In this document: in pieces, positions 1 to 64,000 of the stretch
Numbering within the stretch: the stretch's first letter is position 1
How the letters are laid out: the number at the start of each line of letters is the position of its first letter
Assembly (NCBI GenBank): GCA_023151275.1
Contig: JAKLJI010000001.1
Coordinates: 582,409 to 646,408 of the forward strand
Length of the DNA: 64,000 nucleotides
Origin: Bacteroidia bacterium
GTDB lineage: Bacteria > Bacteroidota > Bacteroidia > UKL13-3
Reading direction: 5' to 3'
Program-made: the position numbers and the translations under genes
The notes under the pieces: generated by a model
Databases searched by the model: none
What the model was told of the DNA's origin: nothing
What the model saw: the letters and a program-made list of their open reading frames with translations, nothing else

Positions 1-316
1 TAATGGAGGCAAGTCCTTTCTCAAGTATGGGCAGGCGCATGATATAGCGCACAAAAATGAGCGACAACAGAATGCCAATGGCTGGAAAGAAAATGTTTTT
101 GTATTGTAATTCAATGAATTGAGTGTTCTGCGAAAAGCCCTCTACCGTGTGAATTAACCATTTTAAAAAAATGGCCGCAGCACTTGATACCACTGCAATA
201 AGCAAACTCGCCAGAATCAAAAAGTTTTGATTGCTGATGTATTTCGACCGGTTTTTAAAAAATTTATACACCGGATACTTGAGTAAGAACCGAATCTGCT
301 TAACTTTCCACTCCAT
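1..316 (-). CDS. ClC-family chloride channel/antiporter, N-terminal part
   Basis: This frame is open from the left edge to an ATG at 316 and gives about 105 residues; the rest lies outside the window. The first ~30 residues are basic (MEWKVKQIRFLLKYP...). They are followed by a hydrophobic helix (FLILASLLIAVVSSAAAIFL), then KWLVHTVEG, then a second hydrophobic stretch ending ILLSLIFVRYIMRLPI. That order matches the cytoplasmic start and first helices of ClC chloride channels or H+/Cl- exchangers of Bacteroidota. A stop codon two codons upstream makes this ATG the first possible start. The start codon overlaps the start codon of the divergent menA gene by two bases. The selectivity-filter motifs lie beyond the edge, so the assignment rests on N-terminal resemblance only. 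Confidence 0.6.
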   Translation of the reverse strand, partial: MEWKVKQIRFLLKYPVYKFFKNRSKYISNQNFLILASLLIAVVSSAAAIFLKWLIHTVEGFSQNTQFIELQYKNIFFPAIGILLSLIFVRYIMRLPILEKGLASI

Positions 317-1232
317 GCCTCAGACAAATGTAACAAAGTTTGCCAATTGGTGGTCGGCTTTCCGCTTCAGAACACTCTTTCTCTCTTTTTCTTGTATTGG
401 TGCAGGCCTTATTGAAGCCTGGTTGACACAAGGTTTAGATTACTTGATTTCACTATTAACCCTTCTTACAGCCTTGTTCCTTCAAGTGCTATCAAACCTC
501 GCAAATGATTATGGTGATAGTATCCACGGAGCAGACGGGAAGCAGCGAAAAGGCCCGGCCCGTGCGGTATCTTCCGGAGCCATTTCTGCTTCTGCCATGA
601 AAAAAGGCATGATTGTTTGTGCCCTATTGGCATTTGTTTCAGGCTTGGCCTTGCTATATGTTTCGCTGCCGGTGATTGGCATGAGTGCACTTTTATTAAT
701 GCTGGCTTTGGGTATTTCGGGTATTGCGGCTGCTATTCTTTATACCAATGGCAAACGCCCTTATGGTTATACCGGATTGGGAGATATCTCTGTCTTTCTC
801 TTTTTTGGTTTGGTAGCAGTTCAGGGCACAGCATTTTTGCAATCCGGAACTTGGCTGCATGATGGCATTTACCTGGCCATTGCTTTTGGCTTGCTCTCGG
901 TTGGTGTGTTAAATGTAAACAACATGCGCGATATTCATTCCGATGCCCAAGCGGGTAAAAAATCCATTCCGGTTAGAATTGGACTTAACCTGGCACGGAT
1001 ATATCATTTCGGGGTAGTGCTTATTGGTTTACTCAATGGCCTGTATTATGCTCAAATCAAAGGTTTGAATAGCTATTTCCTTCTGCTTCCTTTTGCCCTA
1101 TTCGCCATTCACTTGTTCAAAATTTTTAAGGCCGAAACCGAATCCGATTTCGACCCGCAATTGAAAGTGCTTTCGCTTTCAACTTTTGCGCTGATGCTTT
1201 GTTTGATTGTCATAGTTTATTTACAAGCTTAA
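315..1232 (+). CDS. menA: 1,4-dihydroxy-2-naphthoate polyprenyltransferase
   Basis: UbiA-superfamily integral membrane prenyltransferase of menaquinone synthesis. It attaches the polyprenyl chain to 1,4-dihydroxy-2-naphthoate to give demethylmenaquinone. The protein has 305 residues and about eight to nine hydrophobic segments. The first Asp-rich motif is NDYGD (residues 64-68) and the second is DIHSD (206-210); both bind Mg-pyrophosphate. The conserved GKKSIPVRIG follows the second motif. The frame is open 28 codons further upstream, but that stretch reads across the divergent channel gene, and MPQTNVTKFANWW at 315 is a typical family start. menC begins in the TAATG that ends this gene, so the two are translationally coupled in one pathway. 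Confidence 0.93.
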   Translation: MPQTNVTKFANWWSAFRFRTLFLSFSCIGAGLIEAWLTQGLDYLISLLTLLTALFLQVLSNLANDYGDSIHGADGKQRKGPARAVSSGAISASAMKKGMIVCALLAFVSGLALLYVSLPVIGMSALLLMLALGISGIAAAILYTNGKRPYGYTGLGDISVFLFFGLVAVQGTAFLQSGTWLHDGIYLAIAFGLLSVGVLNVNNMRDIHSDAQAGKKSIPVRIGLNLARIYHFGVVLIGLLNGLYYAQIKGLNSYFLLLPFALFAIHLFKIFKAETESDFDPQLKVLSLSTFALMLCLIVIVYLQA

Positions 1233-2266
1233 TGCGCTACTCCTACTTCAAACATGAATTAAAATTCTCCTTTGATGCACGAACATCACGGGGTGAGATA
1301 AAAACCCATACCGCCTGGATCTTAAGGCTTGAACACCAGAATAGAGTGGCTTACGGTGAAGCTGCTCCGCTCAAAGGCCTAAGTATTGATGATGTGCCGG
1401 ATTTTGAAGTTCAGCTGAGTTCTTTGATTGACCTTTTAAATCAGGGCCAATCCCTGGAGCATTTTGATTTGGAGCGGTTTCCTTCCCTGCGTTTTGCGTT
1501 AGAAACTTTGCAGGCCGATTTTAAAGGTGGTGGTCAACGCAGACTTTTTAATTCGGAGTTTATTCAGGGAAAACCCATTCCTATCAATGGTCTGGTTTGG
1601 ATGAATGAACCTGAACCCATGTTAAAACAGGCTCGTGAAAAGGTTAGAGATGGTTTTGATGTGATTAAGTTTAAAGTGGGCGCCCATGATTTTGATGCAG
1701 AGTGCCGCATGCTCGAAGCGTTTAGGAAGGAATTTTCAGAATCGAAGGTGATTGTTCGACTAGATGCAAACGGGGCTTTTGATGCCGGTGATGCCCTGCC
1801 AAAGCTTAAGGAGTTGAAGCGTTTTGGCATTCATTCCATCGAACAACCCATTCAAACAAAGCAAGGGGAACTGTTTTCAGAAATCATTGCAAAATCGCCT
1901 GTGAAAATTGCTTTGGACGAAGAATTAATTGGCTTAAATCCGTTTACTCAAGGCGATAAATTACTCAAGCTGCTTAAGCCTGATTTTTTGATTTTAAAAC
2001 CCACACTGTTAGGTGGATTTGAGTATTCTGATGCTTGGATAAAATTTGCTGAAAACTACCAGATTGGATGGTGGGCAACCTCGGCGCTTGAATCGAATAT
2101 TGGCTTGAATGCCATTGCACAGTGGTGCTCCAGCAAAGCTAATCCGATGCCTCAAGGCTTGGGAACCGGCTCACTGTATTCAAATAATTTTAAATCCCCA
2201 CTTTTGGTTGCAAAGGGACAATTAACTTATCTTACTGGCGAAAACTGGCTAATACCGGTTAATTAA
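1232..2266 (+). CDS. menC: o-succinylbenzoate synthase
   Basis: Enolase-superfamily enzyme of menaquinone synthesis that dehydrates SHCHC to o-succinylbenzoate. The protein has 344 residues. The muconate-lactonizing-type signature is complete: KFK with K146 and K148, metal ligands D178 (RLDANGAF), E204 (SIEQP) and D229 (ALDEE), and the second catalytic lysine K256 (LILKPTLLGG). I chose the ATG at 1232, which overlaps the menA stop (TAATG). An upstream in-frame ATG at 1199 would lie inside menA and add 11 unrelated residues. It is co-directional with menA and ends 2 bases before the following kinase gene. The other men genes are not in this window. Confidence 0.93.
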   Translation: MRYSYFKHELKFSFDARTSRGEIKTHTAWILRLEHQNRVAYGEAAPLKGLSIDDVPDFEVQLSSLIDLLNQGQSLEHFDLERFPSLRFALETLQADFKGGGQRRLFNSEFIQGKPIPINGLVWMNEPEPMLKQAREKVRDGFDVIKFKVGAHDFDAECRMLEAFRKEFSESKVIVRLDANGAFDAGDALPKLKELKRFGIHSIEQPIQTKQGELFSEIIAKSPVKIALDEELIGLNPFTQGDKLLKLLKPDFLILKPTLLGGFEYSDAWIKFAENYQIGWWATSALESNIGLNAIAQWCSSKANPMPQGLGTGSLYSNNFKSPLLVAKGQLTYLTGENWLIPVN

Positions 2267-2268
2267 AC

Positions 2269-5200
2269 ATGGAGAACTCCGGAAATATTTCCAGATTGCT
2301 GCGAATCCTTACTGCTGTAATGCTCTTGTTCAGCTGGGGCTTTGGCATGTTTCAGGCTTTTTTTGGCGATTATACTTCGGCAGGATTGTCGTTCCTGATG
2401 TCGCTTCCTGTTTTGGTGATGGTGTATTGGGTGCAACAAGGAAAGAATCAAAAGGCACTGGGATTTATTCTCAATGCCGTTCTCATTATTGCATTTCTTC
2501 TCGATACCGGTTTCAAAAAAGGAACAGGTGAATACCTGTACCTTTTTCCTTACCTGATTGGTTCTTTTTTGTATGAGTATCCCCTCCGAAATCGAAGCCG
2601 TATTGCGCCGCTCTTGCTTGCATCTTTGGTTATTCTGCTTTGTAACCTGGGCTGGTCTCCTCAATTGGCCCTCCACCATGTAAAAGGTGCCATATCACTC
2701 AATTTGTTGTTTTTTATAAATCTGAGCGCATCGGCTGTTGCCGGTATTTTTCTATTGTATTATTTCAGTGTGCAGCAATCTGAAATGCAACTCAATCTGC
2801 AAAAACAGCAAGACAATTATTCCGCTTTGATTGAACAAAGCCGCGATCAGATTTGGTCTATCGATAAAGATTTTAACCTCTTATCCTTCAACAAAAATTA
2901 CGAGGGAGTTTATAAAGCATTTTGGGGCCATACTCCTAAAATTGGTATGAATATCATGGCCGATAATAAAAGCAATCCTGCCGTGTATGAGTATTGGTTA
3001 AGCCTCTATGAACGGGCCTTGGCAGGAACAAGTTTTCGCGAAGTTCAATCGTATGAGTATGGCGGCCTTACGCATTTTCTTGAGTTTAGTTTTGTTCCGG
3101 TTTATACTTCAGGTGCCATTAGCTCAATTGTTGTTAGCGCAACCGATATTACTGAGCAGAAAACGCGTGAGCATGAATTGCAATTGTATGCCGAAAGCTT
3201 AAACCTTTTGTTGAGTTCAACCGGAGATATCATTTTTGAAATGAACGAACTGGGAATTTGCGAGCGGGTATGGCATGCAGAAGAGGTTGAATTGGTAGAT
3301 GACGTAAGCTACTTCATCGGTAAGTCTGTTCGTGAGTTGTTTGATAATCCCTTTAAAATACGCTTGGGTGATCAGTTTGATCAGGTCATAAGAACCGGTC
3401 AGTCCAAAGTGTACGAATACAGTCATCCCTTTCAAGGCAGCCTTCATCATTACAGCTGCAAGCTGAGGATAATCCGCAATAGCCAACCTTCGCGTGTTGC
3501 CATTGTTCTTGAAGATATTTCATACCGCAAGGAGATTGAAATCAATCAAGCCAGACAAACCTTATTCCTGAACAAGTTGATTGACCATATTCCGTTGGGA
3601 ATTTATGTAAAGAACGTGGCAGATGATTTCAAATACACCCTTTGGAATCGTGAACTGGAGCTGATGTTTGGACTCATGCATGCCGACGTAATTGGAAGAA
3701 CAGATGAAGACCTTTTTCACAACGAGGGTGAAATATCTGATTATATCTTCACTGATAAACTCGTTGCCGAACAAGGCGAAACCTTGCTCATCAATAAGCT
3801 GAATGTTTCGCTGGGCGATAAACGCATCATTGCCCGAAGCTTCAAAATTCCGGTTTTCAATAGCGAAGGAAAAACCGAATTAATTATCGGTATACTCGAA
3901 AATATTACCGATTTTGTTCAAGCGCAGCAAAATCTTGAATTGGCAGAAATGCGCTGGCAATATGCACTCAGCGGCAGTCGCGATGCAGTTTGGGACATTA
4001 ACCTGGAAACACGTGAGGTGTATTTTTCTCCCTTATTGAAGAAAATGCTGGGCTACTTAGACCATGAAAATCCGGAATTGGTTTGGGAGGAAATTATTCA
4101 TCCCGATGATTTTAAACATGCTTGGAAGTTGTACCAAGACCATATCCAAGGTAAAACCCCATACTACGAAGCAGAATACAGATTCAAGAAAAAGAATGGA
4201 GACTACATCTGGATTTTAGATAGGGGTAAAGTTGCTGAAACCAATGAAGAGGGCTCAGCACTTCGTATCATTGGAACCTTCCAAGACATTAGCTATAGAA
4301 AGCATTTGGAAGAACAGCTTATTAATGCCAAGGAAAAAGCCGAGGAAGCATCGCGGGCAAAGAGTAATTTCCTTTCAACAATGAGCCACGAAATCCGCAC
4401 TCCTATGAATGCGGTGAATGGAATTATCAAATTGCTCTTGCAGGAAAAGCCACAGGAGCATCAATTGGAAAATTTGAATGCCTTACTTTATTCTTCCGAA
4501 CAATTGATGTTTTTGTTGAATGATATTCTCGATTTTTCAAAAATAGATGCGGGTAAACTTGAAAAGGATGAACGCAATTTTAAACCGGAGGAGCTGTTTA
4601 GAAATTCCGTGCAAACCATGTCGGGACAAGCTTTTGACAAGGCTATAAAATTGAGTTTGGATTACCGAAAGCCTGCACCTGAATTTGTATTTGCTGATAG
4701 GCACCGCATTGGTCAAATTGTAGGAAACCTTTTATCGAATGCCGTAAAGTTTACCGAAGAAGGGCAGGTTGAAATGCGCGTTGCTTTTGTGCCCATTGAA
4801 CAAGGAAGGTATTTGTTGCGCGTTGAAGTAGAAGATACAGGAATTGGGATAGAAACAGCTAAGCTTGACTCCATCTTTGAATTGTTTACCCAAGCATCTT
4901 CCGAAACTACCCGTAAGTTTGGAGGTACAGGTTTGGGCCTAGCCATATCAAAGAAACTAACTGAATGGTTGGGTGGAGAATTGAAAGTTGAAAGTACTCC
5001 GGGAATAGGTACCCGATTCTGGTTTGAAATTCCTGTTCGTGAAGGTTCAGATGATTTAGCAACCATGCGCTCGGATGAAAAGCCGGATCAGCTTAAACCC
5101 CTAAGTGGAATGCGCATTTTGGTTGTAGAAGACAACCGCATGAATACCTATGTGCTAAGCAAGTTTTTGAGCAGGTGGGAAATAAAATACGATGTGGCAG

Positions 5201-5502
5201 AGCAAGGACTTCAGGCACTTGACTTATTATCCGCAAATACCTATGATTTGGTGTTAATGGACATTCAAATGCCTGAAATGGATGGCTACGAAACCACCCG
5301 ACAATTGAGGCTAAGGGGATTAAAAATGCCCGTATTTGCACTTACTGCCAACGTATTTGCGGAAGTAAAAGAAAAGGTATTTGAGGCGGGAATGAATGAT
5401 TATATCTCCAAGCCCTTCAACCCAACCCAATTGTACACCAAAATAAGCAGTGTGTACAAAGACCCGCGCGACAAAAAACCGGTAAACCTAACCCTGTTTT
5501 AA
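2269..5502 (+). CDS. hybrid sensor histidine kinase, multi-PAS with receiver
   Basis: A 1077-residue hybrid two-component sensor. About six transmembrane helices fill residues ~9-170, with no large periplasmic loop. A short coiled coil leads into four PAS/PAC-like domains (~180-300, 300-420, 430-555, 560-690). The last contains the PAS_3 signature WEEIIHPDD and YRFKKKNGDYIW. The HisKA helix has SHEIRTPMNAVNG with phospho-accepting H707. The HATPase domain shows the N box (NLLSNAVKFTEEG), G1 (DTGIGI) and G2 (FGGTGLGL). The C-terminal receiver has D998 (LVLMDIQMPEMDGYE) and the KPF lysine. No HPt domain is present, so phosphate probably passes to a separate protein. The gene begins 2 bases after menC. 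The signal sensed is unknown. Confidence 0.93.
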   Translation: MENSGNISRLLRILTAVMLLFSWGFGMFQAFFGDYTSAGLSFLMSLPVLVMVYWVQQGKNQKALGFILNAVLIIAFLLDTGFKKGTGEYLYLFPYLIGSFLYEYPLRNRSRIAPLLLASLVILLCNLGWSPQLALHHVKGAISLNLLFFINLSASAVAGIFLLYYFSVQQSEMQLNLQKQQDNYSALIEQSRDQIWSIDKDFNLLSFNKNYEGVYKAFWGHTPKIGMNIMADNKSNPAVYEYWLSLYERALAGTSFREVQSYEYGGLTHFLEFSFVPVYTSGAISSIVVSATDITEQKTREHELQLYAESLNLLLSSTGDIIFEMNELGICERVWHAEEVELVDDVSYFIGKSVRELFDNPFKIRLGDQFDQVIRTGQSKVYEYSHPFQGSLHHYSCKLRIIRNSQPSRVAIVLEDISYRKEIEINQARQTLFLNKLIDHIPLGIYVKNVADDFKYTLWNRELELMFGLMHADVIGRTDEDLFHNEGEISDYIFTDKLVAEQGETLLINKLNVSLGDKRIIARSFKIPVFNSEGKTELIIGILENITDFVQAQQNLELAEMRWQYALSGSRDAVWDINLETREVYFSPLLKKMLGYLDHENPELVWEEIIHPDDFKHAWKLYQDHIQGKTPYYEAEYRFKKKNGDYIWILDRGKVAETNEEGSALRIIGTFQDISYRKHLEEQLINAKEKAEEASRAKSNFLSTMSHEIRTPMNAVNGIIKLLLQEKPQEHQLENLNALLYSSEQLMFLLNDILDFSKIDAGKLEKDERNFKPEELFRNSVQTMSGQAFDKAIKLSLDYRKPAPEFVFADRHRIGQIVGNLLSNAVKFTEEGQVEMRVAFVPIEQGRYLLRVEVEDTGIGIETAKLDSIFELFTQASSETTRKFGGTGLGLAISKKLTEWLGGELKVESTPGIGTRFWFEIPVREGSDDLATMRSDEKPDQLKPLSGMRILVVEDNRMNTYVLSKFLSRWEIKYDVAEQGLQALDLLSANTYDLVLMDIQMPEMDGYETTRQLRLRGLKMPVFALTANVFAEVKEKVFEAGMNDYISKPFNPTQLYTKISSVYKDPRDKKPVNLTLF

Positions 5503-5562
5503 GCCAGCTCAAACTGCGAAATAAACCCCTTTCTTCCTACATTTTATTATTAAAAAACCACC

Positions 5563-5582
5563 AGCTGCCTTGCAGCTTTTTT
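5563..5582 (+). terminator. probable intrinsic terminator inside repeat copy R1
   Basis: AGCTGC and GCAGCT pair perfectly around a CTT loop and are followed by six T residues. It lies 60 bases past the hybrid kinase stop. The same position in repeat copy R3 (7672) keeps five to six base pairs. Copies R2 and R4 have lost most of the left arm, so termination there would be weak. Confidence 0.5.
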
Positions 5583-5672
5583 GTGCCTTGTATTTTCTAC
5601 TTCCGCAAAAATTAACATACAGGTATTGCCGAAAAAGTGTAAATTAGATTTTGTAAAGTTCTCACTATGAAA
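5567..5672 (+). repeat. cassette-boundary repeat, copy R1
   Basis: First of four copies of a ~105-bp sequence running from GCCTTGCAGCTTTT to the ATG of a short leader frame. It joins a terminator-like hairpin, a conserved AACATACAGGTATTGCCG block and a promoter-like block (TTG, 16 bases, TAGATTTTG). Similarity to R4 extends about 45 bases further upstream (ACATTTTATT..., ACCACC). R1 and R4 therefore keep the full left end, while R2 and R3 start abruptly inside partner genes. Downstream of R1 about 100 more bases are shared with R2. Confidence 0.85.
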
Positions 5673-5753
5673 CCATACTACCTAAACCCATATTCTTTAC
5701 AGCAAATACATTCAAGCATTCCGGCTGTAAAAGCTGCTAGAAAGTATTTTTAA
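5667..5753 (+). CDS. possible 28-residue leader peptide in R1
   Basis: Short frame starting at the ATG that closes the repeat: MKPYYLNPYSLQQIHSSIPA followed by VKAARKYF. The same position in the other copies also starts with ATG and reads MKQLYFNPY (6672), MNHFYLNLL (7773) and MKSYYLLLP (9417). The shared M(K/N)xxYLNP pattern suggests translation, but the DNA itself is conserved, so similarity alone does not prove coding. It ends 18 bases before the lipoprotein start. Confidence 0.3.
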   Translation: MKPYYLNPYSLQQIHSSIPAVKAARKYF

Positions 5754-5771
5754 CCATCTAAATTTTTACTG

Positions 5772-6365
5772 ATGAAAAATCTATTTTATTTATTCATTCT
5801 TCTTTTTATCATTTTTTCAGCACATACTTCTTGCAAAAATTTTGATGTTGAGGATTGCCCGCCTCCTGATACCATTTATTTAAAAGTAGGTACAAATGAA
5901 TTAAAAAAAATCCCTTATACAGGGTTAGATACTTTGATGTTTAAAAATGAAACTAACGGAATTGTCTATACTTTTATTGGACAAGGAATTGATACCAGTT
6001 TAACCTATTACCAACGTTGGTTTCCGGATATGTGTCCCGAAGAATTTCAAAAGTGTCAGTCGAAGCTTTATAAATATGTTTCATTAACATTTCCAAAACC
6101 AATTTTTTTACAGGCTAGCCATCCATCAGGCAATCAAGGCGTTTCATATCTGAACATTCGATTTGATGGTGTAGATTATTCAAAAAGTTTAGGAACCGTT
6201 GGTTTTGGTGGCTATACAGACACCATTAATGGGGTGGTTTATCATAATATTAATGATGTTAGATATTACGATGATCATACAAAATACAACCATATTAAAT
6301 ACAATATTTCAGAAGGAATTCTTCAGGTTGTGTTTAGAAATAGTATATACTCCAAACAAAAATAA
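5772..6365 (+). CDS. array lipoprotein A1, function unknown
   Basis: A 197-residue predicted lipoprotein with a hydrophobic signal and the lipidated Cys at residue 21 (SAHTSC). The mature part starts KNFDVEDCPPPDT and contains IPYTGLDTLMFKN, a pattern (PYxGxDTLxFxNxxGxxxxF) shared with the other three lipoproteins of the array. That pattern is common in small Bacteroidota lipoproteins of unknown role. Cysteines cluster in FPDMCPEEFQKC. Residues 1-34, the GIVYTFIGQGIDTSLTY block and the LGTVGFGGYTDTINGVVYHN block are identical in A2, while the stretches between differ strongly. The gene begins after repeat R1 and is followed 11 bases later by a truncated partner gene. Base composition is AT-rich compared with the flanking housekeeping genes. 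I do not recognise a function. Confidence 0.75.
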   Translation: MKNLFYLFILLFIIFSAHTSCKNFDVEDCPPPDTIYLKVGTNELKKIPYTGLDTLMFKNETNGIVYTFIGQGIDTSLTYYQRWFPDMCPEEFQKCQSKLYKYVSLTFPKPIFLQASHPSGNQGVSYLNIRFDGVDYSKSLGTVGFGGYTDTINGVVYHNINDVRYYDDHTKYNHIKYNISEGILQVVFRNSIYSKQK

Positions 6366-6376
6366 ATAGTAGACCT

Positions 6377-6652
6377 ATGAAAGCACGCTTATTTACACTA
6401 CTCCTTTTATTGGCAACAAGTTATACAAATATTAGTGCACAGTATAAAAATGGAGCTTGGGGAATTAATGAAATACCAGGACAAAATACCACTGCCCCTA
6501 TGGTTTTGTTTAACAGACCAACACTGAAAGAGGATACTGCATTTGTGAAAAATGCAATTAGAAATAAAATGCCTTGCAGCTTTTTTTGTGCCTTGTATTT
6601 TTTACATCCCCAAAAGTTAACATACAAGTGTTGCCGAAAAAGTGTAAATTAG
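6377..6652 (+). CDS. secreted partner B1, truncated after ~64 codons
   Basis: A signal peptide (LLLLLATSYTNISAQ) is followed by YKNGAWGINEIPGQNTTAP and FNRPTLKEDTAFVKNAIRNK. The frame then runs directly into repeat R2 at 6571, and the last 27 residues (MPCSFFCALYF...) are translated repeat sequence rather than protein-family sequence. It is nearly identical to the first ~64 residues of B2 and corresponds in position to B3. The junction removes the rest of the original gene, so this is a 5' remnant, although the start and signal peptide are intact. It sits 11 bases behind A1, with the same spacer as between A2 and B2. Confidence 0.55.
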   Translation: MKARLFTLLLLLATSYTNISAQYKNGAWGINEIPGQNTTAPMVLFNRPTLKEDTAFVKNAIRNKMPCSFFCALYFLHPQKLTYKCCRKSVN

Positions 6653-6677
6653 ATTTTGTAAAGTTCTTACTATGAAA
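6571..6677 (+). repeat. cassette-boundary repeat, copy R2
   Basis: Second copy of the ~105-bp repeat, beginning inside the B1 frame at GCCTTGCAGC without the left hairpin arm seen in R1. About 100 bases beyond it, up to the A2 start, also match the DNA between R1 and A1, including ATTCAAGCATTCCGGCTGTA. R1-A1-B1 and R2-A2-B2 are therefore one tandemly duplicated unit of roughly 1.0 kb. Confidence 0.85.
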
Positions 6678-6746
6678 CAACTCTACTTTAACCCATATGC
6701 TTTAAAGCATATAAATTCAAGCATTCCGGCTGTAAAAAGCTGCTAG
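6672..6746 (+). CDS. possible 24-residue leader peptide in R2
   Basis: Frame MKQLYFNPYALKHINSSIPA followed by VKSC. It aligns with the R1 leader but has one extra A in an A run, which changes the last codons and shortens the peptide. It ends 31 bases before the A2 start. Low confidence. Confidence 0.25.
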   Translation: MKQLYFNPYALKHINSSIPAVKSC

Positions 6747-6777
6747 AAAGTATTTTTAACCATCTAAATTTTTACTG

Positions 6778-7368
6778 ATGAAAAATCTATTTTATTTATT
6801 CATTCTTCTTTTTATCATTTTTTCAGCACATACCTCTTGCAAAAATTTTGACGTTGAGGATTGCCCGCCTCCGGATACTGCATATTATGATTTTGATATT
6901 ACTGAGGTGGGTAAAATTCCTTATCATGGATTCGATACCCTAATGTTTAAAAATGAGGCCACCGGAATTGTATATACTTTTATTGGGCAGGGAATAGATA
7001 CCAGTTTAACCTATGACCAACGTTGGTTTCCGGATATGTGTCCAGAAGAATTTCAAAAGTGTAAATCACAAAAGTATAAATACGTATCCACAGAATTCTT
7101 TTATCCAATATATGTTCAAGCTTTTATGCCTTATGGAGGAAGGAGTAGTGCAGATTTAACCATCCAATTTGAAGGAGTAAACTATTTTATGGATTTAGGA
7201 ACCGTTGGTTTTGGTGGCTATACAGACACCATTAATGGGGTGGTTTATCATAATATTAATGATATAGATAAGGATTTTAGCACATCCAAAGACCACATTA
7301 AATATAGCCTTTATGATGGAATTCTTAAAGTAGTTTCAGGGAACAAAATATACTCCAAACAAAAATAA
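6778..7368 (+). CDS. array lipoprotein A2, function unknown
   Basis: A 196-residue lipoprotein paralogous to A1. The signal and first 34 residues are identical, with the lipid-attachment Cys at residue 21. Blocks identical to A1 (VYTFIGQGIDTSLTY, QRWFPDMCPEEFQKC, LGTVGFGGYTDTINGVVYHN) alternate with divergent blocks at residues ~35-50, 95-130 and 155-175. This mosaic suggests recombination or diversifying change between copies rather than uniform drift. The identical LGTVG...ND block is also identical at DNA level over about 69 bases. It lies behind repeat R2 and is followed 11 bases later by partner B2. Function is unknown; it is probably anchored in the outer membrane. Confidence 0.75.
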   Translation: MKNLFYLFILLFIIFSAHTSCKNFDVEDCPPPDTAYYDFDITEVGKIPYHGFDTLMFKNEATGIVYTFIGQGIDTSLTYDQRWFPDMCPEEFQKCKSQKYKYVSTEFFYPIYVQAFMPYGGRSSADLTIQFEGVNYFMDLGTVGFGGYTDTINGVVYHNINDIDKDFSTSKDHIKYSLYDGILKVVSGNKIYSKQK

Positions 7369-7379
7369 ATAGTAGACCT

Positions 7380-7721
7380 ATGAAAGCACGCTTATTTACA
7401 CTACTCCTTTTATTGGCAACAAGTTATACAAATATTAGTGCACAGTATAAAAATGGAGCTTGGGGAATTAATGAAATACCCGGACAAAATACCACTGCCC
7501 CTATGGTTTTGTTTAACAGACCTACACTGAATGAGGATATTGCCTTTGTTAAAAATGCAATACGTAATAAAAACAAAGAATTGCCAATTTTCCAAATATA
7601 CAAGGAAATTATTATTACAATTTCGGAAACTAACTCTCTACTTCCCCACCAAGGTGATATCTCTGTTGGCTGCCTTGCAGCTTTTTTTGTGCCTTGTATT
7701 TTCTACTTCCGCAAAAATTAA
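7380..7721 (+). CDS. secreted partner B2, truncated after ~100 codons
   Basis: Same signal peptide and first ~64 residues as B1. It then continues further into the gene (NKELPIFQIYKEIIITISET) before running into repeat R3 at 7672. The last ~16 residues (CLAAFFVPCIFYFRKN) are read from the repeat. It is therefore a longer 5' remnant of the same ancestral gene, cut at a different point. No catalytic motif is visible in what remains. It is co-directional with A2 and spaced 11 bases from it. Confidence 0.55.
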   Translation: MKARLFTLLLLLATSYTNISAQYKNGAWGINEIPGQNTTAPMVLFNRPTLNEDIAFVKNAIRNKNKELPIFQIYKEIIITISETNSLLPHQGDISVGCLAAFFVPCIFYFRKN

Positions 7722-7777
7722 CATACAGGTATTGCCGAAAAAGTGTAAATTAGATTTACTAAAGCTCTTTAAATGAA
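7672..7777 (+). repeat. cassette-boundary repeat, copy R3
   Basis: Third copy, entering the B2 frame at GCTGCCTTGCAGC; five to six base pairs of the terminator hairpin are kept. It matches R1 closely through AACATACAGGTATTGCCG and GTAAATTAGATTT, then diverges after TAAAGCTC. The sequence between R3 and A3 is unlike that after R1 and R2. Confidence 0.85.
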
Positions 7778-7874
7778 CCATTTCTACCTAAACCTCCTAC
7801 AACAAATAACTGTTAAATACAGGGCTTTTGGCTCTGTGAATGGTATACAATTTAAACCCATAAAAAATAACTAA
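7773..7874 (+). CDS. possible 33-residue leader peptide coupled to A3
   Basis: The frame starts at the repeat-borne ATG and reads MNHFYLNLLQQITVKYRAFG followed by SVNGIQFKPIKNN. Its TAA stop overlaps the ATG of A3 (TAATG), the arrangement used for translational coupling in menA-menC of this window. This exact coupling is the best argument that the leaders are translated. No other support is visible. Confidence 0.35.
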   Translation: MNHFYLNLLQQITVKYRAFGSVNGIQFKPIKNN

Positions 7875-8461
7875 TGAAAAAATTACTGTTTTTAATTTTA
7901 ATTGGCCTGTTCCTTTTTTCTTGTAAGCCAGATAAAAGCTGTAGCAGAGAAGATGAAATTACTTATGAAAATATCCCAGACAGTAATATCAGCCAAATTC
8001 CCTACAAAGGAGACGAACTATTAAGTTTTGTAAATCAAACGGGCGATACCGCAGTTTTCAAGTGTACTGGGTATAACAATTATTATGATACAGAAAAAAA
8101 AGCTGAGGGTAGCAATGGCTGTACTTATTGGGTTATCACCAAAACCCAGCAAATTGATTTTACTTTTATTGACACCGCAAATGAAAATAGGAATTTTAGG
8201 GTGAAGTATGAGGCTCCAATTGTTATTTCAAGTCCAATCTTAATTTTAGATTTATTTGTACCAAGTTCAAATTATGTTGTTGGAAGAGGATATGGATATT
8301 TTTATAATCCGGTAAATTTTGATTCGTTAAGAATTGGAAATGGTAGCTATGTCTATGGTTCATTTTTAGACGAAACACGAACCTCATTTTACAACACAAA
8401 GATTGGAATAATTTTATTTGCGGACCAATTTCAAAACAGGTGGACACTTTTAAACGAATAG
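7874..8461 (+). CDS. array lipoprotein A3, function unknown
   Basis: A 195-residue lipoprotein with its lipid-attachment Cys at residue 17 (LFLFSC). It is clearly a distant member of the A family: IPYKGDELLSFVNQTGDTAVF takes the place of IPYTGLDTLMFKN... in A1. Mid-protein Cys and aromatic residues (NGCTYW) follow, and a beta-rich C-terminal half shows no known domain. Overall identity to A1 and A2 is low. The start overlaps the stop of the short leader frame, and the gene is followed 4 bases later by partner B3, the same A-then-B order as in the first two units. Confidence 0.7.
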   Translation: MKKLLFLILIGLFLFSCKPDKSCSREDEITYENIPDSNISQIPYKGDELLSFVNQTGDTAVFKCTGYNNYYDTEKKAEGSNGCTYWVITKTQQIDFTFIDTANENRNFRVKYEAPIVISSPILILDLFVPSSNYVVGRGYGYFYNPVNFDSLRIGNGSYVYGSFLDETRTSFYNTKIGIILFADQFQNRWTLLNE

Positions 8462-8465
8462 CTTT

Positions 8466-9269
8466 ATGAAAAGGATAATTATACTACTCGCATTTATTAA
8501 CATTTTTTATTCTAGTGTTCATGCACAATGCCAAAACAAAAAAAGTTCAGATGCGCCAGGTGAACGTGTAAACAATAGATTGAGACCCGGAAATGCACGT
8601 TACGGAAATCCTTATACCATGTTTAAAATGGATGTTAAGGATTTTGATTATACTTTAGCTTTGAGTCAAATTAGACAAAATATACTTAATGGAAAACCAA
8701 AAATAGACCAAAAAGACTTCCAAAACGACTATGCTGATTTATACCATCAGATATTTGTAGCAGCAACAGATGCCAGTGAACCGGAAGTTTGTCCGGATTT
8801 ACAGGATGAGGAAAATTGCCTGCATCCACAATGGGTAAAAAACAATGCTATTGTTTATTTGGTTGGATTAAAGTACCAGGTAAATAGCAGCAATATTGGT
8901 GAATTTGTTGAAATGAATGATAGCATTAAGAATTACTATGCCGAAAGAGCTTATAAAGGTTTACAAAATCTGAACCCAAAAATTGAATCTTGTTGGGTTG
9001 GAGGGAGAAGTGATGGATGCAAAAATTTAAGAAATAAATCACCTCAATTGATCCAGTATTTACAGGCATATGATTTATTAAAAACAGGTGGAAAAATAGC
9101 CCATAACGCAGATGACAACAGTTCGGATGATTGCAACCCCAGAAATAAATTAAGACAATTTGCCGCTAACATGTATAGAAATTCAGACCCGATAATTAAT
9201 TCATCAAGTGGCTGGAAAAAGAAGCAAGGAATAATTTGTTCCAGTGTTTTGGGAATGGCTGCGATTTAA
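8466..9269 (+). CDS. secreted partner B3, longest array copy, probably C-terminally cut
   Basis: A 267-residue secreted protein with signal peptide IFYSSVHAQ. The mature part is helical and hydrophilic, with PYTMFKMDVKDFDYTLALSQ, LIQYLQAYDLLKTGG and GWKKKQGIICSSVLGMAAI at the very end. The last elements resemble, from memory, the N-terminal alpha-helical region of large secreted Bacteroidota proteins (polysaccharide-lyase-like toroids), in which the sequence continues well beyond GMAA. Here the frame stops at that point and repeat R4 follows 45 bases later. It occupies the same slot behind A3 that B1 and B2 occupy behind A1 and A2, although detectable similarity to them is slight. Function unknown. 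Confidence 0.65.
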   Translation: MKRIIILLAFINIFYSSVHAQCQNKKSSDAPGERVNNRLRPGNARYGNPYTMFKMDVKDFDYTLALSQIRQNILNGKPKIDQKDFQNDYADLYHQIFVAATDASEPEVCPDLQDEENCLHPQWVKNNAIVYLVGLKYQVNSSNIGEFVEMNDSIKNYYAERAYKGLQNLNPKIESCWVGGRSDGCKNLRNKSPQLIQYLQAYDLLKTGGKIAHNADDNSSDDCNPRNKLRQFAANMYRNSDPIINSSSGWKKKQGIICSSVLGMAAI

Positions 9270-9313
9270 CCCCAACCTTATTTCTACATTTTATTTTAGA
9301 AATACCACCGGCT

Positions 9314-9420
9314 ACCTTGCAGCTTTTTTTGTGCCTTGTATTTTCAACTTCCCCAAAAATTAACAGACAAGTATTGCCGAAAAAGTGTAAATTAGTTTTA
9401 CTAAAGTCCTTTTTCTATGA
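9314..9420 (+). repeat. cassette-boundary repeat, copy R4
   Basis: Fourth copy, from ACCTTGCAGCTTTTTTT to the leader ATG at 9417. Similarity to R1 also covers the ~45 bases upstream (TCTACATTTTATT, ACCACCGGCT), so this copy keeps the outer left end. The promoter-like block reads TTG, 16 bases, TAGTTTTAC. Confidence 0.85.
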
Positions 9421-9467
9421 AATCCTATTATCTGCTCTTGCCCTTAATGGTAACTGTCACGAAATAG
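9417..9467 (+). CDS. possible 16-residue leader peptide in R4
   Basis: Frame MKSYYLLLPLMVTVTK, starting at the repeat-borne ATG. It is the shortest of the four and ends 56 bases before A4. Only its first six residues recall the other leaders. Low confidence. Confidence 0.2.
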   Translation: MKSYYLLLPLMVTVTK

Positions 9468-9523
9468 AATACCGCTTTTGATTGAAAATGATTAAAAAAG
9501 CACAGTCTTCCTTATAAATAACT

Positions 9524-10117
9524 ATGAAAAACTTTTTCGTCCTTTTGTTCTTGTTGCCAATGCTAACCGCATGCAAAAAGGAGTATGGTTCGGGCAAAGA
9601 TACCCAAACCTACTACGACCTAACAGCTGAGCAACTGGCTAAAACACCCTATTTCAATAATCCGGCTTTTGATACCCTGCAATTTGTTAGCAATAAAGGT
9701 GACACCCTTACTTTTACAAAACTTGCAACAGTATCTAGTTATTCCAAAACATCAAGCAGCAATTGTCCCGATTGCCCAACCAATTATTATTACTTCCAGG
9801 AAATAAAAAACACTTATCAAACCATTCAAGGTGAGGGGAAATTTGAGATGATTCAAAAGCGAAAATCATCCTACAGTAATTTTGAATTTTCATTTAACAA
9901 TTCAACCTTTTTTCTATCCGATGACCATATTGGATGGGCAGGATATCCCACATTTGTTGGCAGTTTAACATTAAATAATAGAACCTTTAAAGAAATAATT
10001 ATTATTTATGAATTTTTTGGAGATACGAGTTCAAATGCTGCGTATATAAATGAGAAAGATGGTCTATTTTTCTTTAAGGACTATAATAACAAATTAAACT
10101 ATTTAATTAATAAATAA
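9524..10117 (+). CDS. array lipoprotein A4, function unknown
   Basis: A 197-residue lipoprotein with its lipid-attachment Cys at residue 17 (PMLTAC). It shares the family pattern (TPYFNNPAFDTLQFVSNKGD, then TLTF) and a Cys pair in SSNCPDCPTNYYYF that corresponds to the Cys-containing block of A1 and A2. The C-terminal half is beta-rich and ends in an Asn/Lys-rich tail. No partner gene follows; instead the coding sequence ends in a short TAA repeat and then 24-bp tandem repeats, so the array stops here. Function unknown. Confidence 0.7.
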   Translation: MKNFFVLLFLLPMLTACKKEYGSGKDTQTYYDLTAEQLAKTPYFNNPAFDTLQFVSNKGDTLTFTKLATVSSYSKTSSSNCPDCPTNYYYFQEIKNTYQTIQGEGKFEMIQKRKSSYSNFEFSFNNSTFFLSDDHIGWAGYPTFVGSLTLNNRTFKEIIIIYEFFGDTSSNAAYINEKDGLFFFKDYNNKLNYLINK

Positions 10118-10152
10118 TAATAATAATAAAGTAATTGAACTTTTTTTTGACT

Positions 10153-10315
10153 ATTCTGGAGCAAACTAGGCCAGTGATTCTGGGGTAAATTAGGCCACTC
10201 ATTCCGGAGCAAACTAGGCCAGCCATTTTGGAGCAAACTAGGCCACCATTTACGTGTTTTAACCTTCAGGTTTTGTATCCAACAAGATGTCATTCTGACA
10301 CAAATTAGGCCACTT
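10153..10315. repeat. 24-bp tandem repeats, possible IS21-type terminal array
   Basis: Four contiguous 24-bp units begin at 10153, 10177, 10201 and 10225. Each reads ATTCTGGAGCAAACTAGGCC plus four variable bases, with small changes. A fifth unit (ATTCTGACACAAATTAGGCC) lies at 10292 after a 43-base gap. Clustered subterminal repeats with a GGCC core are known at the ends of IS21-family elements in Bacteroidota. No istA or istB gene is nearby, so this would be a solo end or relic. Iterons or regulator sites are alternatives. There are no unique spacers, so it is not a CRISPR array. Confidence 0.55.
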
Positions 10316-10490
10316 ATTTGGTTATTAATTTGCCAACTCAGATTCGCATCGTCTTCGAAATTACCTAGTAAACTTTTAAAGGCAGGAAATACTAGGCAGA
10401 TACCTAATCAAATGTGGCTTTGAGTAATCAAACTAGGCAAATTTTTTAGGTAAACACATTATGGACTTAGGCAAATATTTCAATTGTCAA

Positions 10491-10623
10491 CGCCCCTCGC
10501 GTTAGGGATTGCAGGGGAAATCCTTTTTTGCGCGGCTGGGACCGGCGGCTAGGGTCGGCAAAAAAGATTGGACCGGAAAGCCCGACCCCAACAAGGCCTT
10601 CGGCCTTCGTTGGGGGAACGCCC
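10491..10623 (+). repeat. GC-rich structured intergenic repeat, copy 1
   Basis: This is a GC-rich block in AT-rich noncoding DNA. ATCCTTTTTTGC pairs with GCAAAAAAGATT across an internal hairpin (GGGACC...GGGTC). A second strong hairpin at 10586-10615 pairs CCCCAAC plus AAGGCC with GGCCTT plus GTTGGGG, with one bulged C. Both ends carry CGCCC. The motif GCGTTAGGGATTGCAGGGGA and the later ATTGGACCGGAAAGCCCGAC recur in altered form at 60631-60660 on the minus strand. From memory, elements with GCGTTAGGGAT and GCCCGACC are dispersed in many Bacteroidota genomes; whether they are transcribed is not known to me. Confidence 0.6.
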
Positions 10624-10797
10624 AAAAACAAATAGGAACATGCCGGAAAATTATTTTCTTAAGATAGGATGCTTGTTGCGCTAATGTAGGTATTCCCGAG
10701 TAGTTGTCAGCAACTCGCTAAGCCTTGTCGAGAAGTAAACAACATGGAGCATTCCAGCTGTTTTTCTATTTCTTGGAAAGCACGATATTGAGAGGCA

Positions 10798-11514
10798 ATG
10801 AAAAGAGTCATAATCTTATTTGGCATTCTCCTCGGGTTTAGCAAAGTATGGGCACAAGAAATGTACACCCAAAGCTACTCGGATAAAAATGGATTGCCCG
10901 ATAATGAGGTGTTTGATATCCATCAAGATAAACGAGGATACTTATGGATAGCAGGAAATAGTGGATTGGTCCGATTTTCGGGAAATGAATTTAAGTCATT
11001 TACAAGTCCCGGCCAGCGCATGCCTGCATTGGCAGACATGCAAGCTATGGCAGATGGCTCACTATGGATGCATGATTTTGGCGATCGGATATTTGTATTA
11101 AACCATGACAGCTTAAAATACTTTCCTATTCCTGAACAAGTTGGTGGTGGCTTTCCAACCCTGGCATCCGACCCAAGTGGAACTTACCTATGGATTGCCT
11201 GGAACTCTAAAATTCTGCTCTATCAAACTTCAAAACCAAGCTTAATCAAGCAATTTCCAATTAAAACCAATCGAAGTATTTATGCCGATAAAGCGGGTTT
11301 ATGGGTATCCTCTGAATCTGCATTTGTGCACATCAATAAGCAGGGAGAACAACATGTTTTTCCATTGAAAAATGTACGTGATGTTCAAAGGAAATTAACC
11401 GATAAAGTGTTTTTCATGGAAAGGAATGGCCATGTTTATGCCTACCTCCGCAGCAGCAAAGAATTGCTGGTTTTGCAATCAGGCCAATTCATTCCCACCA
11501 ACTTTGGTTCCTGA
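10798..11514 (+). CDS. propeller-type sensor kinase, N-terminal part (frameshifted)
   Basis: Signal peptide (LLGFSKVWAQ), then two-component-regulator propeller repeats. YTQSYSDKNGLPDNEVFDIH and the following DKRGYLWIAGNSGLVRF are the hallmark of the ligand-sensing beta-propeller of Bacteroidota sensors. The frame stops at 11512-11514 inside a propeller blade. The next frame is open from before that stop and continues the same fold (RNGCYSFSADFKYYTQLFKG), so a single missing base between about 11495 and 11515 separates the two halves. No slippery heptamer is apparent. The gene is therefore either inactivated or affected by a sequence error. With the downstream part it would encode one sensor of about 945 residues. 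Confidence 0.85.
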   Translation: MKRVIILFGILLGFSKVWAQEMYTQSYSDKNGLPDNEVFDIHQDKRGYLWIAGNSGLVRFSGNEFKSFTSPGQRMPALADMQAMADGSLWMHDFGDRIFVLNHDSLKYFPIPEQVGGGFPTLASDPSGTYLWIAWNSKILLYQTSKPSLIKQFPIKTNRSIYADKAGLWVSSESAFVHINKQGEQHVFPLKNVRDVQRKLTDKVFFMERNGHVYAYLRSSKELLVLQSGQFIPTNFGS

Positions 11515-11564
11515 CCCGCAATGGTTGTTATTCATTTTCTGCGGATTTTAAGTATTACACCCAA

Positions 11565-13646
11565 TTGTTTAAAGGCGTTGCAGTATCGGATATGTTGATG
11601 GACGACGAGCATTCTTTGTGGATTGCCAGTTTGGACCAAGGCTTGTTGCAAGTACCCAATCAGAACATCACTGTTTTTCCGATAGCCGGAACGGGTTCCA
11701 AAGGTATTTGCAAATTGGGATTTTGGGAAAATCAATTGGTAGGTGGAAGCCTGGAGGGTTCGTTACTCACCTGGAAACAAGGAAATTCTACTGTTCTTAT
11801 TCCTTCTCAAGAAAAAAAAGAAGTTAGCTTTCTGCAAACCGAGAATGGAAAACTATGGTTTGGCACCAATAATCTGATGCGTTACGATGGAAAAAAACTT
11901 GAAACATTATCGCCCAATCCCGGTACTAAGCAATTATTTCCATTGAATGCAAATTACCTTTTGGCAGCTGGTTCTGACGGGCTCTCGCTTGTTTCAACAG
12001 CCAAGGGACATGAATTACCGGATTGGCTAAAACCTTATGCGAAAGAAATAAATACGAAAAAGACCTATTTCGCCAGGTTTCATAACCTACGCAGTTGGTC
12101 GGTTTGGGCCAACGATAGCCTGCAAACCCTCTTTTGTGCCGGCAAAAATGGCCTGATACGGTATAAAAAAGGGAAAGAAGAGCTGATGCAATTTGAAGGA
12201 GAGCCGGTATATGCCAGCTCGCTCGATGGCAATAGGAAGCAAGTAATCATAGGAACACATAACCAAGGGGTATTGATGTATTCGTTGGGCAATGAGGAAT
12301 TAAACCAGGTTAAAGCCTTAAGCACCTTGTTTGAAAACAGTTCGGTTTATTTGGTAAAATGGCAAGACCCCTATTGGATTTTGGTAGGAGCTAAATCGGT
12401 AGTTGTTTGGAATCCGCAAACCCAACAACAAACAGAACTTAGTAGAGAATCGGGATTGCTAAGTGGAAGGGTTTATGATGCCCTAATAAAGGATAAACAC
12501 CTGCTACTTGCCGGCTCATCGGGTTTGTTTTCGTACCCCATTGCCTCGTTAAAAGACAATTATGGCAAAGCCCGCTTTCAGGTAAAAAGTATCAATGGAG
12601 TTGCTTATGAACCCGGAAAAGCAATTGAAATTGGTTTGAACAGACAGCTTAATTTAGTGGTAGATAAAATAGGATTTAGACAAAGGGACCAGATCAGTTT
12701 ACAATACCGCCTGAACGAGGGTGCTTTAATTACCTTACATCCATCCGAACAAAGTTTAAGCATTAATTCCCTGCCCTATGGTGAATCAATACTTTATTTA
12801 AGGGCAATAAATAAGCTCAATCAAAAAACAGCCGAAGAAATCAGAATCGCTTTGATTGTAGCTACTCCAATTTACCTTCAGGTTTGGTTCCTTAGCTGTT
12901 CTTTAATCCTTAGTCTTGGCTTTGGAATATTTATGTGGCAATTCAGGTTAAATCAACTCAAAAAGAAGAATGCCGAGCTACTGGAAAAGGAACAATTGAA
13001 CCATGCATTAAAGTCGAGTATGTTGGCCAGTATTAAGTCGCAAATGAATCCGCACTTCTTGTTTAATGCATTGAATACCATCCAGAGTTTCATTTTGCAA
13101 AACGACCGCATGAATGCCAATTTCTATTTGGGAAAATTCAGTGATTTAATGCGCAAAATCTTGGGTATGTCAACCCGGGATACCATTCAACTGGAGGAGG
13201 AACTGGAAGCACTGAAACTATACTTAGAGTTGGAGAATATGCGCTTTAACGGAAGCCTAATTTACGAGATTGACCTTCCAAACGAGGAGATACTGGAACT
13301 GGAAATACCCTCCATGATTATCCAACCCTATGTAGAAAATGCCATTAAACATGGCTTACTTCATAGTCAGAAAGAGCGGCGACTTCAAATCAGGTTTAGC
13401 CTAGAAAAAGAAAATGTATTGAAGGTTGAAGTGGAAGACAATGGCATAGGCAGGCAGGCGGCAGAACAAATAAAATCGAGGCTATTCAAGGGAAGTTTTC
13501 AATCCTTTTCTACCGAAGCCAACAAGCGGAGATTGGAACTTTTGAATGAGCAACTTGCTACCCATATTGGAGTGGAGTATATTGACAAAGCCGAGCATCA
13601 ACAAGCCCAAGGTACGCTTGTAAGATTATTTATTCCTTTTTCATAA
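11565..13646 (+). CDS. propeller-type LytS-like sensor histidine kinase, C-terminal part (frameshifted)
   Basis: Continuation of the gene begun at 10798, in another frame. The coordinate is a TTG; coherent homology starts earlier, near 11511. The order is: remaining propeller blades (DEHSLWIASLDQGLL, ENGKLWFGTNNLMRYDG), a Y_Y_Y-type beta-sandwich (~355-425), one transmembrane helix (IYLQVWFLSCSLILSLGFGI), a coiled coil, and a LytS/YehU-type His_kinase domain with NPHFLFNALNTIQSFI (phospho-accepting His). The ATPase shows YVENAIKHGL and VEDNGIGRQAA. Kinases of this class pair with LytTR regulators, and one is encoded at 16004 past the surface-protein gene. A bidirectional terminator follows. 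Confidence 0.88.
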   Translation: MFKGVAVSDMLMDDEHSLWIASLDQGLLQVPNQNITVFPIAGTGSKGICKLGFWENQLVGGSLEGSLLTWKQGNSTVLIPSQEKKEVSFLQTENGKLWFGTNNLMRYDGKKLETLSPNPGTKQLFPLNANYLLAAGSDGLSLVSTAKGHELPDWLKPYAKEINTKKTYFARFHNLRSWSVWANDSLQTLFCAGKNGLIRYKKGKEELMQFEGEPVYASSLDGNRKQVIIGTHNQGVLMYSLGNEELNQVKALSTLFENSSVYLVKWQDPYWILVGAKSVVVWNPQTQQQTELSRESGLLSGRVYDALIKDKHLLLAGSSGLFSYPIASLKDNYGKARFQVKSINGVAYEPGKAIEIGLNRQLNLVVDKIGFRQRDQISLQYRLNEGALITLHPSEQSLSINSLPYGESILYLRAINKLNQKTAEEIRIALIVATPIYLQVWFLSCSLILSLGFGIFMWQFRLNQLKKKNAELLEKEQLNHALKSSMLASIKSQMNPHFLFNALNTIQSFILQNDRMNANFYLGKFSDLMRKILGMSTRDTIQLEEELEALKLYLELENMRFNGSLIYEIDLPNEEILELEIPSMIIQPYVENAIKHGLLHSQKERRLQIRFSLEKENVLKVEVEDNGIGRQAAEQIKSRLFKGSFQSFSTEANKRRLELLNEQLATHIGVEYIDKAEHQQAQGTLVRLFIPFS

Positions 13647-13660
13647 AATAGGTTTTTAAC

Positions 13661-13698
13661 ACAAAAAAGGTCGTTGAAGTTTCAACGACCTTTTTTGT
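13661..13698. terminator. bidirectional intrinsic terminator
   Basis: Perfect 18-bp inverted repeat (ACAAAAAAGGTCGTTGAA and its complement) around GT, with A and T tracts on both sides. It lies between the converging kinase and LamG-protein genes and can serve both. Confidence 0.92.
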
Positions 13699-13707
13699 GA
13701 ATGAAAT

Positions 13708-15840
13708 TTAGTTTCGTACTACTTTACAGATCCGGGTCCTCCCCTGCTTATCCTTTACATGAAGCAAGTAAATTCCTTGTTCCATGGAAGCAATATCCAA
13801 CTCCGATTGCTCAGTGCTAAGCATGAATTGGCCCGATAAAGAATACAGTTCTAAACGTTGAACAGCCACACCTTCAACCTGAATAGTTCCTTGTGAAGGA
13901 TTAGGGTAAACCTGTAAATTATAGGCCAACTCCTCCTCCATTCCGGTGCTTCCAACGGCAAGGTAATAACAAAGGGAGGTATCTTGAGAACAACCATTGT
14001 TTATTACCACCGCATAATTACCCGGCCTTGTAGCTAGAAAAGTCTTTTTGTTTGCGCCAGGGATAGCCTGTTTGGTATCGCAATCAATCCACTGAAAGTA
14101 CACCAAATCATGCATGGCATTCAAGGCAAAGTCGCTCACCTTAACCAAGTCTCTGCGAATTGCAGGAACCGGTTTACCAAACATTTTGTTGATATCACAT
14201 TCGCCAAGTGCACGATCATACATGTACAAATCATCAAAATCTCCGGTAAAACTCAGGCCTTTTGAAGGAGAGTCCATATTCTTATTCAGGTAAGCACCCA
14301 GGTAGGTATAATCACAAGGACCAACATGGATAGCATTTTGTAAAAAACAAACCTGCTCACCATCCACAAAACCTCTGGCAGTGTTGGCAGCTCTATCCAA
14401 TACAAAGCCTAGATTTACCCAGGTGTTTAAAGGAATAGAATCGGCCGGGTCAGCATCTGCAAACAGCACATTGCCGTTTCGTTGAACAACACCGATGCGC
14501 AGCACATTGTTGATAATCCGAATGTAAAAAGAACCCTTTGGAGTACCATTGGTAGCGCTAAAATCACTTACTACAAAAGCATCTGAAATAAAGGAAGTAC
14601 GCTTAACCCAAATGAAGGCAGAAATATCCGGCGTATCGTTTTGCTCGGTGTTTAAATTGGTAGCTGAATACAAACCCGATAAAGTACTATTAAAGGCACC
14701 TAATGGTCTTCCATCTCTACCTGTTGAATAAACAGCAGAAGGATTGTTTGCTATACTGGTAACCTTTTCAAAGTCGGCCATTTGCGGAGATATGCTCGCT
14801 AAATTGGTATTGAAGTCATAGCTTCCTCTGTTGTTGAATCGGGTAACATCGGAGTTATGGGCCAAGGCACATGTAGAAGTATCGTATCCACAACCTGTGC
14901 CTACAACAACCTTGTAATAGCCTCTGTTAACAGCGGAGAACAAGCGCTGTGTTGCACCACTTACAGGTTGGTTGGTTTCACAATTCAACCATTGATAAGA
15001 TGCTGCGTTACTAACGCTTGCAGTTAAATCTTTTTGAAAGGCATATACTTCAACACCTTGGCTTGAAGCTGCTTTGTTGGCCAATTGCTGCACCTCACAA
15101 GAGGTTAAAGAGCGGTTGTAGAAAGCTAAGTCATCCAAGGTTCCATCAAACAATTCAGAAGTTTGGGTAGATGGATTTGGCCCACCTAAGAACATCAGCA
15201 ATGTTCTACCCAGGTTAACAGGAGCAAATGGTGTGGTTGGAGCGCTTACCGACTTGCTGCTGCCATTAACCATTTTTCCATTCAGGTAAAACCGCATGGA
15301 AGCCGAAGGTCTGTCGTAAACTGCAGCCAAATGATTCCAAACACCAACGCTAACCGAATCCACAAAATCATCAATTAACGTTGCTGTATTTTGATTGTAC
15401 AGGATAAACTGAGGGTGACCATTGTACATAGCAAGGCGAAATCTTCCTTCCCCAAAAGAAGGACCTTGGAAGAAGTTAATCACCTTGTAATCGCCTAAGA
15501 TGGTTTTGGTATCCAGTTGTTTGCTATTCATTTTCACCCAGACAGAAACCGAAAAGCTACCTGAGGAATCTCCCGGATTAAACGGTTGAGCGGTGAAATG
15601 GCCTGAAAGAAAGCTGTAAAAGGAACCATTCGCCACATTGGTTCTTCTGTCATTGGCCCACATTTTTACATCGTTATTAACCGGAGGGTTGTTGTAAGGA
15701 GTAAAGTGACTTGCAGCCGATGTTGAATCTTGCATGGTTTGATTGAAGGTGTAGAAACTCCGTAAACCAGTTAAGGGGATTTGCGCATTGAGCCCAAAGA
15801 ACCCAATAAGCAGGCTAAGGGAAAGTAGGTGTTTTTTCAT
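13708..15840 (-). CDS. secreted LamG-domain surface protein with T9SS tail
   Basis: A 710-residue protein with signal peptide (LLIGFFGLNAQ) and two laminin-G/concanavalin-like domains at ~25-265 and ~330-560. Each ends in a conserved LDDLAFYNRSL- or FDDLYMYDRAL-type motif. Each is followed by a short immunoglobulin-like piece with the Cys pattern SYQWLNCETNQPVSGA or YFQWIDCDTKQAIPGA. The C-terminal ~75 residues (YNLQVYPNPSQGTIQVEG ... GIYLLHVKDKQGRTRICKVV) form a type A T9SS sorting domain, so the protein is exported through the outer membrane and displayed or released. It may bind glycans or mediate adhesion. It lies between a LytS-like kinase and a LytTR regulator, and its upstream region carries paired regulator-like repeats. 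Confidence 0.88.
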   Translation of the reverse strand: MKKHLLSLSLLIGFFGLNAQIPLTGLRSFYTFNQTMQDSTSAASHFTPYNNPPVNNDVKMWANDRRTNVANGSFYSFLSGHFTAQPFNPGDSSGSFSVSVWVKMNSKQLDTKTILGDYKVINFFQGPSFGEGRFRLAMYNGHPQFILYNQNTATLIDDFVDSVSVGVWNHLAAVYDRPSASMRFYLNGKMVNGSSKSVSAPTTPFAPVNLGRTLLMFLGGPNPSTQTSELFDGTLDDLAFYNRSLTSCEVQQLANKAASSQGVEVYAFQKDLTASVSNAASYQWLNCETNQPVSGATQRLFSAVNRGYYKVVVGTGCGYDTSTCALAHNSDVTRFNNRGSYDFNTNLASISPQMADFEKVTSIANNPSAVYSTGRDGRPLGAFNSTLSGLYSATNLNTEQNDTPDISAFIWVKRTSFISDAFVVSDFSATNGTPKGSFYIRIINNVLRIGVVQRNGNVLFADADPADSIPLNTWVNLGFVLDRAANTARGFVDGEQVCFLQNAIHVGPCDYTYLGAYLNKNMDSPSKGLSFTGDFDDLYMYDRALGECDINKMFGKPVPAIRRDLVKVSDFALNAMHDLVYFQWIDCDTKQAIPGANKKTFLATRPGNYAVVINNGCSQDTSLCYYLAVGSTGMEEELAYNLQVYPNPSQGTIQVEGVAVQRLELYSLSGQFMLSTEQSELDIASMEQGIYLLHVKDKQGRTRICKVVRN

Positions 15841-15896
15841 TTTTTATTGAATTGCTGCAACAAAAATTGAACGCTTGAATTTAGCTGACAAATGCG

Positions 15897-15960
15897 TTTC
15901 ATAAAGCAATGCACTTGTTTCACAAAAAGCCTTATGAAACGAAATACTCTCTTTATGAAA
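15897..15960. promoter_or_regulatory. two divergent pairs of 21-bp-spaced repeats (LytTR-type operators)
   Basis: TTATGAAA occurs on the plus strand at 15932 and 15953, 21 bases apart. Its complement occurs at 15897 (TTTCATAA) and 15918 (TTTCACAA, one change), also 21 bases apart. The wider consensus is CTTTATGAAAC. LytTR domains are known to bind two ~9-bp direct repeats whose starts are about 21-22 bases apart. One pair points towards each flanking gene: the LamG protein to the left and the LytTR regulator to the right. Binding is inferred. Confidence 0.6.
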
Positions 15961-15988
15961 GGAAGAAAACTCTGTTGAAACCAAGTTC

Positions 15989-15996
15989 TATATTTG
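15989..15996 (+). promoter_or_regulatory. -7 promoter element of the LytTR regulator
   Basis: TATATTTG matches the Bacteroidota TAnnTTTG element exactly and ends 7 bases before the regulator ATG, so the transcript would be nearly leaderless. No TTTG -33 element is found at the usual spacing, which suits a promoter that needs an activator at the repeats just upstream. Confidence 0.5.
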
Positions 15997-16003
15997 CCAG
16001 CTC

Positions 16004-16762
16004 ATGGGTAAGCGTATTCAGGTAATTATTACAGACGATGAGGCAGGCGCCAGACAGGTTTTGCGGACCCTGCTCACAGATTTTTTTCCTGAATTGGAAT
16101 TGGTAGCAGAATGCGAAGATTTACCGACATGTGTGAAAGCCATCCGTAAATTCAAACCAGATTTGGTTTTTATGGACATTGAGATGCCCTCCTACAGTGG
16201 CTTGGAAGTCCATCAGTTTCTAGACCCGGAAGACATTCATTTCGAATTGATATTCACAACAGCCTATCATGAATATGCCGTTGAAGCCTTCCGTCTTGCT
16301 GCTATTGATTACCTGTTAAAACCCATTCAATTTAACCAATTGGCCGAAGCCATTGAGCGTTATAAGCAAGAACAACACAAGCAAACCGCCTTGGAACAAT
16401 TGCAGGTTTTCAGGCAAAATCTATCCGAGCCCTCGGATAGAAAACTGTGTATATCAACCAGTGAAGGGAAGCACTATGTGGCCCTGGCTGATATTTTAGC
16501 ACTAGAAGCCGATGGTTCTTATACCCGTATTTACACCCGCAATCAAGGTTCTATTTTTGCCGGGCGAAGGTTAAAGGTGTTTGAAGACATGTTAAAATCA
16601 GACCAGCGATTTCTACGCATTCACCGGTCGAGTGTTGTTAATGCCTCCTGCATTGCTCGTTTGGTAAAAGGAGATGAAGCCCATGTAGTTTTAGAAAATC
16701 AACAGCGCTTTCCGGTTTCATTGGACAAGCTGAAAGAGCTAGAACAGCGCATGTCATCCTAA
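16004..16762 (+). CDS. LytTR-family response regulator
   Basis: A 252-residue cytoplasmic regulator. The receiver (residues 1-125) has acidic pocket TDDE, phospho-acceptor D58 (LVFMDIEMPSYSG), the conserved Thr in FTTAYHEYAVEAF and Lys in DYLLKPIQF. The LytTR DNA-binding domain (~145-248) has ILALEADGSYTRIYT and FLRIHRSSVVNASCI. It most likely accepts phosphate from the LytS-like kinase at 10798-13646 and controls the LamG surface-protein gene and its own promoter. The start is 7 bases behind a -7 element. The last four bases overlap the convergent WbqC-like gene. Confidence 0.93.
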   Translation: MGKRIQVIITDDEAGARQVLRTLLTDFFPELELVAECEDLPTCVKAIRKFKPDLVFMDIEMPSYSGLEVHQFLDPEDIHFELIFTTAYHEYAVEAFRLAAIDYLLKPIQFNQLAEAIERYKQEQHKQTALEQLQVFRQNLSEPSDRKLCISTSEGKHYVALADILALEADGSYTRIYTRNQGSIFAGRRLKVFEDMLKSDQRFLRIHRSSVVNASCIARLVKGDEAHVVLENQQRFPVSLDKLKELEQRMSS

Positions 16763-17376
16763 GAACGAAGCTGTTCTTCTGCTTCAGGGCCCAGGTTGAA
16801 CAACAAATCGATAGCCGACAAATTTCCAACATAGCCATATTTATCCTCAAATACCTGCCAATACCTGATGGGCTTTAGCAATTCATTTTCGGGATTGGGA
16901 TTTTTAGCCTGAAAGGAGTTTCGGTAATCCGAAATGCCCGGCCATTCTGCCTGGTACTCCGATGTTTGATAAAGTTGGATAGGAAGCTTAAAACAGGAAA
17001 GCAATTGTTTAATTAGCGCAAGATTGAAGGCGTGCAGCGAATTGCCAGGATTGCGATAAATGGCTTCGAAACCATCGCGGTAATACAGGAAGAATGCCGA
17101 TTTACCATAAGCAGAAACCAAACTTTGCCAATGTTGGTGTGGCCACGAAAACTCCATGTCCATGGCCGTTGCCGAAAGAATGGTTTTTTGTTTGCTAGGC
17201 TGAACAACAGGAATACTAAGCACCTGAACTCCATTGGCAGCAAGAATACGGCAACGGCTTCGGTAACTTTGTTTTACAAAATGCTCAGAACATTCGATAT
17301 GAATTGCGGAATACTTTGCAGCTTGTTGAAACCAAGCAATGCAAGGCAGGTAATGCAAAGGGAATAAGGCTTCCAT
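16759..17376 (-). CDS. WbqC-like family protein
   Basis: A 205-residue protein starting MEALFPLHYLPCIAWFQQAA, which matches the WbqC-like family (PF08889-type) that begins with a tyrosine- and proline-rich 'FP..Y.p.i.yf..' segment. Other conserved parts are YRSRCRILAANGVQVLSIPV and a central WQSLVSAYGKSAFFLYYRD. The biochemical role is not established; relatives occur near surface-polysaccharide or cell-envelope genes. I chose the ATG at 17376, which overlaps the TGA of the upstream kinase gene (TGATG), over the 11-codon longer frame that reads back into that gene. The two are probably translated in a coupled way. Confidence 0.75.
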   Translation of the reverse strand: MEALFPLHYLPCIAWFQQAAKYSAIHIECSEHFVKQSYRSRCRILAANGVQVLSIPVVQPSKQKTILSATAMDMEFSWPHQHWQSLVSAYGKSAFFLYYRDGFEAIYRNPGNSLHAFNLALIKQLLSCFKLPIQLYQTSEYQAEWPGISDYRNSFQAKNPNPENELLKPIRYWQVFEDKYGYVGNLSAIDLLFNLGPEAEEQLRS

Positions 17377-18029
17377 CAATAACCAACAGTATGAATGCCA
17401 GGAGACCACTCCCTGGCAAGTTGTTCACGAATCCAATCGTAATGCGGTGGTCGGTTTACGTAATCCAGTTTACTGCAATCAATTATCAAAATGCGTTGTT
17501 CGTTTTGTTGGTTGAGGTAATCAAAATAAGCTTCCTGCAAGCTTTCCAGGTATTCCGGTTTAATTTCCTGCTCGTAGCTGCGTCCGCGATTGTGAATTTG
17601 CCAAAGCAGTTTTTCAACCGGATTGTGGAGGTAAACCAACAAATCGGGTTTACGCAATTGCAATTGAATAATCTGAAACAATTTGGAATACAGTTCATAT
17701 TCATCCTCATCGAGGTTAACCTTTGAAAACAGCAGGCATTTGGCAAATAGATAATCGGAAATGGTATGCTTATGAAAAAGGTCTTGTTCGTTGAGTTGAT
17801 TTTTCAATTGATTGAAGCGAGCTGCCAGAAAACTCATTTCAAGCGGGAATGCGTATCTGCGGGCATCCTCATAAAACTTTGGTAGAAAGCTATTGTCTTC
17901 AAACTCCTCCAAAATAAGGCGCGCATTGTATTCGGAAGCCAGACGATGCGCCAAACTGGTTTTTCCGGAGCCAATATTGCCTTCAACGGCGATAAACGAA
18001 TAAGGAATTTCAGGATTCAAGGGCTGCAA
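17376..18029 (-). CDS. deoxynucleoside kinase
   Basis: A 217-residue P-loop kinase of the dNK family that phosphorylates deoxynucleosides (dA, dG or dC) for salvage. The Walker A loop is GNIGSGKTS (residues 17-25). EEFEDNSFLPKFYED is the substrate-binding acidic motif, and RFNQLKNQL, HTISDYLFAKCLLFSK and HNPVEKLLWQIHNRGRSYEQ (arginine-rich lid) follow in the family order. The size is normal. The gene overlaps the WbqC-like gene by one base and lies 59 bases downstream of the LOG gene on the same strand, so the three may form an operon. Confidence 0.88.
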   Translation of the reverse strand: MQPLNPEIPYSFIAVEGNIGSGKTSLAHRLASEYNARLILEEFEDNSFLPKFYEDARRYAFPLEMSFLAARFNQLKNQLNEQDLFHKHTISDYLFAKCLLFSKVNLDEDEYELYSKLFQIIQLQLRKPDLLVYLHNPVEKLLWQIHNRGRSYEQEIKPEYLESLQEAYFDYLNQQNEQRILIIDCSKLDYVNRPPHYDWIREQLAREWSPGIHTVGY

Positions 18030-18088
18030 ATTTCTTGTATGAACTGAAAAATGGCAGACAATTTATCCACTTGCCTTTTCAATAAGGG

Positions 18089-18667
18089 CTAGTACCACTT
18101 GAGCACTTTTGGCATTTCAAAATTTTGCAAGGCATCTAAGAGTTCATCAACCTGATCTTTGGAGATAAGTAGGTTTTTAAATTCCTGTTTCAGAAAGCCT
18201 GAATCCACCATGTGTTGAAGTAGATTTTCAAGAGGTTTATAAAAGCCCTGAACATTTAAAACCCCGCAAGGTTTATCGTGAAAACCCAATTGGGTCCAGG
18301 TAAAAGCCTCAAACAATTCCTCCATGGTTCCAATACCTCCCGGAAGGGCAATGCAGGCATCTGCGAGTTCAAACATAGTTGCTTTGCGTTGGTGCATATT
18401 CTCAACTTCAATCAGGCGCGTAATACCGGTATGACCCAATTCCTTTTTTAACAAGGAATGCGGGATAACGCCAATGCATTCCCCACCCAAACGAACCATT
18501 TCATCGGCAATAACTCCCATAATCCCCACATTTCCACCTCCATAAACAATGCCCATACCTCGTTTATGAATGCTTTGAACCAATTCAATGGCTGCTTCTT
18601 TGTATTCGGGAGAATTCCCCAAAGCCGAGCCACAGTAAATGGCTATTCGCTTAATCGCATTATTCAT
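18089..18667 (-). CDS. LOG family protein (TIGR00730 type)
   Basis: A 192-residue Rossmann-fold protein of the LONELY GUY family, which in characterised members are cytokinin-riboside 5'-monophosphate phosphoribohydrolases and in many bacteria act as nucleotide (AMP) ribohydrolases. The sequence shows CGSALGNSPEYKEAA, VYGGGNVGIMG and the catalytic PGGIGTMEELFEAFTWTQLG with the PGGxGTxxE signature. Its start faces the Fur-like gene across a 105-base divergent intergenic region containing a palindromic operator, so the regulator could affect it too, although a nucleotide role has no obvious link to metals. Confidence 0.88.
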   Translation of the reverse strand: MNNAIKRIAIYCGSALGNSPEYKEAAIELVQSIHKRGMGIVYGGGNVGIMGVIADEMVRLGGECIGVIPHSLLKKELGHTGITRLIEVENMHQRKATMFELADACIALPGGIGTMEELFEAFTWTQLGFHDKPCGVLNVQGFYKPLENLLQHMVDSGFLKQEFKNLLISKDQVDELLDALQNFEMPKVLKWY

Positions 18668-18728
18668 GCCTGCAAATACGTGCTAAACTTTTATTCTTTC
18701 AACTTATCATCCAATTGCACCTTTTATA

Positions 18729-18751
18729 CAAATGCAATACATTTGCATTTG
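18729..18751. promoter_or_regulatory. palindromic operator, probable Fur/Zur-family box
   Basis: CAAATGCAA and TTGCATTTG form a perfect 9-bp inverted repeat around TACAT. It lies 21 bases before the Fur-family regulator's ATG and 61 bases from the LOG gene start. The TGCAA-N5-TTGCA core resembles Zur-type sites more than Fe-Fur sites. Autoregulation of the regulator-receptor-lipoprotein operon is the natural reading; binding is not shown. Confidence 0.65.
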
Positions 18752-18772
18752 CAAGATAATTACTATTGTAGC

Positions 18773-19201
18773 ATGGAACGAGAAATTCAGGTAAGCGACT
18801 TATTGCGGCAGCACGATTTAAAAAAGACTCCTGCGCGCTTGACGGTTTTGAGGTTGCTTTCCCAATCGGGGTTTGCAGTTGGCTTTGCTGAATTGGAGCA
18901 AGCTTTGGGCGAATTGGCCGATAAGGTTACCTTATACAGGTTATTAAAAAGCTTTGAGGACAAAGGCATCATTCACAAGACCATAGATCCGGAAGGTTTT
19001 CCGAAGTACGCGCTTTGCCAGGATGATTGTGGCACGCATAGGCATGTAGATCGGCATATTCATTTTAGCTGCACACAATGCAAAAAGACCAGTTGCCTTC
19101 CGCATGTGAGCATTCCTACGGTTATTCTTCCTGAAGGATATTTGGCAGAAGCTTTCCAATTCAATATTTCTGGCATTTGTAAAAGCTGCGCACTTGCCTA
19201 A
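18773..19201 (+). CDS. Fur-family metalloregulator, probably zinc-responsive (Zur-like)
   Basis: A 142-residue regulator. The winged-helix N-terminal half contains LKKTPARLTVLRLLSQSG and the recognition helix region ADKVTLYRLLKSFEDKGIIH. The C-terminal dimer domain has the metal-rich segment CGTHRHVDRHIHFSCTQCKK and a terminal CKSC, giving two CxxC pairs for structural zinc. The upstream frame is open to 18458, but MEREIQVSDLLRQHDLKKTP is the family start and the operator lies just before it. The gene overlaps the TonB receptor gene by 8 bases. Zinc rather than iron is inferred from the operator and the lipoprotein encoded downstream. Confidence 0.88.
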   Translation: MEREIQVSDLLRQHDLKKTPARLTVLRLLSQSGFAVGFAELEQALGELADKVTLYRLLKSFEDKGIIHKTIDPEGFPKYALCQDDCGTHRHVDRHIHFSCTQCKKTSCLPHVSIPTVILPEGYLAEAFQFNISGICKSCALA

Positions 19202-21494
19202 ATCAATTTCTACTTGGGCCTTTATTTTGATTTTGTTTTTTCCAGGGTTTATAAAAGCTCAGGAGAAATGCGAACTTGTGCTCACCGGGGTCATTCGCGA
19301 TTCCGACAGCAAAGAATTGTTATCTGATGCACGGATTGAACTTGCCGGAACTGCCTTTGAAACGCATACCAATGAACAAGGATATTTTGAACTGAAAGGG
19401 CTTTGCAAAGGAAATTACACCTTGATTGTTGGACACGCCTCTTGTGCGCCCTTGGTAAAGAAGCTGAAACTAGAAGGCAGTTTGAATTTGAACCTTGTAC
19501 TTCCACATCGCACCAATTCCTTTAGAGAGGTGGTAGTACAAGAAAAAGGAATCCGGTTTCGGGCTTCGGTTTCTGAAGAGTTATCGGGGACCGCGCTCTT
19601 TGAAAAACGAGGATTGAGTTTAGGCGAAAGTCTTGAAAACTTGAATGGGGTTAGAAATCTTCAAACCGGAGCTTCAGTTTTTAAACCCATGATCAATGGC
19701 TTATATGGAAACAGGATTGTTGTAGTGAACAACGGATCTCGGCTTGAATCGCAGCAATGGGGAGCAGAACATGCACCTGAAATTGATCCCTTTACAGCAG
19801 GAAAAATTACAGTATTAAAAGGAGCCTCAGCTTTGCGGTATGGAAGCGATGGTTTGGGTGGAACCTTACTCACAGAAGCCTTACCCATGCCAAATGGTGG
19901 AAAGCGTTCATTGGGAGTCTTTCAAGGTTATCAAAGCAACAGGCATTTATTAAGCTCAAATGTTTTTTGGGAAGCCAGCTCTAAATCAATTCCTGCCTTG
20001 AGTTACCGCATTCAGGCATCAACCCGGGATGCCGGAAATGTAAAAACGCCCGGCTACTACCAATGGAATACAGGAAGTAAGGAGCGCAATGCAAGTCTTC
20101 AAATAAGCTGGAGAAAACCGGAATGGTCGTTGGAATATCAAGCTTCCCTTTTCAGCAGCACTTTGGGAATATTTTATGGCTCACAGGTTGGGAATTTAAG
20201 CGATTTACGGCATGCCATTCAGGCATCGGAACCTTTGTTAAACATCAATCGCTTTAGTTATGCAATCGATCGTCCCAGACAAGAGGTTCAGCATTATACC
20301 CAAAGTTTGCACTGGATGCGGTACAAAGACCCTGCGCATGTATTTCATATGCGTTTGAATTTTCAAAACAACCGAAGAAAAGAATTCGACCTTTCTAAGA
20401 TTAGCGACTTGCCTGAGTTGGATTTAACCTTGACTACTTATTTGCTTGAAAGCTGGTATGAGCATAACCACGATGAGTGGACCTATACCTATGGAGCTAG
20501 CTCCCAGCTTCAAACCAACGCCTGGGATGGAAACCGATTCTTTATTCCCAACTACAGGCAATGGCAAAATGCCTTGTTTTTCATCAGCAAAAAACACCTG
20601 TCCAATTCCGATTTGGAAATGGGTTTACGGTTTGATTCCCGCTATTTAACAAGTTTTAGAAACAACCAAGGACGCATTAGCAGTGAAAGTAAAACCTGGA
20701 ACAATTTAAGTGCAAGTGCAGCCTGGACTAAGCAAACAAGTTCAAACTTCCGCTGGGGATTGAGTGGGAATTTGGCATGGAGAGCTCCATCCATCAATGA
20801 ATTGTACACCAATGGTCTGCATCATGGTACCAGTACCTTCGAGGTTGGAAACCCCAACCTGAAAAGCGAGCAAGGAATCAAATCAGGAATCAACTTCATT
20901 CAAACCGCCCTCAAACAAAGCCTTCAAGCGGAGTTGTTTGTGTATGGACAATACATCCGTAACTTCATCAACTTGGTAAGCGATAGCAGTCCGGTTTTAA
21001 CCATACGCGGAGCTTATCCATCCTTTCATTACGACCAAACTGATGCATTTTTGAGCGGAATAGATGCCAAACTGGCCTGGCAAAGCAATTCCTTCTTGCG
21101 GTTTCAACTGATGTACTCAAGCTTATTTGCCAGGGATATCAGCAGAAAAGATTGGTTGCAACAAATGCCTTCCGATAGGTGGCAGGCCGAAATTCAGGCA
21201 AAACCATTTGGCATTGGCAAGTTAAAAGAACTTGAAATAAAACTAGGCTATAGTTTGGTAAGCAAGCAAAATCGGGTAAGTAGCTATTTCATCGACTACA
21301 AAGAAAGTCCTGCCAGTTATGGGTTGATGAATGTTTCTTTAGGCTGGAAAAACCAAGATTGGAATGTTCAGCTATTCAGTACAAATCTATTAAATACAAG
21401 GTACCGCGAGTACCTAAACCGCTTCAGGTATTTTACCGATGAACCGGGAATATCAATTGGAATTAGAACCTCATACATATGGAATCAAAACTAA
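19194..21494 (+). CDS. TonB-dependent outer-membrane receptor, probable metal (zinc) uptake
   Basis: A 766-residue receptor. Signal peptide (ILILFFPGFIKAQ), carboxypeptidase-regulatory-like domain (~25-105: LTGVIRDSDSKELLSDARIE), plug (~115-235) with GLYGNRIVVVNNGSR, GAEHAPEIDPF and VLKGASALRYGSDGLGG, then a 22-strand barrel ending in a compatible aromatic-containing C terminus. The frame opens with a TTG inside the regulator gene (8-base overlap); no ATG is available before the signal peptide, so TTG is the best start. Translational coupling to the Fur-family gene and the operator upstream indicate metal-repressed expression. The substrate is inferred, not shown. Confidence 0.9.
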   Translation: MPKSISTWAFILILFFPGFIKAQEKCELVLTGVIRDSDSKELLSDARIELAGTAFETHTNEQGYFELKGLCKGNYTLIVGHASCAPLVKKLKLEGSLNLNLVLPHRTNSFREVVVQEKGIRFRASVSEELSGTALFEKRGLSLGESLENLNGVRNLQTGASVFKPMINGLYGNRIVVVNNGSRLESQQWGAEHAPEIDPFTAGKITVLKGASALRYGSDGLGGTLLTEALPMPNGGKRSLGVFQGYQSNRHLLSSNVFWEASSKSIPALSYRIQASTRDAGNVKTPGYYQWNTGSKERNASLQISWRKPEWSLEYQASLFSSTLGIFYGSQVGNLSDLRHAIQASEPLLNINRFSYAIDRPRQEVQHYTQSLHWMRYKDPAHVFHMRLNFQNNRRKEFDLSKISDLPELDLTLTTYLLESWYEHNHDEWTYTYGASSQLQTNAWDGNRFFIPNYRQWQNALFFISKKHLSNSDLEMGLRFDSRYLTSFRNNQGRISSESKTWNNLSASAAWTKQTSSNFRWGLSGNLAWRAPSINELYTNGLHHGTSTFEVGNPNLKSEQGIKSGINFIQTALKQSLQAELFVYGQYIRNFINLVSDSSPVLTIRGAYPSFHYDQTDAFLSGIDAKLAWQSNSFLRFQLMYSSLFARDISRKDWLQQMPSDRWQAEIQAKPFGIGKLKELEIKLGYSLVSKQNRVSSYFIDYKESPASYGLMNVSLGWKNQDWNVQLFSTNLLNTRYREYLNRFRYFTDEPGISIGIRTSYIWNQN

Positions 21495-22030
21495 AATTAA
21501 GCTTAGCAATGTTGTTGCTCCTGGGTTGGGCAGCATGCAAAAAAGTTGAAACACCAAAAGAAGAAAGCGAACACGAAGCCATCACCTCGGTTCGTTTGAT
21601 TTTCTCGGCAAGCGGATTAACCAACGATACGGTTTGGTTTAGGGACCCCGATGGGGATGGCGGAAATGCCCCTACCCAATTGGATACCATTTTTCTGAAT
21701 GCGAATACAAGCTATCAGGTTAAAACCAGCATTTGGAATGAAACCAAAACTCCAGCTGAGGACATGAGTATCAAAATAATAGAAGAAGCTGATGCCCATG
21801 AATTGTTTTACCTGCCAGCCAATGTAAACCTTAGTGTTAGTAAAACCGACAAGGACAGCAAAGGCTTTCCACTCGGCTTAGAAAGCACTTGGAATGTTGG
21901 AAACGTTGGCGCTTCCGGAACCTTGAATTTTAAATTGATGCATAAACCGGGCCTCAAAACAAGTAATGATTCCCCAAGTCTGGGACATGCCGACATAGAC
22001 ATGAACTTTCCGGTTTTAATCCAAAACTAA
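21479..22030 (+). CDS. lipoprotein of a metal-uptake operon
   Basis: A 183-residue lipoprotein with lipid-attachment Cys20 (LLGWAACKK). The body reads ITSVRLIFSASGLTNDTVWF, RDPDGDGGN, NETKTPAEDMSIKIIEEADAHELFYLP and GHADIDMNFPVLIQN. This matches a recurring Bacteroidota lipoprotein family found beside TonB receptors and often labelled 'type 1 periplasmic binding fold'. The Asp-, Glu- and His-rich EEADAHE segment could bind metal. The ATG lies 16 bases inside the receptor gene, so the three genes regulator, receptor and lipoprotein form one overlapping unit. Transcription ends at the hairpin right after it. Confidence 0.75.
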   Translation: MESKLKLSLAMLLLLGWAACKKVETPKEESEHEAITSVRLIFSASGLTNDTVWFRDPDGDGGNAPTQLDTIFLNANTSYQVKTSIWNETKTPAEDMSIKIIEEADAHELFYLPANVNLSVSKTDKDSKGFPLGLESTWNVGNVGASGTLNFKLMHKPGLKTSNDSPSLGHADIDMNFPVLIQN

Positions 22031-22033
22031 AGC

Positions 22034-22062
22034 GAAAGACGACTCATCCGGGTCGTCTTTTG
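22034..22062 (+). terminator. intrinsic terminator of the regulator-receptor operon
   Basis: AAAGACGAC pairs with GTCGTCTTT across an eight-base loop and is followed by TTGTTTTT. It begins four bases past the lipoprotein stop. Confidence 0.88.
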
Positions 22063-22123
22063 TTTTTGCAAACTGCGCCAGATAACTAAATGTTGCAACG
22101 CAAGTAATCTTCATTTCATTTAA

Positions 22124-22131
22124 TATATTTG
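22124..22131 (+). promoter_or_regulatory. -7 promoter element of the PKD lipoprotein
   Basis: TATATTTG is an exact TAnnTTTG match, 18 bases before the ATG at 22150. No clear TTTG is found at 19-21 bases upstream, so the -33 box is weak or absent. Confidence 0.45.
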
Positions 22132-22149
22132 GCAACAGAACATTTAGCT

Positions 22150-22740
22150 ATGCAAAGAAGTCGAAAATATTCTCAACTGCTAAGCCTATTCGTTATTGGC
22201 TTTATGATGCTAGTCTTGAACAATGGATGCAGAAATCCGGAAGATGATCCCGTTGCAAGTTTTTCGGTATCAAATTTTACGCCCATTATCAATGAAAGTG
22301 TAACTTTTACCAATACCTCAAAAAATGCCCATCACGTAAAATGGACCTTCCCGGATGGCAATACCTCAGGAGGAAATACCTTGTCCTATTCCTTCAAAGG
22401 AAGTGGCATTTACAATGTTAAGTTGGAGGCGTTTGATAAAAACGAAACCTTAAAAGATGTTCATGAAGAAAGCATCAGCGTTTGTGTTTCAGGCAAGGCT
22501 GTGTTTTATGTGGATAGCGTTACTTATAAAACTCCCATCAACATCAGCTTCAACGGAGCCTTTGCCGGTACGATTACAACCTTTACACAAGGCGTTCCGG
22601 TTTGTGGTCAATTGAGTGCCATTACCGTTGAAATTTGTCCGGGAACCTATACCTACGAAGCAACCGATGCCAACAATAAAGTATGGAAAAACTCGGTTAA
22701 GATTACAGCGAATTCTTGCGTAGCCATTAAGCTGAATTGA
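22150..22740 (+). CDS. PKD-domain lipoprotein
   Basis: A 196-residue lipoprotein with lipid-attachment Cys27 (LVLNNGCRN). A PKD-type immunoglobulin-like domain occupies ~35-115: ASFSVSNFTPIINESVTFTN, then WTFPDGNTSGG and GIYNVKLEAFD, the usual 'F.W.FgDG..S....p.h.Y...G.Y.V.L' pattern. The C-terminal ~80 residues form a beta-rich module with three Cys (SVCVSGKAVFYVDS, VPVCGQLSAITVEICPGTYT). The frame is open seven codons further upstream from a TTG, but that would precede the transcription start predicted from the -7 box. It is probably a surface or periplasmic structural protein. Confidence 0.75.
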   Translation: MQRSRKYSQLLSLFVIGFMMLVLNNGCRNPEDDPVASFSVSNFTPIINESVTFTNTSKNAHHVKWTFPDGNTSGGNTLSYSFKGSGIYNVKLEAFDKNETLKDVHEESISVCVSGKAVFYVDSVTYKTPINISFNGAFAGTITTFTQGVPVCGQLSAITVEICPGTYTYEATDANNKVWKNSVKITANSCVAIKLN

Positions 22741-22775
22741 TTGAATTCGATTCACATTAGCAATCTAGTTCCCAT

Positions 22776-22820
22776 AAAAGAAAGAGCCCTTGTTTCGATG
22801 AAACAAGGGCTCTTTCTTTT
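22776..22820. terminator. long-stem intrinsic terminator
   Basis: Perfect 20-bp inverted repeat (AAAAGAAAGAGCCCTTGTTT and its complement) around CGATG. The A and T ends allow function in both directions, for the PKD lipoprotein and possibly for parE, which ends 174 bases further on. Confidence 0.92.
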
Positions 22821-22829
22821 GGTAGGCTT

Positions 22830-22989
22830 AAATTTGACCATCTATTACTGCCCAAAATGCCTGTGAAATTGGGCGTGAACTCAGTTTCCCTCACTCACCA
22901 TAAGGGTGCATTATGCCTTGCTCGGGAAACTACCTATTTCTTTGGCCTATTGGCCCTCATGACGAAGTTCAAATGCGTAATCCGGGTTA
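22830..22989 (-). mobile_element. miniature element with terminal inverted repeats, copy A (one end worn)
   Basis: This 160-bp noncoding block is the reverse complement of 41827-41998 with about 85-90% visible identity. Shared pieces include GAACTTCGTCATGAGGGCCA, GAGCAAGGCATAATG and TTTCACAGGCATTTTGGGCA. The parE-proximal end keeps the terminal repeat (AACCCGGATTACGCATTTGA on the minus strand). The other end has lost the outer ~13 bases. It encodes no protein. It lies between the PKD-protein terminator and parE. Confidence 0.7.
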
Positions 22990-22993
22990 AAAG

Positions 22994-24874
22994 TTATATT
23001 TCCTCTTCCGCAAGTTCTTCTTCATATACCATGTCTTTTTCAACGCGGAGGTTATCAATGATGAAGTTTTGTCTATCCATGGTATTTTTTCCCATGTAGT
23101 ATTCCAGCATTTTCTGAATCGACATATCGCTTTGCAGCACTACGGGTTGCAAGCGCATGTCTTCGCCAATGAACAAACCAAATTCATCAGGAGATATTTC
23201 ACCGAGTCCTTTGAATCGTGTAATTTCTGCTTTAGCACCTAATTCAAAAATGGCTTTTTGCCTTTCTTCATCGCTATAACAATAAATTGTTTTTTGCTTG
23301 TTGCGCACCCTAAACAAAGGCGTTTCAAGGATGAAGAGGTGATTGTTTTTGACTACCTCTGGGAAAAACTGAAGGAAGAAGGTAAGCAATAACAAGCGAA
23401 TATGCATACCATCCACATCTGCATCGGTTGCAACAACAATGCGGTTGTAACGAAGGTCTTCAATGCTTTCTTCAATGTTGAGTGCATGTTGTAGCAAGTT
23501 GAATTCTTCGTTTTCGTACACCACTTTTTTTGTCAGACCAAAGCAATTCAAAGGTTTTCCGCGCAATGAAAAAACAGCTTGAGTTTCAACATCTCTGGAT
23601 TTGGTAATGGACCCACTGGCACTATCACCTTCGGTGATGAACAAGGTAGTTTCGCTGCGGCGGCTATCTTTATCTTCGTTGTAATGGTAGCGGCAATCGC
23701 GTAATTTCTTGTTGTGCAGGTTCGCTTTTTTGGCGCGGTCGTTGGCCAGTTTTTTAATACCTGCCATTTCTTTCCGTTCGCGCTCACTTTGCAAAATCCT
23801 GCGCAAAAGTGCATCGGCAGTTTCTTGGTGTTTATGCAGGTAATCATCAAGCGACTTCTTGAGGAAATCCATCATAAACTGCTTTACGGTTGGTGAATCT
23901 GTTGGAGCCATATTGGTAGAACCCAATTTGGTTTTAGTTTGCGATTCAAACACCGGCTCCTGCACACGAATGCTCACTGCGGCAATAATACTTGCACGCA
24001 TATCAGCCAAATCAAAATCCTTTTTGTAAAACTCACGAATGGTGCGAGCAAAAGCTTCCCGGAACGCATTCAGGTGAGTGCCACCCTGTGTGGTATGCTG
24101 ACCATTTACAAAGGAATAATATTCTTCTCCGTATTGGTTTTCGTGGGTAAGGGCAATTTCAATATCCTCACCTTTGAGGTGGATAATTGGATAGCGAAGC
24201 GCCTCTTCGTTGGTTTTTCGCTTCAACAAATCAAGCAAGCCATCTTTGGAAACAAATTTTTGATCGTTGAACCAAATGATTAATCCGGCATTGAGGTACA
24301 CATAATTCCAGAGCATATTTTCGATATACTCATTGATGAACCTGAAATGCTTAAAAATGCTATCATCGGCAACAAAAGTAACCAAGGTGCCATTGGGTTC
24401 AATGGTATCTGCAAGCGGATGTTCTTTGGTTAAAACCCCTTTTTCAAACTCAGCGACTTTGGTTTTTCCATCGCGGTAACTTTGCACTTTGAAATAACTT
24501 GACAATGCGTTTACAGCCTTGGTTCCAACACCGTTCAAGCCAACCGACTTTTTAAAAGCCGCCGAATCGTATTTGCCACCGGTATTAATTTTGGATACAA
24601 CATCTACCACTTTCCCTAAAGGAATTCCACGGCCATAATCGCGCACACTGACACGGTTTTCGGATAGACGAATGTCGATTTGCTTCCCATTACCCATCAC
24701 AAATTCATCGATACAATTGTCGATTACCTCCTTGAGCAGGATATAGATACCATCGTCAACCGAACTCCCATCGCCCAATTTTCCAATATACATTCCCGGA
24801 CGCAAACGAATATGTTCGCGCCAATCGAGTGAACGTATACTATCCTCATTATAAATCACTTGTTCTTCTGCCAT
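22994..24874 (-). CDS. parE: DNA topoisomerase IV subunit B
   Basis: A 626-residue type IIA topoisomerase ATPase subunit. The GHKL ATPase begins with [31 protein letters not shown] holds the Mg-binding Asn and catalytic Glu. Transducer signatures include [11 protein letters not shown]. The TOPRIM domain has [11 protein letters not shown] and [14 protein letters not shown], followed by [13 protein letters not shown]. The [14 protein letters not shown] and [20 protein letters not shown] pattern is typical of Bacteroidota ParE rather than GyrB. The frame is open 47 codons upstream of the chosen ATG, but [18 protein letters not shown] is the normal start. parC is not adjacent on the visible side: the next gene is a divergent methyltransferase. 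Confidence 0.93.
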
Positions 24875-24991
24875 ACCATAATCTCCAGCTTGTAAAAATA
24901 AGGCATTTGCCCCCCTGGAAACCCCCAGTTTATGCACAGTGATGTGGAAAAACCCACTCAATCCTGCAAGCTGAAACCTGCAAATTTGAGC

Positions 24992-25765
24992 ATGAAACTG
25001 CTTTTCAATGACCAATCAGACAAATACAAAAAGTACCGTCCCGGCTATCCTCAGGCCTTGATTAAAAACTTGGTTGAGCGGATACCTGAACGAAAATTAG
25101 CTTGGGATGCAGGTTGCGGGAATGGCCAATTGGCTCTTCTTCTTAAGCCACATTTTGAACAGGTTGTTGGTAGCGACCCCAGTGTGTCGCAATTGGCAGA
25201 AGCCCCGAAAATTGAGGGAATAGATTGGAGATTGGAGCCTGCCGAGGTTAGTTCACTGGAAACTCAAAGTTGTGATTTGGTAAGCATTGCTCAGGCCTTG
25301 CATTGGGTAAATCATGAGGCTTTTTTTGCTGAAGTTAACCGGGTATTGAAACCGGGTGGTCATTTTTTGGCATTGGGTTATGGTTTAAACCGAATTGGAA
25401 CATGTGAGAATTCCATTGCAGATGACGCTGCGCTATCTTTGCTTCTCAATGAAATAATGTCCAATTTTTATTACAACATCGTCGGACCCTTTTGGGAACC
25501 GGAAAGGGCAATCATCGACAAGCGATATGAGACGCTGAACTTTCCATTTGAGGCACAAAAATTTGAACCCGGAGAAATGATAATTGAATGGAACCTGAAT
25601 GATTATTTGGGATATTTAGGTACTTGGTCGGCCGTAAAATCCTACCAAAAAGAAGTTGGAGAGAATCCAATAGAAGACTTAGCTGGCCAATTAAGCTCAT
25701 TATGGCAAGCAAATCAAACAAGAAAAATCCATTTTCCTTTGTTTGGATATTTGGGCCAGAAATAG
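24992..25765 (+). CDS. class I SAM-dependent methyltransferase
   Basis: A 257-residue cytosolic methyltransferase of the Methyltransf_11 type. The N-terminal [20 protein letters not shown] is typical of the clade. Motif I is [15 protein letters not shown], the motif II region [14 protein letters not shown], then [20 protein letters not shown] and [14 protein letters not shown]. The substrate is unknown. I prefer the ATG at 24992 because relatives begin about ten residues before the FNxQSDxYxKYRP motif. An ATG at 24932 would add 20 residues with no family match. It is divergent from parE with about 117 bases between the starts. Confidence 0.85.
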
Positions 25766-25841
25766 GCAAAACCTGCCAATTATCAGTCGCTTAGCTTAGC
25801 AAAGTCATTTCAACAGGCGGGCTCGGAGGTGAAATTTGTTT

Positions 25842-26375
25842 ATGCTTAAGCGAAACCCCCACCATGTAATACTTTACCCCTTGAATGCCGAAGAAATTGG
25901 ATGGTTGATCCAAGGTCGGGAAAAATTGGAAAAAAAATTGGGACTGAGTTCGATTCCGTTTGATGTTTCAGGCGATGAGAGCTTTTTGCAGAAGTTTGAA
26001 ATTAATTTAAAAACCCATCACTTACCTTGGGTTAAAGAGTCCGGAGATTCTTTCAAGTGGTTTACACATTGGTTAATTATCGACCAAAGCATCAATGTGG
26101 CAGTTGGGGGAATAAGCTTGAACTCCCTAGACGGAAGTATTTCGCAATTGGAGATGAGCTATTTTGTGAATGTGCGTTACGAAAACCATGGCTATGCTGG
26201 AGAAGCCTGTCGGATTTTGATGCATTGGATACATACCGAAAAACGTCCTGTTGAAATAATTGCTGATACTGAAATACGATCCTTTGCCTCCCAAAAGATT
26301 CTAAAGAAAAATGGGTTTCAAATTCGGCTACAATCTGGTAATATTATTCGCTGGAGTCGTGTTTTTATTGGATAA
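25842..26375 (+). CDS. GNAT-family N-acetyltransferase
   Basis: A 177-residue acetyltransferase of the RimJ/RimL-like type. The strand beta4 region (INVAVGGISLNSLDGSISQL) leads into EMSYFVNVRYENHGYAGEAC, which holds the acetyl-CoA-binding R/Q-x-x-G-x-A-like loop (YENHGYAGEA), and IADTEIRSFASQKILKKNGFQI is the usual C-terminal motif B. The start is the ATG at 25842; two codons further upstream only a TTG is available. The substrate is unknown. It lies 76 bases behind the methyltransferase and may be cotranscribed with it. Confidence 0.78.
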   Translation: MLKRNPHHVILYPLNAEEIGWLIQGREKLEKKLGLSSIPFDVSGDESFLQKFEINLKTHHLPWVKESGDSFKWFTHWLIIDQSINVAVGGISLNSLDGSISQLEMSYFVNVRYENHGYAGEACRILMHWIHTEKRPVEIIADTEIRSFASQKILKKNGFQIRLQSGNIIRWSRVFIG

Positions 26376-26498
26376 AATTTCAGTTTATCCTAAACCTGAT
26401 AAACCTTGAACCGGTGAATTAACGGACTAATTCAATTTAAAGTAAGGGATAGGAATTGTAAGTAAAACAATAGATATTCCAGCTGAAAACGAATAGTG

Positions 26499-27245
26499 AT
26501 GCTCAGTCGATTAAAAGCTATTTTTTCAAGCTCTGAAGTGAGTCAAATTCCGAATGGACTTGGTGTCCCAGAACTCCCATCCAATTTTGTTAAGGGTTCA
26601 GAAACGCTCAGCAACAATCATTTAAAAAACACAATCAATCAGTTTTTTCTTCCCAAAATAAAGAAACTTGGCTATCAGGGTAAGGACTTTTACTTCTACA
26701 AAGAAAACACGCAATATACCCAAGCTGTATTTTTTTGGTTGCATCGAGGTGGTGGGGCAGTTCAGGTTGATTTATTGGTGAAATTCAACTCAATCATTTA
26801 TCCAAGTGGCAGTGAGCTTGCTAAAGATAAACCCTTAAGACCTGAGAATTCAGAATTTCATTTCAGACTCTCTCCAAACAACAAAGAAAAAGAATTCGTT
26901 CCCGACAATTGGTTTTGGCTATTAACCACAACTGAACAAGGATTGGAAATGCTTGTAAATGACATCTGGCGTGTATTTGAAGCAAGAGGCATTCCCTATT
27001 TCAAGCAATTTGAAAATCACCAAAAACTACTTTCTGAAATTAATCCAAAAAACTTCACGCAATTTCCGGATTTCAGAATTCAAAACTTCATTTTGAGAAA
27101 TCAATTGGAAATTCTGTACTTCTTGCACTGCTATTGGAAAATTTCAGGGAATTCAATCAAAGCAAATGAATTTGCAAGCGCCCTAAAAAGCTTACTCAAA
27201 GAAGAACCTAATGAGGAATTTCAGGCACTAATCAACGGAAAATAA
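26499..27245 (+). CDS. DUF4304-like protein
   Basis: A 248-residue soluble protein of unknown function. The central part (NQFFLPKIKKLGYQGKDFYF ... AVFFWLHRGGGAVQVDLLVK ... IIYPSG) resembles the DUF4304 pattern, in which a 'L...GF..k...f.r' start is followed by strand-rich segments. A later WFWLLTTTEQGLEMLVNDIW helps the match. No signal peptide or membrane segment is present. The ATG at 26499 is preceded in frame by one GTG. It stands alone between a GNAT gene and the convergent DUF3667 gene. Confidence 0.55.
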   Translation: MLSRLKAIFSSSEVSQIPNGLGVPELPSNFVKGSETLSNNHLKNTINQFFLPKIKKLGYQGKDFYFYKENTQYTQAVFFWLHRGGGAVQVDLLVKFNSIIYPSGSELAKDKPLRPENSEFHFRLSPNNKEKEFVPDNWFWLLTTTEQGLEMLVNDIWRVFEARGIPYFKQFENHQKLLSEINPKNFTQFPDFRIQNFILRNQLEILYFLHCYWKISGNSIKANEFASALKSLLKEEPNEEFQALINGK

Positions 27246-27364
27246 AACTATTTACTTGTTGTAGTTCTTTTCTTTTGAATCTTTTATCAACTTATTTTTG
27301 AGTTTATTTTTCCTCAAAAAGGGAGCTTTACCCAGATAAAAAATTATATGGATATTTCTGAAAT

Positions 27365-28414
27365 TTAATGCAAGGTATAGATAGAAATCAATAATACACC
27401 CAGGAACAAACTGAAAAACAAGAAGGTATTTATCCCAAAGGCCAAAACAGATTTTTTTATCGCCTGCCAACCCTTTTCTTCATAGGTTTTAGCATAGGCC
27501 ACAAAATAATACAGCAAAAACAAAACTGATAAGCTGAAATAAATGGCCATAGTTTCGGTTGAAACCCCTTCGTGATTGGAATAAGAGAATACAAAACTGC
27601 CAATTGAATCCAATATCATTCCGATAGAAATGCCTAATAACAAGAAGCAGAAAAAGTGCAGGGTAAAAATGGCATGGTCAAAATAGTAATAAGGTCCCTT
27701 CCTATGAATGAGGGTTAAAACAGCCGCAAATAGTGGTAGATAGATAAATAAACTTTTGGGAAAATTCTTACCCACAGAAGACCAAAATTTTTCTTCTACA
27801 TCTTTAGGTGATTGGTATTGAAAATGGATGGCCTTTTTGTGGGTGAGGTATTCCGAAAAGGTCATTTCCATTGGCGTATTACTTCTCAGTTTGTAAACCG
27901 AATCCAATTGAAATTGCGAGCGAAAAATGCTTTTTAATACCAATCCTTCTTCGGTTGAATAATAGGTTTCCAATTCCCCATTTCCTTTTCTCTCCTTTTT
28001 TGAGGGCAATTTCGCGCTTAACTCCATATCTGCTGGACTGTTGGCATTCCCTGCTAATGCTGGAACAGGCTTTGGAATTGACACCTCCTCAAGCTCATTG
28101 AAAGGCAATACATGAGGCAGCAAAAAGGTAACAAAACTCACAAATATGTACATCCGAACCGGTGGCAAATAGCTCACTCTTCTCCCTTTCAAAAACTCAA
28201 GGGTTAAAAATCCAGGCCTAAAGAACAAATACAATAAACTTTTCCAAAACTTGCCTTCGTAATGGGTAAGGTCTTCCAAGAAATGCGCAAACAAACCCCA
28301 AAACGACTGCCGGGTTTCGGTATTTTCTTGTCCGCAATTTGGACAAAAGCGGAACTCCACATGGGCTCCACAATTCAAACAAATGGGCTCTTTGCGCAAG
28401 TGGGAATGACTCAT
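27365..28414 (-). CDS. DUF3667 membrane protein
   Basis: A 349-residue membrane protein. The N terminus carries a zinc-ribbon-like pair (CLNCGAHVEFRFCPNCGQEN) followed by FLEDLTHYEGKFWKSLLYLF and FRPGFLTLEFLKGRRVSYLP, the defining DUF3667 sequence. One membrane segment lies near 90-110 and about four more in the C-terminal half. The middle (residues ~115-210) is hydrophilic and poorly conserved. The family is widespread in Bacteroidota and its function is unknown. It is transcribed away from the duplicated terminator region. Confidence 0.85.
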   Translation of the reverse strand: MSHSHLRKEPICLNCGAHVEFRFCPNCGQENTETRQSFWGLFAHFLEDLTHYEGKFWKSLLYLFFRPGFLTLEFLKGRRVSYLPPVRMYIFVSFVTFLLPHVLPFNELEEVSIPKPVPALAGNANSPADMELSAKLPSKKERKGNGELETYYSTEEGLVLKSIFRSQFQLDSVYKLRSNTPMEMTFSEYLTHKKAIHFQYQSPKDVEEKFWSSVGKNFPKSLFIYLPLFAAVLTLIHRKGPYYYFDHAIFTLHFFCFLLLGISIGMILDSIGSFVFSYSNHEGVSTETMAIYFSLSVLFLLYYFVAYAKTYEEKGWQAIKKSVLAFGINTFLFFSLFLGVLLISIYTLH

Positions 28415-28489
28415 TCTGAAAAAATACTAGTTGTTGAAGGATTTTCCAAAATTCAAATCCATCAACAACAAACATATCCTTAAGTTAAC

Positions 28490-28699
28490 AAGGATGTTCA
28501 TCCGCACTTTTTGTTTCCAAAACCCTATCAAACCAATGCTTTTAGAAGCTTGATAATAAGCTGTTCTATTTTATTCTAAACAAAAAGCCGGCTCAAGGAT
28601 GTTCATCCGTACTTTTCGTTTCCAAAACCCTATCAAACCAATGCTTTTAGAAGCTTGATAATAAGCTGTTCTATTTTATTCTAAACAAAAAGCCGGCTC
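28490..28699. repeat. tandem duplication, 105-bp unit
   Basis: Two adjacent 105-bp copies begin at 28490 and 28595 and differ at only about two positions (CCGCACTTTTTG against CCGTACTTTTCG). The unit ends in AAAAAGCCGGCTC, which is the left arm of the terminator at 28687. Only the second copy has the right arm. The duplication is therefore recent and copied half of the hppD terminator. It encodes nothing visible. Confidence 0.92.
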
Positions 28700-28718
28700 T
28701 TTGCAGAACCGGCTTTTC
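28687..28718 (-). terminator. intrinsic terminator of hppD-hmgA
   Basis: AAAAGCCGG pairs with CCGGCTTTT; a further TCT/AGA pairing surrounds a TTGC loop with one mismatch. It lies 19 bases past the hppD stop, with the T tract on the minus strand. Confidence 0.85.
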
Positions 28719-28736
28719 CCTTAAACATTCTATTGC

Positions 28737-29891
28737 TTACAGTGTTCCTCTGCGGGCTTGTTCGGCTTCAATAGATTCAAACAAAGCTTGGAAATTTCCT
28801 TTTCCAAAGGACTTTGCGCCTTTGCGTTGGATAATTTCAAAAAACAAAGTTGGTCTGTCTTCAACCGGTTTGGTAAATATTTGAAGTAAATACCCTTCCT
28901 CATCTCTATCAACCATGATACCCCATTTTTTAAGTTCTTCCATGTCTTCTGCAATTACTCCTACCCTTTCTTGAACGGTATCGTAATAGGTGCCGGGTAC
29001 ATATAAAAACTCAACCCCGCGTTTGCGCATTTCTGAAATGGTGAACACTATATCATCTGTGGCTACAGCAATATGCTGGCAACCCGGACCTCTATAAAAA
29101 TCGAGGTACTCTTCCACCTGCGATTTTTTCTTACCTATAGCCGGTTCGTTGATTGGGAATTTGATATACCCATTTCCATTGGTCATAACCTTACTCATCA
29201 AGGCTGTGTATTCCGTAGAAATGTCCTTATCGTCAAAGGTTACAAGATTGAAAAAGCCCATTACATTGGCGTAGAATTCAGACCATTTATTCATGGCTCC
29301 CAATTCCACGTTACCAACCATATGGTCGATGTACTTTAAGCCTGTGGTTCCTGGATTGTAGCCGGTATCCAACTTTTCAAATCCGGGAAGGAATAAGCCT
29401 TTGTAATTCTTGCGTTCAACAAATACGTGGACGGTATCGCCATAGGTATGTATTCCACTCATGCGCACTTCACCATGCTCATCGCTAATGGTTTTGGGCT
29501 CCATATACGGTTTTGCACCTCTGCTTGTTGTTTGTTCAAAAGCATCATAGGCATCATCAACCCACAAAGCAATTACTTTAACCCCATCTCCGTGGATACG
29601 CAAATGGTTTGCCATATCGCTCTCCGGATCAAAAGGTGTGGTAAGCATCAACCTGATTTTACCTTGCTGCAATACATACGAAGTTCTGTCGCGTAGTCCG
29701 GTTTCAAGTCCGGCATAAGCCAAATCTTCAAAACCTAATGCGGTTTTGTAGAAATGGGCCGCCTGCTTGGCATTTCCAACAATCAGCTCTACATAATCCG
29801 TTCCATTGATGGGCAGGAAATCCTGTGCCTTTTCAAAAATTTTCTTTGCAGATGAATAGGCAAAATTTTCAACTTTGGTTAAATCATTCAT
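28737..29891 (-). CDS. hppD: 4-hydroxyphenylpyruvate dioxygenase
   Basis: A 384-residue non-heme iron dioxygenase that converts 4-hydroxyphenylpyruvate to homogentisate in tyrosine breakdown. It has two vicinal-oxygen-chelate domains. The iron ligands are visible in the C-terminal domain: His in YIDHMVGNVELG, His in GCQHIAVATDDIV and Glu in PTLFFEIIQRKG. The family C-terminal GKGNFQALFESIEAEQARRG is complete. It lies 17 bases downstream of hmgA on the same strand, which encodes the next step, so the pair forms a catabolic operon. Fumarylacetoacetase and maleylacetoacetate isomerase are not in this window. Confidence 0.96.
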   Translation of the reverse strand: MNDLTKVENFAYSSAKKIFEKAQDFLPINGTDYVELIVGNAKQAAHFYKTALGFEDLAYAGLETGLRDRTSYVLQQGKIRLMLTTPFDPESDMANHLRIHGDGVKVIALWVDDAYDAFEQTTSRGAKPYMEPKTISDEHGEVRMSGIHTYGDTVHVFVERKNYKGLFLPGFEKLDTGYNPGTTGLKYIDHMVGNVELGAMNKWSEFYANVMGFFNLVTFDDKDISTEYTALMSKVMTNGNGYIKFPINEPAIGKKKSQVEEYLDFYRGPGCQHIAVATDDIVFTISEMRKRGVEFLYVPGTYYDTVQERVGVIAEDMEELKKWGIMVDRDEEGYLLQIFTKPVEDRPTLFFEIIQRKGAKSFGKGNFQALFESIEAEQARRGTL

Positions 29892-29908
29892 GGTATGGGA
29901 GTTTAAGA

Positions 29909-31093
29909 TTAAAGTGCTACTTCGTGGACTTTACCGTTTTGAATCCAGCTTTGATAATATTCCGGAATCTCAAGCTCAAGGGCTTCTTTTGTAATTTTTA
30001 CCGGATTAAATGGATCAATCATCACCGCCAATTCATTGGTTGCCGTTTTACCTATACTCCGCTCAATGGCTCCCGGATGCGGACCATGGGGAAGTCCACC
30101 TGGATGCAAGGTAATTTGTCCTTTTTGAATATTGTTTCTACTCATAAAATCTCCATCCACATAGTATAGCAATTCATCGCTGTCTACATTGCTATGGTGA
30201 TACGGTGCAGGGATAGCTTGTGGATGGTAATCATACAAGCGTGGTACAAATGAACAAATCACGAAATTGCGGCCCTGGAAAGTTTGGTGAATAGGCGGCG
30301 GCATGTGAATGCGACCGGTAATGGGCTCAAAATTAAAAATTGAAAATGCATACGGATAACAGCATCCATCCCACCCTACCAAATCAAAAGGATGATTTTC
30401 GTAGGTGTACGGATAAATCAAACCGCGCTTTTTAATTTTTATCAAAAACTCACCTTCTTCATCGTGAGTTTCCATGTCCACCGGTCCGCGTAAATCACGT
30501 TCGCAAAAGGGCGAATGCTCAAGGTATTGTCCGTAATTGTTGCGGTAACGCGCAGGCGTTTCTATCGGACCATGCGATTCCACAATCAACAAACGGTTAT
30601 TCTCGTCTTTAAACGTAATGGAGTAAACAGTACCGCGAGGAACAATCAAATAATCACCGTAGGCAAAATTCAATTTGCCGTACATGGTATTTAAAGTGCC
30701 TTCACCTTCGTGAATAAAAATCATTTCATCGGCATCGGCATTCTTGTAAAAATAGCCATCCGTACCTCGTGTTGGAGATGCCAGGCCAATGGTCATGTCA
30801 TCGTTTACAAATAAGGTTTTGCGGCTTTCCAAATAATCAGGAACCTTGGGGGTATTAAATCCTAAATAGGAACGTGCTTGCAAATTATCTTCAATAGCTA
30901 CTTCAGGACGAACCGAATAAGGTTGTCCTTTTTCTTTTACGCGTGTGGGAGGATAAATATGATAAACCAACGACGACATTCCCGAAAATCCTTCGGTGCC
31001 AAAAAGTTCTTCATGGTAGAGGTTTCCGTTGGGTTGACGGAAAACCACGTGGCGCTTTTCGGGAATCAATCCCACTTGTTTGTATAAAGGCAT
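29909..31093 (-). CDS. hmgA: homogentisate 1,2-dioxygenase
   Basis: A 394-residue cupin-type iron dioxygenase that opens the ring of homogentisate to maleylacetoacetate. It starts MPLYKQVGLIPEKRHVVFRQ. The N-terminal part holds FIHEGEGTLNTMYGKL and the GDYLIVPRGTVYSI cupin motif. The C-terminal iron site is contained in HMPPPIHQTFQGRNFVICSF, with SDELLYYVDGDFMSR and LHPGGLPHGPHPGAIE following. The frame extends 22 codons further, but those residues have no family match. The gene precedes hppD by 17 bases. Its length suits the shorter bacterial clade rather than the ~440-residue Pseudomonas type. Confidence 0.92.
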   Translation of the reverse strand: MPLYKQVGLIPEKRHVVFRQPNGNLYHEELFGTEGFSGMSSLVYHIYPPTRVKEKGQPYSVRPEVAIEDNLQARSYLGFNTPKVPDYLESRKTLFVNDDMTIGLASPTRGTDGYFYKNADADEMIFIHEGEGTLNTMYGKLNFAYGDYLIVPRGTVYSITFKDENNRLLIVESHGPIETPARYRNNYGQYLEHSPFCERDLRGPVDMETHDEEGEFLIKIKKRGLIYPYTYENHPFDLVGWDGCCYPYAFSIFNFEPITGRIHMPPPIHQTFQGRNFVICSFVPRLYDYHPQAIPAPYHHSNVDSDELLYYVDGDFMSRNNIQKGQITLHPGGLPHGPHPGAIERSIGKTATNELAVMIDPFNPVKITKEALELEIPEYYQSWIQNGKVHEVAL

Positions 31094-31219
31094 AGGTTTA
31101 GAGTTTGTGAAATAATGCGGTAAAACTAGGCCAGTTGAGCACCCATCAAATTGACCCAAATCATGAAAAAGAATGATTTTTCGGGGTTGAAAAGTTGATG
31201 AAGGTCAATTTGGCAGGAA

Positions 31220-31670
31220 ATTACTATGGCTGTTGGCTATAGCTATGGCCTTGGGGTTTATCAGAATTGAGTTCCATTGCTAATTGCAAGGCTATGGCTT
31301 TAGGCTATGGCTATGGCTGAATGTGCGTAAAGAATTTCTAATCCTTTATGAAATCAAAAGCCATCACAAATGGCTATGGCTGTTAGCTATGGCTATGGCC
31401 ATTTTTGTATATCTTCAAAGGGCGAAAGGAAAAAGCAAATGGCATGTAATTTAAAATCGTTTACGAAATCAAAAGCCATCACAAAGGGCTATGGCTGTTA
31501 GCTATGGCTATAGCCTTTTGTCGAAATCTGCAAAGGGCGAACGGAAAAAAGCAAATGGCACGGAATTTCCAATCGTTCACTTCCCCAAAAGCTATCGCCA
31601 AAAGCCATAGCCATAGCTTCACAAATTTCCAATCGTTCACATCCCCAAAAGCCATAGCTTCACCAATTTC
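31220..31670. repeat. GGCTAT-rich noncoding repeat tract
   Basis: This gene-free stretch contains many copies of GGCTATGGCT and GGCTATAGCC. A 115-bp direct repeat starts at 31351 and 31466 (AAATCAAAAGCCATCACAAA, then GGCTATGGCTGTTAGCTATG). A shorter ~59-bp repeat starts near 31564 and 31623 (AATTTCCAATCGTTCAC). The second half carries the inverse form (AAAAGCCATAGCCATAGC), so long hairpins between the halves are possible. There is no coding frame of note and no promoter I would defend. Confidence 0.88.
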
Positions 31671-31685
31671 AATCTGAATCGAAAA

Positions 31686-32279
31686 TCAAAACCTCGCCTT
31701 CATCTTGCTAAAAAACTCAGGCGTAACGCCAATGTAGGATGCGATTTGTTTCTGTGGCAATGAAAAAATCAAACCCGGATATCGCTTGCAAAAAGCTTGA
31801 TAGCGTTCTAAAGCACTTAAGGTCATGGAATCAATAATCCGTTGCCTCGAACTTACCAATGAATTCTCTGTAATTATTCGGAAATACCGTTCAATCTTTG
31901 GCAATTCAATGAACAACTTTTCCTGGTCGCTTCGTTTCATCACCAATACCTCGCTGGCCTCCAAGGCATCAATATTGGTAGTACCCGGCCTTTTAGAGAT
32001 TACCGAATACAATTCTGCTATCCACCAACCTGGAGGCGCAAATTGAACCACATGCTCCAACCCTTGTTCATCGGTTGAATAGGACCGCAAACAACCCCGG
32101 GTAACAAAAAAAGTAGAATCGGCAACTTCTCCTTCACGCTGCAAAAGCTCCTTGTTTTTCAAGCTGCGGTGACTCAAATAGGCACAAAAGCAGGCCTGTT
32201 CTTCTGCGTTCAAGTCCACATGTCTTGATAATGCAGCAAGTATCAAACTAAAATCAAGCTCTTTTTTAACGCGTGCCAT
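31686..32279 (-). CDS. Crp/Fnr-family transcriptional regulator
   Basis: A 197-residue regulator with an N-terminal cNMP-binding-like beta barrel (~25-125: LLQREGEVADSTFFVTRGCL, FAPPGWWIAELYSVISKRPG), a dimer helix (ERYFRIITENSLVSSRQRII) and a short C-terminal helix-turn-helix (LPQKQIASYIGVTPEFFSKM). The cyclic-nucleotide phosphate-binding Arg/Ser motif is absent and no Cys cluster for an iron-sulfur centre is present. The sensed signal is therefore unknown, as for most small Bacteroidota members. It is divergent from ybjQ with 66 bases between the starts. Confidence 0.9.
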   Translation of the reverse strand: MARVKKELDFSLILAALSRHVDLNAEEQACFCAYLSHRSLKNKELLQREGEVADSTFFVTRGCLRSYSTDEQGLEHVVQFAPPGWWIAELYSVISKRPGTTNIDALEASEVLVMKRSDQEKLFIELPKIERYFRIITENSLVSSRQRIIDSMTLSALERYQAFCKRYPGLIFSLPQKQIASYIGVTPEFFSKMKARF

Positions 32280-32345
32280 GGGGTGAAAATAGCGAATTCA
32301 TCAGGAATTCAATGAAAGCACTAATTTAGCGGAAATTATCAAATC

Positions 32346-32669
32346 ATGATTCTTACCACAACTGTTGCCATTGAAGGCAAACGCATTACTGAGTACAAAG
32401 GAATTGTTACCAGTGAAGTTATTATTGGTGCCAATTTTGTTAAAGACATATTCGCGAGTTTCCGTGATTTTTTTGGTGGACGTTCCAACTCGTATGAAAA
32501 CGTATTGAAGGAAGCCAAAAGTGAGGCTTTGCGTGAACTTACACAAAATGCAGTAATGATGGGTGCCAATGCCATTGTTGGAATTGATTTGGACTACGAA
32601 ACACTTGGACAACGTGGAAGCATGCTTATGGTTACTGCAAGCGGAACAGCTGTTAAAATTGAAGACTAA
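32346..32669 (+). CDS. YbjQ/UPF0145 family protein
   Basis: A 107-residue small cytosolic protein. The family signature is plain: [20 protein letters not shown], then [20 protein letters not shown] and [14 protein letters not shown]. It is predicted to assemble as a pentamer and is sometimes called a heavy-metal-binding domain, but no function is established. It starts nine bases ahead of pepT and probably shares its transcript. Confidence 0.9.
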
Positions 32670-32678
32670 GGAAGCAAT

Positions 32679-33920
32679 ATGAATAATTATTCAAGTGGAG
32701 TTGCCGAACGCCTCATGCGTTATGTGCAAGTAGATACCTGTGCCGACCCGAATTCAGAAACTCAACCTTCTTCCATGAAGCAGAAAGATCTTAGCCGCAT
32801 GTTGGTGGAAGAACTGAAGCAACTTGGAATTTCGGATGCCGAATTGGATGAATATGGTTATGTGTATGCCACAATTCCGGCTACTGTAGAAGGAAACATT
32901 CCTGTTATTTGTTACTGCGCCCATGTGGATACCTCTCCGGATTGCAGTGGAACCAATGTAAAACCGATTCTCCATAAAAACTGGAATGGTTCGGATATTG
33001 TAATGCCAGACGACACTAACGTAGTACTTTCAAAAGAACAGCATACCTATTTAAAAGAGCGTATTGGCGATGATATCATTACAGCTTCCGGGTTAACCTT
33101 GTTGGGTGCGGATGACAAGGCCGGTGTTGCAATCATCATGGACCTCGCGGCCTACCTTATGGCCAATCCGGAGATTCCGCATGGTAAAATCCGCATTTTG
33201 TTTACTCCCGACGAGGAAATTGGGCGTGGCGTAAACAAAGTAAATATGGACAAATTGGGAGCGCAATTTGGGTACACCCTGGATGGCGGTGAACGTGGCA
33301 GTTTGGAAGGAGAAAGTTTCTCGGCTGATGGCATGGTAATTACCTTCCATGGAATTAGCGCTCACCCTGGCTATGCAAAAGGTAAAATGGTGAATGCGCA
33401 AAAAGTTGCTGCTCATTTTTTAAATAGTCTTCCAAGCGATAGCTGGTGTCCGGAAAGCACCTCGGGTTACGAAGGCTTTGTGCATCCGGTGCATACCGAT
33501 GGTGGCGCAGAAGAAACCCGCGTTCAATTTATCATTCGTGATTTTGTAACCGCCAAACTCGCTGATTATGAATCGAAATTGGAGGAATATGCCAAACAAG
33601 CTTGCGCGGCGTTTCCGGGTGCAACCTACACAGCAAAAGTTACCGAGCAGTACCGCAACATGCGCGAAGTTCTAGACCTCCACCCACAAGTTATGGGCAA
33701 TGCCGCTGAAGCTTACAAAAGGTCGGGAATTGAACCCCAGATTATGAACATTCGCGGTGGAACAGATGGAAGTAGATTGTCGTTTATGGGCCTGCCGTGT
33801 CCGAATATTTTTACCGGCGAAATGGGCATTCATTCCAAAATGGAATACGTGAGTGTTCAGGACATGGAAAAAGCCGTTGAGGTATGCGTGAATCTATCTA
33901 TGATTTGGGCTGGGAAATAA
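32679..33920 (+). CDS. pepT: peptidase T (tripeptide aminopeptidase)
   Basis: A 413-residue M20B dizinc aminopeptidase that removes N-terminal residues from tripeptides. Visible landmarks: VDTCADPNSETQPSS at the N terminus, the metal ligand His in YCAHVDTSPDCSG, the bridging Asp in LLGADDKAGVAIIMD, the catalytic Glu pair in FTPDEEIGRGV, the dimerisation domain with HGISAHPGYAKGKMVNAQKV, and RGGTDGSRLSFMGLPCPNIF near the C terminus. Length and order are normal. It is followed by a strong terminator. Confidence 0.95.
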   Translation: MNNYSSGVAERLMRYVQVDTCADPNSETQPSSMKQKDLSRMLVEELKQLGISDAELDEYGYVYATIPATVEGNIPVICYCAHVDTSPDCSGTNVKPILHKNWNGSDIVMPDDTNVVLSKEQHTYLKERIGDDIITASGLTLLGADDKAGVAIIMDLAAYLMANPEIPHGKIRILFTPDEEIGRGVNKVNMDKLGAQFGYTLDGGERGSLEGESFSADGMVITFHGISAHPGYAKGKMVNAQKVAAHFLNSLPSDSWCPESTSGYEGFVHPVHTDGGAEETRVQFIIRDFVTAKLADYESKLEEYAKQACAAFPGATYTAKVTEQYRNMREVLDLHPQVMGNAAEAYKRSGIEPQIMNIRGGTDGSRLSFMGLPCPNIFTGEMGIHSKMEYVSVQDMEKAVEVCVNLSMIWAGK

Positions 33921-33943
33921 TCGTTTTGAATTCTCTCAAAATC

Positions 33944-33977
33944 AAAAAAAGACCGGAATGTAACCGGTCTTTTTTTT
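33944..33977. terminator. intrinsic terminator after pepT
   Basis: Seven A residues and GACCGG pair with CCGGTC and a T8 tract around AATGTAA. It could act in both directions, but the next minus-strand gene ends 168 bases away. Confidence 0.9.
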
Positions 33978-34144
33978 ACCCCAGTTTAAGGCAACAGGTA
34001 ACCATTCAAAAGACTTCATGGCAATATGCATTCCAGTAAAGGAGCTCCTTTTTAAGAAAAAAGATCTTGGCAAAAAGTATTGCTTTTTGGATTCCATTTT
34101 CAATAAATACATCTGGCTTTAGGTTGAAGGATTTTATTGAAAAT

Positions 34145-35224
34145 CTACTCCAATAAAGGCAGCATTTTTATCAATAAATTGAATGACAAACCAGGGTCTT
34201 TCAGTTGATTTACTGTGCCCGCCACAAACAAATCTTTCTCAGGTATATACCAGGCAAATGCGCCGCTTAAACCTGAATGTCCGTAAAAGGCCGGGTATTT
34301 TTTAAACAAGGTCATTGCCGCAGGAAGTTCAAATTTCATAAATCCTCTTCCATACGCTAAAGGAAAGAATATGCTTCGGTATTCCTGGTTGGTAGCAACA
34401 TGGCTTTTATCAAACAATTCCCCACCAAAAAACGCTTTTACAAAGCGAAGTAAATCTGAGGAGCTGGATACAATTCCGCCATCGGCATCGGTGCTTGCCA
34501 TGGCCAATGGAATTACCAAACTATCTTTTCCATCCAAAAACCAACGACCTGGTTTTGTATTCAATTCAAACAAATAGGTTTGATTTAATTTCAGCGGAAT
34601 ACAGATTTCATCCCGGATTGCATCGGCGGTGCTTTTGCCATACATTTTCCGGATTAATGCTCCAAGCAACTGGTAATTGGCATCCGAATAGTGTGCCTTC
34701 CCTTTCCGGCCGGGTTCAAAAAGTGCTTTCATGGACCGTGTCCGTTGAATAGCATCTTCACAGGTCCACCCAAAATCAGATTTTCGAAGGCGTTCAACCA
34801 TTGTTTTTCCATCCGGGCCTTTGTCTGAAAAATAATCAGGCAATCCGGAGCTTTGTTCCAACAGGTGAAACACCTTAATGCTATCGGAATAATCCTGGCC
34901 TTTGTAGGAATGAATCCCCTGAATAAGCGACTTATCCAAGTACTTGGAGAGGGGCTCATTTAAACCTATTTTCCCTTGATCTGCCAAGCGAAAAATGAGT
35001 GCAGTAGTAAATAACTTGGTTGTACTTGCTATGAAAAAAGGAGTACCCTTGTCTAGGTTTCCAGCGGCGTATTCTTGAGATTTTCCAGCTTTATGATAGG
35101 CAATACTTATGCCTTCAATTTTCCCTGACTTCAATTGCCGGTTGAGAAATTCCTGAATGGAGTCTTGTGCAAAAATCGGACTAGTTGATGCAACTAAACC
35201 GAGGAATAGAAGCCAATTTTTCAT
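34145..35224 (-). CDS. beta-lactamase-fold serine hydrolase, exported
   Basis: A 359-residue class C/AmpH-like serine hydrolase with signal peptide (LLFLGLVASTSPIFAQ). The catalytic SxxK is S67-TTK-70 (FFIASTTKLF), the tyrosine motif is YSDANYQLLG, and the third motif is replaced by GHSGLSGAFAWYIP (HSG in place of KTG), as in esterase or peptidase members. Substrates of such proteins include esters, D-amino-acid peptides and cell-wall peptides; here it is unknown. There is no reason to infer beta-lactam resistance. It is a single gene, with the pirin gene upstream on the same strand across 84 bases. Confidence 0.88.
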   Translation of the reverse strand: MKNWLLFLGLVASTSPIFAQDSIQEFLNRQLKSGKIEGISIAYHKAGKSQEYAAGNLDKGTPFFIASTTKLFTTALIFRLADQGKIGLNEPLSKYLDKSLIQGIHSYKGQDYSDSIKVFHLLEQSSGLPDYFSDKGPDGKTMVERLRKSDFGWTCEDAIQRTRSMKALFEPGRKGKAHYSDANYQLLGALIRKMYGKSTADAIRDEICIPLKLNQTYLFELNTKPGRWFLDGKDSLVIPLAMASTDADGGIVSSSSDLLRFVKAFFGGELFDKSHVATNQEYRSIFFPLAYGRGFMKFELPAAMTLFKKYPAFYGHSGLSGAFAWYIPEKDLFVAGTVNQLKDPGLSFNLLIKMLPLLE

Positions 35225-35308
35225 GGTTCAAAATTGACTAATTTCAAGTGAATCAAAAACAAGCGGAAGATGAAACGGAAAAATTACCGGATAAACTGTT
35301 GAATGATT

Positions 35309-36172
35309 TTACTCCTCAATCAGCATTCCCATTTTACCCATTTGGTAATCGCGCATGGCTTCCATGATTTGCGATTCGGAATTCATCACAAAGGGTCCGT
35401 AAGAAACCAAAGGTTCTTGAATGGGCTTTCCGCAGAGCAACAAAATGCGCGTATCTTCACGCAACTGAAGCTGTATTGAGGTTCCGCTTTGTTGGTACAA
35501 AGCCAAATAAAGCGGTTCAATCAGCCCAAATCCTGCATCCATAATGGCTCCATCAAAATTGTATAGGCACGCATTCCAAGCCTCCGGAACTTCCAAATTG
35601 AGTTCCGAACCTGCTTTTCCTTCAATGTTTAAAATCAGCACCTCGGCCTGACTTTTATCAAACCCTTGATTGCCTTTGTAATTACCAGCAACTACTGCAA
35701 TTCTATTCCCATTTTCTTCAAGAACCGGAATGTTGTTCTTGTCCAAAGCATAATAAGCGGGTTGATCCATTTTGAATTTGGCAGGCGTATTAATCCAAAG
35801 TTGAATAATTTCCTGTTTCCCTCCTCGCTCAGCAAACTCTGCTGAGGGGCGTTCCGAATGAATGATACCCATGCCGGCATTCATCCATTGCACACCTCCT
35901 GCTTTAACAATAGAATTGTTTCCTCGTGAATCCCGGTGGTTTACATCGCCTTCGTAAATAAAGGTAACCGGCGAAAATCCCCGGTGCGGATGTGGTCCTA
36001 CTCCGGTTGCAAGTGGTCTTGAACCTGCTTGCACTTCTGATTTGTGATGATGAATGAGAATAAATGGATCGATTTGGTCTACTTGCTGTGAAGGCAAGGG
36101 TTGCCTAACCGGAATGCCACCCATGTCCACTTGGTGGCTGTAAAGCAATTTCTGAACCTTGCGTAGTGTCAT
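35309..36172 (-). CDS. pirin family protein
   Basis: A 287-residue bicupin. The iron-binding His/Glu motifs of the N-terminal pirin cupin are present: DPFILIHHHKS, GVGPHPHRGFSPVTFIYEGD and MNAGMGIIHSERPS. The C-terminal cupin is less conserved (EVLILNIEGKAGSELNLEVP). Pirins act as quercetinase-like dioxygenases or redox-sensing partners; the substrate here is unknown. The frame is open 12 codons upstream, but MTLRKVQKLLYSHQVDMG is typical and starts one base after the stop of the SufT-like gene. The gene therefore appears to be the last member of the suf transcript. Confidence 0.85.
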   Translation of the reverse strand: MTLRKVQKLLYSHQVDMGGIPVRQPLPSQQVDQIDPFILIHHHKSEVQAGSRPLATGVGPHPHRGFSPVTFIYEGDVNHRDSRGNNSIVKAGGVQWMNAGMGIIHSERPSAEFAERGGKQEIIQLWINTPAKFKMDQPAYYALDKNNIPVLEENGNRIAVVAGNYKGNQGFDKSQAEVLILNIEGKAGSELNLEVPEAWNACLYNFDGAIMDAGFGLIEPLYLALYQQSGTSIQLQLREDTRILLLCGKPIQEPLVSYGPFVMNSESQIMEAMRDYQMGKMGMLIEE

Positions 36173-36173
36173 C

Positions 36174-36518
36174 TTACAAAAATCCCAATTGAAGTTTGGC
36201 CGACTCACTCATCAAATCCTGACTCCAGGGTGGGTCAAAAGTTACGGTCACTGTAACTTCTTTAACCCCTTCAATTGCACCCAGTTTTTGTTTGATTTCC
36301 TCAGGCATGCTTTGCGCAGCCGGACAAAATGGAGAGGTTAACGACATGATGATTTCAATATTTAAATCATTGGAAACATTGACTTCATAAATCAAACCCA
36401 ATTCATAAATATTCACCGGAATTTCCGGGTCGAAGATGGTTTGCAGAACATGAATTGCTTCGTTCTGAACATCCACAAAGTTCTTAGCAGGTGATGGTGA
36501 TGTACTTTGTTCTTCCAT
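36174..36518 (-). CDS. SufT/MIP18-type iron-sulfur assembly protein (DUF59)
   Basis: A 114-residue protein of the DUF59/MIP18 family that assists maturation of iron-sulfur proteins. Conserved core: TIFDPEIPVNIYELGLIYEV, then TSPFCPAAQSMPEEIKQKLG with the reactive Cys, and VTVTFDPPWSQDLMSESAKL. It ends in the usual LGF(L). It sits between sufE (5-base gap) and a pirin gene (1-base gap) in the suf cluster, which supports a role in cluster delivery. Confidence 0.9.
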   Translation of the reverse strand: MEEQSTSPSPAKNFVDVQNEAIHVLQTIFDPEIPVNIYELGLIYEVNVSNDLNIEIIMSLTSPFCPAAQSMPEEIKQKLGAIEGVKEVTVTVTFDPPWSQDLMSESAKLQLGFL

Positions 36519-36523
36519 GGTTT

Positions 36524-36946
36524 TTACTTTTGCTGATAAGCCAGTGCATACATTTTCATTTGACGGATCATACTGGCAAATCCGTTGCTTCGCTGGGAAC
36601 CTATCATGGAGCCCATACCTATCTTTTCAATAAAATAAAGCTCCGAATTCAAAATTTCTTCCGGTGTTCGTCCGTTCCAAACCGAGATTAACAAGGATAT
36701 CAATCCTTTCGTAATTTCAGTGTTTGAGTCGGCTTCAAAATTTACCTGACCCAACTCGAGTGTTGGGAAAAGCCAAACCTTGCTCTGACATCCTTTCACC
36801 AAGTAATCATCGCCTTTGTGTGCCTCAGGCATCGCGGGAAGTTTTTTACCTAAATCCATCAGGTAAAACAACTTACTTTCCATATCGCCCTCAAACAGCG
36901 AAAAATTATCAATTATCTCGTCTTGAACTTCGTTAATGCTTTTCAT
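36524..36946 (-). CDS. sufE: cysteine desulfuration protein SufE
   Basis: A 140-residue sulfur acceptor that takes persulfide from SufS and passes it to SufBCD. The acceptor Cys is in VKGCQSKVWLFP, and the later FIEKIGMGSMIGSQRSNGFA is characteristic. I chose the ATG at 36946 rather than one five codons upstream because MKSINEVQDEIIDNFSLFEG matches family starts and leaves 2 bases after the sufS stop. Confidence 0.93.
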   Translation of the reverse strand: MKSINEVQDEIIDNFSLFEGDMESKLFYLMDLGKKLPAMPEAHKGDDYLVKGCQSKVWLFPTLELGQVNFEADSNTEITKGLISLLISVWNGRTPEEILNSELYFIEKIGMGSMIGSQRSNGFASMIRQMKMYALAYQQK

Positions 36947-36948
36947 AA

Positions 36949-38163
36949 TCAGCGGGCGCAAATGCGTTTTAAAACATGAAGAAATTGGTCGATTTCCTCA
37001 ATTGTATTGTACATGGCAAACGAAACCCGAACAGTTCCATCAATGCCCAAACGGTGCATAAGTGGTTGGGTGCAATGGTGACCGGTTCTTACGGCAACGC
37101 CTCGTGCATCCAACATCATTCCAATATCAAAATGATGCTTCCCTTCAATCAAAAAAGATTGAACAGAAACTTTTTTTGAAGCAGTTCCAATCAGTTTTAC
37201 CTTATGAAATTCCTCTTTTTTCAAGCCTTCCAGCAAATGCGACAAGAGTCTGTCCTCGTGATCGGCAATTAAACTCTTACCGGTTTTGGTCACAAAATCC
37301 AGAGCAGCTTTGAAGGCAATAACATCGCCAATATTGGGGGTTCCAGCTTCAAACTTATACGGGATTTCGTTGAAGGTGGTCTTTTCAAACCGCACCTCTT
37401 TAATCATTTCACCGCCGGCTTGATAGGGGTTCATGGCTTCCAGCAAATGCCGTTTTCCATAAAGCGCTCCAACACCGGTTGGTCCGTACAATTTATGCGA
37501 AGAGATGGTCAGAAAGTCACAATCCATTTCCTGCACATTTACCTCAAAATGGCTAAGCGCTTGGGCACCATCAAGCAAAACCAAAGCGCCTTGTTTGTGG
37601 GCAGCCTCTATAATCTCCTTAACCGGATTGATGGTTCCCAAGGCATTGCTAACCCAAACACAGGCTACCAATTTGGTTTTAGGACCAAGCAATTGGTAAA
37701 AAGCATCCATATCCAATTCGCCTGAATCCGACATGGGTATCACTTTTAATGTAGCCGATTTTTCTTCGCAGAGCAATTGCCATGGAACGATATTGCTATG
37801 GTGTTCCATGGTGCTAACCAGGATTTCATCTCCGGCTTGAATAAACTTTCGTCCCCAAGCTTGAGCTACCAAATTAATGCTCTCGGTAACCCCTTTGGTA
37901 AAAATACAAGTTTCCGCTTCGGGGGCACCTATAAAATCGGCTAATGTTTTACGGGTTTGTTCAAAATATTCAGTAGAACGAGATGCCAGACTATGGGCAG
38001 CCCGGTGAATGTTTGCATTGTCTGTTCTGTAATACTTGTCCAGCGCCTCAATAACTTCAATTGGTTTCTGCGTGGTGGCAGCATTATCAAAGTAAATAAG
38101 CGGCGCGCCATTCACCTCCTGGTGAAGAATTGGGAAATGCGAACGGATGGATTGAAGCTCCAT
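36949..38163 (-). CDS. sufS: cysteine desulfurase SufS
   Basis: A 404-residue PLP enzyme that removes sulfur from cysteine. The N-terminal YFDNAATTQKPIEVIEALDK and HRAAHSLASRSTEYFE are typical. The PLP lysine is K224 (TISSHKLYGPTGVG) and the persulfide-forming Cys is C364 (AVRTGHHCTQPLM). This is the group II form that works with SufE, encoded next. It lies 2 bases behind sufD. Confidence 0.96.
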   Translation of the reverse strand: MELQSIRSHFPILHQEVNGAPLIYFDNAATTQKPIEVIEALDKYYRTDNANIHRAAHSLASRSTEYFEQTRKTLADFIGAPEAETCIFTKGVTESINLVAQAWGRKFIQAGDEILVSTMEHHSNIVPWQLLCEEKSATLKVIPMSDSGELDMDAFYQLLGPKTKLVACVWVSNALGTINPVKEIIEAAHKQGALVLLDGAQALSHFEVNVQEMDCDFLTISSHKLYGPTGVGALYGKRHLLEAMNPYQAGGEMIKEVRFEKTTFNEIPYKFEAGTPNIGDVIAFKAALDFVTKTGKSLIADHEDRLLSHLLEGLKKEEFHKVKLIGTASKKVSVQSFLIEGKHHFDIGMMLDARGVAVRTGHHCTQPLMHRLGIDGTVRVSFAMYNTIEEIDQFLHVLKRICAR

Positions 38164-38165
38164 AA

Positions 38166-39488
38166 CTAGGAGATTTTGCGTGCAATTTCATCCTCCAAAA
38201 CCTGAACCAGTTCTGGAATTCGAATTTTTTCGGCAATATCATCTGCAAAGGCGTTCAGTAACAACTTACGCGCTTCATTCTCCGGAATTCCACGGCTGCG
38301 GAGGTAGAACAATGGCTCTTCATCAAGCTGCCCAATGGTTGCACCGTGAGTACACTTTACGTCATCAGCAAAAATCTCCAATTGAGGTTTGGTATTAACT
38401 ACTGCATCTTTGCTGAGGAGAATATTCTGATTCCGCTGGTAGGCATTGGTTTTTTGCGCATCCAAGTGAACCATGATTTTGCCATTGAAAACAGCTGTTG
38501 ACTGGTCTTTAAGAATGCCTTTGTATTTTTCATCGCTAAAGCAATCCGGCATGGCATGATCAACCCGGGTATGGTTGTCTACAAACTCGTTTCCATCGGT
38601 GATGTACAAACCATAAAGCAGGCTATTGCAATTTCGTCCATTCATGTAGAAATGGAGATTATTGCGAACCATGTTTCCACTTAAGGTTAGCGTCACATGG
38701 TTTATTGAAGTATCAGCTTCTTGATGAATTTGGGTAAAATGATTAAGGTAAGTGGTGTCGCTTTGCCTTTGCAACTTGTAATGTTCAAGGTGCGCATTCT
38801 TATCAACCATAACCTCAGTTACTGCATTTGTAAAGCTGGTTCCATTTCCATTGGAGAGGAAACTTTCTATCAAATGCAAATCAGCACCCTCTTCCACAAT
38901 TACCAGATTCCGGGGTTGAGAGAAGGCGTTAACCAGGCTTGAATCGCTGATTTGGAAGAGAATTACAGGTTTATCCGCTTTTTTATTCTTTTTGATTTGA
39001 ACAAATGCACCATCGCTCATTAAAGCGGTGTTTAGTGCATTCAGGCTATACCCTTCCAAAGGAATATACTTGCCAAAATGTGCATCAAAAGTGGCGGCAT
39101 TTTGTTTCCTAGCTTCTGATAAGGGAAGCAAAACCAAATCGCCAGCTTGTGGCAAAGCTGACAATTGCGGTTGAAAGCATCCATTTACAAAAACCAGTTT
39201 GTATGCATCCAAACCATTCAACACAGATGAAGCCAGTAAATCAGCAATACCTTCCTCCTGTAGGCAGGTAGTGGCCAAATTAGCTTCGTAGGCTTTTCTG
39301 AGATTGGTGTATTTCCACTCTTCGTGAGCAGGTGTAGGCAAGCCCTGATTCAAAAACAAATCAAAAGCCTGCTTGCGCTGATTTACAAAATTAGTATCAC
39401 CGGCCTGCGCCAGGTAATTGGCAAAATCCGATTTTAGGCTTTCAAGAAATTCAGCACCCGGAGTTTTTGCAGTTAAAGTTCCACTCAT
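38166..39488 (-). CDS. sufD: Fe-S scaffold component SufD
   Basis: A 440-residue beta-helix partner of SufB in the SufBC2D scaffold. Family landmarks: HEEWKYTNLRKAYEAN near the N terminus, NLVIVEEGADLHLIESFLSN in the middle, and HGATIGQLDEEPLFYLRSRG near the C terminus, followed by ARKLLLNAFADDIAEKI. It is 2 bases from sufC and sufS on either side. Confidence 0.95.
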   Translation of the reverse strand: MSGTLTAKTPGAEFLESLKSDFANYLAQAGDTNFVNQRKQAFDLFLNQGLPTPAHEEWKYTNLRKAYEANLATTCLQEEGIADLLASSVLNGLDAYKLVFVNGCFQPQLSALPQAGDLVLLPLSEARKQNAATFDAHFGKYIPLEGYSLNALNTALMSDGAFVQIKKNKKADKPVILFQISDSSLVNAFSQPRNLVIVEEGADLHLIESFLSNGNGTSFTNAVTEVMVDKNAHLEHYKLQRQSDTTYLNHFTQIHQEADTSINHVTLTLSGNMVRNNLHFYMNGRNCNSLLYGLYITDGNEFVDNHTRVDHAMPDCFSDEKYKGILKDQSTAVFNGKIMVHLDAQKTNAYQRNQNILLSKDAVVNTKPQLEIFADDVKCTHGATIGQLDEEPLFYLRSRGIPENEARKLLLNAFADDIAEKIRIPELVQVLEDEIARKIS

Positions 39489-39490
39489 AG

Positions 39491-40249
39491 TTAGATGCTT
39501 GCAGCTACTTCGGCTTTAATCCAATCGTATCCTTTTTCTTCCAGTTCCTTAGCCAGATTTGCATCACCGCTTTTCACAATGCGTCCTTTGTAAAGTACGT
39601 GCACAAAATCAGGTACAATATAATCCAGCAGGCGCTGGTAGTGAGTAATTACAATAAATGCGTTTTTATCCGAGCGCAACTTGTTCACTCCATTAGAAAC
39701 CAAACGCAATGCGTCGATATCCAAACCCGAATCGGTTTCATCTAAAATACCCAACCTTGGCTCGAGCATTGCCATTTGAAAGATTTCGTTCCGCTTTTTT
39801 TCGCCACCCGAAAAACCCTCATTGAGTGAACGTGAGGTTAAGCTCTTGTCCATTTCAACCAATTCCATTTTCTCGCGCATCAATTTCAGAAAATCAGTTG
39901 CCTCCATTGGTTCCAAACCTTGATACTTCCTTTTTTCATTCACTGCTGTTTTCAGGAAATTGGTATTGCTCACTCCCGGAATTTCAACCGGATACTGAAA
40001 AGCCAAAAACACACCTTCCCTTGCACGATCTTCAGGAGCCATTTCAAGCAGGTCTTTTCCATCCAATTCTACTGAGCCTTCGGTAACTGTATAATCTGCG
40101 CGGCCAGCCAAAACAGAGGATAAGGTACTTTTTCCAGCCCCGTTGGGACCCATTATGGCATGAACTTCACCGGGTTTAACTTCCAAATTGATGCCATTCA
40201 GGATTTTCTTCCCTTCTATTTCTGCGTGTAAATTGTTTATTTTTAACAT
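39491..40249 (-). CDS. sufC: Fe-S assembly ATPase SufC
   Basis: A 252-residue ABC-type ATPase of the SufBCD complex. Walker A GPNGAGKSTLSSVLAG, Q-loop FLAFQYPVEIPGVSN, the SufC-type signature GFSGGEKKRNEIFQMAMLEP and the Walker B region LGILDETDSGLDIDALRLVS are intact. No membrane partner is encoded, as expected for SufC. It lies between sufB (17-base gap) and sufD (1-base gap). Confidence 0.97.
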   Translation of the reverse strand: MLKINNLHAEIEGKKILNGINLEVKPGEVHAIMGPNGAGKSTLSSVLAGRADYTVTEGSVELDGKDLLEMAPEDRAREGVFLAFQYPVEIPGVSNTNFLKTAVNEKRKYQGLEPMEATDFLKLMREKMELVEMDKSLTSRSLNEGFSGGEKKRNEIFQMAMLEPRLGILDETDSGLDIDALRLVSNGVNKLRSDKNAFIVITHYQRLLDYIVPDFVHVLYKGRIVKSGDANLAKELEEKGYDWIKAEVAASI

Positions 40250-40266
40250 GATATCTTTTTCAAAAA

Positions 40267-41712
40267 TTATCCAACTGAACCTTCTAATGAAACTGCAAGG
40301 AGTTTTTGAGCTTCAACAGCAAACTCCATTGGAAGCTGGTTCAATACTTCCCTACAAAAACCATTCACAATCAAGCTAATTGCTTCCTCAGTTCCAATAC
40401 CGCGCTGGTTGCAATAAAAGATTTGATCCTCTCCTATTTTGCTGGTACTAGCTTCGTGTTCAACCACTGCCGATTGGTTTGCAATCTCAATATAAGGGAA
40501 GGTATGAGCGCCGCAATGTGAACCAATAAGCATACTGTCACATTGGGTGTAATTCCTAACTCCGTCTGCTTTTTTAGCTACTTTCACCAATCCCCTGTAG
40601 GTATTGTGTGATTTTCCGGCTGAAATACCTTTCGATACAATTCGGCTGCGGGTGTTTTTGCCGATATGAATCATTTTAGTACCGGTATCTGCTACCTGAG
40701 CATTGTTGGTCACAGCCACTGAAAAGAACTCACCTACCGAACCCTCACCTTTCAAAATACAACTTGGGTATTTCCAGGTAATGGCCGAGCCGGTTTCAAC
40801 TTGAGTCCAGGAGATTTTAGCGTTTTTGCCTTCGCAAGAACCACGCTTGGTTACAAAATTGTAAATTCCACCTTTACCGTCTTTATCTCCAGGATACCAG
40901 TTTTGAACGGTAGAGTATTTGATTTCTGCACCTTCCATGGCAATAAGCTCAACAACCGCAGCATGCAATTGATTTTCATCGCGCATGGGTGCAGTGCAAC
41001 CTTCCAGGTAAGAAACGTATGAGTTATCGTCAGCAATGATTAATGTGCGCTCAAATTGTCCGGTATTTTCTGCATTGATGCGGAAATAGGTTGACAATTC
41101 CATGGGGCAACGCACGCCTTTTGGAATGTAAACAAATGACCCATCCGAAAAAACAGCCGCATTAAGCGCTGCAAAGTAATTATCGGTATATGGCACAACC
41201 GAGCCCATGTATTGCTTAACCAATTCTGGATGTTCCTGAAGGGCTTCGCTGATGGCGCAAAAAATCACGCCTTTTTCTTTCAATTGCTCTTTAAATGTGG
41301 TTGCAATGGAAACGCTATCAAAAACCGCATCAACTGCAACTCCCGACAAACGCTTTTGCTCGGCAAGTGAAATGCCAAGCTTTTCAAAGGTTTTTAGCAA
41401 TTCAGGATCAACTTCATCCAAGGAATTTAGTTTCTTTTTCTCCTTTGGGGCAGCATAATAAATAATATCCTGATAATTGATTTTGGGATAAGAGAAGTTC
41501 TGCCATTCCGGCTCACTTAGGGTTAACCAGTGGCGATAGGCTTTCAGGCGATACTCCAGCATCCATTCCGGCTCATTCTTACGGGAGGATATAAACCTTA
41601 CAATATCTTCGTTCAGCCCTTTTGGAGCTGTTTCCATCTCGATATCGGTGGTAAAACCGTATTTGTATTCCTGACTGACAACCTGATCAATGATATCTGT
41701 TTCTTCAGACAT
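40267..41712 (-). CDS. sufB: Fe-S scaffold protein SufB
   Basis: A 481-residue scaffold on which new iron-sulfur clusters form. Landmarks: [40 protein letters not shown], the [20 protein letters not shown] block, [19 protein letters not shown] and [19 protein letters not shown] with the conserved Cys. It is the first gene of a seven-gene minus-strand operon (sufB, C, D, S, E, DUF59, pirin). An exact -7 element and a near-palindrome lie just upstream. Confidence 0.97.
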
Positions 41713-41731
41713 GTACTTGGATTTAGACGTG

Positions 41732-41775
41732 CAAAAATAGGTTAAAAAATCTCTTGTTTAAACTTAGTCTAAATT
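41732..41775 (-). promoter_or_regulatory. suf operon promoter and possible operator
   Basis: On the minus strand TATTTTTG (41739-41732) is an exact TAnnTTTG -7 element, 20 bases before the sufB ATG. About 20 bases further upstream lies a 15-base near-palindrome, AACTTAGTCTAAATT (41761-41775), with the perfect core TTAGACTAA on the minus strand. Its place at the -33 position suggests a regulator site; I cannot name the regulator. Confidence 0.5.
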
Positions 41776-41826
41776 AATTACAGATTTTTGGTTGAATTGT
41801 TTTCAGCCAGCAGAGATTGCCAATTT

Positions 41827-41998
41827 AACCCGGATTACGCAATTGAACTTCGTCATGAGGGCCAAAAGGCCAAAGAAATTGGCAGTTTCACGAGCAAGGC
41901 ATAATGAATCTTTATGGCGAGTGAGGGAACCTGAGTTTACGGCCAATTTCACAGGCATTTTGGGCAGTAATAGATGGTCAAATGCGTATTCCGGGTTT
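41827..41998 (+). mobile_element. miniature inverted-repeat element, copy B (complete)
   Basis: A 172-bp noncoding element. Its left end AACCCGGATTACGCAATTGA and the reverse complement of its right end (AAACCCGGAATACGCATTTG) form ~22-bp terminal inverted repeats with three or four mismatches. If the ends are taken as CCCGG and CCGGG, the flanks carry TTTAA on both sides, a possible 5-bp target duplication. An internal hairpin (GCCAATTT...AAATTGGC-like) and GGGCCAAAAGGCC are present. It is homologous to the inverted copy at 22830-22989. It carries no transposase gene and lies between sufB and a T9SS protein gene. Confidence 0.75.
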
Positions 41999-42004
41999 AA
42001 TGCA

Positions 42005-42042
42005 AAAAGAAAGGGGAACCGACTAAACGATTCCCCTTCTTT
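42005..42042 (-). terminator. intrinsic terminator of the large T9SS protein
   Basis: On the minus strand GGGGAA pairs with TTCCCC around a 12-base loop, extended by AAAGAA/TTTCTTT with one bulge and followed by a T-rich run (TTTCTTTTT). It is 20 bases past the stop. Confidence 0.8.
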
Positions 42043-42061
42043 AATTAGGATAAGTAGCTGA

Positions 42062-45000
42062 TTAATTAAGCTTTACCAGTTTGGTAGTGCTAACTGAAGA
42101 GCCATTGCTTAGTTTTAAGAAATAGATTCCGGCAGGTAATCCTGTAGTTTCCTGAAGGTTAACCTGGTTGAATCCGCTGTTTGCATCTACTGCTTTTGTA
42201 ACATATACCTGACCTTTCACATCAATCACCTCAATGGTTACGGTAGATTTTGCAGGAAGGGTAAACGCCACATCAATGGTTTCAGCGAATGGATTTGGAA
42301 CAACTGAATTGATTTCTGCGTCCATTCCTTCTTCCAAATCAAGGCTAACCACTTGGCTTGTGCTTGATTGACCATCATAATCAACCTGAGTTAAGCGGTA
42401 GTAAACGCGCTGATTTCCAAATGCAAATGCATTTTCGTCCATGGCTTTGTATGAATTTGTACGAGAGCTGGTTCCAGCACCTTTTACTTTTTCAATGGCT
42501 TCAAAGGTTTTTGCATCCAAAGAACGCTCAAGGATAAAGTGACTATTGTTCAATTCGGAAGCAGTTTCCCAATGCAATAAGGCCGACTTTTCTACTTTTT
42601 CAGCAGTAAAAGATTTCCAACTTACAGGCAATGGACTGTTATTCGCTCCAATTGCGAATGAAGTATTGAACTGGTTTGATGAACCCAAATTCACGCGAAC
42701 ACGCTGATTGGTTACATCAATAGAATCTACATAACCGATAAATCCTGTGATTAAGCCCCAAGCTCCGTCGTCGTAATAAGGTCTTGAATAAGCAAATACA
42801 TTGGCAGTATTGGCATTTACGCTCAAATTGCCCGGATTGAGCTGAAATACGGCTTGAGCACTATCAAATCCGAAAGTTCCGTATTTGTAAATCAACCAGA
42901 ACCTGTCGTGAACACTTGAAATGCCACCTGGAGTTGTAGCCGGGCTTGTTCCGTTTGGCGAGCTATTGAAGTAGTAAACCCCCAAAGCGCCTGTTCCAAA
43001 AAGGTTAACTAAATTCAAATTCAGTTTCACATTTGGCATAGGAAGTGTTCCTGTGCTACCTACAAGTTGATAGTGATAGGTATTGCTAAATAAGGCTAAA
43101 GTTGAAGGAGCCCAGTTAATTACGTTTGGAGCTGTTAAGGTTAAACAGTTTCCGGATGCATCGGCAGCTGTTAATCCGGCAGCATCATCAAATCTCCAGT
43201 ATCCAACTAAGTAAGGACTTGCTCTGTTAGCCAACCTGCTGTGCATATTGGCGCGAATGTCCATTTCTGTGCGAACCGTATCCCACATGCGCATTTCATC
43301 AAAGCTTCCACTAAAAGGGTAGTTGTTTTGGGAACTCATGCCCACAACAAAATCATTGGCATTTGAGGTAAGGCTTCCGGTTTGAGCAACTTCACCAGCA
43401 GTATCTCCATTGATCATCAACATCATTTTTGAGCCGTTGTAAATGGCAGCAACATGATTCCACAACAGGTTTGTCAGGGTACGGGTTGAATTCAACGTAA
43501 CAACACCTACATTGGTTGAGGTGGTAAAGCTTAATGTTCCACCAGGCAACATCATTAAGTTATATCCCGGGTTAAGTGTATCTGCGTCTTTTGAGAAAAT
43601 ATAAGCCTTGCTGGCTGTTGAAGTTGGTCTAACCCAAGCCTCAAAAGTCATGCGGTTTGTGGTAAGGTCGAGTTGAGTTGTACCTTTAACGGCAAGTTTA
43701 TTGTTGATACCATTCAGACTTACAACAGTTCCTGTTCCAGTGGTTGGAGCAGCAAGATTGGTAACTACAAAAGTATAGGTTACTGTATCGTTTGAGCGTT
43801 CTGTATCTGTTGAAAGCGAAGCCCAGGCTTTGAGTGTGTAAGTACCAACTGTGGTAGGATTGAATGTTGGGAAGGAAATTAAAGCAGCATCATTGCTAGC
43901 CAAAGGACCGTTGTAAGTGCTGGTTTGATTGTAGTTAACTGGACCAGTGATTGAAATCCCAACAGGAATACTCACCTGTGCATTCAATCCATAGTTGAAT
44001 AAACGAACAACCGGAGCAATTGCCGGAGAACCTTGAACAACTGAATTACATGGAGCCAGAACTTCAGTCATACCTAAGTCGTTGGCCTGGGTTAAGCGAG
44101 GTTCAACCATAAAACGGAATGCTGAATTGGTTACTGCAAAATCCGTCCAACTTGAAACTGTGACCGCTTTGTAAAAAAATGTCTTATCGCGAATTGGGTT
44201 TTCATTTTGGTATGCAAAACTCACATTGGTTGTTCCAATTTGCCTTACACCCACATAGAAGGTACCAGAAACCGGAACTGCCGGACTCACAGGAATGGTA
44301 TTCACACCAGCAACTGAATTGTAGGTTGGTGAGGTCCATAACAATACACCCGGCGTATCATTGGCATTGTCGTAAATTACAATCTGATAAGGATTACCTC
44401 CAGCGAAGAAATTAACGCCGACTTGATTTATTGAGTTTGAACCGGCTAATGGATACTTGGCCACAAAGTCACCTGAGTTTCCGTTGTAACCAACACCTCC
44501 AACAGGCGCAACGCCTGGTTCTGCATAAGCATAAGAGTTGAATGTTACCAATTGTCCAACCGTTTTCACATTGTTAGAATTGGTGCTGTCAAACGGCACA
44601 GATACTGTTACTAAATTACCACCGGCAACCGTAGGTGAGAATCCAGTGAAAGAAACAATCCTGGTAGCAGCAGGAGCAAGTGTATCAATGTATAAGGAAT
44701 CGGCAAATGAATTTGCACCTGAAATATTCAACAGCACTTTCTGTCCAAACAAGGTATCAATACCTTCATTGGAAATATTTGCTCTAACCTCATGAGGAAC
44801 TGCATAGGGAACTGGTAGTTTGCCGAATGTATAAACCTCAACCACTTTTGCATCCTTGAAGTTTACAATCGGGTTTCCTTCAAATGCGCCTCTGTAAGGA
44901 ATTGCAGAAGAACGCGCATTGTTGTAAAGGTCGGTTGTAACCCCTGTACCCGAAGTTCCAATGTAATTGGAAGGAATGAATTGCGCACTAGCCTGGTTTA

Positions 45001-46405
45001 AAACTGCCGTGCCGGTATTCAAAAATGGAGAGCTTGCAATAATTGAATGTTGCTCATTTGGTGCTGCGGCTAAACGGAAACCTGCTGTAACATCATAAAA
45101 AGTAGTTACCCAAGCTACTTTAAACAAAGTCGGACTCCAGTAAGTATTGTAATCAAAACTGTTAATACCATTGGCTGGCGAACTGTTCCAAATTGCCACA
45201 TGCTGATTAGCTGAACCAGTTCTATCAACCTGAATAAGATTGTTTTTGAAGCTGGTATTTGAAGTAGCTGCGGTATTGGTTTTGTAGAACCCGATGGTGG
45301 TTGGGTTTCCGTTAGGAGCAACCAATTGGTTACCACCAATGCGAATGGTATTGTGGTAGCAATTGAAAACCAACGGATTGGTAGTACCCTGATATTGAAT
45401 ACCAACAATACGGTTTGCAGTTGAGGTTGCAGTATCTGTAATTGCAATTAAGTTGTTGGTCATATTCAACACTGGAACAATTGCCGGTGCTGCAGCAGCA
45501 GGAGAAACAACCATTCCAAACAGGTTCAATGCTGTCGTATTGCCAAACACCCTAAACCTACCTATAAAATTCTTGTGTACGTTACCAACTGATCCTACCA
45601 CATTCATGGTTAAAAACATGCCTTGAGGTCCAACGTTCAATGGCCCGGTAGTCAACATATTAATGGTGTTCCCAACAATAGTAAAGTTAAGAACTGCGCT
45701 TACCCCCATTCCCTGATTCGCCCAATTGGTAATCAGATTGTCCATTACAACAATATTGTTCATGGGATTTGCCAATGTACCTGCAATTTGCAGCGCACTT
45801 CTTCCTCCATTGATTTCACAATTGTAGATGCTATCGTTTTGGTTTCCGCTGGTAGCTGCTGAGGTTGAGAATTGAACATTCACACCTCCTGCGAGTGTAA
45901 AGGTATTGTTGATGAAATTAACATACCTAAAAGTGTTGTTACTAGCACCATTGATTAAGCGCATGGTAAATGAGGCCGAAGTAGTGTTATTCAAGTGCTG
46001 GAAGGTAAGGAACCTGTTTGTACCAATTCCCATTGGACGACCATCGATGGTTACATTGTCGGCACCTTGAAGGTTCAACAAAATAATACCTGATGTTAAA
46101 GTAGAAACTACTTTTTGAACGGTTGCAGTATCAGCAGGTTTGATGAGAATTGAAGTGTAAAGTGCGCCACCCGGAGCGCCTGATGAGTCGAGTGAACAAC
46201 TGGCAATCTCAGTTGTGTTCGTGTGGATTGTGACTTCAATAGTACCGGTATGAGTACCGTTATTGACCGCGGTAAATGCCGCATTAAGTGTGGTGTAAGA
46301 GGCCGTTAATGTAGAGCCTCCACTGGAAATAACCGAGACTTGAGCGCTCAGTTTTCCGAGATAAACACTTAGAATTAAAAGGAGTAACAGTAGTGATTTC
46401 TTCAT
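42062..46405 (-). CDS. large secreted T9SS surface protein (beta-helix, LamG)
   Basis: A 1447-residue exported protein. Signal peptide (LLLLLLILSVYLGKLSAQ), then a right-handed beta-helix-like region (~30-500) rich in N/T/S with NVTIDGRPMGIGTNRFLTFQ and repeated I-x-N-x-T strands. Next come CARDB-like domains (~520-900), a LamG/concanavalin-like domain (~910-1110) with TFEAWVRPTSTASKAYIFSK and SFDEMRMWDTVRTEMDIRAN, a spacer, and a fibronectin-like LPVSWKSFTAEKVEKSALLH segment typical of T9SS cargo. The C-terminal ~75 residues (NSVVPNPFAETIDVAFTLPA ... LPAGIYFLKLSNGSSVSTTK) are the sorting tail. Function is probably adhesion or matrix. The start at MKKSLLLLL is preferred over two in-frame ATGs up to 46429. 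Confidence 0.85.
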   Translation of the reverse strand: MKKSLLLLLLILSVYLGKLSAQVSVISSGGSTLTASYTTLNAAFTAVNNGTHTGTIEVTIHTNTTEIASCSLDSSGAPGGALYTSILIKPADTATVQKVVSTLTSGIILLNLQGADNVTIDGRPMGIGTNRFLTFQHLNNTTSASFTMRLINGASNNTFRYVNFINNTFTLAGGVNVQFSTSAATSGNQNDSIYNCEINGGRSALQIAGTLANPMNNIVVMDNLITNWANQGMGVSAVLNFTIVGNTINMLTTGPLNVGPQGMFLTMNVVGSVGNVHKNFIGRFRVFGNTTALNLFGMVVSPAAAAPAIVPVLNMTNNLIAITDTATSTANRIVGIQYQGTTNPLVFNCYHNTIRIGGNQLVAPNGNPTTIGFYKTNTAATSNTSFKNNLIQVDRTGSANQHVAIWNSSPANGINSFDYNTYWSPTLFKVAWVTTFYDVTAGFRLAAAPNEQHSIIASSPFLNTGTAVLNQASAQFIPSNYIGTSGTGVTTDLYNNARSSAIPYRGAFEGNPIVNFKDAKVVEVYTFGKLPVPYAVPHEVRANISNEGIDTLFGQKVLLNISGANSFADSLYIDTLAPAATRIVSFTGFSPTVAGGNLVTVSVPFDSTNSNNVKTVGQLVTFNSYAYAEPGVAPVGGVGYNGNSGDFVAKYPLAGSNSINQVGVNFFAGGNPYQIVIYDNANDTPGVLLWTSPTYNSVAGVNTIPVSPAVPVSGTFYVGVRQIGTTNVSFAYQNENPIRDKTFFYKAVTVSSWTDFAVTNSAFRFMVEPRLTQANDLGMTEVLAPCNSVVQGSPAIAPVVRLFNYGLNAQVSIPVGISITGPVNYNQTSTYNGPLASNDAALISFPTFNPTTVGTYTLKAWASLSTDTERSNDTVTYTFVVTNLAAPTTGTGTVVSLNGINNKLAVKGTTQLDLTTNRMTFEAWVRPTSTASKAYIFSKDADTLNPGYNLMMLPGGTLSFTTSTNVGVVTLNSTRTLTNLLWNHVAAIYNGSKMMLMINGDTAGEVAQTGSLTSNANDFVVGMSSQNNYPFSGSFDEMRMWDTVRTEMDIRANMHSRLANRASPYLVGYWRFDDAAGLTAADASGNCLTLTAPNVINWAPSTLALFSNTYHYQLVGSTGTLPMPNVKLNLNLVNLFGTGALGVYYFNSSPNGTSPATTPGGISSVHDRFWLIYKYGTFGFDSAQAVFQLNPGNLSVNANTANVFAYSRPYYDDGAWGLITGFIGYVDSIDVTNQRVRVNLGSSNQFNTSFAIGANNSPLPVSWKSFTAEKVEKSALLHWETASELNNSHFILERSLDAKTFEAIEKVKGAGTSSRTNSYKAMDENAFAFGNQRVYYRLTQVDYDGQSSTSQVVSLDLEEGMDAEINSVVPNPFAETIDVAFTLPAKSTVTIEVIDVKGQVYVTKAVDANSGFNQVNLQETTGLPAGIYFLKLSNGSSVSTTKLVKLN

Positions 46406-46560
46406 ACGCATTAAAATATTTAAGTTCAATTTAGGCTTTATTACTGATAAAAATCAATTAAAAAAATTTTCATAGCTAAGTTTTACAGTTGAAATGTATT
46501 TATAAAGTAAAAATTAAACTGAAGCGGCAAATTATTACAAGTGAAACATTCACGGAATCC

Positions 46561-46592
46561 TTTGGCTGGCTGAAATTTCTGGCATAATTTTG
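46561..46592 (+). promoter_or_regulatory. vegetative promoter of the alpha/beta-hydrolase gene
   Basis: TTTG at 46561-46564, a 20-base spacer and TAATTTTG at 46585-46592 match the Bacteroidota -33/-7 consensus exactly. The ATG at 46602 follows within ten bases, so the mRNA leader is very short or absent. The match also rejects a longer frame starting with TTG at 46590, inside the -7 box. Confidence 0.75.
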
Positions 46593-46601
46593 CCCCATCG
46601 C

Positions 46602-47363
46602 ATGCAACTGAATTTTAAAGAGTACGGCCAAGGAGAACCATTACTGATTCTTCATGGTTTTTTGGGAAGCTTGGATAATTGGCATACCCTTTCCGGTCGT
46701 TTTGGTGAACATTTTCACGTTTTCAATCTTGACCAACGAAATCATGGCAAGTCCCCCCATTTTTCAAGCCATACCCTGTTGGATATGGTAAACGACTTGC
46801 ATGATTTTATCAGTTCAAATGGCTTAAATCAAGTGCGACTGATTGGTCATTCTATGGGAGGCAAGGTGGTGATGAAGTTTGCGCTTGAACATCCCCACCT
46901 GGTAAATAAATTGGTGGTGGCCGACATTGCCCCACGCAAGTACAAAAGAGGGCATGATGATGTTTTTGCCGCAATCAAAGCCGTTGATTTATCCCAAATT
47001 CAAACCAGGAAAGAAGCCGAAGAAGCCATGTTGCCTTATTTACCCGATTTTGGAGTAAGGCAATTTGTATTAAAAAATCTCGATCGAAAGGATGGTATTG
47101 GCTATGTTTGGAAAATGAATATGGAAGTATTGCTTCGTGATTACGATGAGGTTACCTCCGAAATTCAATCCGATATTCCATGTTTACTACCAACTTTGTT
47201 CCTAAAAGGTGGCAATTCAAGGTATGTTCAATCCCAAGATGAACCTTTGATTTTAAATTTATTCCCAAATGCAGAGTTCCAGGAAATTCCGAATACGGGG
47301 CACTGGCTGCATGCCGAGAAACCGGATGAGTTCTTTAAACTAAGTTTGGAATTTTTGAGTTAA
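46602..47363 (+). CDS. alpha/beta-hydrolase, YbfF-like esterase
   Basis: A 253-residue cytosolic hydrolase. Oxyanion-hole region LILHGFLGSLDNWHTLSGRF, then FNLDQRNHGKSPHFSSHTLL, the nucleophile elbow LIGHSMGGKVVMKFALEHP (Ser), and the C-terminal His in IPNTGHWLHAEKPDEF. The NLDQRNHGxSPH motif is typical of the YbfF acyl-CoA/short-chain esterase group. The substrate is not known here. It is a single gene whose last four bases overlap the convergent M23 peptidase gene. Confidence 0.9.
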   Translation: MQLNFKEYGQGEPLLILHGFLGSLDNWHTLSGRFGEHFHVFNLDQRNHGKSPHFSSHTLLDMVNDLHDFISSNGLNQVRLIGHSMGGKVVMKFALEHPHLVNKLVVADIAPRKYKRGHDDVFAAIKAVDLSQIQTRKEAEEAMLPYLPDFGVRQFVLKNLDRKDGIGYVWKMNMEVLLRDYDEVTSEIQSDIPCLLPTLFLKGGNSRYVQSQDEPLILNLFPNAEFQEIPNTGHWLHAEKPDEFFKLSLEFLS

Positions 47364-48310
47364 CGCAGTCGGATTCTTCTTCCGGCTTTTAGATTAGTGC
47401 CCACTTTTACTCTGTTAAGCCTGGCCACCTTTTTTGCACTCAATCCGTAACGAGCGGCAATTTTAGCTACAGTATCATTTTTGCGCGCTTTAACCGACTT
47501 TGGAGTTTTTGCTTTCAACCTTGCCGATTGAACCTCGTACAGGTGTTTGAAACAACCTTTGTCAATCTGAAAGGTATCGTTCAATAATGAACCAGATGGA
47601 AAATGGATAATTTTTGCCGGGTCTATCTTTTCTCCCTGGAAGCGTACTTCAAAATGCAAATGCGGGCCAGTTGATCTTCCTGTGCTACCTGCAAGTCCTA
47701 TAATATCGCCTCCTTTTACAGGTTGACCCGGATAGGCCAGCAATTGCGAAAAGTGGGCATATAAGGTTTCCAGTCCATTGTTGTGCCGGATAAGGACAAC
47801 ATATCCGTAATCTGCACTGCGTTTGGCGATGCGCACCACCCCTTCAAAAGCTGCATAAACCGGATCGCCAACCTCCATGCGAATGTCGGTTCCGAAATGG
47901 AATTTGAGCCTCCTTCCCCATCGTCTGAATCCGAAATTTGAAGTAACATCACCAATGGCAGGCGGATGAAAAGCACAATCATCAAAATTGGCCAATACCA
48001 AATTTACGGTATCGGACATGTTTTTCACATCTACCCGATAAGGATTTATCGTAACTGTATCCCAACCCGAATAAAAATGGTGAGCAGGTGCGAAGGATGT
48101 ATCAAAATAGAAATCGCGTGGACGAATAAAATCCCAATATTTTTCGGAAGGACTAACAACTATGGAATCAAATTCTTCGGATTCCTCATCTTCATCTTCC
48201 TCCAATTCTATAAAAACTGTTGAATCCGGTTGAAGTTCAAGTTCAGTTTGCGCCTTAAGTAAAGGCGAAAGAGACAAAAGGGAAATCAACAAATAAAACC
48301 TGAATCTCAT
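47360..48310 (-). CDS. M23 metallopeptidase with C-terminal LysM
   Basis: A 316-residue envelope peptidase. Signal peptide (LISLLSLSPLLKAQ), a very acidic stretch (FIELEEDEDEESEEFDS), then the LytM/M23 domain (~120-235). Zinc ligands are in KFHFGTDIRM (H and D) and TGPHLHFEVRF (HxH), with GYVVLIRHNNGLETLYAHFS between. A C-terminal LysM (~270-315: KNDTVAKIAARYGLSAKKVA) binds peptidoglycan. It probably cuts cross-links during growth or division. It lies 8 bases downstream of ribF on the same strand, with no evident functional link. Confidence 0.9.
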   Translation of the reverse strand: MRFRFYLLISLLSLSPLLKAQTELELQPDSTVFIELEEDEDEESEEFDSIVVSPSEKYWDFIRPRDFYFDTSFAPAHHFYSGWDTVTINPYRVDVKNMSDTVNLVLANFDDCAFHPPAIGDVTSNFGFRRWGRRLKFHFGTDIRMEVGDPVYAAFEGVVRIAKRSADYGYVVLIRHNNGLETLYAHFSQLLAYPGQPVKGGDIIGLAGSTGRSTGPHLHFEVRFQGEKIDPAKIIHFPSGSLLNDTFQIDKGCFKHLYEVQSARLKAKTPKSVKARKNDTVAKIAARYGLSAKKVARLNRVKVGTNLKAGRRIRLR

Positions 48311-48318
48311 GAAATCAA

Positions 48319-49248
48319 TTAGGGGGTTAAAACCTCAAGGGCTCGCAATTTATCCCGATTTAACTGAGATTGCAGTTCTTCAATCCCGGAAAATTTCATT
48401 TCGTCCCTGAGTTTATCAACAAACGACACCCGTATGCTTTGATTATAAATGTCTTCAGTAAAATCAAAAATGTGGACTTCCATAGAGCGGCCTTTTTCCG
48501 GAAAGGTAGGATTGCTCCCAATATTCATCATTCCCTTAAAGCTATTTCCTTTCCAGCCTACTTTAACTGCATAAACGCCATCCTGAGGAACTAATTTGAA
48601 AGGGTTTCTCATTTGCAGGTTTGCTGTTGGAAATCCAATGGTTCGTCCCAATTGCTTTCCCTTTACAACAGTAGCAGTAATGCAATATTCTCTTCCTAAA
48701 TAAGAAGTAGCAGTTTTGATTGAGCCTTTTAGCAAAGATTCGCGAATCTTGGTTGAACTAACCGAAATCTGGTCAACATCTTGTTCTGGAATTTCATCCA
48801 CCTCAAAACCATAGGTTTTTGAAAACTCCCTGAGGTGGGAAAAACTACCTTCTCTGTTTTTACCAAACCGATGATTGTAGCCTATTACCAAGTGCGAGGT
48901 ATTGAGTTTTTCAACAATAATGCTTCTGATAAAATCAAGAGAACTCAAATTGGAAAACTCAGGAGTAAAGGGAATGACCAACAAATGGTCAACTCCTTGG
49001 CTCGATAACAGTTCAATTTTCTCATCCAAATCGGTGAGTAAACTCAAGCCATGTGTTTCCGGAAAAAGCACCATACGCGGATGAGGCTCGTAGGTAATGA
49101 GCACCGTTTCTCTTCCGGTCCCGTTTTTCAGGTCGTTTAAACGTTTTATGATTACCTGATGAGCAACATGCACGCCATCAAATGTTCCTTGGGTAACTAT
49201 GGCTTGATTGATTTTGCCAATTTCGTCTAAACTGCGGTAAACCATCAT
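48319..49248 (-). CDS. ribF: bifunctional riboflavin kinase / FAD synthetase
   Basis: A 309-residue enzyme that makes FMN and FAD. The N-terminal nucleotidyltransferase has QGTFDGVHVAHQVIIKRL, ITYEPHPRMVLFPETHGLSL, VIGYNHRFGKNREGSF and SSTKIRESLLKGSI. The C-terminal riboflavin kinase has GKQLGRTIGFPTANLQMRNP, DGVYAVKVGWKGNSFKGMMN and VHIFDFTEDIYNQSIRVSFV. The frame is open 13 codons further; MMVYRSLDEIGKINQAIVTQ is the natural start. No FMN riboswitch is visible upstream. Confidence 0.95.
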   Translation of the reverse strand: MMVYRSLDEIGKINQAIVTQGTFDGVHVAHQVIIKRLNDLKNGTGRETVLITYEPHPRMVLFPETHGLSLLTDLDEKIELLSSQGVDHLLVIPFTPEFSNLSSLDFIRSIIVEKLNTSHLVIGYNHRFGKNREGSFSHLREFSKTYGFEVDEIPEQDVDQISVSSTKIRESLLKGSIKTATSYLGREYCITATVVKGKQLGRTIGFPTANLQMRNPFKLVPQDGVYAVKVGWKGNSFKGMMNIGSNPTFPEKGRSMEVHIFDFTEDIYNQSIRVSFVDKLRDEMKFSGIEELQSQLNRDKLRALEVLTP

Positions 49249-49302
49249 TTTTGCGAAAATAGGAAATGGAACTGGAGAAGCTGACAAAAACGATTCTCAG
49301 CT

Positions 49303-49331
49303 AAAAAAAAAGCCCCCGCCTTTCGACGGGG
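49303..49331 (-). terminator. intrinsic terminator of hsp20
   Basis: On the minus strand CCCCGTC and GGCGGGG pair around a GAAA tetraloop, followed by GC and nine T residues. It lies 44 bases past the Hsp20 stop. Confidence 0.9.
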
Positions 49332-49374
49332 ACCCTTTCTAACCTATGAAAACTCAAGCTACCCCTGCTTGATT

Positions 49375-49824
49375 TTACTTAATAACCACGGTCGAACGAT
49401 TTTGTTTTACTTCTTTCTTCGGAATTTGAACAAAAAGGATTCCTTCTTTCAATTCTGCCGAAAGATTTTCAAAGTCGATATTCTCCGGAAGGGTGAAGCT
49501 GCGCGAGAATTTGCCATAGAAGTTTTCCACCAAATGGTATTTTTCTTCTTTTTTCTCTGATTCCAATTTGCGCTCTCCGCTAATGCTTAACACATTTTTC
49601 TCAATATCGATTTTGATTTCCTCTTTCTTGATGCCTGGCAATGCCATTTGAATCTCAAAGCGCGATTCACTTTCTACAACGTCCACGCGTGGGGTAAAAA
49701 ACACATTGCGCTCAAATTTTCCAAGGCTGTCATTGAACAGCGAATCAAAAAGGCTATTGATTTGAGTGTTTACAAATTGGTCGCGGAATAATTCGCGGGC
49801 TGGATTGAATTTAATGAGTGTCAT
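49375..49824 (-). CDS. Hsp20/alpha-crystallin small heat-shock protein
   Basis: A 149-residue ATP-independent chaperone. The short N-terminal arm (LIKFNPARELFRDQFVNTQI) leads into the alpha-crystallin domain (~45-135) with VDVVESESRFEIQMALPGIK, KNVLSISGERKLESEKKEEK and FSRSFTLPENIDFENLSAEL. It ends with GILFVQIPKKEV, which contains the conserved I-x-I-like tail. It has its own terminator, and 142 noncoding bases separate it from the upstream gene. Confidence 0.94.
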   Translation of the reverse strand: MTLIKFNPARELFRDQFVNTQINSLFDSLFNDSLGKFERNVFFTPRVDVVESESRFEIQMALPGIKKEEIKIDIEKNVLSISGERKLESEKKEEKYHLVENFYGKFSRSFTLPENIDFENLSAELKEGILFVQIPKKEVKQNRSTVVIK

Positions 49825-49966
49825 ACATTTATTGGTTTATGGTTTGAATTGTTAAAAGTTTTAATTGATTAACACTCCTAATTTTTCAATTCCTGTACCA
49901 AGTGAAGAATTAAGCCATTTTGGCTTAAGATCTAGTTTTTGGCCCAATAAATAGCGACACTTTGTC

Positions 49967-51325
49967 TTATCTTTCTACATAAATGCGAATTTCATCGGTC
50001 AAACTGCGTGAAATAGATTGGCTGAGTTGATTCGATAATTCCTCTGAAGAAAAAATTCGACGATTGGCTTTGTTGAATTTCTCGCGCCATTCTTTAGAAA
50101 CCTGAGGCAATTTATTGTCTCGTGGAAGTTCTGGATACAAATTGCTAACCGGCCCATTGAAAAAATAGCGTTCAAACTCATCCTTCTTTTCCAAGGCAAT
50201 GACATCACTTGCAACAATTTGTCCAGTTTGAGTGGATACCAACTGATAAAACACCCGTGCATACACCCGATTCATTTGATAGTGACGAGCATATTTTACC
50301 TTTTTAAATCGTGTTACTGAATTTACCTGACCCACATTCGGACCGGGAACTGTTTCGGTAAACGATTCATAAGCCTCAACGGAATCAATGGCCAATGGAT
50401 TTCTGTCCATGTTCCATTCACTCCAAGCAGTCATCAACACATATTTCAACCCAATTAGTTTACCTGCCTTTGCTGCTGTTTCAGGATCTACTAATCCACT
50501 CATGCCCAATTGCTGCTCCTGAAGCATCCGCTCCAAAGTGCTGCGATCAACCACCTTTAAAAAAGGACTTTTCCCTTTTACCAAACCTGCCACAATATCC
50601 TGATAAAGTTTATTGTCGAAATCGCGGTGCCTGGTTTGATTTTGAACAGGAAGAACGCCCAATCCTACACTGGCCTTTCCCAAAGCAGCTTCGCGCAAGG
50701 CTGAAACATTTTTGTAGGTTTTATCTTGAAGATATACCTTATCAAAGTTGCGATACGCTTCTTTGAAGTTTTCCTGATCAAGCATCTTTACCCCCATTTG
50801 ATACATGGGCTCAAGAATGGAATTCATGCGCAAAACACTGGCATCTTTGTAGCCGGGTTCTATTTCGCCAATTTCGGTAAACTTCTTTTCGGCGACGTCG
50901 TATTTATTTTCTTTCATCAGGTTCAAACCATCCTCGTACAATTTGCCAATGTATTCATTTTTGATATCCGAATACACTTCATCGTACATGGTTGGCCATT
51001 CCAAATCCACGCCCACTGCTTTTATTTTTTCGTAGTATTTTTTGTTTGATAAATACTGACGAACCGCATCTCCCGAACGATTTTCAACCACGTATTTACC
51101 AAAGGTTGAAAATTTGGATGTCAACACGTTGTTTCCTGATTTCTTGAGAGCCTCTCTGGCTTCCAAATTGGAAGGATTGGCCAACAAAGCATTGTAAAAA
51201 TAAGTAGCGGCATCATCGTAATTGCCTAGCAAATACAATTCTGTGCCTTTTTTGGTGTACTGCTTAGAAGGGTTACAGGCACCAAAAATCAATAAAATAC
51301 CAAGTGCAAAAGCTAGGTTTTTCAT
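49967..51325 (-). CDS. TPR and CsgG-like outer-membrane lipoprotein
   Basis: A 452-residue lipoprotein with lipid-attachment Cys17 (ILLIFGAC). TPR-type helices (~20-215) include LYLLGNYDDAATYFYNALLA and the later ENKYDVAEKKFTEIGEIEPG. The C-terminal half is CsgG/curli-assembly-like: GLGVLPVQNQTRHRDFDNKL, FLKVVDRSTLERMLQEQQLG and MSGLVDPETAAKAGKLIGLK, with later YARVFYQLVSTQTGQIVASD. Such proteins assemble in the outer membrane or form periplasmic baseplates; here the export substrate is unknown. It starts 5 bases after argS stops, so it is cotranscribed. The ATG at 51325 begins the signal peptide; 16 extra upstream codons overlap argS. Confidence 0.85.
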   Translation of the reverse strand: MKNLAFALGILLIFGACNPSKQYTKKGTELYLLGNYDDAATYFYNALLANPSNLEAREALKKSGNNVLTSKFSTFGKYVVENRSGDAVRQYLSNKKYYEKIKAVGVDLEWPTMYDEVYSDIKNEYIGKLYEDGLNLMKENKYDVAEKKFTEIGEIEPGYKDASVLRMNSILEPMYQMGVKMLDQENFKEAYRNFDKVYLQDKTYKNVSALREAALGKASVGLGVLPVQNQTRHRDFDNKLYQDIVAGLVKGKSPFLKVVDRSTLERMLQEQQLGMSGLVDPETAAKAGKLIGLKYVLMTAWSEWNMDRNPLAIDSVEAYESFTETVPGPNVGQVNSVTRFKKVKYARHYQMNRVYARVFYQLVSTQTGQIVASDVIALEKKDEFERYFFNGPVSNLYPELPRDNKLPQVSKEWREKFNKANRRIFSSEELSNQLSQSISRSLTDEIRIYVER

Positions 51326-51329
51326 ACGC

Positions 51330-53108
51330 TTACATTTTTTCAGGCATTCCAATTCCCAACAAGGAACCTCCATGCCTGATTACCCTACCCACGCTATCAC
51401 AAAGAACGAGCCTAAATGCTCTTTGCGCAGGATTTTCTTCTTTCAAAATGGAATGGTCGTGGTAAAATTGATTGTAACTCTTTGCCAAATCAAACAAGTA
51501 ATTACAAACAACACCCGGACTCATTTCCCGCGCTGCCTCTGCAACCACAAGCGGATATTGGTACAAATTCTTAAGCAGGTTTTTCTCGGCTTTGCTAACC
51601 GATATACTAGAAGCTTCAAAGGAAGTCTCTAATCCGGCTCCGTTTCTTAAAACAGAGCGAATCCGGGCATGAGTATATTGTATGAACGGACCAGTATTAC
51701 CTTGAAAATCAATTGACTCAGCTGGATTGAAAAGCATTTTCTTCCTTGGATCAACCTTCAACAAGAAATATTTCAAGGCTCCCATGCCAATCAAATGGAA
51801 CAAATCTGCCTTAGCTTCCTCGGTTAATCCTTCAGTTTTTCCCAAGGCCTCCGTAGTTTCTCCGGCTGTTTGAACCATTTCCTGAATCAAATCATCGGCG
51901 TCAACCACTTTACCTTCCCTGCTTTTCATTTTTCCATCTGGCAATTCCACCATGCCATAACTCATGTGGTAAATGCCTTCGGCGTATGGTTTATTCAATT
52001 TTTTAAGAATCAATTGAAGCACTTTAAAGTGGTAATCTTGCTCGTTTCCAACCACATAAACCGACCTGTTATAAGCGAAATCTCCAAATTTCAACTCGGC
52101 AGTTCCCAAATCTTGGGTAATGTAAACCGAAGTTCCATCGCCCCGCAGGAGCAATTTCTGATCTAATCCATCCTCGGTTAAATCAACCCAAACCGAGCCA
52201 TCTGCTTTCTTAAAGAATACGCCTTTATCCAGTCCTTCCTGCACCAGTTCTTTTCCAAGTAAGTAGGTATTGGATTCGTAATAAAACTGGTCGAAGTTTA
52301 CGCCCAACTTGGTATAGGTTTGGCCAAATCCATCGTACACCCAGCCATTCATGGTTTTCCAAATCTGAATGGTTTCTTCATCGCCGGCTTCCCATTTTCT
52401 TAGCAAATCCTGAGCCCGTTTCATGGATGGCGTAGATTTACCTGCCTCCTCTTCACTCATTCCGGAAGCAATCAGTTGCTCTTTTTCAAGCTTATTCTGC
52501 TTTTCAAAAACCACATAGTATTTTCCAACCAGGTGATCGCCTTTGATTCCAGAACTTTCCGGTGTTTCACCATTGCCCTGCTCCAACCAGGCAAGCATGG
52601 ACTTACAAATATGAATGCCCCTGTCGTTAATCAGGTTGCATGATTTTACTTCAAACCCGTTGGCTTTTAATATTTGAATGATGGAGTAGCCTAAGAGGTT
52701 GTTCCGAATATGGCCTAAGTGTAAAGGCTTATTTGTATTGGGCGATGAATATTCAACCAAAACCTTTTGCTGATTGCCGCTTTGATTGCTTCCAAATTCG
52801 GGCAATTGTGCCTCGTTTTGCAGAAACTGAATCCAGAATTCGGCTTTAACAACCAGGTTTAAAAATCCCTTCAACACTTCAAATGATTGAATGGGAGCAC
52901 CTTGTTGAATAAGGTATTCGCCAATTTGCTGGGCTGTTTGTTCGGGAGATTTCCGGGTTGTTTTCAGGTAAGGGAAAACCACAAATGTATAATCGCCTTC
53001 GTAATCATCGCTGGTTTTTTCAATGGCAATGGAATCAGATGAAATTTCGGCCTTGTACAAATCAAGAAAGGCCTGTGCAATATATTTTTTTAGTTCGTTT
53101 TGAATCAT
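51330..53108 (-). CDS. argS: arginyl-tRNA synthetase
   Basis: A 592-residue class I aminoacyl-tRNA synthetase. The N-terminal Add-1 domain (~1-105) is followed by VEYSSPNTNKPLHLGHIRNN, the HIGH motif in its ArgRS form. FIQYTHARIRSVLR belongs to the anticodon-binding part, and GKMKSREGKVVDADDLIQEM replaces the KMSKS loop, as is usual in many ArgRS. The C terminus VLCDSVGRVIRHGGSLLGIG is family-typical. The frame is open for 11 more codons, but MIQNELKKYIAQAFLDLY is the expected start. The SDR gene upstream ends 30 bases earlier. Confidence 0.95.
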   Translation of the reverse strand: MIQNELKKYIAQAFLDLYKAEISSDSIAIEKTSDDYEGDYTFVVFPYLKTTRKSPEQTAQQIGEYLIQQGAPIQSFEVLKGFLNLVVKAEFWIQFLQNEAQLPEFGSNQSGNQQKVLVEYSSPNTNKPLHLGHIRNNLLGYSIIQILKANGFEVKSCNLINDRGIHICKSMLAWLEQGNGETPESSGIKGDHLVGKYYVVFEKQNKLEKEQLIASGMSEEEAGKSTPSMKRAQDLLRKWEAGDEETIQIWKTMNGWVYDGFGQTYTKLGVNFDQFYYESNTYLLGKELVQEGLDKGVFFKKADGSVWVDLTEDGLDQKLLLRGDGTSVYITQDLGTAELKFGDFAYNRSVYVVGNEQDYHFKVLQLILKKLNKPYAEGIYHMSYGMVELPDGKMKSREGKVVDADDLIQEMVQTAGETTEALGKTEGLTEEAKADLFHLIGMGALKYFLLKVDPRKKMLFNPAESIDFQGNTGPFIQYTHARIRSVLRNGAGLETSFEASSISVSKAEKNLLKNLYQYPLVVAEAAREMSPGVVCNYLFDLAKSYNQFYHDHSILKEENPAQRAFRLVLCDSVGRVIRHGGSLLGIGMPEKM

Positions 53109-53137
53109 GTTTTTGTTGTAATAATAATTGGGATGGC

Positions 53138-53962
53138 TCATTTAAAAGGACTGTCTTTTTCTTTGGAAACAGTCTTGTAAACCAATGAATCAACCCAGCG
53201 AGGTAAGAACTTATTGAGCCAAAAGGTAAGTTTTCCTTGAAGGGTTAATATGCGCTCTTCACGTCGTCGGACAACCATACTTACAATTTCTTCGGCTACT
53301 GCTTCAGCTGGCATGAGTTTGCTTTCGTCGAATGGACTTTCAGCCTGTGATTTTCCATCTTTGTTCAAGGCCGTATTGCGGATGTTTGAGGCGGTATATC
53401 CCGGACAAATCACGCCAACATGCAAACCTTTGTGCAGGTTTTCAATACGCAAGGCTTCCATAAAGCCATTCATGGCAAATTTGGACGCTGAATAACCTGT
53501 TCTTCCGGGAAGACCTTTGATTCCGGCAATGGAGCTCACGCCCACAACCGAACCTTGCTCCTTCAGCAAATAAGGCATGGCGGCATGGGTACAATACACG
53601 GTTCCCCAGAAATTTATATCCATTACCTGTTTAATAACCGAAATACCGGCTTGGTCAAACAAAGCACGCATGCTAATTCCCGCATTGTTAATTAACACAT
53701 GAATAGTTCCAAACTGCCCAATTGCAGATTGGATTAAGGTATTGCATTCCTCTTCCTTGCTCACATCGCAACTAACCACCAAGGTTTCTGCTCCTGCAAG
53801 CTTACACTTAGCAGCAACATCATTTAGCTTTTCCCTGTTACGGGCAGCCAAAACCAATCTGCATTTTCTAGCGGCAAATGCATACGCAGAGGCCTCACCA
53901 ATTCCTGATGAGGCCCCCGTTATAATGACAACTTTATGGGTTAAGTCCACTACTTCTTCCAA
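53138..53962 (-). CDS. short-chain dehydrogenase/reductase
   Basis: A 274-residue classical SDR. The NAD(P)-binding loop is VVIITGASSGIGEASAYAFA, followed by LVLAARNREKLNDVAAKCKL, NNAGISMRALFDQAG (structural NAG), VGVSSIAGIKGLPGRTGYSA and the catalytic YSASKFAMNG. The Arg after LVLAA favours NADPH. The C-terminal helix GKLTFWLNKFLPRWVDSLVY is hydrophobic and may attach to the membrane, as in DHRS7-like reductases. The substrate is unknown. Its start overlaps the end of the thioredoxin-like gene by 13 bases. Confidence 0.92.
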   Translation of the reverse strand: MEEVVDLTHKVVIITGASSGIGEASAYAFAARKCRLVLAARNREKLNDVAAKCKLAGAETLVVSCDVSKEEECNTLIQSAIGQFGTIHVLINNAGISMRALFDQAGISVIKQVMDINFWGTVYCTHAAMPYLLKEQGSVVGVSSIAGIKGLPGRTGYSASKFAMNGFMEALRIENLHKGLHVGVICPGYTASNIRNTALNKDGKSQAESPFDESKLMPAEAVAEEIVSMVVRRREERILTLQGKLTFWLNKFLPRWVDSLVYKTVSKEKDSPFK

Positions 53963-54489
53963 ATAATCGGGGTTCCAATGGCCGGAATTTCCGGATAATC
54001 AATTTCCATTCCATCCAAAGCTTCTTCAATTGCTTCTTCCAGGTAAACTGCCGTTGCCATAGCTTCACTTTGCCAGCTATCATCAATAGCACCTTTGTAA
54101 ACCAACTCGCGTTTACGGTTAAACAAAAATACCTCCGGATTTACTGTTGCACCGAAAGCTTTCGCCAAATCCTGGGTTTCATCTTGAAGAAAAAGAAAAT
54201 GACGGTCGGCAAGCTTGTACAATTCTGCTGCTTTTACCATGTTTTCAAAGCTATCCATGGGCGATTGCTCTGCATCGTTTGAATTGATTCCAACAATGGC
54301 CAGATTGTCTTCTTCGTATTTTTCAAACAAATTCAACAGGCGCTGTGCATAGGCTTTAGAGATTTCAGAACTGTTGCACGTAAATACCACCGCAAGCGCA
54401 TACTTGTCTGCGTAATCGTAGTTGGTATAGTAATTTCCATCGAATCCTTTGAGCCGGAATTCAGGCAGTTTATCTCCGATTTTTAACAT
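53950..54489 (-). CDS. thioredoxin-fold (AhpC/TSA-like) protein, single active-site Cys
   Basis: A 179-residue cytosolic protein of the thioredoxin-like/peroxiredoxin superfamily. IGDKLPEFRLKGFDGNYYTN and LAIVGINSNDAEQSPMDSFE recall the Bacteroidota 'thioredoxin family' of ~180 residues. The active site that usually reads CNHCPYVKAY is CNSSEISKAY here: C38 is kept and the second Cys is lost. FGATVNPEVFLFNRKRELVY contains the cis-Pro-like segment. Disulfide reductase activity is therefore unlikely, but a peroxidase-like or regulatory role is possible. The ATG at 54489 is preferred over a 25-codon extension that lacks family match. Confidence 0.75.
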   Translation of the reverse strand: MLKIGDKLPEFRLKGFDGNYYTNYDYADKYALAVVFTCNSSEISKAYAQRLLNLFEKYEEDNLAIVGINSNDAEQSPMDSFENMVKAAELYKLADRHFLFLQDETQDLAKAFGATVNPEVFLFNRKRELVYKGAIDDSWQSEAMATAVYLEEAIEEALDGMEIDYPEIPAIGTPIIWKK

Positions 54490-54549
54490 GGCCAGCAAAA
54501 TTTTGACTGGCAAATTAAACAAATGATAGCTTTTGCACAAAACTGTTCC

Positions 54550-54581
54550 TTTGTGTATTGGCAATCTGTTATGTAGTTTCG
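54550..54581 (+). promoter_or_regulatory. promoter of the GNAT/surface-protein/porin operon
   Basis: TTTG (54550-54553), a 20-base spacer and TAGTTTCG (54574-54581) match the -33/-7 consensus at 11 of 12 defined or neutral positions. The ATG follows six bases later at 54588, so the mRNA is essentially leaderless. Confidence 0.6.
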
Positions 54582-54587
54582 CCCAAA

Positions 54588-55709
54588 ATGAAAATAATTC
54601 CTGTTTCCGCTTCGGCTCATATCCGCGACTTTTTGGATGTGCCTCGCAAATTGTACAAGAACGATCCCAACTGGGTTTCAGCCTTAGACAATGATATTGA
54701 AGATGTTTTCAATCCACAAACCAATGTGCTTTTCTCAGATGGAGAGGCGCAACGCTGGATTTTGAAATCTGAAAACGGACAGCTCATTGGGCGCATCGCT
54801 GCTTTTTTTAACAGAAAATTTTTCAACGACAAAGAAGCCAAAACGGGTGGAATGGGCTTTTTTGAATGCATTAATGACTCAAATGCTGCCAAAATTCTTT
54901 TTGATACCGCCAAAGATTGGTTGGTTTCAAAAGGAATTCAACAGGCTGACGGTCCAATCAATTTTGGTGAAAAAGACAAATTCTGGGGTTTATTGGTTGA
55001 TGGTTTCAAAAATCCATCCTATCAAGAAAACTACAATCCTCCCTATTACAAAGAATTGTTTGAAGGCTACGGGTTCAAACTTCATACCGAACAAACCACT
55101 TCTGAAATTACCTACGCTGATTTCAATTACGAGCGCTTTTCACGCCTTTCTTCCCGCGTTTTGAACAACCCGGCCTATAAGTTTGAACACTTCAAAATGG
55201 CTGAACTGGAGCGCTTTGCCGGCGATTTTATCCATATTTACAACCTGGCCTGGGCATCGCGGAAAGATTTTGTTCCAATTACCCGAGAACGCATCGAAAC
55301 CACACTTCGCTCGCTTAAACCAATTTTGTTGGAAGATGCAATCTGGTTTGCCTATGCCAATGACGAACCTGCCGGTTTTTATGTAAATGTGATTGATGTG
55401 AATCAAATCTTCAAACACCTGAAAGGAAAAATGGGCATTTTAGATAAACTCAAATTCCTTTGGTTCCGCCAATTTGGAGATGTAAACCGGGTTCGCGGCA
55501 TTGTATTTGGGGTTATTCCACGTTATCAAAATTTGGGAATAGAAACCGGAATGATTATGAAATTCTACGAATCGATGCGGAAACATCCGAAATTAAAATC
55601 TGCGGAACTGTCATGGATTGGTGATTTTAACCCAAAAATGCACTCCTTGTTTCATTCACTCGGCGCCAAAACCAGTAAAATTCATTACACTTACCGTTTA
55701 ATTTTTTAA
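54588..55709 (+). CDS. GNAT-like acyltransferase, function unknown
   Basis: A 373-residue cytosolic protein seen widely in Bacteroidota and usually annotated as a hypothetical GNAT-fold protein. Landmarks: FLDVPRKLYKNDPNWVSALD, GRIAAFFNRKFFNDKEAKTG, GGMGFFECINDSNAAKILFD, QADGPINFGEKDKFWGLLVD and, near the end, KSAELSWIGDFNPKMHSLFH. GFFE...F..A..W and the final N-x-x-M-x-x-L-F motif are reminiscent of peptidoglycan- or amino-acid-type GNAT enzymes. The substrate is unknown. Ten codons of upstream frame lie before the predicted transcription start. One base separates it from the following surface-protein gene. Confidence 0.7.
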   Translation: MKIIPVSASAHIRDFLDVPRKLYKNDPNWVSALDNDIEDVFNPQTNVLFSDGEAQRWILKSENGQLIGRIAAFFNRKFFNDKEAKTGGMGFFECINDSNAAKILFDTAKDWLVSKGIQQADGPINFGEKDKFWGLLVDGFKNPSYQENYNPPYYKELFEGYGFKLHTEQTTSEITYADFNYERFSRLSSRVLNNPAYKFEHFKMAELERFAGDFIHIYNLAWASRKDFVPITRERIETTLRSLKPILLEDAIWFAYANDEPAGFYVNVIDVNQIFKHLKGKMGILDKLKFLWFRQFGDVNRVRGIVFGVIPRYQNLGIETGMIMKFYESMRKHPKLKSAELSWIGDFNPKMHSLFHSLGAKTSKIHYTYRLIF

Positions 55710-55710
55710 G

Positions 55711-57114
55711 ATGAAACGCCTGCTTTTGCTCCTGATTCTTTTGCCACTTTTCACTCCCGAATCCCATGGGCAACAGGCTTATCGCATAAAAAAACGCTCC
55801 AATTACAACAATCCGGAACTTCCTAAAGTAGATGGAACCGATATTTGGAACGATTTAACCGGCTGGCACGATCCCCGCAACAACAAAGAATACATCATCG
55901 CCGGTAGCACCGATTCCATTTACTTTTTCGACATCACCAATCCTGATTCCATGGTATTGTTACAGGTTAGAGGTGGTGGATCGGTTTATGCCAAAAACCG
56001 CGATTTTGAAGTGTACGACCATTATGTGTATTGCGTTTCCGACCAAGCTTTTGGAGCAGGTGCCCTACAGGTATTTGATTTGAATTTCCTTCCCGATTCG
56101 GTGCACGAAGTTTACCATTCGGATGTGTTGGGAAAATTCACACATACTGTTTTTATCGACAAGCCTAGCAAACGCTTGTACATGCCCATGAATAGCAAAG
56201 CCTCAGGCTTTTCGGCCTTGGATGTGCTAAGTCTTGATAATCCGGAACAACCTGCTTTCCTTATGAAATTGGATGTTCCCCAAAAACCGGGTGGTGGTTT
56301 TCTGTTTTCCCGGGTTCACGAAATGTATGCCCGAAATGATACTGCTTACTTGAGTTGCGAGGATGCAGGGCTTTTTATTTTTGATCTCAGAAATCCAAAT
56401 CAACAACAACTTATAGGAAGCATTACCTCCTATCCCGACCGTGGCTATAACCACAGTTCCTGGCTGGATTCAAGCGGAAGATACCTCATGTTTACAGATG
56501 AAAACATGGGACTCGATATCAAAATTTACGACCTCAAAAACATGAGCGACCCGGTTTTTGTAAGTCAGTTTAATTCTAGCACGCTGGCCATGCCTCACAA
56601 TGCGTATTGGTTGAATGATTTTGCCTGGGTTTCTTCTTACCACGATGGTGTAGTTGTTTACAATATCCGTAATCCTGCTAATCCCGAAAAAGTAGCTTGG
56701 TTTGATACGCATTATGAAGTTCCCGAATTGTATGGTGGCTACAAAGGTTGCTGGGGCATTTATCCCTATTTGCCATCAGGAAATATTATTGCCAGCGATC
56801 TCACCACCGGAATTTGGGTTTTAACTCCCGAAAAAGACTTGCTTAGTGCCCCAAAAATTCAATCCGAGCAACTCGCTATTCAACTCTATCCCAACCCAAC
56901 ATCCGCACAACTTAGCATTCAGGGCTTACCTGTAAGCTCAGAAAAAACCAAAGTTTCGGTTTGGTCTACGTTGGGCAATTTTGTGATGCAAACGGAAATT
57001 GAACCCAATCAAACCCAATTCCAATTGCCAAACCTGCCCGAAGGCATTTTTATTCTTCATATGCAAACCGAAAAAGGGCTGGTGGTAAAACGTTTCCAAA
57101 TCAAGCATCCATGA
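55711..57114 (+). CDS. choice-of-anchor B (LVIVD-type) surface protein 1, T9SS tail
   Basis: A 467-residue exported protein. Signal peptide (LLILLPLFTPESHGQ), then seven or so LVIVD-like propeller repeats with the recurring pattern 'YF..iTNPdsM', 'LQVFDLNFLPDS', 'GLFIFDLRNPNQQQ' and 'GVVVYNIRNPANPEKVAWFD'. WNDLTGWHDPRNNKEYIIAG is the choice-of-anchor B opening. The last ~75 residues (AIQLYPNPTSAQLSIQGLPV ... LPEGIFILHMQTEKGLVVKR) are a T9SS sorting tail. It is 39% or so similar by eye to the next gene, so the two arose by duplication. One base separates it from the GNAT-like gene, and its stop overlaps the next start (ATGA). Confidence 0.88.
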   Translation: MKRLLLLLILLPLFTPESHGQQAYRIKKRSNYNNPELPKVDGTDIWNDLTGWHDPRNNKEYIIAGSTDSIYFFDITNPDSMVLLQVRGGGSVYAKNRDFEVYDHYVYCVSDQAFGAGALQVFDLNFLPDSVHEVYHSDVLGKFTHTVFIDKPSKRLYMPMNSKASGFSALDVLSLDNPEQPAFLMKLDVPQKPGGGFLFSRVHEMYARNDTAYLSCEDAGLFIFDLRNPNQQQLIGSITSYPDRGYNHSSWLDSSGRYLMFTDENMGLDIKIYDLKNMSDPVFVSQFNSSTLAMPHNAYWLNDFAWVSSYHDGVVVYNIRNPANPEKVAWFDTHYEVPELYGGYKGCWGIYPYLPSGNIIASDLTTGIWVLTPEKDLLSAPKIQSEQLAIQLYPNPTSAQLSIQGLPVSSEKTKVSVWSTLGNFVMQTEIEPNQTQFQLPNLPEGIFILHMQTEKGLVVKRFQIKHP

Positions 57115-58520
57115 AAAGGCTAGCACTTTTTGTACTGGTAATTTCAATTTTTTCTTGGACACAAACCAAAGCGCAAAAAGCTTTCCAGTTGCGGGAACTC
57201 GGGCATTGGAACAATCCTACACTTCCTCGCAACGACAATTACCAAATCTGGAATGATTTAACGGGTTATGTAGATCCTATTACCAAAAAGGAATACATCA
57301 TCATGGGAAGCACCGATTCAATTTACTTTTTTGATGTGAGCGATCCCGCAAACATTCGACTCTGTGATGTGGAAGATGGCAAATCAAAACAAATGGTAAA
57401 CCGCGATTACGAATGCTACCGGAACTACGTGTATTGCGTTAGCGACAACCGAAATCCGGGAAGCCTTCAGGTATTTGATTTGCGTTACCTCCCCGATTCG
57501 GTGCACAAAGTTTACGATTCCGACTCCCTTTCGTTCAATACCCATAGCATTTTTATAGATTCTGCGTCAAAGCGCCTTTACCTATGCATCAATCGCCTCA
57601 AATCCGGTGGCGTTGCCGCCATGGATATCATGAGTTTGGAAAATCCGGAAAGGCCCCAATGGATTGGCCGTCTTCAGGTGCCAACCTTTGGCGATGGTTC
57701 CGCATCCTTCAGAAATGTGCATGAGGTTTTCGTAAGAAACGATACCGCATATTGTTCGGTTGAATACAATGGCTTGTACATTTTTGATTTACGCGACCTC
57801 AAAAAACAACAACTTCTTAGCATCATCAAAGATTATCCGCAAAACGGATACAACCACAGTTCATACGTAAATGCAGCCGGAAACTTGCTCATGTTTACCG
57901 ATGAAATCCCGGGTGGATTGGACATAAAATTGTTTGATATCAAAGAGATTTTTAGTCCAAAATTTGTGAACTCCTTCCACTCTACCGACAATGCCACAGC
58001 CCACAATGCCTGGTTTGTTGGTCAGGAAGCCTATGTATCTTACTATCAGGATGGCTTTTATATATTTGATATCAGCAATCCCTTGGATGTAAAAACAAAA
58101 GCCTGGTTTCATTCGCATCCCTGGCCGGTTGAAAGCTACGACGGTTGGAAAGGCTGTTGGGGAGTTTATCCCCTTTTCCCCTCCGGAAACATTGCCATTA
58201 GCGACATGGGCGAAGGATTATTCTTACTAAAAAGAGATTCAAGTATCACAGGTCTAAACGAGAAAAGTATCCCCAAAGACCTAAGAATTTGGCCAAATCC
58301 TTCCAAAAACGGACGTTTCAATTTGGAAATTCCCAATGAAGCCGGACAATTGGAATCAATTGAAATACGCGATTTCCAAGGAAAGCTGCTTTTGCAAAAA
58401 CGCATTTCTGAGGCTACCTTTGACCTCGATTGCAGTTTCCTGAACTCCGGTTTTTACCTTATCGAATTAAAAACAGAACGGCACAGGTTTTGCAAAAAAA
58501 TTCAACTAATCCACGAGTAA
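57111..58520 (+). CDS. choice-of-anchor B (LVIVD-type) surface protein 2, T9SS tail
   Basis: A 469-residue paralogue of the preceding gene in the same order of parts: signal peptide (VISIFSWTQTKAQ), WNDLTGYVDPITKKEYIIMG, propeller strands such as LQVFDLRYLPDSVHKVYDS and GLYIFDLRDLKKQQLLSII, and a sorting tail (LRIWPNPSKNGRFNLEIPNE ... LNSGFYLIELKTERHRFCKK). Both carry YNHSS and KGCWGVYP- or KGCWGIYP-type blocks in the last third. Proteins of this type are exported to the cell surface; the ligand is unknown. The ATGA overlap with gene 1 and the 4-base gap to the porin gene indicate one transcript. Confidence 0.88.
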   Translation: MKRLALFVLVISIFSWTQTKAQKAFQLRELGHWNNPTLPRNDNYQIWNDLTGYVDPITKKEYIIMGSTDSIYFFDVSDPANIRLCDVEDGKSKQMVNRDYECYRNYVYCVSDNRNPGSLQVFDLRYLPDSVHKVYDSDSLSFNTHSIFIDSASKRLYLCINRLKSGGVAAMDIMSLENPERPQWIGRLQVPTFGDGSASFRNVHEVFVRNDTAYCSVEYNGLYIFDLRDLKKQQLLSIIKDYPQNGYNHSSYVNAAGNLLMFTDEIPGGLDIKLFDIKEIFSPKFVNSFHSTDNATAHNAWFVGQEAYVSYYQDGFYIFDISNPLDVKTKAWFHSHPWPVESYDGWKGCWGVYPLFPSGNIAISDMGEGLFLLKRDSSITGLNEKSIPKDLRIWPNPSKNGRFNLEIPNEAGQLESIEIRDFQGKLLLQKRISEATFDLDCSFLNSGFYLIELKTERHRFCKKIQLIHE

Positions 58521-58524
58521 ACTC

Positions 58525-60405
58525 TTGAAATCACTGCTGAAGAATTTTCTATTTCTACTTCTCCCGGTTTCGCTTTTTGCGCAAAATCCGGATATCCCTT
58601 CCAACAAACAAATTGAATACCCTACTCAATATGCCTCCATCCATACCATTCGCCGTGGCTTGAATTGGAGCTACGAGGACACCTCCATGAACCAAAACCA
58701 AGTGTTCAGCCCGGTTTTCCGAAACTACCTGGCCATCCAGGATTTGGGGTTTATTGGTAGTCCTTCCGAAAACAAAATCTTCGACCTCAACCGCCAAAGC
58801 GGATTCAATCTTTGCGCAAATCCTTATCAACCCTATTTTAAAACAGCAGCGCAAACCCAATACATCAATACAAAAAGGCCTTATGCAGATTTCAATTACG
58901 CGCAGGGACCCAATGCCTTGCTTTATTTAGATGGAAAATTCTCCTTAAACCTCAATCCGCGGTTTAATGTAGGTGCTGATTTTTCACGTATCACCCAAGA
59001 AGGATTTTACCTCCGTCAATACAGCTCCGAGTATTTCACACGCTTACATGCCAATTACCAAAGCAATAACAAGCGCTTTATTCAATTGTATAGCTTCAAT
59101 TGGAACCGGGGCGTTCATGATGAAAACGGCGGCATCACCAGCGACTCCTTATTTGAAACCCTAACCGGTACCAACAAAAGTGTACCCGTTTACTTAAGCA
59201 ATTCCCAATCGCGCTTCAAACACCAGGAATTTGAAATCAGCTCAATAATAAACCTGGGACCAAAACAATATACCACCGGCGACGACGGGGATAGCTCCTA
59301 TGTCATTCGTCCATTGGCCTATTTCATCCATCAAATCAACTGGGAAAAACAAGGCTATTTTTTCGACAATGGTGGCGATTCTGCCTTTTTTCTTCCAGCT
59401 TGGAATCTGGTTCAATCCAATACCTACAGCGATTCCGTTAACCTCAACAAATGGACCAACCGCTTTGCATTTGGAACCTGGCGCAACAAGGAAAATGCAT
59501 CCTGGTTTGCCGAGGCTGGCATTAGTTTGCAAAACCTCAAAATTCTGCTAACCGACCAAAGCCGTAACGAGTACAACCTCATTGCCGATGGCGAATTGGA
59601 GCGTAATCCCAAAAGCAAAACCGATTACGGCTTCAGGGGTAAAGCCCAACTTACCCTGCTGGGATACAATGCCGGCGATTTCAACCTCCAAGGCAGAGCA
59701 AGTTTCCAGGCATTTGGTTGGCAATTGGAAGGCGGAATTAGCAATTTCCTTTACAAACCTGACCAGGTTTTGCTTCAATTTCGCTCAAATCCTTACCTGT
59801 GGTCTAACGATTTCAATAAAATCAATGTAAGCCAACTTGAGGCAGTACTTAGAACAAAAGCTTACCGCCATAATTTTGAGGTAAAATTCCAATCCTGGCT
59901 GCTTACCAATTGGGTGTACATAGATTCAGATCGCCTTCCTAAGCAAAATAGCGGTGCAATTCCTGTTACCAGTTTACAGGCTTCAAAAACCTTTCAGGCC
60001 GGTTTCTTTTTGGTGGATGCACGTTTGGCCTTGCAAAATTCCGGCTCCGATAAGCTAAGACTACCCGCTTTTTCGGGTATGACACGCTGGTATGTGAAAG
60101 GCCAATTGTTCAAAAAAGCTCTACACTTTAGTTTGGGAGTCGAACTCCGCTATTTCAGCGAGTACTATGCCAATGCCTGGAATCCTGCAACAAGGCAGTT
60201 CTACCTGCAAAACAATCGCCAGATTGGCAACTATCCACTCGTCGATGTTTTTGTAAGCGGCGAAGTAAAAAAAGCCATCCTGTTTGCCAAGTTAGAACAT
60301 GCCAATATGGACTTATTCTCTCTCAACGGCTATTACTTTACCCCCTCGCATCCGCTGCCCATTCGCGCCCTTCGCTTGGGCTTAAGGTGGAGAATGTACA
60401 ATTAA
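58525..60405 (+). CDS. putative outer-membrane porin (Bacteroidota type)
   Basis: A 626-residue predicted beta-barrel. Signal peptide (FLFLLLPVSLFAQ), then long alternating hydrophobic strands with aromatic girdles, for example GKFSLNLNPRFNVGADFSRI and FYLRQYSSEYFTRLHANYQS, and TRPYADFNYAQGP-type plug sequence (PYADFNYAQGPNALLYLDG). The C terminus ALRLGLRWRMYN ends in an aromatic/Asn strand. It matches the Bacteroidota 'putative porin' family by overall pattern. The start is a TTG four bases after the previous stop, because no ATG precedes the signal peptide. Operon context with two T9SS surface proteins suggests a joint outer-membrane function. Confidence 0.8.
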   Translation: MKSLLKNFLFLLLPVSLFAQNPDIPSNKQIEYPTQYASIHTIRRGLNWSYEDTSMNQNQVFSPVFRNYLAIQDLGFIGSPSENKIFDLNRQSGFNLCANPYQPYFKTAAQTQYINTKRPYADFNYAQGPNALLYLDGKFSLNLNPRFNVGADFSRITQEGFYLRQYSSEYFTRLHANYQSNNKRFIQLYSFNWNRGVHDENGGITSDSLFETLTGTNKSVPVYLSNSQSRFKHQEFEISSIINLGPKQYTTGDDGDSSYVIRPLAYFIHQINWEKQGYFFDNGGDSAFFLPAWNLVQSNTYSDSVNLNKWTNRFAFGTWRNKENASWFAEAGISLQNLKILLTDQSRNEYNLIADGELERNPKSKTDYGFRGKAQLTLLGYNAGDFNLQGRASFQAFGWQLEGGISNFLYKPDQVLLQFRSNPYLWSNDFNKINVSQLEAVLRTKAYRHNFEVKFQSWLLTNWVYIDSDRLPKQNSGAIPVTSLQASKTFQAGFFLVDARLALQNSGSDKLRLPAFSGMTRWYVKGQLFKKALHFSLGVELRYFSEYYANAWNPATRQFYLQNNRQIGNYPLVDVFVSGEVKKAILFAKLEHANMDLFSLNGYYFTPSHPLPIRALRLGLRWRMYN

Positions 60406-60465
60406 AAAACTGAAGGCTTGTTGACTGATTCAAAGCCTATACTCCTTTCAAATTAACCTGGGCGT

Positions 60466-60668
60466 GTGCCCTTGGCTAAGGAAACTTTATACTTCAATCA
60501 AATCTAATACAGCCAAGGCCACCGGGCTGTACACTCCTACTCGCCCTTAACAAATCCCGCAGGCTGCAAGGTGCTTTGCCGGGCTTCCTCCGGTCGCCGG
60601 CCCTTCACCGCAGCCTTCAGGGCTTTGCTAAGGTCGGGTATCCGCTCCCATCCCGCACGCAATTCGCG
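60466..60668 (-). repeat. GC-rich structured intergenic repeat, copy 2
   Basis: A GC-rich noncoding block. CCTTGGCT (60470) pairs with AGCCAAGG (60511), GCCGG pairs with CCGGC, and further short stems follow. On the minus strand 60660-60631 reads GCGTGCGGGATGGGAGCGGA then TACCCGACCTT, a variant of the motif at 10566-10588 (GATTGGACCGGAAAGCCCGA, then CC). The two copies share this core but differ in the loops. The rest of the intergenic region up to the YciI gene holds no gene I can support. Confidence 0.55.
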
Positions 60669-60748
60669 TTTCAGATTCAAGCAATTCTTCAATCCAGCTT
60701 CTTTCAATTTTCTTACGTACCTTAGATTCGTCTCAAAACACCAAACCC

Positions 60749-61237
60749 ATGAAAACCCTGAGCTTAATTTTCACCTTCGTCTTCCTATTCCAAATCAACC
60801 AAACTAAGGCCCAAGCTCCCCAAACAGATTCCCTTCCTGCTAACCCGAATTACGATGAAAATCTGGCCAAAAAACTAGGGGCAGATGCCTTTGGAATGAA
60901 AAAATACAAGCTGGTCATCCTCAAAACCGGCGCAACTACCAGCACCGACAAATCCCTCATCGAAAAGAGTTTCAATGGGCATATGGAAAACATCAACCGC
61001 TTGGTTAAAGAAGAAAAATTAATTGTAGCTGGTCCGCTTAGCAAAAATGAAAAGACCTACCGCGGAATTTTCATTTTTCAAGGAGTGGAAACAAACGAAG
61101 AACTTCAAAAAATACTGCAAACCGATCCTGCCATAGCAGCTGGCTTTCTCGACTTTGAAATTTACACTTGGTATGGATCTGCCGCATTACCCGAGTACTT
61201 GCCCATTTCAGATAAAATTTGGAAGTCCAAACCCTGA
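60749..61237 (+). CDS. exported YciI-family protein
   Basis: A 162-residue protein with a signal peptide (LIFTFVFLFQINQTKAQ) and a YciI-like ferredoxin-fold domain (~55-150): YKLVILKTGATTSTDKSLIE, HMENINRLVKEEKLIVAGPL and TDPAIAAGFLDFEIYTWYGS. The family's His/Asp pair (here FNGHMENI) is partly present. YciI proteins are small, often enzyme-like, and mostly uncharacterised; an exported form is a recurrent Bacteroidota variant. The stop precedes the next gene by about 60 bases if the DUF1801 start is at 61297. Confidence 0.8.
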   Translation: MKTLSLIFTFVFLFQINQTKAQAPQTDSLPANPNYDENLAKKLGADAFGMKKYKLVILKTGATTSTDKSLIEKSFNGHMENINRLVKEEKLIVAGPLSKNEKTYRGIFIFQGVETNEELQKILQTDPAIAAGFLDFEIYTWYGSAALPEYLPISDKIWKSKP

Positions 61238-61296
61238 GAACATCCCTTTGCATAATAACAGGTTCAAATTTTTCAATTCTATTACCAACACTCACA

Positions 61297-61731
61297 TTGA
61301 ACACCACCATTTCAACGCATACCCAAGCCCAAATCAGGAATTACCTGAATGAATTGCCTCAACCTAAAAAAGATTCTATTGAGCAACTTTATTCCTGTAT
61401 CCTAAGCCAAAATCCTGAAATAGTTATCAGCTTTAGTGATGGAAAAAACGCTGAGGGAAAAATAGTCACCAATCCAAGCATTGGATTTGGGCAAACTCAA
61501 CTTGCCTATGCCGACGGCACAACCAAAACTATTTTCAAGGTAGGAATCAGTGCAACCAAAACAGGAATATCAATTTACTTTATGGGCTTAAGCGATAAAA
61601 ATTTCCTCAAAAACAGATTTCAATCCCAATTGGGCAAAGCCAAAATCACCGGATATTGCATTGCTTATAAAAGCTTGGATTCTGCTCAAGTTGATTTTTT
61701 ACTCGCTGAAATACTTGCCTTTCTTAAATAA
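61297..61731 (+). CDS. DUF1801-domain protein
   Basis: About 144 residues with the DUF1801 (PF08818-type) pattern: IRNYLNELPQPKKDSIEQLY, then FSDGKNAEGKIVTNPSIGFG, TQLAYADGTTKTIFKVGISA, TGISIYFMGLSDKNFLKNRF and LGKAKITGYCIAYKSLDSAQ. No signal peptide is needed for the domain itself. The start is uncertain. No ATG precedes the domain; the TTG at 61297 (MNTTISTHTQ if initiated there) fits the family, while the frame is open back to 61219, overlapping the YciI gene. Function unknown; relatives bind small ligands or iron. Confidence 0.72.
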   Translation: MNTTISTHTQAQIRNYLNELPQPKKDSIEQLYSCILSQNPEIVISFSDGKNAEGKIVTNPSIGFGQTQLAYADGTTKTIFKVGISATKTGISIYFMGLSDKNFLKNRFQSQLGKAKITGYCIAYKSLDSAQVDFLLAEILAFLK

Positions 61732-61808
61732 ATTGATGTTTTCTTTTTCTAACCACATAAAATTATGGCATACATTAAACCGGAATTAACCAGCCTGGCA
61801 TTGTAGAA

Positions 61809-62318
61809 TTGTTATTTTACAAATACTCAACTGGCAATGCTTTGTCCAATTTGGCTCAAACCTTATTGCTCGGAAAATCGCCCTTGAATTCTGGCGAACG
61901 CGAATTAATTGCGGCTTATGTCTCCCACCTCAATGCCTGTGAATTTTGCCATTCCTCGCATGCGGCGGCTTGCAATGTCCATCTTGACGATCAAGGCAAA
62001 CTCATTTCGGAGGTAATTACAAACCTTGAAACCGCAAATCTCCCTGCCAAAATGAAAGCGTTGCTAAAAATTGCAGCCAAAGTTCAGGAAAGCGGAAAAC
62101 GAGTAAGTACAAATGAGGAAGAAATACACGATACTGTGCTTATTGCCGCAGCTTTTTGCATGTTCAACAGATATGTAGATGGCCTAGGGGCTTCATCTGC
62201 CAGTCCGGAAGAATATGCCGAAATGAGCAATCGCATGTCGAAAGGCTACAAAATGCCCCCGCGTTTTTTAAAAAACCTGGTCTTGAAATTGATGCGAAAG
62301 CGCCCAACCAATCCTTGA
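61809..62318 (+). CDS. AhpD-like carboxymuconolactone decarboxylase-family protein, N-terminal frameshift
   Basis: About 169 residues of an AhpD/peroxidase-related protein. The CxxC of the active site is in LNACEFCHSSHAAACNVHL, preceded by LLLGKSPLNSGERELIAAYV and followed by CMFNRYVDGLGASSASPEEY. The family begins with MAYIxPEL followed by PGI. Here an ATG at 61765 gives MAYIKPELTSLAL and stops, while PGIVELLFYKYSTGNALSNL runs in the next frame from 61794. One missing base between about 61785 and 61796 explains both. The true gene is therefore 61765-62318 with a frameshift, either a lesion or a sequence error; the coordinates given are the longest open frame from a TTG. Confidence 0.75.
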   Translation: MLFYKYSTGNALSNLAQTLLLGKSPLNSGERELIAAYVSHLNACEFCHSSHAAACNVHLDDQGKLISEVITNLETANLPAKMKALLKIAAKVQESGKRVSTNEEEIHDTVLIAAAFCMFNRYVDGLGASSASPEEYAEMSNRMSKGYKMPPRFLKNLVLKLMRKRPTNP

Positions 62319-62341
62319 ACAACAAGGAATACCTGCTCAGT

Positions 62342-63319
62342 TTATTTACCCGGATAAATTAACTCATCCACCCGCTCAATGGTAAGCGGTTTTTCAATGC
62401 AATCCACAACAAAAGGATAATCCTTGCAACGCAAATAATCTGAGTTGGTAATGGTTGTACACAATAAAATTACCCGTATTTCAGAATCAACCAACTTACT
62501 CAATTCATCCAGGAAACGCCACCCATCAAACATGGGCATGGTTAAATCCAAAAACAGAATCTCCGGTGTATGCATTCCACTTTGTAGACGTACCAAAGCC
62601 TCCTGAGCACTCAAATAATCTTCAACCTGAATATTTGGATCGAACTTATTAAACAGACGCTTATTGACGAAGTTGTTAATCGGATCATCATCTACCAGCA
62701 TTACCAAGTTTGGCCGCTTACCGGGTGAATAAAACATTTTCCGCTCAGAAAACGACTTGAGTGAGTAAATCACATTGTTCAATTGATGCACAACTTCATT
62801 CAATTGACTTGAAGATAGTTTCAAATTTGCTGTTAACTCTTTCAACTCCTTGGCATCTACTTGCTCATCATCCAATAAAGCAGATAATCCCATAATGTTA
62901 GCTACAGGCAACCTCAATGCATGGGATGTCAAATACCCAAAATCACTAAGGCGTTTCTGCAATTCAATCAATTGATTCTGGATGCTCATCCGATGACTTA
63001 CATCGTAAACAAACATTAAAAATCCAGATTCCTGACCATCTACAAAGCGGTTTACATGAATTTCAACCCATTTGGCATCCGCACCTTTGCAAGTCAATTG
63101 AACCTCCTGAAATAGGCGACTCTTTTCGCCCAACAAAAGTAATTCTTGAAATAATTCGCGTGGATAATGAATTAAAAAGGTAATCGACTTATTCAACAAT
63201 TCAAGCCTATGAAATCCCAAAAGCTCACTCAATGCCTGATTGCAATCTTTAATTACTCCGGCTGCCGAAACAAAAACAATAGGCTGAGCAGAATTTTGAA
63301 AAGGTGCTGGAATTAACAT
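62342..63319 (-). CDS. PAS - histidine phosphotransfer-like - receiver protein without ATPase
   Basis: A 325-residue cytosolic signalling protein. A PAS domain (~10-115: PIVFVSAAGVIKDCNQALSE, WVEIHVNRFVDGQESGFLMF) leads to a dimerisation helix pair (~115-190) with TSHALRLPVANIMGLSALLD, where H133 stands in the place of the phospho-accepting His, in the form seen in Bacteroidota kinases. No HATPase domain follows. Instead a receiver (~205-322) has VMLVDDDPINNFVNKRL, D258 (LFLDLTMPMFDGWRF), TTITNS and the Lys of CIEKPLT. It cannot phosphorylate itself, so it may be a phosphorelay or scaffold partner of other kinases. A terminator lies upstream in the intergenic gap. Confidence 0.8.
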   Translation of the reverse strand: MLIPAPFQNSAQPIVFVSAAGVIKDCNQALSELLGFHRLELLNKSITFLIHYPRELFQELLLLGEKSRLFQEVQLTCKGADAKWVEIHVNRFVDGQESGFLMFVYDVSHRMSIQNQLIELQKRLSDFGYLTSHALRLPVANIMGLSALLDDEQVDAKELKELTANLKLSSSQLNEVVHQLNNVIYSLKSFSERKMFYSPGKRPNLVMLVDDDPINNFVNKRLFNKFDPNIQVEDYLSAQEALVRLQSGMHTPEILFLDLTMPMFDGWRFLDELSKLVDSEIRVILLCTTITNSDYLRCKDYPFVVDCIEKPLTIERVDELIYPGK

Positions 63320-63429
63320 CGAAACAATCAGTATTTATTGGCAATATAGACGGAATTCCCGCTCTTTTCTTTTAGATTTTTCTGATTTTAATAGCAAAAA
63401 TAAGAGGTCATTTTACCCCAAATTCATAA

Positions 63430-63464
63430 AAAAAGAGGTTGCTTGTATTAAGCAACCTCTTTTT
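63430..63464 (-). terminator. intrinsic terminator of the TPR gene
   Basis: AAAAAGAGGTTGCTT and its complement form a perfect 15-bp stem around GTATT, with A and T ends. It lies 20 bases past the TPR-gene stop on the minus strand. Confidence 0.9.
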
Positions 63465-63484
63465 AGGTTAAAGCTCTACTTGAA

Positions 63485-64000
63485 TTAGCGAATAGCTGCT
63501 TCAAACAATGGGTTTTTGAAGAAACGGAAGAATTCCATATCGTCTTTTGCCATGTTACGCACTTTTCCATTCATAGATACCGCACGAGCTAAGTTTGTGG
63601 TTAACACATCTTGGTTATTCATGCGAGCACCGGCAATGGCGCGCAAGTAGTAGTGCTCCCAGCTCAAATTATCTGGATTCATATTGTCAATAGCCACTTT
63701 TGCACCATTGGCATCTCCATTCAACAAACTGGCAAGCGCCGTGTTGAAATCGGTTTTGTTTGATTTTTGGAACAAGCTTACAGCTAATGCATAATTGCCT
63801 TTTTTCACCGCAAATACACCCAAATTGTAATAAGTATTTTCACCTGCACTAAGTGCTTCGTTGTACAAACGCTCAGCTGCTGCCAAATCGCCGTTTGCAC
63901 GAGCAACTGCGCCTTGGTTAGCAAGAACTTTACCGTTTTTAGGACTGATAGCTGCTGCTGAATTCAACAATTGACCAGCATCTGCCAATTTACCTTGTTT
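63485..64000 (-). CDS. TPR-repeat protein, C-terminal part
   Basis: The last ~170 residues of a longer gene that runs off the right edge (KQGKLADAGQLLNSAAAISP at the edge). The visible part consists of TPR-like helical pairs: GKVLANQGAVARANGDLAAA, ERLYNEALSAGENTYYNLGV, FAVKKGNYALAVSLFQKSNK. It then ends in HYYLRAIAGARMNNQDVLTT and a final MEFFRFFKNPLFEAAIR. This ending resembles, from memory, large Bacteroidota TPR proteins of the cell envelope. The N-terminal part, and so the location in the cell, is not visible. Confidence 0.8.
   Translation of the reverse strand, partial: KQGKLADAGQLLNSAAAISPKNGKVLANQGAVARANGDLAAAERLYNEALSAGENTYYNLGVFAVKKGNYALAVSLFQKSNKTDFNTALASLLNGDANGAKVAIDNMNPDNLSWEHYYLRAIAGARMNNQDVLTTNLARAVSMNGKVRNMAKDDMEFFRFFKNPLFEAAIR

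Follow-up and report, generated by a model that had tools for sequence, protein, structure and literature searches.

A lipoprotein gene array in a Bacteroidia genome as a probable set of displaced 5' modules of a secreted-enzyme system

The window analysed here, a stretch of 64,000 nucleotides from a Bacteroidia bacterium, carries on its forward strand an array of four intact lipoprotein genes (A1–A4), each with a lipobox-like start, and three shorter frames (B1–B3), with a repeat (R) before every A gene. R1 (5515..5771), composed of a hairpin, a promoter-like block and a leader, and sharing its left part with R4, precedes A1 (5772..6365; 197 aa) and B1 (6377..6652). R2 (6570..6777), with half a hairpin, the promoter-like block and the A2 leader, precedes A2 (6778..7368; 196 aa) and B2 (7380..7721). 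R3 (7670..7873) stands before A3 (7874..8461; 195 aa) and B3 (8466..9269), and R4 (9258..9523) before A4 (9524..10117; 197 aa), which no B frame follows. The original prediction of four lipoproteins and three secreted partners was right about the genes and frames and their places, but B1–B3 (91, 113 and 267 aa) are 3'-truncated starts of a protein of ~1,940 aa and not whole partners; a full B is absent from the array. B3 covers positions 1–246 of the 1895-position B model. B homology stops at ~6568 in B1, the remaining frame being R2, and at the joint to R3 near 7669 in B2; the ends of both frames are thus read-through into R. The front of B1 is of a different type from those of B3 and of the full-length B on contig C66. 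The strong divergence claimed for the lipoproteins holds for most pairs (20–30% identity, with A1/A3 at 25%) but not for A1 and A2, which are 72% identical.

All four copies of R were recovered from the organism's own genome (3.9 Mb, 76 contigs) with a 131-bp query at E values of 2e-63 to 2e-33, too low for chance resemblance; this search and the alignment confirmed the copies predicted near 5567, 6571, 7672 and 9314. The terminator-like hairpin (AGCTGC-CTT-GCAGCT, then T) is intact in R1, only nearly so in R3, where it had also been described as intact, half missing in R2 and mismatched in R4. It is followed by a promoter-like TTG-19-TAnnTTTT block and the ATG of a short frame, both as first described, but the length of that frame is not conserved. 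Homology between R1 and R4 extends a further ~50 bp to the left, to about 5515 and 9258. Within the window R occurs only at A units, and the unit junctions end at or near its hairpin. Two shorter copies lie on contigs C16 and C66, each directly 5' of an A gene; the gene on C16, the nearest relative of A3, is interrupted by an IS3-like transposase. Stretches of IS3-like transposase (L005 about 1910-3068; L020 5224-5629) break this A3-like gene and adjoin a B3-like fragment on contig C48, possibly as two sides of one disrupted unit. R matched no known RNA family at E 1, and the sole RNA match was Flavo-1 (RF01705; 10494..10591, forward strand), past the array. A family-wide repeat was also rejected, as R of this genome had no match in the 57 relatives searched; each genus has its own R.

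The left part of R3 matches R1 exactly over 75 bp despite the low identity of A1 and A3, and R3 then runs into a leader like that on C16 and C66. Units 1 and 2 agree almost perfectly at either end, but parts of the A middle are only 46–58% identical, with dS above 1 or saturated there compared with 0.1–0.2 outside it, so that A2 is a mosaic with respect to A1. The chimaeric R3 and the A1/A2 mosaic bear the signature of recombination, both at R and from unit to unit.

A complete B gene is present elsewhere in the genome. From its edge, contig C66 carries a partial A gene 92% identical to A4 (dN/dS about 0.19), a 169-aa B stump, R, an A gene and a 1938-aa B frame that includes a PKD domain and ends in a type IX sorting tail (TIGR04183, 27.3 bits against a cut-off of 23; Por_Secre_tail, 30.5 against 27). 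B3 aligns only to the first residues of this full B, as do B1 and B2, less clearly. On contig C24, a B remnant ~90% identical to residues 1025–1196 of the C66 protein is joined to the same 3' flank as the C66 gene. Flavo-1 follows in the same orientation 98 bp after the full B on C66 and about 110 bp after the remnant on C24, and its position past A4 therefore suggests that a full B formerly lay between A4 and 10494. Ten copies of Flavo-1 over the cut-off are listed in this genome. The copies just 3' of A-B loci, all in the same orientation, number three (window 10494-10591, L008 7942-8037 and G000:C24:23909-24006). Right after A4, at 10153-10313, the window holds a ~24-bp unit (GGAGCAAACTAGGCCA) repeated imperfectly, a putative end of an IS21-like element.

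The A protein gave a confident, beta-rich structural model (pLDDT 93.7) with no PDB match (best E 0.2), and no Pfam or NCBIfam family matched it beyond chance level. Confidence in the B-front model is low (pLDDT 44.7). Its 15 top-ranking PDB matches, which span nearly the whole length, comprise alginate lyases, heparinases and dermatan sulfate epimerase (best E 6e-8). These matches agree with the conserved motifs GWKKNHG, YAEGPGYF and THEDDD-GSF. By sequence, the front matched no PDB entry and no Pfam lyase family up to E 10. B residues 1 to ~800 are predicted to form an alginate-lyase/heparinase-like domain. Heparinase II/III-like lyases fold as a toroid plus a beta-sandwich, and the predicted helical first half and beta second half of the front, together with the NHG, Y-EGP-Y and THEDDD-GSF motifs, would be in common with heparinase II/III and PL17-type alginate lyases; B differs from these in having no sequence-family match, in the fusion to a body of ~1,100 residues with a type IX tail, and in its pairing with A.

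Comparison among relatives separates a variable 5' part from a constant 3' part. In three species of one genus (G029, G077 and G076, the A gene of the last cut by a contig edge), the A proteins are 31–36% identical and B residues 1–800 mostly 30–60%, compared with mostly 85–100% from about residue 800 onward. At the DNA level, G029 and G077 are 90.6% identical along 3 kb of the B body; the 190 bp in front of A are 86% identical, and little is shared in the interval. This sharp breakpoint was seen in this one genus. Given the lyase-like matches of the front, the exchange edge near residue 800 would coincide with the end of the predicted domain. Trees of 15 B proteins point the same way: the type I fronts (..FDRH) form one group (support 96/95), whereas their bodies form one group in 0 of 200 bootstrap trees.

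The type of A follows that of the B front. The A gene lies directly upstream of B, often overlapping it by a few bases, and A proteins with the motif PYF[TN][NS] were paired with a type I front in 15 of 15 cases, a pairing found in 2 of 33 cases for the remaining A proteins (15/0 versus 2/31; Fisher p 1e-10, an optimistic value because the A/B pairs are related and not independent). Identities of A and B front were correlated across 46 pairs (0.42, p 0.003); the correlation of A and B-front distances given the B body was not significant in the 18 full pairs (0.12, p 0.14). Conserved R sequences also precede divergent A genes in relatives: in G012 and its congener G030, upstream stretches of 100–330 bp, mostly 80–92% identical, stand before A proteins that are 24–60% identical, and G012 has 16 matches to its own R, at least nine of them directly before A genes. 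These comparisons show modularity with a breakpoint near residue 800 in one genus, a conserved R before divergent A genes, and matching types of A and B front. The relatives make a strong case for cassettes. The proposal that recombination centred on R places new lipoproteins in a fixed context gains support from the A1/A2 mosaic, the chimaeric R3 and the additional R copies on C16 and C66; stronger support comes from the relatives, in which a separate R adjoins divergent A genes. Its exchanged unit needs correction, as what moves is A together with the B front (residues 1 to about 800), not the lipoprotein alone. The original interpretation is therefore partly supported.

A genes are distributed more widely than B genes. 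Relatives of B were found in 23 of the 64 genomes of the family, one of environmental Bacteroidota (E 1e-40), and in none of three other species of the same genus; searching at the level of the order gave the same 64 genomes. In all, 18 loci, all in Bacteroidota, were found among 84,980 species genomes, one of them in the complete chromosome of Bacteroidetes bacterium UKL13-3. A genes occur in 37 of 62 genomes, the largest number in one genome being 17. Thirteen genomes lack a lyase front altogether and yet carry A genes, as many as 14. A repeat confined to this locus, with the same four units in relatives, would have pointed to a single old duplication; instead R lies elsewhere in the genome as well, and the related species differ in their units or lack them. 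Most of these genomes are fragmented metagenome assemblies, one per species, whose contig breaks fall in these repeats. In the map of A and B frames, which covered about 50 loci, a truncated B was counted only if it neither lay at a contig edge nor continued in another frame. Nineteen truncated B genes were mapped in this way, in addition to B1 and B2 of the window, which are too short for the profile. An A gene lies directly upstream in 18 of the 19, and another A gene follows 16–371 bp downstream in 14. All but one (18/19) end at or before model position 383 of 1895, in the first fifth, and the remaining one ends at 661. Relatives also have A genes in plain tandem rows; L099 5522-7514 and L100 5833-9096 are rows of three and four A genes between housekeeping genes, with no B nearby. 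One 9,140-bp contig (L062; G077:C323) has identical first and last 108 bases, so that a B tail would lead into R-A-B'-R-A-B, either through repeat-limited assembly or as a circle or tandem. In this G077 assembly an A gene seems to come after a full B, and the order of stump before full gene is not absolute.

We propose that the locus is probably a row of 5' modules displaced from a secreted-enzyme system of modular build, in which A and the lyase front are exchanged as a cognate module and stranded A genes are kept by the logic of orphan immunity. A complete unit would consist of R, the lipoprotein gene A and a B protein of ~1,900 residues, with a variable lyase-like front of ~800 residues and a constant PKD and type IX tail. 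Because the type IX sorting signal is C-terminal, the tail has to stay constant and the front is left to vary, and the partner gene A would travel with that front. An incoming module would enter by recombination within the conserved B body at its right side and at R, or close to it, at its left side, and the replaced A with its B stump would stay upstream. A may bind its own lyase front, and stranded A genes may be retained as protection against the lyases of kin or competitors. The stranded genes are intact beside dead B stumps, and dN/dS of tandem A pairs in relatives is 0.34–0.46. Our best guess, by inference, is that A is an immunity or inhibitor protein, with a helper role not far behind.

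Such a helper role belongs to an account that retains module exchange and takes A as a working subunit of the lyase (an export chaperone, surface anchor or glycan-binding partner), extra A genes broadening the substrate range with no immunity involved. The close, often overlapping A and B genes, their matching types and the lipoprotein nature of A would all fit this account; the thirteen genomes that have A genes but lack a lyase front, and the intact A genes stranded beside dead stumps, fit it poorly, and we regard it as rather doubtful. We consider it unlikely that ordinary birth and death explains the array, through partial tandem duplications of promoter, A and B start, followed by divergence, decay and occasional gene conversion with no foreign modules. 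Duplications ending inside B would leave exactly such stumps, units 1 and 2, near-copies at both ends, could be plain duplicates, and relatives do have plain rows of A genes. However, adjacent units are mostly of different types (20–35% identity) while their R copies are 80–92% alike, and duplication does not account for B bodies that are mostly 85–100% identical joined at a sharp edge to fronts that are mostly 30–60% identical, as in the G029/G077/G076 mosaic.

Exchange between units, as seen in the A1/A2 mosaic and the chimaeric R3, would also be expected if the upstream units were silent cassettes donating by gene conversion to one expressed A-B pair, as in antigenic variation. This is quite improbable, since A genes persist in genomes without B and since each unit in the window, in contrast to silent donors, keeps its start codon, its promoter-like R and in many cases a terminator. 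The left junctions in G012 raise a further possibility. Five of its R copies have the same left end, an identical base of a palindromic ~60-bp element, and the truncated A or B genes upstream of them differ. In that genome the element occurs in 16 dispersed copies, and a Y1_Tnp (IS200-like) gene lies beside two of them (L106 462-989 and 1007-1221). Because of the dispersed copies and the adjoining transposase gene, the left edge of R in G012 may derive from REP-like elements. That a mobile element spreads whole R-A units, with this palindromic edge being of the kind mobilised by Y1 transposases, is very improbable, as the element was seen in one genome only, and R in the window lacks it and lies at A units alone.

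The exchange of modules of A and lyase front that we favour is not without precedent, contrary to the original statement that no described system has this layout. It closely resembles, in mirror image, the orphan cdiA-CT/cdiI and Rhs modules (PMC3150448), in which a giant exported protein has a constant part, a variable effector end and a small cognate-looking partner gene, displaced effector fragments stand in rows with their partner genes, and modules are exchanged between strains; here, likewise, truncated B genes follow an A gene in 18 of 19 cases and precede another in 14. The constant part of CDI and Rhs proteins is N-terminal and the effector C-terminal, a criterion from which the A-B system departs, as its variable part is N-terminal (residues 1–800), its partner gene upstream and its leftovers 5'. 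Unlike those systems, each A-B unit also has its own promoter-like R, a type IX export tail and a lyase-like putative effector, whose toxicity is hypothetical. Orphan cdiI genes protect (PMC3150448). The TANFOR polymorphic toxins of Bacteroidetes (PMC7073777) are similar in their phylum, giant size, hypothesised type IX export and polymorphic effectors, but in these the constant domain lies at the N-terminus and the toxin at the C-terminus, and an NCBIfam scan found no TANFOR domain in the full B. Bacteroidales with acquired interbacterial defence likewise gather partner genes without the matching effector, and their orphan immunity genes have been shown experimentally to protect against type VI effectors (PMC10470768, PMC12247911), whereas A is a lipoprotein with a hypothetical protective role.

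No type IX system of such a layout was found in the open-access literature. As a tentative suggestion, the A-B genes may represent a new class of type IX-borne polymorphic effector-immunity system, with a swappable lyase and lipoprotein immunity gene at the 5' end because the export signal is C-terminal, and with orphan lipoproteins that would protect against rival lyases. Known polymorphic effectors mostly have a constant front and a variable tail, and an inverted layout on type IX cargo would fit a simple rule by which the placement of the export signal determines the end that varies. It would make it possible to look for such systems throughout Bacteroidota, and the large natural set of matched enzyme and lipoprotein pairs would allow a test of whether the lipoprotein inhibits, escorts or protects.

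Follow-up and report, generated by a model that had tools for sequence, protein, structure and literature searches.

Mirrored 21-bp repeat pairs between a LytTR response-regulator gene and a divergent LamG/T9SS gene in a Bacteroidia bacterium form a candidate bidirectional operator

Background

The window, a 64,000-nucleotide stretch of contig JAKLJI010000001.1 from a Bacteroidia bacterium (GCA_023151275.1), contains a LytTR response-regulator gene and a secreted LamG/T9SS protein gene that diverge from a 163-bp intergenic region. An earlier note had described two mirror-image repeat pairs in this region, and the locus raises the question of whether they could serve the regulator as an operator for both genes. 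Judged from the DNA and its homologues, the intergenic region is probably an autoregulated bidirectional LytTR operator that activates the LamG/T9SS gene and the regulator gene. A bidirectional operator resembling agr P2/P3, and dedicated to one surface-type protein, is the best explanation of the observations below.

Genes at the locus

The response regulator (252 aa, Response_reg and LytTR domains) is encoded at 16004..16762 on the plus strand. Its LytTR domain was identified as PF04397 with a score of 62.6 bits, so that the repeats adjoin a LytTR gene; among the matches listed, five PDB alignments were all to receiver domains. The secreted protein (710 aa, two Laminin_G_3 stretches and a Por_Secre_tail domain) is encoded at 13708..15840 on the minus strand and lies between the regulator gene and a propeller histidine kinase gene, the candidate operator being directly 5' of the regulator. 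The kinase gene (10798..13646, plus strand; Reg_prop, His_kinase and HATPase_c) is divided between open reading frames 10798-11514, which carries Reg_prop, and 11565-13646, which carries His_kinase and HATPase_c, with a change of frame between them. Homologues match the kinase in different frames before and after approximately 11403-11514, and the gene is therefore broken in the present assembly; the break may be genuine or may come from misassembly. Repeated GGAGCAAACTAGGCCA units are found 5' of the kinase at 10158-10245, and five exact copies occur in the genome, three at this position and two on contig C21. We take these units to be reminiscent of IS21-type element ends.

Repeats between the divergent genes

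The repeats were all recovered where the earlier note had placed them, with TTTCATAA at 15897, TTTCACAA at 15918 and TTATGAAA at 15932 and 15953, and the 21-bp spacing is exact within both mirrored pairs. The half-sites are of a TTTRTGAAA-like type, and the two mirrored pairs separate the LamG/T9SS gene from the regulator gene. On the minus strand, the LamG-proximal half-site TTTATGAAA (15897..15905) is 28 bp from the LamG -7-like box and the LamG-distal half-site TTTGTGAAA (15918..15926) is 21 bp from the proximal copy. On the plus strand, the regulator-distal half-site CTTATGAAA occupies 15931..15939, and the regulator-proximal half-site, again TTTATGAAA, occupies 15952..15960, 28 bp from the regulator -7 box. 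A weak third copy, CTGTTGAAA, follows at a distance of 20 bp (15972..15980, plus strand), and its significance is uncertain.

Published LytTR sites consist of repeats of 9-11 bp separated by 11-13 bp and share no common consensus (PMC4847170). Both pairs fall within these limits, being 9-mers with 12-bp spacers, and the suggestion that the spacing is of LytTR type agrees with the sites described in two papers (PMC4847170, PMC6193735). When the 163-bp region was shuffled 3000 times with dinucleotides preserved, 3 shuffles produced mirrored double pairs at any spacing from 10 to 40, and none did so at spacing 21.

Promoter geometry

The -7 consensus given for flavobacteria is TAnnTTTG (PMC9723704). 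The regulator -7 box TATATTTG (15989..15996, plus strand) matches it exactly, and the LamG -7-like box AATTTTTG (15861..15868, minus strand) matches it with one mismatch, so that both fit a Bacteroidota sigma-A promoter. The regulator -7 box was said to lack a -33 partner, and no TTTG is present at the -33 spacing; the LamG promoter, unlike the regulator promoter, has a -33-like TTTG (15889..15892, minus strand), 20 bp from its -7-like box. The proximal half-site is separated from the box by 28 bp in both directions, a feature beyond those listed in the earlier note, and the geometry is 28/49 at both promoters. Each promoter of this single intergenic region thus has a repeat pair of its own, as in agr, positioned 5' of the core promoter at a distance that is kept in homologues.

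In the proposed circuit, the regulator encoded at 16004 would bind as a phosphorylated dimer to each pair of half-sites, which are two helical turns apart, and would sit just 5' of RNA polymerase at each promoter. The regulator would then activate the secreted LamG/T9SS gene together with its own gene, a positive autoregulation, and the propeller kinase at 10.8-13.6 kb would be the source of the signal. We infer binding by this regulator, its phosphorylation by the kinase, and activation as opposed to repression. That the bound regulator instead represses one promoter, for example that of LamG, where the -33 element is beside the proximal half-site, appears unlikely: the LamG TTTG is at hand 20 bp from the -7-like box, and the LytTR protein CoxC is a repressor acting on three direct repeats that overlie -35 (PMC11347149), but the two promoters here share the 28/49 geometry, the half-sites are upstream of the -33 position and not over it, and the LamG -7-like box departs from consensus.

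Occurrence in the genome

The pattern TTRTGAAA-N13-TTRTGAAA was found at 49 places in the 3.9-Mb genome when up to two mismatches (<=2) were allowed. Two copies are exact, and both are in the LamG-regulator intergenic region; the pattern was built from these sites, so their exactness is unsurprising, and the informative part is the absence of further exact sites. Among the 30 of 49 places that were looked at, one of them (L168) out of register, the four one-mismatch places are all within reading frames, and the two exact sites are the only ones that precede a gene and stand 28 bp from a box. A looser geometry pattern gave a single match, on the LamG side.

The same scan found no exact copy of the operator pattern at the kinase (10.8-13.6 kb), so that the link to the kinase rests on synteny in homologues and on domain type. 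The kinase, LamG protein and regulator had been joined in one circuit; synteny and domain type speak for this grouping, and the kinase part of it is weakened by the missing exact operator and the broken frame. The genome encodes 14 LytTR domains, and no clear pair was seen by eye at a paralogue in the same genome (L194).

Homologous loci

Of 64 genomes of the family, 18 gave a match at E <=1e-50, the genome itself included, and the three congeners gave none at this threshold. A search for closer orthologues at the level of the order yielded 64 genomes and no member of any other family. In a set of 80 loci, gene context was mapped for L059-L071 and the upstream scan covered L059-L083, L084-L138 being unused; L183 (contig end), L218 (no regulator match >100 bits) and L281 (no regulator match) were left out. 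Near-identical rows (L186/L189/L192, L195/L196, L199/L200 and four from Pedobacter) were counted, and the counts ignore kinship.

In the mapped homologous loci the propeller kinase is usually followed by the regulator, and many of them have a large gene in divergent orientation to the kinase. Laminin_G_3 was present in 9 of the 10 divergent proteins scanned, the exception (L193) being incomplete, and Por_Secre_tail in three of the ten, several others running off the fetched stretch. The search for the paired motif at homologous loci, which had been proposed as a check, returned the same half-site, spacing and -7 distance at both promoters. This arrangement favours the view that the pairs are candidate LytTR-type operators facing both divergent genes.

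The half-site of the LamG-regulator region was scored, both ways round, at each position relative to the -7 box. Nine homologous loci (L184-L189, L193, L197 and L198), selected partly after a motif scan, gave score peaks on both sides at distances of 28/29, 49/50 and 70/71 bp from that box, and the gaps of 28, 49 and 70 (18 promoter sides) each had p ~5e-5 against random offsets. When all 26 regions from the family whose gap was 90 bp or more were taken (45 sides), 28 and 49 were still the top peaks, and on the 27 sides outside the nine loci 49 was highest and 28 second. Eight of the nine loci form one supported clade with L192 in the regulator tree, L198 stands beside it, and the present regulator is outside with L183. 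Because it groups with L183 alone, the nearest relative found, whose contig ends 68 bp upstream, the conservation of the sites is seen outside the close relatives, among which the search turned up none that keeps its upstream region intact. The mirrored layout is kept in related bacteria, which indicates that the regulator very probably switches on itself and its neighbour.

The half-site TTTRTGAAA points towards each gene here versus mostly TTTCAYAAA in the nine loci. Polarity, which is not a defining feature in the sources consulted, is thus flipped relative to most homologous sites, and since the site is quasi-palindromic this may or may not matter. Another regulator, such as a different LytTR protein of this genome, is improbable as the one that binds the pairs: 14 LytTR domains to choose from, a quasi-palindromic half-site and a polarity unlike that of the homologues would suit it, but no exact copy of the site exists in the genome outside this intergenic region, where it adjoins a LytTR gene, and similar pairs are found at the kinase-regulator operon in homologues. 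AT-rich repeats with no regulatory role are very improbable, for although the half-site is AT-rich and near palindromic and short-period arrays create 21-bp repeats in some loci, the shuffles, the rarity in the genome and the -7 distance conserved in homologues argue against chance.

Comparison with known LytTR systems

The agr P2 and P3 transcripts diverge, and AgrA drives its own operon, a likeness to the bidirectional, autoregulated operator proposed here. Staphylococcus aureus agr P2-P3 also has a LytTR response regulator (AgrA) and direct repeats 5' of each of its two promoters, which share an intergenic region; its promoters are of the -35/-10 type with long spacers, whereas those here have Bacteroidota -7 boxes and the partner gene is LamG/T9SS (PMC4227749). 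The autoregulatory repeats of HdrR and other LRS systems are of 9 bp with mostly 12-bp spacers, their sequence varying while the spacing is kept; in the S. mutans systems they are 4-11 bp upstream of -35 with positive autoregulation, and LRS-like operons of Bacteroides have 11-bp repeats, an 11-bp spacer and TATCTTTG boxes (PMC6193735). LRS regulators are paired with a membrane inhibitor (PMC6193735), whereas the regulator here has a Response_reg receiver domain and its partner is a histidine kinase, which places it outside the LRS type.

Escherichia coli YpdB, a LytTR response regulator, acts at PyhjX on a direct repeat, GGCATTTCAT, that shares TTTCAT with the half-site, and differs in phylum, target and promoter type (PMC4847170). 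RcoM and CoxC place LytTR domains on three repeats about two turns apart, comparable to the 28/49/70 of the homologues, but are CO-responsive and not a kinase-regulator pair, and CoxC is a repressor (PMC11347149). The titles and abstract openings returned by a literature search held no description of LytTR operators with fixed geometry and changing half-sites.

Generality of the 21-bp geometry

Several clade members have visibly different half-sites (e.g., L216, L195/L196, L059 and L191), and alignment of the LytTR domains yielded no tested link between contact residues and half-site. Spacing was examined with a pair test on 9-mers with at most one mismatch (<=1), from which short-period arrays were removed since 7-bp tandem arrays (L217, L225, L253) inflated the raw count of 21-bp pairs. 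Of the 56 discovery promoters, 17 had a pair at spacing 21, where the other spacings averaged 2.9; such a pair occurred in 6/43 held-out promoters against 1.5, the held-out set being 60 further regions, one of them without a regulator match. Control intergenic regions, which are not signal-free, had it in 20/187 against 9.3; the excess at 21 bp in controls perhaps comes from co-regulated neighbours.

When a test that assumes no motif was anchored on the -7 box and the nine-row clade removed, the peak was at spacing 21, with a gap of 25 for the 52 regulator-side promoters and of 29 for the 36 on the divergent side; spacings 20 and 22 gave no peak. The signal is carried by the discovery part (7/26 and 4/18, against 0.22 and 0.00) and is weak in the more distant held-out regulators (2/26 and 2/18, against 0.28 and 0.11); controls gave 6/87 against 0.83.

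We offer tentatively, and with somewhat more doubt than belief, the proposal that Bacteroidota may hold many self-contained modules of propeller kinase, LytTR regulator and LamG surface protein, each with its own operator sequence but all with the same fixed layout (pairs spaced 21 bp and placed ~28 bp from -7 at each of the divergent promoters), paralogous modules being insulated so that each would control only itself and its surface protein. If the geometry is fixed while the half-site changes, the operators, and hence the targets, of LytTR regulators without known targets would be predictable from sequence alone, and secreted surface-type proteins would have a testable control circuit.

At L216, two mirrored pairs built on another half-site, CAGTTGGCA, lie 5' of the regulator, each with the 21-bp spacing. 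Within 16.5 kb, L211 has two LytTR regulators along with several proteins whose match to the LamG protein is to its C-terminal part, and GAAACG or GAAACC pairs also occur there 5' of neighbouring genes. At L267, a ACTTGGTGAA-type 21-bp pair is present 5' of the gene preceding the regulator and of a neighbour, possibly a small regulon.
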